From Thermodesulfobacteriota bacterium (lineage in GTDB: Bacteria; Desulfobacterota; BSN033; UBA1163), in contig JASEIE010000062.1 in the NCBI GenBank assembly GCA_030024065.1, forward strand, positions 1 through 13,997: a DNA stretch of 13,997 nucleotides, given 5' to 3'. The notes beneath the pieces are model-generated. The model was given only the letters and a program-made list of their open reading frames with translations, was not told the origin of the DNA and searched no databases. The position numbers were made by a program, and so were the translations under genes. Within the stretch, counting starts at the first letter, position 1. Every line of letters starts with the position of its first letter. This document shows positions 1-13,997 of the stretch, in pieces.

Positions 1-33
1 AATTTCGAATTGCTGAAATCAAAAAAGCCTTAG

Positions 34-219
34 CCTGAAAAGTGCGAAAGTCCAGTTGTGGCGAGCCTCTTTTTCGTAATTGCCCTTGCTTATCTCGGAG
101 GATACCGCAGAATGAAGGTGGTCATACCGGTTGCCCTGGGAATGACCGTCCTTCTGGTGGTCATTGGTAGACTGTTCAACATTCCACTTCCTACAGGCCT
201 GTGGTTGACCCTTTTATAA
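34..219 (+). pseudogene. TctB-like small permease subunit, C-terminal remnant or 5'-truncated
   Basis: The frame is open from base 34 to the TAA at 217-219 and encodes two hydrophobic segments separated by a basic turn (GGYRRMK), ending in NIPLPTG. This is the typical C-terminal half of TctB, the small four-helix membrane subunit of tripartite tricarboxylate transporters. It lies 31 bases before a TctA gene, the usual order. A TAG in the same frame at 31-33 cuts it off from the window start, and neither other frame upstream looks like TctB. A full TctB is about 150 residues; here only about 53-61 are present. A GTG at 58 could start a 53-residue product, but no strong ribosome binding site precedes it. 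It may be a decayed gene, a frameshift, or an unusually short subunit. Family recognition is reasonable; the truncation depends on the window edge being intact sequence. Confidence 0.55.
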
Positions 220-250
220 CATAAACCTTAAGATTGGAGGAAAATAGTCA

Positions 251-1783
251 ATGGAAATGTGGTTAGCAGGACTGCAAGTGGCCGTCCAGCCGATGAATAT
301 GTTGTACCTCCTGGGGGGGACGATCTTCGGTTTGATCATTGGAGCTTTACCCGGACTCGGACCCATGTTTGCCGTCACGCTGGCCCTGCCCCTGACCTTC
401 GGGATACCTGCAGCTACGGCCATCATCATGCTGTCGGCCATCCATGCCGCTACGGTTTTTGGGGGCTCGCTGCCTTCGATCCTGATCAACACTCCCGGGA
501 CTGTCGGCTCCGTTCCGACTTGCTGGGATGGATTTCCCATGAGTCAGCAAGGAAAATCAGGCTATGCGCTGGGGATTTCCGCAGGCGGCTCCCTTTTAGG
601 GGGCGTCATCGGCTGGTTTTTCCTGGTGGTCACTGCTCCCCTTTTGATTGCACTTGCCCTGATGATGGGACCCGCCGAGTATTTCATGATTGCCGTCCTG
701 GCCCTCTCCTTAATTTCCATGGCCTCCCAGGGACAGACTATCAAGGGTGTTATTCTCGGCGCCTTCGGGTTATTGATCTCATATATAGGACGCGACCCGA
801 TCTGGGGCGGTTCCCGGTTTACTTTCGGAAGCATGTTTCTGGAAGACGGACTTCCTATTGCTGTGGTCTTCGTTGGTCTTTTTGCCGTTTCCCAGGCCAT
901 TGTTCTTTTCGAAAAGGGCGGGAGTGTCATGGAAGTCGGGCAAATGAAAGAATCTGTCATGTCCGGTGTGATCGATGTTTTCCGCCGTCCCATCACCGTA
1001 ATCCGCGGCGGGATTATCGGTGTGCTCCTCGGGATTATGCCTGCCTTGGGGATTTCCACAGCCAGCGTCATTGCTTACCTCGTAGAAAAACGATCATCCA
1101 AGCATCCCGAGACCTTTGGCAAAGGTGACCCAGCCGGCCTCCTGGCGCCGGAAGTAGCCAACAATGCATGCCTGGTAGGCGACTTGATTCCCACTCTCAC
1201 CCTGGGAATCCCTGGTTCCGGGGTGACAGCCCTCTTCATGGCCGCCCTGATTATGCATGGGATCCAGCCCGGACCGGATTACTTCAGCAAAGGTAGCCTT
1301 CCTTATGCAGTCTTTGTAGGCATTCTGATCGCACAATTTGCTTTTTTCATCCTGGGACTTCTTTCCATAGGTCAAATGGCCAAGATTGTCAAGTTCCCCC
1401 TGCCGATACTGGTGCCGGCAATTATCACGCTGAGTTTTCTGGGGGGCTTCGCCATACGGAAATTCACAGTGGATGTACTTATCACATTCTCCTTTGGGCT
1501 TCTGGGCTATATCCTTGTCAAAGGCAAGTGGCCAATACCCTGTTTCGTCCTGGGATTTGTGCTTGGCGATATCATGGAGTCCAACTTCCATCGCGCACTG
1601 CTCATAGGAAAAGGTTCCTATTTAACGTTTATCGCCAGACCCGGCTCCCTGTTTCTCTTTATATGCGCCATCATGGTGCTTGCCTGGCCTTATCTCAAAC
1701 CGCTCCTCTTCAAGCCCCGCAAGGGAACCATCGTGGCCGAAGCAGTTGAGAGGGGAGCTGGAATGGATGAAGACGAGAAATGA
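251..1783 (+). CDS. tctA: Tripartite tricarboxylate transporter large permease subunit, TctA family
   Basis: This 510-residue polytopic inner-membrane protein is full length for TctA, the 10-12 helix channel subunit that works with TctB and a periplasmic binding protein (TctC) to import carboxylates using an ion gradient. The family's duplicated signature is visible: GALPGLGP at residues 31-38 in the first half and GIMPALGIST near residue 259 in the second. These are followed by the conserved run with EKRSSK, APEVANNA, IPTLTLGIPGSG and HGIQPGP. The start is supported by GGAGG at 236-240, ten bases ahead of the ATG. It follows the TctB-like fragment by 31 bases, so the two were probably co-transcribed. 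No TctC gene is in the window; it may lie upstream. Substrate is not predictable from the permease; citrate is only the founding example. Confidence 0.93.
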   Translation: MEMWLAGLQVAVQPMNMLYLLGGTIFGLIIGALPGLGPMFAVTLALPLTFGIPAATAIIMLSAIHAATVFGGSLPSILINTPGTVGSVPTCWDGFPMSQQGKSGYALGISAGGSLLGGVIGWFFLVVTAPLLIALALMMGPAEYFMIAVLALSLISMASQGQTIKGVILGAFGLLISYIGRDPIWGGSRFTFGSMFLEDGLPIAVVFVGLFAVSQAIVLFEKGGSVMEVGQMKESVMSGVIDVFRRPITVIRGGIIGVLLGIMPALGISTASVIAYLVEKRSSKHPETFGKGDPAGLLAPEVANNACLVGDLIPTLTLGIPGSGVTALFMAALIMHGIQPGPDYFSKGSLPYAVFVGILIAQFAFFILGLLSIGQMAKIVKFPLPILVPAIITLSFLGGFAIRKFTVDVLITFSFGLLGYILVKGKWPIPCFVLGFVLGDIMESNFHRALLIGKGSYLTFIARPGSLFLFICAIMVLAWPYLKPLLFKPRKGTIVAEAVERGAGMDEDEK

Positions 1784-1910
1784 TTGTAACCATGCACCAG
1801 ATTCTCAATATGCCGGAATTTTCGGAAAATATCAGAGATAAGCGTGCCCGGACTGAAATCGCGACAGCCGAGGCAGGCGTTCTGCAGGGATTTGAAAAAA
1901 GGACCACCCT

Positions 1911-1956
1911 TTTCCCTCCTTTCCGCTTGACCGATGACAGTCAAGGGGGGATAAAG
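1911..1956. repeat. Decayed extragenic palindrome in the spacer after tctA
   Basis: CTTGAC (1926-1931) and GTCAAG (1940-1945) form the tip of an imperfect hairpin. Its flanks are pyrimidine-rich on the left (TTTCCCTCCTTTCCG) and purine-rich on the right (GGGGGATAAAGG), so they continue the pairing with mismatches. There is no T-run, so it is a poor intrinsic terminator. It resembles the degenerate palindromic spacer repeats common in many anaerobe genomes. The rest of the spacer 1784-2078 holds no convincing gene apart from the small ORF noted at 2005. Confidence 0.35.
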
Positions 1957-2004
1957 GGCTGAACGGCAAGAAGATTTTTAAGGTATTTTGAGGGAGCCAA
2001 AGGG

Positions 2005-2082
2005 ATGTTTGATCTAAAAGCCGGAGAATTGTTTTATAAAGAATGGTCAATCACAGCGGAAGATAAGGTGGCCTTACGATGA
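2005..2082 (+). CDS. Possible 25-codon ORF coupled to the downstream oxidoreductase
   Basis: ATG at 2005 opens 25 codons (MFDLKAGELFYKEWS, then ITAEDKVALR) ending in TGA at 2080-2082, which overlaps the ATG of the next gene at 2079 as ATGA. GAGGGAG at 1990-1996 is a usable ribosome binding site eight bases upstream. The arrangement would fit a small coupled leader peptide or the remnant of a larger gene. No family is recognised and the length is within what chance allows, so support rests only on the binding site and the stop-start overlap. Confidence 0.25.
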   Translation: MFDLKAGELFYKEWSITAEDKVALR

Positions 2083-4088
2083 AATCTGTCCTTTTGAATT
2101 CACGGTTCTTTCTGGAGAAATGTATAGGTTGCAAAACATGCACCCATGTTTGTCCAACGAAGGCTTACACTCCATCCATAAATCGGCCTTTGGACAAGAA
2201 GAAGATTGCTCCCTGTACTGCTCAATGTCCAATTGGAAATGACATTGAGGGATTCGTTTCGCTGGTCGGGCAGCAGAGATACCTTGAGGCTTACGCCTTG
2301 CTTTTTGAGACAAATCCGCTTCCGGGGACTACGGGGCGGGTTTGCCATCACCCCTGCGAGCAATCCTGCAACCGGGTGATATTTGACGAAGAAGTTTCGA
2401 TTCAGGCCCTGGAACGTTTTGTCGCCGACTATGCCATGAATAAGGGCTATGAACCAACAAAGCCAAAGGTCTTACGGAAAGAGGCCGTTGCCATCATCGG
2501 CTCGGGGCCGGCTGGCCTCTCCTGTGCCTACCATCTGGCCCGATTGGGCTACAGGGTCACTCTTTTTGAGAAAGAGAAGCAGCCAGGCGGGATGCTCTGT
2601 TTCGGCATTCCAGAGTACAGGCTTCCCAAGAGGATACTGGACTGGGAAATCAGGAATATCTCTTCGCTCAATGTCGATATCCAGGTCAACCAGAGATTGG
2701 GAAAGAATCTGAGCTTCAGCGATCTAAAGGATTTTGACGCCTTGTTTATTTCCATAGGCTCCCAGAAGGGCCGTCTTCTCATGGTCGCAGGCGAGAAGGC
2801 TCCTGTGGTTTGGTCCGCTCTGGACTTTTTAAAAAGGGTGAACAGAGGCATGAAGGTGTCACTGGGGACAAGGGTCGCTGTGATCGGAGGGGGTAATACA
2901 GCCGTCGATGCGGCCCGCTGTGCTTTGCGTCTGGGATCCTTGCCTGTGATCTTATACCGGAGATCGATCGATGATATGCCTGCCCTGTCCAATGAGCGGC
3001 ATGAGCTGGAGCGGGAGGGCATCGAGATCCTTCCCTTTGTGATGCCGAGCCGCATCATGGCTAAGGAAGGCCGCGTTCGGCAGATCGAATGTCTCAAGAC
3101 CCGCCCGGGAGATGTTGGGAAGGACGGGAGGAGAGTTCCTGTTCCGGTTGAAGGATCACAGTTTTCCCTGGAGGTCGATGAGATCATTGTGGCCGCGGGG
3201 GAATCGCCCGATTTCTCCGGTCTCACCTCTTCTCTCAGGATCAAGGAGGGCAGACTGGTCGTCGATTCCAATGGCGCAACTCTCCGCAAGAAGGTCTTCG
3301 CAGGAGGGGATGTTACTACAGGGGCAGGGACGGTCTCTGAGGCCATTGCCTCGGGGAAGAGAGGGGCCATAGCCATCCATCGATTCCTCGAGAAGCAGGC
3401 CGGGGATGGAAACGGTTTCAAGCCCGAGGTGGTGAGCTTCGAGGAGTTAAATCCGGACTATTTCTACCCTGCTCTGAAGACCGTCTCCGGCCATCTTGAC
3501 CCGACACAGGCGGTCCGGTCTTTTGATGAGGTCTGTCTGGGCTATCCTGAAGACCAGGCCCTCAAAGAGGCTCAGAGGTGCTTCGGATGTGCCGCGCCTC
3601 CGACCTACAGGCTGGAGGACTGCAGGGGATGTGTAACCTGTGCGGATAGGTGCCCGGCCTCGGCGATTACCATTGAGCCTCTGCAGCAACCATTTACCGT
3701 ACGGGTCGACATTGGCCAGTTCGATCCGGATGAGATCCTGAGGATCTGCAAGAAGGCGAAGATTCACCCTCAACAAATCGTTTGTTACTGTACGAATACA
3801 ACAGCTGGGGAAATCGCTGCCGCAATCCTCAAAGGGGCAAATACCCCTGAAGCCATATCCCGACTGACAGGGGCACGAACCGGATGCACGGTCCTTTGCA
3901 TCCAGTCCATCGTCAAGCTTTTAGAGTCCTCCGGACAGGTGGTTGAGACCGGGGTAACTCACCAATGCTATGGAAAGACATTCACCGTATGGGATCTTGA
4001 TGCCCGCGCCAAAAAGAAGCATGAGGAGCGGGGTTATCATTTTGATGAAGACATCGAACTGATCGAAAAGGTCTTCGAGAACAAGTGA
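2079..4088 (+). CDS. Multidomain FAD/Fe-S NAD(P)H oxidoreductase, GltD family, with ferredoxin and BFD-like domains
   Basis: This 669-residue cytoplasmic protein is probably the electron-transfer partner of the downstream 2-oxoacid oxidoreductase. In order: a [4Fe-4S] motif with C15, C18, C21 and C25; the GltD-type Fe-S helical domain (CTAQCP at 46-51, CHHPC at 89-93, C97); an FAD-binding Rossmann motif GSGPAG at 141-146 with PGGML; a nucleotide-binding motif GGGNTAVDAAR at 270-280 with YRR, typical of NADPH-using GltD proteins; a second FAD motif ending in FAGGD (407-411); a second [4Fe-4S] motif with C515, C518, C521 and C525; and a BFD-like C-terminal domain (C569, C571, C603, C607). It is longer than GltD, about 450-490 residues. 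A role like PadH, the NAD-linked subunit of phenylglyoxylate dehydrogenase, is possible. AAGGTGG at 2065-2071 supports the start. No GltB-type large subunit is present, so glutamate synthase is unlikely. Confidence 0.85.
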   Translation: MKSVLLNSRFFLEKCIGCKTCTHVCPTKAYTPSINRPLDKKKIAPCTAQCPIGNDIEGFVSLVGQQRYLEAYALLFETNPLPGTTGRVCHHPCEQSCNRVIFDEEVSIQALERFVADYAMNKGYEPTKPKVLRKEAVAIIGSGPAGLSCAYHLARLGYRVTLFEKEKQPGGMLCFGIPEYRLPKRILDWEIRNISSLNVDIQVNQRLGKNLSFSDLKDFDALFISIGSQKGRLLMVAGEKAPVVWSALDFLKRVNRGMKVSLGTRVAVIGGGNTAVDAARCALRLGSLPVILYRRSIDDMPALSNERHELEREGIEILPFVMPSRIMAKEGRVRQIECLKTRPGDVGKDGRRVPVPVEGSQFSLEVDEIIVAAGESPDFSGLTSSLRIKEGRLVVDSNGATLRKKVFAGGDVTTGAGTVSEAIASGKRGAIAIHRFLEKQAGDGNGFKPEVVSFEELNPDYFYPALKTVSGHLDPTQAVRSFDEVCLGYPEDQALKEAQRCFGCAAPPTYRLEDCRGCVTCADRCPASAITIEPLQQPFTVRVDIGQFDPDEILRICKKAKIHPQQIVCYCTNTTAGEIAAAILKGANTPEAISRLTGARTGCTVLCIQSIVKLLESSGQVVETGVTHQCYGKTFTVWDLDARAKKKHEERGYHFDEDIELIEKVFENK

Positions 4089-4101
4089 GACAGGAGACAA
4101 G

Positions 4102-5553
4102 ATGGGACAAAAGACACTGAAACCTGCCGATCCGGTCCGTTCCCAATACACCATTGAGCCGGGGCTGCTGAAAATGAGAGGGGCGGATCTTCCGGGGATG
4201 ACCTCCGTCTCCTTCCGGGATCTGCTTCCCAGTATTCCGGACCCCATTTTCCCCAGCGATCAAGGAATCGAGGCGATCCGAAGGGCAACCCGGGAATCAC
4301 TTTCCGGGGTCGACTTGACGAAGATTAAGAAGCGAGATTCCGTCAACATCCTTGCCTCACATCATGGTTTCACCCTTCTGGGAGGAGACCCCTACGCGGA
4401 GGTGCTCAAGGTGACGCGGGATGTGATCGAGGCGCGGACTGAGACAGAGGATATCCGTCTCCGGGCTGGCGTGGGGCTGAGATTTAGGGAGACAGAGGAG
4501 CACATCAAGCGTTTCAGTTTGGACCAGTATTTCAAAGGGAAGGCGAAAGGCATGGCGCCCGTCGATGAAGGCATTCCCATCGAGACGGAGTTCGGGACAC
4601 TGTATGGTCTGAAGAGAGCTTACGATGCGAAATGGATTGTTCACGCCCACAATAGCGACCTGAGGGAGCTCCACAACCACCGGTTGATTGATCGGATCCT
4701 CAAGCCCTTTGCCATGTCATACGCCAGGATTGAAACACGTTCCACCTACCATCAGAACTTCGGCCCAAGGTCATCCAACATTATTCCACGTGCAGTCTTC
4801 AATTCCGATTTCGTCCAGAGTAAATTTGTCTTTTCCATCATCCTGACGACCTCACCCAATGGCATTAGCGGGATCAGCGCCGATAACGACCTGTTCAAGC
4901 AGAACGATCACATCACGATCGACGCACTGTCTTGGTACGGAAAACTGCTGACTTTGTTGAAAGAGATCGACCAATGTATCGTACTGCTCGATGGTCCTTA
5001 TCCCATCGGATACATGAAGGCAGGGGGGATCGTTTTTGACAATTTCGCCGGGCTTTCCGTGGATGAATTCGACCTCGATCACGGATGGCCTCCCTTCTCC
5101 CGTTACACGGAAATGTATTTTGACGAGCAGGGTCTCCCTCTATTAAAGGAGATTCCTCCTTTAAACCCTGCTATCAAATCGATCGTCAACAACTACTGCT
5201 TCATCGGATATCCGAGCACCTTCTTTGCCCAGCACGTACCGACGGTCGTAGTCAGCCGGGCCTTGGCCGATCTCATCAACTCATGCCCGCAGAATCCTCA
5301 GTATATGCGCTATGCTGTGATGGCGGACGGCCTTGAGGAGGCGATCCGGTTTGTAGCAAAGACGAGCGGCACATCAAATGTCATCGCCTTTGATGGCGCG
5401 GTGGGCGGCTTTAATCTGACGGAGCCTCTGGCCGACCTGCTCAGATCGAAGGCTCCGGGCATTGAGGAGAGAGTGGAAACCCAACTTCTTCCAAAATGGT
5501 GCCGGCAGCGAAACCTGAAATTAGAAAAGAAGGGAGCAAAGAAGGATGTTTGA
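4102..5553 (+). CDS. LarA-like (DUF2088, lactate racemase superfamily) protein of unknown function
   Basis: This 483-residue soluble protein has no obvious close family, but its layout follows LarA, the nickel-pincer lactate racemase. There is an N-terminal Rossmann-like region with paired His87-His88 where LarA has its DHTRP motif, a second strand region (RLRAGVG, 119-125), and then THR/HRST-like spacing around ETRSTYH (211-217) and GPRSSNIIPR (221-230), which aligns by eye with LarA's SHFFAGFSGGRKSVLPG. The C-terminal half continues in register: LLDGPYP (295-301), VVVSRALADLI (382-392), LEEAI (411-415), VIAFDG (427-432). The lysine that anchors the nickel cofactor in LarA is replaced by serine, and other cofactor histidines are not evident apart from His217. 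It sits 13 bases after the flavoprotein and overlaps the gamma subunit by 8 bases, with AGGAG at 4092-4096. Superfamily assignment is by manual comparison only. Confidence 0.55.
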   Translation: MGQKTLKPADPVRSQYTIEPGLLKMRGADLPGMTSVSFRDLLPSIPDPIFPSDQGIEAIRRATRESLSGVDLTKIKKRDSVNILASHHGFTLLGGDPYAEVLKVTRDVIEARTETEDIRLRAGVGLRFRETEEHIKRFSLDQYFKGKAKGMAPVDEGIPIETEFGTLYGLKRAYDAKWIVHAHNSDLRELHNHRLIDRILKPFAMSYARIETRSTYHQNFGPRSSNIIPRAVFNSDFVQSKFVFSIILTTSPNGISGISADNDLFKQNDHITIDALSWYGKLLTLLKEIDQCIVLLDGPYPIGYMKAGGIVFDNFAGLSVDEFDLDHGWPPFSRYTEMYFDEQGLPLLKEIPPLNPAIKSIVNNYCFIGYPSTFFAQHVPTVVVSRALADLINSCPQNPQYMRYAVMADGLEEAIRFVAKTSGTSNVIAFDGAVGGFNLTEPLADLLRSKAPGIEERVETQLLPKWCRQRNLKLEKKGAKKDV

Positions 5554-6094
5554 GATCCGATTTCACGGAAGAGGGGGCCAAGGGGCTGTGGTGGCCTCCA
5601 TTGTCTTGGCCTCGGCCTTCTTTAAGGAGGGAAAGTGCGTTCAAGCCTTCCCATCTTTTGGGGCCGAAAGGAGAGGAGCCCCTGTTGTTGCCTTTACCCG
5701 AATCAGCGATCAGGAGATCAGAGAGCGTTTTGGCATCTACAAGCCAGACTGTGTCATCATCCTTGATTCGAGCCTGACCCAAAGAAAGGATATTACCTCA
5801 GGGCTGAAGGAGGGCCATTGGATCATCATCAACAGTGACAAGAAGCCCGAGGAATACGCCGATCTGGGTCCCTACCGTGTGGCGACCCTTGATGCCAATT
5901 CCATATCCCTGAAGTACGGCTTGGGAAGCTCCGCAGTGCCGATCGTCAACACAACGATCCTGGGTGCCTTCTCGAAGGTAACCCAGACCGTGAAGATCGA
6001 GTCGGTCCTCCATGCCGTCCGGGAGAATGCGCCTTCAAAACCAGAAAATAACGCCAATGCGGCCCGAGAGGCTTACGATTTGGTGGTTTTTTGA
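5546..6094 (+). CDS. porG: 2-oxoacid:ferredoxin oxidoreductase, gamma subunit (PorG-like)
   Basis: This 182-residue protein matches the gamma subunit of four-subunit pyruvate or 2-oxoacid:ferredoxin oxidoreductases, which contributes to binding CoA and assembling the enzyme. The N-terminal GRGGQG (residues 8-13), the conserved AFPSFGAERRGAPV stretch (about 34-47) and the PDCVIILD segment are characteristic. Length is normal for PorG/VorG. The start at 5546 overlaps the end of the LarA-like gene by 8 bases, with GGGAG at 5532-5536 as binding site, so translation is probably coupled. The delta subunit gene follows after 29 bases. The sequence does not distinguish pyruvate, branched-chain, indolepyruvate or arylglyoxylate forms. 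Confidence 0.93.
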   Translation: MFEIRFHGRGGQGAVVASIVLASAFFKEGKCVQAFPSFGAERRGAPVVAFTRISDQEIRERFGIYKPDCVIILDSSLTQRKDITSGLKEGHWIIINSDKKPEEYADLGPYRVATLDANSISLKYGLGSSAVPIVNTTILGAFSKVTQTVKIESVLHAVRENAPSKPENNANAAREAYDLVVF

Positions 6095-6106
6095 GAGGTC
6101 TCTATT

Positions 6107-6114
6107 AAGGAGGT
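6107..6114 (+). promoter_or_regulatory. Near-perfect ribosome binding site of the delta subunit
   Basis: AAGGAGGT lies nine bases before the ATG at 6124 and is fully complementary to the 16S rRNA tail. It is the strongest such site in the operon and may raise expression of the small ferredoxin subunit relative to its neighbours. Confidence 0.7.
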
Positions 6115-6123
6115 CCAGAAAGA

Positions 6124-6408
6124 ATGAAGAAACGATACAGCCTAAAGTCTCTCGAGGAAATGCCCATTACGGCTATCTCTTTTTTAACCACAGAGGGAAA
6201 CGAAACAGGAGAGTGGCGATCACAACGGCCACTGCTCGATTCGGAAAAATGTAACCAGTGCGGTCTCTGCTGGATGTATTGCCCTGATAATGCGATCCTT
6301 CCAGAAAAAGACTCATTTCAAATCTCCTATACCTACTGTAAGGGTTGTGGCATCTGCGCCAAGGAATGCCCCAAAGGAGCCATTTTACTTGTAAAGGAAA
6401 AACGATGA
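6124..6408 (+). CDS. porD: 2-oxoacid:ferredoxin oxidoreductase, delta subunit (2x[4Fe-4S] ferredoxin, PorD-like)
   Basis: This 94-residue protein is the dicluster ferredoxin subunit that takes electrons from the thiamine-diphosphate subunit. Two complete CxxCxxCxxxCP motifs are present: C43, C46, C49, C53 and C72, C75, C78, C82. The N-terminal lead-in (SLEEMPITAISF) and the GEWR element near residue 29 are typical of PorD rather than of free ferredoxins. Its stop overlaps the start of the alpha subunit (ATGA at 6405-6408). Electrons probably pass to a soluble ferredoxin or to the flavoprotein encoded at the start of the operon. Confidence 0.93.
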   Translation: MKKRYSLKSLEEMPITAISFLTTEGNETGEWRSQRPLLDSEKCNQCGLCWMYCPDNAILPEKDSFQISYTYCKGCGICAKECPKGAILLVKEKR

Positions 6409-7550
6409 AAAAAGTTATCTCTGCAAATCAATCCGTTTCTCATGCTGTCTTGGCTGCAAAGGCTCAAGTCGTTGCAGCCTACCCCATCACGCCTCAGTCG
6501 TCGATCGTGGAAATGATCGCCAATTTCTGTTCCAATGGAGATCTCCAAGCGAAGTTCATTAATGTGGAGTCCGAGCATTCGGCCATGGCGGCTTGTATCT
6601 CCGCTTCTGTGACAGGTGCCAGGACGTTTACCGCCACAAGTTCCCAGGGATTGGCCTTGATGCATGAGCTGCTTCATTATGCCTCCGGACTGAGGCTTCC
6701 CATTGTGATGGCGAATGTGAACAGGGCTTTGGCAAGCCCCTTTAACCTCAAGGCCGACCTCTCAGACAGCCTCTCCCAGAGAGACACGGGCTGGCTCCAG
6801 TTTTACTGTGAAAGCGGTCAGGAGGTTTTTGATACGATCATCCATGCCTATCGGATATCGGAACAGGTCCTGCTCCCGGTGATGGTCAATCTGGAAGGCT
6901 TCATTCTTTCACACACCTATGAGATTGTCGATATTCCAGAGCAGAGCGAGATCGATCGTTTCCTCTCTCCCCCTGCTCCTCGGGACTGTCTCAATGTTGA
7001 AAACCCGTGTTTATTCGGAGGGACGACGGACTTCTACATCAACTTTCGGTACAAAATGCACGAGGGGATGGAACGGGCCAAGATCATCTGCCAGGAATGT
7101 GACGTCCAGTTTCAAGAAGTGTTTGGACGAAGTTATGGATTGATTCAATCCTATCTTTGCGAAGATGCGGAACTCATCCTGGTGACGGCAGGAACCATTG
7201 CAGGCACATGCTGCGTGGCAGCCGATCAATACAGGGAGCGTGGATTGAAGGTTGGGGTTTTAAGGATCAGGTTATTCCGGCCCTTTCCTGGAGAACAGAT
7301 CTGTCTCGCACTTGGAAAGACAAAGAAGGTAGCCGTGATTGATCGAGATTTCTCTCCCGGATGTGGAGGTATCTTTGCGCAGGAGATTAAATCGATCCTT
7401 CAAGGGAGAAGGGGGGGGTTGCCTGTTTATGAATTCATTGCAGGGTTGGGCGGAAAGGATGTTACGGATGAAGACATTGGAAGGGTTATCGATCAAACCT
7501 ATCAAAATCCAGAGCCAGGAGGAGTCACATGGATAGGGCTACTAAAATGA
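6405..7550 (+). CDS. porA: 2-oxoacid:ferredoxin oxidoreductase, alpha subunit (PorA-like)
   Basis: This 381-residue subunit carries the pyrimidine-binding and transketolase C-terminal-like domains that form the active site with the beta subunit. Conserved elements are YPITPQS (26-32), VESEHSA (54-60), GARTFTATSSQG (71-82), ANVNRALASP (103-112), SQRDTGW (124-130) and LEGFILSH in the middle. The segment after ALASP reads FNLKADLSDSL, whereas archaeal pyruvate enzymes usually have INIWNDxQDS; this region borders the substrate pocket, so the substrate may differ from pyruvate. The ATG at 6405 is preferred because it overlaps the delta stop by four bases (ATGA) and is preceded by AAAGGA; an upstream ATG at 6345 would cut 64 bases into the delta gene. 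It overlaps the beta gene by 22 bases. Confidence 0.93.
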   Translation: MKKVISANQSVSHAVLAAKAQVVAAYPITPQSSIVEMIANFCSNGDLQAKFINVESEHSAMAACISASVTGARTFTATSSQGLALMHELLHYASGLRLPIVMANVNRALASPFNLKADLSDSLSQRDTGWLQFYCESGQEVFDTIIHAYRISEQVLLPVMVNLEGFILSHTYEIVDIPEQSEIDRFLSPPAPRDCLNVENPCLFGGTTDFYINFRYKMHEGMERAKIICQECDVQFQEVFGRSYGLIQSYLCEDAELILVTAGTIAGTCCVAADQYRERGLKVGVLRIRLFRPFPGEQICLALGKTKKVAVIDRDFSPGCGGIFAQEIKSILQGRRGGLPVYEFIAGLGGKDVTDEDIGRVIDQTYQNPEPGGVTWIGLLK

Positions 7551-8419
7551 AATTCCCGATACCGGAGGATGAACTCCTTTACTCTGGGCACACCGCATGT
7601 CCGGGTTGCGGCGCTGTATTGGCCCTGAAGTATGTGTTGAAAGGTTTAGGCCCGAGAACCATGATTGTTATTCCACCTTCTTGTGCCGGAACCATTTCAG
7701 CGCCCTTCCCTTTCTCATCGCTCAAGATCCCGGTTCTTCGAATCCCTTTTGAAACGACTGCCATCTCTGCCTCTGGCATTCGGGCTGCCCTTGATGTCAT
7801 GGGAAAACGCGATATCCATGTTTTGGGATGGGCGGGTGACGGAGGAACCTACGATATCGGTTTACAGGCCTTGTCAGCTGCTGCGGAAAGGAATGACAAT
7901 ATTATCTATGTTTGCTATGACAATGAAGCCTACATGAACACAGGGATTCAGAGGAGTTCCGCCACTCCGGAAGGGGCATGGACCACGACGACGCCTTCCC
8001 CTTACCTCAAGGATACGCCGAAAAAGGATATCGTTCGAATCATGGCGGCCCATAAGATTCCTTACATTGCCACCGCCTCCGTGGGATATCCGCCCGATTT
8101 GATAAAGAAGGTTAAAAGGGCGAAGGAAATCGTTGGCACAAAATTCATTCTCATCTTTTCTCCTTGCCCGACCGGATGGCGTTACTCGTCGGAGATGACC
8201 ATTCGAATCGCTAAATTGGCAACGGAAACAGGGATTTTCCCTCTTTATGAGATAGAAAATGGGGAGAAATACATCTTAAGCCAGAGGCGTCCACAGAAAC
8301 CTCTGAAAGAATACTTCTCCCACCAGGGTCGTTTTCGTAACCTGAAGGAAGAAGAACTCCTTCGAGCTGAAGAAAAGGTTAGAAAAGATTGGGAATATCT
8401 GACTCGCCTATCAGGGTAA
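7529..8419 (+). CDS. porB: 2-oxoacid:ferredoxin oxidoreductase, beta subunit (thiamine diphosphate binding, PorB-like)
   Basis: This 296-residue subunit binds thiamine diphosphate and a proximal [4Fe-4S] cluster. GHTACPGCG (20-28) with C24 and C27, PSC with C52, and the C-terminal SPCPTGW supply the four expected cluster cysteines. The cofactor motif is GDGGTYDIG (103-111) through DNEAYMNTG (131-139), followed by the family hallmark IQRSSATPEGA. AGGAGG at 7517-7522, six bases ahead, fixes the start at 7529 inside the alpha gene; an ATG at 7547, overlapping the alpha stop, is a second option that would remove six residues. It is the last gene of the packed operon; 147 non-coding bases follow with no strong terminator. 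Together with gamma, delta and alpha this is a complete CoA-acylating 2-oxoacid oxidoreductase. Confidence 0.94.
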   Translation: MDRATKMKFPIPEDELLYSGHTACPGCGAVLALKYVLKGLGPRTMIVIPPSCAGTISAPFPFSSLKIPVLRIPFETTAISASGIRAALDVMGKRDIHVLGWAGDGGTYDIGLQALSAAAERNDNIIYVCYDNEAYMNTGIQRSSATPEGAWTTTTPSPYLKDTPKKDIVRIMAAHKIPYIATASVGYPPDLIKKVKRAKEIVGTKFILIFSPCPTGWRYSSEMTIRIAKLATETGIFPLYEIENGEKYILSQRRPQKPLKEYFSHQGRFRNLKEEELLRAEEKVRKDWEYLTRLSG

Positions 8420-8527
8420 TTTTGCTTCTGTACAAAATAGTCCCGAATGCAATCCCCAACAATGATGGAGCCCTCTTTGCACAGAAATGAGAACACTCCA
8501 ACCCTATGCCCCCCTTTCTCCAATCTG

Positions 8528-8557
8528 TTAGCAAATAAAGGAACCCTGTGATAAAAT
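8528..8557 (+). promoter_or_regulatory. Weak candidate promoter for the NadC-like/MoCF pair
   Basis: TTAGCA (8528-8533) and TAAAAT (8552-8557) are separated by 18 bases and resemble sigma70 -35 and -10 boxes (4/6 and 5/6). The ATG of the next gene is only nine bases beyond the -10 box and lacks a clear ribosome binding site, so a transcript from here would be almost leaderless. The rest of the 8420-8566 spacer shows only a weak ATTTTG/CAAAAT inverted repeat at 8419-8438. Confidence 0.3.
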
Positions 8558-8566
8558 GAAGCTGGT

Positions 8567-9370
8567 ATGACGGAACAGGACATTCGAGATCTTATTTTTT
8601 ATCGCCTCAAGGGCAGAAAATATCTGGCCCGTATCTCTGTTCAGGGGGAGGGTATCCTCTCCGGAACCCAATGGCTGAGAAAGGCTTGTGAGAGGCTCGG
8701 AATCGGTTTAAAAAGGTGCAGGAAGAGCGGAACGAGGATTAGACGAGGAGACGTTGTTGCCACCATTGAGGGTAACGCAAAACAGTTGGCCCTGGGTGAA
8801 GAGGAACTCATCGGGTGGATTTCAAAAGCCTCTGGCATTGCCACCGCTGCCTGGAGGGCCAAAACAACTGTGGGTAAGGATCTCCAGGTGGTTTCAGGTG
8901 CCTGGAAAAAGATGCCCCTGCCTCTAAAAGAGTTGGTCAGGCAGGCCATTGTCGATGGAGGGATTCCATACCGCATTTCAGAAAAACCCTTTATCTATCT
9001 GGACAAGAATTATTTGAAGATACTGGGAGGCGTTCAAAAGGCCCTGTTTGCTGTCAAGGATTTTAAACCCTCCATCATAGTGGTCCAATTAAAGAGTAAA
9101 GGAAGAAAGCTTCTCCAGGAAGCAACCTTGGCAGCAAAGTGGAGGACTGACATTATCATGATCGATACAGGAGAAAAGGCCGACATCGAGAGGGTTAATT
9201 TGGCTCTCAAAGAACAGGGGCTTAGGCGAAAGGTCAGGCTTGCCTTTGCCGGGGACATTTGTATAGAGGAGTTGAAAAGCCTCAGGAAGATGCCTGTGGA
9301 GATCATCGATATCGGAAAGGCTATTGTGGATGCCCCCCTTCTGGACATGAGGATGGATGTTGAGGGGTGA
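8567..9370 (+). CDS. Divergent quinolinate phosphoribosyltransferase-fold (NadC/ModD-like) protein
   Basis: This 267-residue protein follows NadC from end to end. Residues 29-35 (GILSGTQ) and 61-70 (GDVVATIEGN) match the N-terminal GxLSG and GDxVAxIxG elements; SGIAT is at 89-93; GGIPYR (131-136) is in place of GGGxxHR; YLDKNYLKILGG (144-155) stands where LIKDNH is expected; VVQLKS (172-177) replaces the VEVE strand; TDIIMID (194-200), LAFAGDI (225-231, for LEASGGI) and IGKAIVDAPLLDMRMDV (249-265) complete the barrel. The TRKT motif is missing (VSGAWKK at 109-115) and most phosphate- or quinolinate-binding residues are changed, so it probably does not make nicotinate mononucleotide. ModD, a NadC paralogue of molybdate loci, is the nearest alternative name. 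It is coupled to the MoCF-like gene. Function unknown. Confidence 0.65.
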   Translation: MTEQDIRDLIFYRLKGRKYLARISVQGEGILSGTQWLRKACERLGIGLKRCRKSGTRIRRGDVVATIEGNAKQLALGEEELIGWISKASGIATAAWRAKTTVGKDLQVVSGAWKKMPLPLKELVRQAIVDGGIPYRISEKPFIYLDKNYLKILGGVQKALFAVKDFKPSIIVVQLKSKGRKLLQEATLAAKWRTDIIMIDTGEKADIERVNLALKEQGLRRKVRLAFAGDICIEELKSLRKMPVEIIDIGKAIVDAPLLDMRMDVEG

Positions 9371-10278
9371 GTGTGAAAGGGAAGTCCGTGGAACTTGAAC
9401 TTTTTGAAAAAACAGAAATCTGGATCAAGCCCATTAAGATCACCAAGGTGAACCTGGATCTTATCGCAGAAAAAGTTGCCGAGGTGTTAAGACTCAAGAA
9501 GAGCGAAGTAATGGTAGTCGATGTAAGAGAGGATCTTGTAACCCTTGATATTATGAAAAAAGCCGTCCATGCGGAAGATATCATTGGGAAGAAAGAGGCC
9601 CTTCTTAAAGCTCTGGCAACGGTTCCAGGTGTTTCCATCACACCCGAGACGACACTTCACTCCGAAGGCATACTCGGGTTGGTTGATATTGAAGACCAGA
9701 AAGTCGCCCAAAATCTTTTAAAAAAGATGAGGCGAATGAGGCGCCAGATTTCAGACCGGATACAGAAGAGGGCGATCGTCTTTCCTTCTGGGTTTGAAAT
9801 CGAGAAGTGGCTTATTCAAGACACCAATAGCCCCTACATCAAGAAAAAGCTAACCCAGGAAGGATTTACGGTAACCATAGGTGAGATCCTGAAGGACAAT
9901 TTGGAACATATCGTTTCTGCCTTAAGCAGGGCCATCGATGACGGGTTTGGATTGATCATCACGACCGGTGGCGTTGGGGCTGAAGACAAAGACCGGATGG
10001 TTGAAGCTCTTTTGAAACTGGACCCAGAGGCTTCCACACCGTACATTATCCGTTATGAGAAGGGGACTGGCCGTCACGAAAAAGATGGAGTTAAAATCGG
10101 AGTGGCTTACCTTAAGCCCTCTTTCATCATTGCTCTCCCAGGTCCCCATGAAGAAGCAAAGATCGGTGCAGAGGTAATCATTGAAGGACTAAAAAAAGGT
10201 TGGGATAAAAAAACGCTTGCCTTGTTTCTATCTCAAAAATACATTGAAGTTCTAAAGAAGATTCACCACTCTTCCTGA
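9367..10278 (+). CDS. MoCF/CinA-N (MoaB-Mog type) nucleotide-binding-fold protein with N-terminal extension
   Basis: This 303-residue protein carries a C-terminal MoCF domain from about 135 to 280. EIEKWLIQDTNSPYI (144-158) parallels the CinA 'E(I/L)xxGxxxNTNxxYL' opening, DN (177-178) follows, ITTGGVGAEDKD (198-209) matches the TTGGLGPTxDD loop, and LPGPHEEA (257-264) matches the family's PGxPxE element. This fold binds molybdopterin in MoaB, Mog and MoeA and a nucleotide in CinA. The first about 130 residues are a mixed charged region (WIKPIKITKVNLDLIAEKV) not recognised; the C-terminal CinA amidase domain is absent. The GTG start at 9367 overlaps the previous stop (GTGA); a GTG at 9373 has better spacing from GAGGGG at 9362-9367. 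The coupling implies a job shared with the NadC-like protein. Confidence 0.65.
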   Translation: MSVKGKSVELELFEKTEIWIKPIKITKVNLDLIAEKVAEVLRLKKSEVMVVDVREDLVTLDIMKKAVHAEDIIGKKEALLKALATVPGVSITPETTLHSEGILGLVDIEDQKVAQNLLKKMRRMRRQISDRIQKRAIVFPSGFEIEKWLIQDTNSPYIKKKLTQEGFTVTIGEILKDNLEHIVSALSRAIDDGFGLIITTGGVGAEDKDRMVEALLKLDPEASTPYIIRYEKGTGRHEKDGVKIGVAYLKPSFIIALPGPHEEAKIGAEVIIEGLKKGWDKKTLALFLSQKYIEVLKKIHHSS

Positions 10279-10362
10279 CCTTGGCGATAATTCGTCCGCT
10301 TCGTTTCAATTTCAGAATGCGGGGCTAAATCCCAAAACCGACTTTTCGAAATTCGCATTTTT

Positions 10363-11004
10363 TCAATATCCAAGTTCCTCTTCTACCAAAATGATAAGCA
10401 TATCCGTTAACACCGGCTTCCGCTCATGGATCACGACCACCCGGCAGATTCGGTTAGGGGAGCTGCAATCTACGCATTTCCCCAATCTAGCGCAGGGAAC
10501 ATCGATATTGAGACGTCTCGCATTAAGAGGTGCGGCGACGTTTTTTGTTCTATTGATCCCCTCCTCAATATTTTCGACAATCTTATTGTAACCAGCGACA
10601 AGAATGACCTTTCCGGGACCGAAAACGGTGCCATTGGTCCGGTTTCCGGTTGCGTCGATATTGACCAGTTCTCCATTCAGGGTGATGGCATTGACGCTGC
10701 CAAGGAAGAGGTCAGAGGTCATCTGTGACTTTCGAATCTCAAGTTTTTTCTCCTCTGAAAATCCAGGCTTCCAATGGTTAAAAATGAGGTTTCCCTGGGC
10801 TTCCAGCTTTTCTAAGACTCCTATCTCTCTTATGGTGACAGACCCTCCAACCCCCACCTTTGTCTTTGGCGTGATATACTTCAAAATCTCTTCGACCGCC
10901 TCTTCCTTATTCTTCACAAAGACCGCCTTAAAATCATGGGCTTCCAGTTTTTCGATAGCCTTCTTCGCCTTTTCTTCAACCCACCACTGTTTAATCGGAT
11001 CCAT
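10363..11004 (-). CDS. LUD-domain protein (LutC/YkgG-like lactate utilization family)
   Basis: This 213-residue protein matches the stand-alone LUD domain (DUF162) found in LutC/YkgG and in many clostridial and deltaproteobacterial 'lactate utilization' proteins. Supporting features are VGVGGSVTIREIG near residue 50, DLFLGSVNAIT in the middle, GELVNIDATGNR, FGPGKVILVAG, and a C-terminal GKCVDCSSPNRICR with C177, C180 and C187 typical of this branch. In LutABC the LUD protein helps oxidise L-lactate to pyruvate, but this branch usually occurs alone and its biochemistry is unclear. AGGAGG (complement of 11007-11014) supports the ATG at 11004. It converges on the MoCF-like gene, with 84 bases between stops, and is not part of a lutAB cluster here. 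A link to the 2-oxoacid operon is inference. Confidence 0.85.
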   Translation of the reverse strand: MDPIKQWWVEEKAKKAIEKLEAHDFKAVFVKNKEEAVEEILKYITPKTKVGVGGSVTIREIGVLEKLEAQGNLIFNHWKPGFSEEKKLEIRKSQMTSDLFLGSVNAITLNGELVNIDATGNRTNGTVFGPGKVILVAGYNKIVENIEEGINRTKNVAAPLNARRLNIDVPCARLGKCVDCSSPNRICRVVVIHERKPVLTDMLIILVEEELGY

Positions 11005-11046
11005 TTTCTCCTCCTTTTATAATCCCTCCCCGTCTCCCTTTAGAAA

Positions 11047-11237
11047 GAGACTGTGTTACAAGTCCGTTCATGGTTCGACAAGCATGTCCTGAGTAAACCG
11101 TTCATCCTTCGAGAGCCTCAGGACGAACGGTGAGTCGAAGGGCTCACCACGAACGGACCACGCCACATTAAAATCAATTGTTTAGCCGTTCGCCCTGAGC
11201 CTGTCGAAGGGGGAACGGCTAATTACGACACAGTCTC
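11047..11237. repeat. Repeat array bounded by 10-bp inverted repeats
   Basis: GAGACTGTGT (11047-11056) and ACACAGTCTC (11228-11237) are perfect inverted repeats enclosing a 191-bp segment. Inside are the 93-bp palindromic block (11064-11156) and a single palindrome (11184-11220) whose ends AGCCGTTC and GAACGGCT pair perfectly. No ORF or transposase lies inside. It resembles a miniature, non-autonomous inserted element, but no flanking target duplication is evident. Confidence 0.45.
11064..11156. repeat. 93-bp extragenic palindromic block, copy A
   Basis: This block is built from units of the widespread type CCGTTC...TTCGA...GAACGG and ends in CCACGAACGG. Its reverse complement matches copy B (12798-12890) at 88 of 93 positions by manual alignment without gaps. 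It lies beyond the 3' side of glnA and upstream of the LUD gene. The inner ends of the two copies are 1641 bases apart. Confidence 0.85.
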
Positions 11238-11259
11238 AAAAGAGAGGGGAATTAATTTC

Positions 11260-11277
11260 CCCCTTTTCTAAAAGGGG
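11260..11277 (-). terminator. Candidate hairpin downstream of glnA
   Basis: CCCCTTTT (11260-11267) and AAAAGGGG (11270-11277) are a perfect 8-bp inverted repeat with a 2-base spacer, 10 bases past the glnA stop. No U-run follows in the glnA direction, so it may instead be a spacer repeat of the common CCCCTTT/AAAGGGG type or a 3'-end stabiliser. Confidence 0.4.
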
Positions 11278-11287
11278 ATGAAGGGGA

Positions 11288-12619
11288 TTACAAAATCGCA
11301 AAATACTGTTCCAGTTCGTAATCGGTTACCCGGGCCCGGAAGCGCTCCCACTCGATTTTTTTATTTTCAATAAATTTATAGAAGACATCGTCTCCCAGCG
11401 CCCGTCTCACCATCTCACTCTTCTCAGTAATCTGGATGGCTTCATAGAGGTCTTCCGGAAGGGACTCAATCTTGTACTTCTTTCTCTCTTTTTCAGGCAT
11501 CTCATAGACATTTCGTTCCACCGGATCCCTCAATGGGTACTTTTTCTCGATCCCCTCCAGACCCGCCGCCAGCATGACGGCAAAGGCAAAATAGGGGTTG
11601 CAGGCCGGGTCAGGAGATCGATACTCGACCCGTGTGGCCAGCTCCTTGCCCGGTTTATACATGGGGATTCGAATGAGGTCTGACCGGTTTCTCTGGGCCC
11701 AGGAGATATAGACCGGCGCTTCATAACCTGGCACAATTCGCTTATAGGAATTGACCCATTGGTTGGTGACCAGGGTGATTTCTCTCGCATGTTTCATCAG
11801 ACCGGCGATATAGTGCTTGGCCATTTCGGAAAGATGGTACTTATCTTTAGGATCAAAAAAGGCGTTTTTGTCTCCTTTGAAAAGGGATTGATGGGTGTGC
11901 ATCCCGCTTCCGTTGATACCAAAAATAGGCTTGGGCATGAAACTGGCGTAAACATTATTTTTCAGGGCAACCTCCTTGACGATCAAACGGTAGGTCATCG
12001 TGCTGTCGGCCATCTTCAGGGCTTCGTTATATTTGAGATCGATTTCATGCTGGCTTGGCGCGGCCTCATGATGGCTGTATTCCACTTGAATTTCCATCTC
12101 CTCCAGGGCCATCACCGTCTGCTTCCGGAGGTCGCTTGCCGCGTCAAGAGGGGTTAGATCGAAGTACCCCCCGGAATCAAGAAGCTCCGGCTTGCCCGTT
12201 GACCTCTGAAAATAAAAAAATTCCAGCTCAGGCCCGACGTTGAAGAGGTATCCCATTTTAGCGGCCCTTTCCAGGTTCTTCTTCAAAACCCAGCGTGGGT
12301 CGCCATGGTAGGCCCTTCCCCCGGGCTCTAAAATATCGCAAAACATGACAGCCACTGCATGATCATTTGATTTCCACGGAAAGATTTTAAAGGTGGAGGG
12401 GTCCGGCATGGCCACCATGTCACTCTCATCAATGCGGGCGAATCCGGCGACAGAGGAGCCGTCAAAGCCCATTCCCTCTTCCAGCGCCCTTTCCAGCTCC
12501 CGGATGGTGATGGCAAAGCTCTTCAAGAAGCCGAGAATATCCGTAAACCAGAGTCTTACAAATTTTACATCCTTCTCTTTTGAAATACGAAGGACATCTT
12601 TTTTACCTAACTTAGCCAT
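11288..12619 (-). CDS. glnA: Glutamine synthetase type I (GSI-alpha form)
   Basis: This 443-residue cytoplasmic enzyme makes glutamine from glutamate, ammonia and ATP and is full length for the alpha subclass. Conserved elements are FDGSSVAGF (52-60), VGPELEFF (128-135), HHEAAPSQHEID (183-194), FMPKPIFGINGSGMHTHQS (227-245), VNSYKRIVPGYEAP (289-302), NRSDLIRIP (311-319) and RVEYRSPDPACNPY (330-343). Arg62 occupies the position that mediates glutamine feedback inhibition in Bacillus-type enzymes. The C-terminal region NVYEMPEKERKKYKIESLP lacks the NLYDLPPEE tyrosine adenylylation site of beta-type enzymes, so control by GlnE is not expected. The start has AAGGAGGAAG (complement of 12625-12634). 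It is monocistronic, divergent from a GAF-ANTAR gene 560 bases away, and flanked on both sides by inverted repeat blocks. Confidence 0.97.
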   Translation of the reverse strand: MAKLGKKDVLRISKEKDVKFVRLWFTDILGFLKSFAITIRELERALEEGMGFDGSSVAGFARIDESDMVAMPDPSTFKIFPWKSNDHAVAVMFCDILEPGGRAYHGDPRWVLKKNLERAAKMGYLFNVGPELEFFYFQRSTGKPELLDSGGYFDLTPLDAASDLRKQTVMALEEMEIQVEYSHHEAAPSQHEIDLKYNEALKMADSTMTYRLIVKEVALKNNVYASFMPKPIFGINGSGMHTHQSLFKGDKNAFFDPKDKYHLSEMAKHYIAGLMKHAREITLVTNQWVNSYKRIVPGYEAPVYISWAQRNRSDLIRIPMYKPGKELATRVEYRSPDPACNPYFAFAVMLAAGLEGIEKKYPLRDPVERNVYEMPEKERKKYKIESLPEDLYEAIQITEKSEMVRRALGDDVFYKFIENKKIEWERFRARVTDYELEQYFAIL

Positions 12620-12662
12620 GCTTTCTTCCTCCTTTAACTTAATAGATTAAAAATATATCTAA

Positions 12663-12691
12663 GATTTAGCATAATCCCCTCTTCTGGTCAA
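12663..12691 (-). promoter_or_regulatory. Candidate glnA promoter
   Basis: On the minus strand TTGACC (complement of 12686-12691) and TAAATC (complement of 12663-12668) are 17 bases apart, giving a plausible sigma70-type promoter with a leader of about 35-40 bases before the glnA ATG. The -35 match is good (5/6), the -10 match is weak. No sigma54 GG-N10-GC pattern was noticed here. Confidence 0.4.
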
Positions 12692-12705
12692 CCCCGACAA
12701 AGTTC

Positions 12706-12750
12706 GAGATTTCTGAAAAAGTCCAAAAATCTCTGATTCAGAGGTCTCTG
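12706..12750. repeat. Cluster of small inverted repeats upstream of glnA
   Basis: GAGATTT (12706-12712) pairs with AAATCTC (12727-12733) across a 14-base loop. Overlapping it, CTCTG (12731-12735) pairs with CAGAG (12739-12743), and CAGAG (12739-12743) also pairs with CTCTG (12746-12750). These alternatives lie just upstream of the candidate -35 box, so a protein operator is one possibility; an RNA role would need an upstream promoter. Confidence 0.3.
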
Positions 12751-12797
12751 CTAAGGGCCTGCGCACAAATAACTTTAACAAGTGCATATGGCAACGA

Positions 12798-12890
12798 CCG
12801 TTCGTGGTGAGCCCTTCGACTCGCCGTTCGTCCTGAGGCTCTCGAAGGATGAACGGCTCGCTCAGGACAGGCTTGTCGAACCATGAACGG
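12798..12890. repeat. 93-bp extragenic palindromic block, copy B (inverted relative to copy A)
   Basis: It opens with CCGTTCGTGG and ends with CCATGAACGG; its reverse complement matches copy A (11064-11156) at 88 of 93 positions. A further single unit, CACCCTTCGACAGGC to GAACGG, continues from 12891 to 12918. It lies about 180 bases upstream of the glnA start, beyond the candidate promoter. Confidence 0.85.
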
Positions 12891-12966
12891 CACCCTTCGA
12901 CAGGCTCAGGGTGAACGGAATTTAGTTATTTCTGAGAGAACCCCTCTACCCACTCCAAACCCTGGA

Positions 12967-13102
12967 GGTAATCCCTCAGTTTCGAATGCTAAATCCTTTC
13001 GGCAAATATGTAACTCAGGGCTTTAGCCCTGATTCATCAGCCCTGAAGGGCTGAGTTACAGGTTACGGTAACAGTCGGTCGCCCCATAACTGAGGGATTA
13101 CC
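12967..13102. repeat. Nested palindromic element between glnA and the ANTAR gene
   Basis: The outer arms are a perfect 15-bp inverted repeat, GGTAATCCCTCAGTT (12967-12981) and AACTGAGGGATTACC (13088-13102). Inside, TGTAACTCAG (13009-13018) pairs with CTGAGTTACA (13051-13060), and between them are two local hairpins, GGGCT-TT-AGCCC (13018-13029) and CAGCCCT-GA-AGGGCTG (13038-13053, sharing its last bases with the enclosing stem). The result is a cloverleaf-like fold. No ORF is supported; together with copy B this occupies most of the 560-base gap 12620-13179. Confidence 0.75.
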
Positions 13103-13120
13103 CCTGGAGAACCTATTTTA

Positions 13121-13149
13121 TTGACAATCATTCGATTTTTTTGTAAATT
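13121..13149 (+). promoter_or_regulatory. Sigma70-type promoter of the GAF-ANTAR gene
   Basis: TTGACA (13121-13126, consensus -35) is followed after 17 bases by TAAATT (13144-13149) as -10. The spacer is AT-rich. The predicted start of transcription is near 13156, leaving a leader of about 25 bases that contains AAGGAG at 13168-13173. Confidence 0.6.
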
Positions 13150-13179
13150 AAGTCCAACTGAATAAAAAAGGAGCCTTCA

Positions 13180-13884
13180 TTGATATATAAAAAAACATCT
13201 TATAAGCAACAGATCAAAGCCCTGACAGAAATCAGCAAGGCCATCTCTTCGGATCGGTATCTGGATGACATCCTCAAATTGATCGTGACAGTAACGGCCA
13301 ATGTGATGGACTCGAAGATCTGTTCCCTCTGGCTTCTGGACGAGAAGGAGAAGGTTCTCAAAATTCGGGCCACCCAAACCATGAGCGAGGAATACCTAAA
13401 GGAGAGGATTCTAAAACTGGGGGAGGGAGTGGTGGGTCATGTGGCCCAGACGAAAAAACCTCTGGCCATTCTCGATGTCCTGAAGGAGCCCCGCTACAAG
13501 GAGAAAGAGCTGGCCAGAAAAGAAAGCCTGGTCTCCATGCTCAGCGTTCCCTTGGCCATTAAGGACAAAGTCATCGGGGTGATCAACTGCTATACCTCCT
13601 ATCCTCATCAATTTACTGAAACGGAGCAGGACATGCTCGCCGCCGTTGCCAGTCAGGCTGCAATCTGCATTGAGAGCACCGAGCTGATGGTAAAGACCAA
13701 AGTGATCCAGGAAGAACTGGAGATCCGAAAACTGGTGGAGAGGGCTAAAGGGGTGTTGATGAAGAGACAGGGGTTGAGCGAAGATGAGGCATTTAAACGG
13801 ATTCGTAAAGCAAGCATGGACAGCCGCAAGACCATGCGGGAGATTGCGGAGGCCATTCTCCTTACCGATAAGATAGGGGGGTAA
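13180..13884 (+). CDS. GAF-ANTAR domain protein, predicted RNA-binding transcription antiterminator
   Basis: This 234-residue cytoplasmic protein joins a GAF sensor domain (about 10-165, with KICSLWLLDE, GEGVVGHVAQ at 81-90 and MLSVPLAIKDKVIGVIN near 120-136) to an ANTAR domain (about 176-230: LVERAKGVLMKRQGLSEDEA, then IRKASM, then EIAEAIL). ANTAR proteins such as NasR, AmiR and EutV bind paired hexaloop hairpins in leader RNAs and prevent termination, often for nitrogen-related genes. GAF would sense a small ligand or redox state; no histidine kinase is adjacent. The TTG at 13180 is chosen because AAGGAG (13168-13173) lies six bases upstream and the next in-frame ATG (13306) would cut off part of the GAF domain. 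It diverges from glnA, which makes nitrogen control a reasonable but unproven guess. Confidence 0.88.
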   Translation: MIYKKTSYKQQIKALTEISKAISSDRYLDDILKLIVTVTANVMDSKICSLWLLDEKEKVLKIRATQTMSEEYLKERILKLGEGVVGHVAQTKKPLAILDVLKEPRYKEKELARKESLVSMLSVPLAIKDKVIGVINCYTSYPHQFTETEQDMLAAVASQAAICIESTELMVKTKVIQEELEIRKLVERAKGVLMKRQGLSEDEAFKRIRKASMDSRKTMREIAEAILLTDKIGG

Positions 13885-13915
13885 AAGATTATTATCCCCC
13901 GTAAACCCCGTTAGA

Positions 13916-13969
13916 AATTCCAGTCGTTGCGACTCGAAACCGAGCGGGGCATTAAACCCCGCCGGAATT
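13916..13969. repeat. Structured extragenic element after the ANTAR gene
   Basis: AATTCC (13916-13921) pairs with GGAATT (13964-13969). Inside are hairpins AGTCG-TTG-CGACT (13922-13934) and GCGGGG-CATTAAA-CCCCGC (13944-13962). This multibranch shape again suggests an extragenic palindromic repeat; it could also end the ANTAR transcript, but there is no T-run. The remaining bases to 13997 show no gene. Confidence 0.5.
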
Positions 13970-13997
13970 AATCTGAAATGTAACCCCGCTGCAGCCG

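What the first reader, a model, noticed from the sequence alone, without database searches (positions are those of the whole stretch)
4102..5553. LarA-fold protein without the cofactor lysine, embedded in a 2-oxoacid oxidoreductase operon
The protein can be laid alongside lactate racemase LarA over most of its length, including the C-terminal strand-helix-strand ending in FDG. The GGRK segment whose lysine tethers the nickel-pincer nucleotide is GPRSS here. Only His217 of the usual cofactor histidines has a clear counterpart, while extra histidine pairs occur at 87-88, 181/183 and 191/193. It is co-translated with the gamma subunit. This suggests a new LarA-like activity (for example a racemase, epimerase or dehydratase of a 2-hydroxy acid with a different metal site) feeding the oxidoreductase, or a non-catalytic partner subunit.
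Basis: partly seen in the sequence, partly recalled or inferred. Interest (0 to 1): 0.72.

Follow-up and report, generated by a model that had tools for sequence, protein, structure and literature searches.

The report
Nickel-pincer-type reductase for furan acids
A widespread, unnamed enzyme with the fold of lactate racemase sits beside an electron-carrying iron-sulphur protein and, in many relatives, beside genes that make a nickel cofactor and break down furans, suggesting that microbes use it to open furan rings without oxygen.

Summary

Por is a clade-specific neighbour. In 80 related loci an Fe-S protein lies directly upstream in 75 of 75 testable. NadC-like and MoCF-like genes occur in 20 of 20 family-bearing genomes of 299 sampled, and in 2 and 1 others. 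larB, larC and larE are each in 37 of 40 genomes, including four without canonical LarA. Neighbouring enzymes process 2-oxopent-4-enoate; some loci add a furandicarboxylate decarboxylase (HmfF type).

Best reading: a nickel-pincer-dependent reductase, fed by the Fe-S partner, that reductively opens 2-furoate (or an analogue) to 2-hydroxypenta-2,4-dienoate; in the window clade Por would replace hydratase and aldolase. Cofactor and reaction are inferred. Nine library searches found no paper describing it.

The parts
251..1783 (+). TctA-type membrane subunit of a tripartite tricarboxylate transporter; probable carboxylate uptake
   Evidence: Pfam TctA 413 bits
2079..4088 (+). Fe-S redox partner of LAR: two [4Fe-4S] motifs plus a BFD-like [2Fe-2S] domain; in this clade a GltD-like NAD(P)/flavin domain is inserted between the two [4Fe-4S] motifs
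   Evidence: Pfam; alignment with the ~206-aa Fe-S protein of relatives; directly upstream of LAR in 75 of 75 testable loci
4102..5553 (+). LAR: LarA-fold enzyme (the finding)
   Evidence: AF2 pLDDT 90.3, pTM 0.88; Foldseek and VIA matches to LarA; no Lar_N match in 62 members
4480..4482 (+). codon of invariant Arg127, at the place of LarA catalytic His108
   Evidence: five of five gapped profile alignments and the best ungapped register; invariant
4672..4674 (+). codon of invariant His191, proposed LarA His174 equivalent (His193 in four of five gapped alignments)
   Evidence: spacing 10 to Lys201
4702..4704 (+). codon of invariant Lys201, proposed cofactor-tethering lysine (LarA Lys184)
   Evidence: spacing 16 to His217 as in LarA, Mar2 and GntE2; gapped alignments disagree; not proven
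4750..4752 (+). codon of invariant His217, proposed nickel ligand (LarA His200)
   Evidence: one of five gapped alignments
5546..6094 (+). porG, gamma subunit of 2-oxoacid:acceptor oxidoreductase; overlaps LAR by 8 bp
   Evidence: TIGR02175 207 bits, cut-off 81
6124..6408 (+). porD, delta subunit, two [4Fe-4S]
   Evidence: TIGR02179 100 bits, cut-off 60
6399..7550 (+). porA, alpha subunit
   Evidence: POR_N, PFOR_II; NF040682 460 bits, under its cut-off of 550
7529..8419 (+). porB, beta subunit (TPP)
   Evidence: TPP_enzyme_C; PRK11864 395 bits, under its cut-off of 405
8567..9370 (+). NadC-like (quinolinate phosphoribosyltransferase fold) protein of a distinct, LAR-linked subfamily; probable cofactor-tailoring enzyme
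   Evidence: Pfam QRPTase N and C; TIGR00078 99 bits, under its cut-off of 198; in 20 of 20 LAR genomes
9367..10278 (+). MoCF-like protein: C-terminal CinA/MogA/MoeA fold, N-terminal ~140 aa unidentified; fused to NadC-like in some relatives
   Evidence: Pfam; AF2 and Foldseek; in 20 of 20 LAR genomes; fusion in L056

Best explanation
The protein (called LAR here) is the catalytic subunit of a two-part redox enzyme. It has the LarA fold and probably holds a nickel-pincer nucleotide or a tailored form of it, tethered by Lys201 with His217 as nickel ligand. The upstream Fe-S protein brings electrons; in this clade its flavin domain would let NAD(P)H supply them. The reduced pincer would deliver a hydride to C5 of a five-ring heteroaromatic acid, most likely 2-furoate. 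The resulting anion expels the ring oxygen and gives 2-hydroxypenta-2,4-dienoate, the enol of 2-oxopent-4-enoate. In most relatives a hydratase, 4-hydroxy-2-oxovalerate aldolase and acylating acetaldehyde dehydrogenase then give pyruvate and acetyl-CoA. In the window clade a 2-oxoacid:ferredoxin oxidoreductase (PorGDAB) takes the 2-oxo acid instead, returning ferredoxin electrons. The NadC-like and MoCF-like proteins probably tailor or load the pyridinium-nucleotide cofactor. Supported by computation here: fold, gene partnerships, co-occurrence with larBCE and HmfF. Inferred: the cofactor in this protein, direction of electron flow, substrate, and the roles of the NadC-like and MoCF-like proteins.
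For: LarA fold. LarB, LarC and LarE over cut-off in 37 of 40 family-bearing genomes each, against 6, 6 and 5 of 14 controls; all four genomes with no Lar_N match (L022 Moorella thermoacetica, L057, L059 Alicyclobacillus mali, L079 Oscillibacter ruminantium) have all three, and in L059 and L079 they lie in the locus. LarC in 19 of 20 LAR genomes of 299 against 145 of 279 others, P 7e-5. Fe-S protein directly upstream in 75 of 75. NadC-like and MoCF-like track LAR: 20 of 20, plus 2 and 1 of 279 others. Neighbours: 4-hydroxy-2-oxovalerate aldolase (534 bits, cut-off 286), acetaldehyde dehydrogenase (460, cut-off 282), a DmpE-like hydratase, BenE aromatic-acid symporter. UbiD neighbours of L010 and L036 match PtHmfF 6H6V far better than any other kind of solved UbiD (638 against 226 bits; 527 against 203); HmfF turns furan-2,5-dicarboxylate into 2-furoate (PMC6644310, PMC8988006, passages). 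Of 7 genomes of 299 with an HmfF match >=600 bits, 5 have LAR, 0.4-15.3 kb from it (P 1.5e-5). AOR and Fe-ADH complete an HMF/furfural set (L103, L104). Redox balance: 2-furoate + 2 e- + 2 H+ = 2-oxopent-4-enoate. In the Por-flanked genomes G001, G002 and G356 no aldolase is found.
Against: No direct evidence of nickel, cofactor or activity. Sequence-profile similarity to LarA is not significant; LarA D72 and R75 are not conserved, H108 is Arg, and gapped alignments do not reproduce the K201/H217 mapping (K184 on R198 in five of five, H200 on S214 in four of five). Three of 40 genomes lack larB, larC and larE over cut-off; one, Breznakiella homolactica (L073), is a complete chromosome, though it also has four Lar_N hits; G052 lacks LarC. 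larC is common anyway (164 of 299), and 36 of 40 genomes also hold Lar_N proteins. UbiD genes are near LAR in only 10 of 80 loci and three were compared with the PDB; the HmfF query was itself a LAR neighbour and its cut-off was set after seeing the scores, so that P is optimistic; two genomes have HmfF >=600 bits without LAR. The hydratase scores 320 bits, under its 409 cut-off. Four genomes with no Por beside LAR also lack the aldolase, and L050, with a porA near LAR, has it. The window itself has no HmfF, Dmp or lar genes, so the substrate of its own clade is the least certain.
Confidence: 0.58

Rival explanations
1. Same enzyme type, other ring: LAR reductively opens pyrrole-2-carboxylate, thiophene-2-carboxylate or another five-ring acid, and the enamine or thiol product collapses to the same 2-oxo acid.
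For: The downstream steps and redox balance fit equally (inference); the window clade has a different transporter (TctA) and no HmfF in the window; an M24/creatinase-like protein is near 32 of 80 loci.
Against: The UbiD neighbour of L010 scores 638 bits to HmfF and about 118 to PA0254 (4ip2), the pyrrole-2-carboxylate decarboxylase HudA (title of PMC7976604, listing); AOR and Fe-ADH next to HmfF suit HMF or furfural.
Confidence: 0.13
2. LAR is a pincer-dependent 2-hydroxy-acid dehydrogenase: it oxidises a 2-hydroxy acid and passes electrons to the Fe-S protein; the 2-oxo acid goes to Por or Dmp enzymes.
For: NPN accepts hydride from 2-hydroxy acids in LarA (PMC7583248, passages); the Fe-S partner is constant; the product is a 2-oxo acid either way.
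Against: BenE and HmfF neighbours point to an aromatic acid, not an aliphatic hydroxy acid; NAD-dependent enzymes suffice for such oxidations (general knowledge).
Confidence: 0.14
3. LAR is an ordinary 2-hydroxy-acid racemase or epimerase of a divergent LarA subfamily.
For: Fold and larBCE link; the NPN reactions named in the passages I saw are racemisations or epimerisations (PMC7583248, PMC11770544).
Against: One of the two catalytic histidines maps to Arg127; a constant Fe-S redox partner would have no role; the gene sets encode catabolism, not stereoisomer use.
Confidence: 0.09
4. LAR uses no pincer cofactor: the LarA fold was recruited for another metal site or a non-catalytic role, and the larBCE link reflects canonical LarA or other proteins in the same genomes.
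For: D72 and R75 are lost and the K201/H217 mapping is unproven; 36 of 40 genomes also hold Lar_N proteins; three genomes lack larBCE.
Against: Four genomes without Lar_N keep all three lar genes; larB, larC and larE are in the locus in 22, 21 and 13 of 80; invariant H-K-H spacing.
Confidence: 0.1

Closest known systems
Lactate racemase LarA and the COG3875 / Pfam Lar_N superfamily
   Different: No Pfam Lar_N match in 62 members; H108 to Arg, D72/R75 not conserved; constant Fe-S partner; 9-14% identity in structural alignments
LarA-like NPN enzymes with a single catalytic histidine (9q3j, 9q3k; PMC12611868)
   Different: They keep the first His, the Lys and the Asp72-type residue (passages); here the first His is the one replaced
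Aerobic furoate pathway (HmfABCDE, furoyl-CoA to 2-oxoglutarate)
   Same: Shares HmfF upstream (FDCA to 2-furoate)
   Different: Uses furoyl-CoA synthetase and a molybdopterin furoyl-CoA oxidase (PMC12064950, passages); here reductive opening to a Dmp-type intermediate is proposed
Dmp/Mhp lower meta-cleavage pathway (DmpE, DmpG, DmpF)
   Same: Hydratase, aldolase and acetaldehyde dehydrogenase near LAR in 59, 51 and 50 of 80 loci
   Different: Fed in aerobes by oxygenolytic ring cleavage (recalled); here apparently fed by LAR
Quinolinate phosphoribosyltransferase NadC and CinA/MogA/MoeA
   Same: Folds of the two companions
   Different: NadC-like scores half the NadC cut-off (99 of 198 bits) with changed active-site motifs; MoCF-like has an unidentified N-terminal domain

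Membership tests
LarA superfamily (NPN-dependent 2-hydroxy-acid racemases/epimerases) | Sequence match to Lar_N (PF09861) or LarA_C | tested here: not met
   0 of 62 members at E<=1; P0001 none
LarA superfamily (NPN-dependent 2-hydroxy-acid racemases/epimerases) | LarA fold | tested here: met
LarA superfamily (NPN-dependent 2-hydroxy-acid racemases/epimerases) | Tether lysine (K184) and nickel-ligand histidine (H200) | tested here: inconclusive
   Invariant K201 and H217 at spacing 16; gapped profile alignments put K184 on R198 in five of five and H200 on S214 in four of five; no coordinates to superpose
LarA superfamily (NPN-dependent 2-hydroxy-acid racemases/epimerases) | Two catalytic histidines H108 and H174 | tested here: not met
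   H108 maps to Arg127 in five of five gapped alignments; H174 maps to His191 in one and His193 in four
LarA superfamily (NPN-dependent 2-hydroxy-acid racemases/epimerases) | D72 and R75 (DxTR motif) | tested here: not met
   D72 maps to His87; R75 to Phe90 or Leu92
LarA superfamily (NPN-dependent 2-hydroxy-acid racemases/epimerases) | NPN biosynthesis genes larB, larC, larE in the genome | tested here: met
   37 of 40 genomes each, the same three missing in every search
LarA superfamily (NPN-dependent 2-hydroxy-acid racemases/epimerases) | Racemase or epimerase activity; bound NPN | not testable with these tools
   Needs protein
2-oxoacid:ferredoxin oxidoreductase subunit | Constant association with Por subunits | tested here: not met
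   Por set flanks the Fe-S/LAR pair in L001, L002 and L072 of 80 loci; Por- or Ior-type genes lie elsewhere in some further loci; the Fe-S protein is the constant partner
Canonical NadC | nadC equivalog score (TIGR00078, 198.4 bits) | tested here: not met
   99 bits window, 120 bits L045

The most novel reading that the evidence does not exclude
LAR plus its Fe-S protein is the first nickel-pincer enzyme that does net redox chemistry: it uses a pincer hydride to dearomatise and open the furan ring of 2-furoate, founding an oxygen-independent furan pathway found in bacteria and archaea. Its cofactor is a tailored pincer made by larBCE plus a dedicated NadC-like/MoCF-like pair. It would also be one of the missing clients in genomes that keep larBCE without LarA.
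Probability: 0.45. Interest if true: 0.93.

Novelty: new variant of a known kind. Interest (0 to 1): 0.82.

Why it matters
PMC11796402 (passages) states that about 15% of genomes analysed carry larB, larE and larC but no larA, so unknown NPN-binding proteins are expected. This family gives a testable client in such genomes, including Moorella thermoacetica, the species whose LarC was studied. PMC6604932 (passages) notes that two anaerobes were reported to degrade furanic aldehydes, that the known pathway needs oxygen, and that other routes are to be expected. A hydride-transfer ring opening that yields 2-hydroxypenta-2,4-dienoate would answer that and give an anaerobic route for removing furfural and HMF, known inhibitors in biomass hydrolysates. 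It would also be a net redox use of the pincer nucleotide; in the passages I saw, the reactions named for it are racemisations and epimerisations, and PMC7583248 (section 8) only calls another hydride-mediated reaction conceivable.

Tried and rejected
Sequence-only routes to LarA: phmmer against PDB (no credible hit), Pfam and NCBIfam (no hit for P0001; no Lar_N in 62 members), hhalign against 15 LarA sequences (Prob 1.2%). Only the predicted structure shows the kinship.

GPRSS as the lost GGRK was rejected on position relative to His217. A general Por-partner reading was rejected because only L001, L002 and L072 of 80 loci, and the window, have a Por set flanking the pair.

Ungapped profile scan of the H174-H200 segment: the H191 register ranks 3 of 457 (z 2.9), 5 of 452 and 16 of 443 for wider segments; without the H, K and H columns it ranks 201 of 443. 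Weak support, told as such. The permutation P shuffles labels over invariant columns and does not allow for clustering of histidines.

The 600-bit HmfF cut-off was set after seeing the gap (601 to 432 bits), and the query was a LAR neighbour. Lower-scoring UbiD genes in LAR genomes (G107, G145, G049, G052, G057) lie on other contigs or at least 60 kb from LAR.

No relatives by two peptide patterns in viral contigs or by tblastn in plasmids. The C-terminal ~50 residues of LAR are barely tested by VIA. The N-terminal 140 residues of the MoCF-like protein were not searched alone.

Most subscription papers are not in that library. Two papers were not held. Papers were seen as passages (PMC8988006, PMC6644310, PMC12064950, PMC12611868, PMC11770544, PMC11796402, PMC6604932) or as passages plus sections 5 and 8 (PMC7583248); the rest only in listings.

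Full report
The observation. The ORF at 4102-5553 is real: 483 residues, 13 bp after the upstream gene and overlapping porG by 8 bp. Pfam (E<=1) and NCBIfam (E<=0.1) give no match, and a PDB sequence search gives nothing credible. At least 1091 homologues exist at E<=0.01 (only the 7996 candidates sharing most words were scored). Of these, 120 were listed: none has a precomputed Pfam domain, and the names shown are 'hypothetical protein' or 'uncharacterized'. By record title, the 80 genome loci kept (of 129 confirmed) include Clostridia and other Bacillota, Deltaproteobacteria and Syntrophaceae, Myxococcales, Chloroflexi, Acidobacteria, Breznakiella (a spirochaete, recalled), Archaeoglobus, Methanomassiliicoccus and Borrarchaeota; Synergistetes appear.

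Active site. Across five gap settings LarA H108 maps to Arg127 and D72 to His87; R75 maps to Phe90 or Leu92. Arg127, His87 and Phe90 are invariant. The tether lysine and nickel-ligand histidine are 16 apart in LarA, Mar2 and GntE2 (PMC7583248 passages). Here, invariant K201 and H217 are 16 apart, with invariant H191 another 10 upstream, as H174 is in LarA. Only two lysines (K201, K241) and seven histidines are invariant; shuffling labels among invariant columns gives this pattern with P 8e-4, and the motif is in 121 of 121 proteins. Against this, gapped alignments put K184 on R198 in five of five settings and H200 on S214 in four of five (H217 in one), so lysine and ligand are probable, not proven.

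Neighbourhood. By tblastn over 80 loci: Fe-S protein 77, NadC-like 68, MoCF-like 65, DmpE-like hydratase 59, IclR 52, 4-hydroxy-2-oxovalerate aldolase 51, acetaldehyde dehydrogenase 50, BenE 38, M24 32, LarB 22, LarC 21, LarE 13, AOR 11, Fe-ADH 11, UbiD 10, Por-type 6. The Por queries were of about 400 residues; longer Ior-type proteins in L044, L052, L064 and L069, and a cut one in L015, were seen only by clustering. Many loci are cut by contig ends; of 33 with full flanks the numbers are 33, 31, 31, 30, 29, 24, 24, 15, 13, 13, 14, 10, 9, 9, 6 and 3 in the same order. Names come from Pfam and NCBIfam scans of one or two members each; the hydratase is under its equivalog cut-off. The Fe-S match ends 3-146 positions before the LAR match in 73 loci and overlaps it by a few bases in two, 75 of 75 with at least 700 bases upstream. 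In 21 aligned sequences it has eight invariant cysteines in two [4Fe-4S] motifs and a BFD-type [2Fe-2S] domain; the window's 669-aa version carries a flavin/NAD(P) domain inserted between the two [4Fe-4S] motifs.

Obligate unit. In 299 genomes drawn evenly from one phylum, LAR occurs in 20, one of them a contig-end fragment (G101). The NadC-like subfamily (E<=1e-40) is in all 20 plus G108 and G149; MoCF-like is in all 20 (partial in G049) plus G108, where it is broken by a stop. In the class of Moorella thermoacetica, LAR is in 14 of 22 genomes. NadC-like and MoCF-like are fused in L056 and, by label and length, in L012, L058 and L077. The NadC-like proteins score about half the NadC cut-off. 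In the alignment to 5hul the query reads AWKK where the QPRTase reads TRKT, and LDKNY where it reads LKDNH, so quinolinate is probably not the substrate. LarC works through a cytidinylylated pyridinium nucleotide (PMC11796402 passages); a pyridine-nucleotide PRTase fold and a MoCF fold beside a pincer enzyme therefore suggest cofactor tailoring. That is inference.

Pincer link. In 40 of the 80 loci's genomes, larB, larC and larE are over cut-off in 37 each, the same three missing: G002 and G024 (MAGs) and G038, the complete chromosome of Breznakiella homolactica, which does have four Lar_N hits. Four genomes have no Lar_N match at all yet hold all three: Moorella thermoacetica, Alicyclobacillus mali, Oscillibacter ruminantium and a Phyllobacteriaceae MAG. 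The other 36 of 40 have Lar_N proteins, so in them the lar genes have another possible client. In the phylum sample larC is in 19 of 20 LAR genomes and 145 of 279 others (P 7e-5). PMC11796402 says about 15% of analysed genomes have larBCE without larA; LAR is a candidate client there.

Pathway. The aldolase and acylating dehydrogenase point to 4-hydroxy-2-oxovalerate, hence 2-oxopent-4-enoate, as intermediate. That compound is 2-furoate plus two electrons and two protons. A hydride at C5 of furoate puts the charge on C4/C2 and lets the ring oxygen leave C5, giving 2-hydroxypenta-2,4-dienoate directly (chemical inference). Independent support for furoate: UbiD-family neighbours in L010 and L036 are HmfF type; 6H6V is Pelotomaculum HmfF (PMC8988006 passages), a furandicarboxylate decarboxylase (PMC6644310 passage). 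The UbiD of L001, a window-like operon, is nearer to HmfF than to other solved UbiDs but distant (280 against 145 bits); the UbiDs of the other seven of ten loci were not compared with the PDB. In 299 genomes, five of the seven with a match >=600 bits to the L010 protein carry LAR, 0.4-15.3 kb away on the same contig; around the two others no gene of the LAR set was found. That query was itself a LAR neighbour and the cut-off was chosen at a gap in the scores, so the P of 1.5e-5 is optimistic. L104 holds AOR (cut), Fe-ADH, HmfF, IclR, NadC-like, MoCF-like, acetaldehyde dehydrogenase, aldolase, Fe-S, LAR, BenE, M24, LarE, LarB and LarC in one stretch; the hydratase was not called there by my ORF finder.

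The window variant. Instead of Dmp enzymes the window has PorGDAB between LAR and NadC-like. In the like-built genomes G001 (L001) and G002 (L002), and in G356 (L072, Por upstream), no aldolase was found at E<=1e-50. Of the 17 genomes searched (those without Dmp genes in the locus) 10 have one; the seven without are these three and four with no Por set seen beside LAR (G349, G353, G355, G357), and G350 (L050), with a porA four genes from LAR, has one. I infer that Por takes over the 2-oxo acid in the window clade, perhaps making vinylacetyl-CoA; the support is thin.

Verdict. Fold and partnerships are well supported; the pincer cofactor is likely; net reduction of a furan acid is the best-fitting reaction but unproven. 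Nine literature searches listed no paper that describes this family.

Noticed in passing
L035:7120-8415, and L038, L045, L053, L080; relatives L098 and L100: A divergent Lar_N protein (cluster 21, 5 of 80 loci) near LAR; the two relatives aligned (L098, L100) lack the GTHR histidine, H174 and the GGRK lysine but keep a histidine at the H200 place. It may be another non-racemase.
   Followed up: partly
L056:3363-5159; also L012, L058, L077: NadC-like and MoCF-like domains fused in one chain of about 570-604 residues (Pfam shown for L056 only), pointing to consecutive steps.
   Followed up: partly
G108:C55:2135-3899: NadC-like gene and an MoCF-like gene broken by a TAG in a genome without LAR or LarC at the thresholds used: probably a decaying remnant of the unit.
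   Followed up: no
L029:10001-11419: The LAR stretch of Alicyclobacillus suci holds a stop codon in the matched frame; it was left out of the alignment and not examined further.
   Followed up: no
M24-like cluster, e.g. L071:7542-8648; also L007, L016, L022: A Peptidase_M24/creatinase-like protein is near 32 of 80 loci with no obvious role in the pathway.
   Followed up: no
window 10363-11004 (-), 11288-12619 (-), 13180-13884 (+): A LUD-domain protein (Pfam), a glutamine-synthetase-like ORF and a GAF/ANTAR-like ORF (both by eye) lie downstream; their link to LAR was not followed.
   Followed up: no
L073 (Breznakiella homolactica): A complete chromosome with four Lar_N hits and LAR but no larB, larC or larE over cut-off: it may import the pincer or a precursor.
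   Followed up: no
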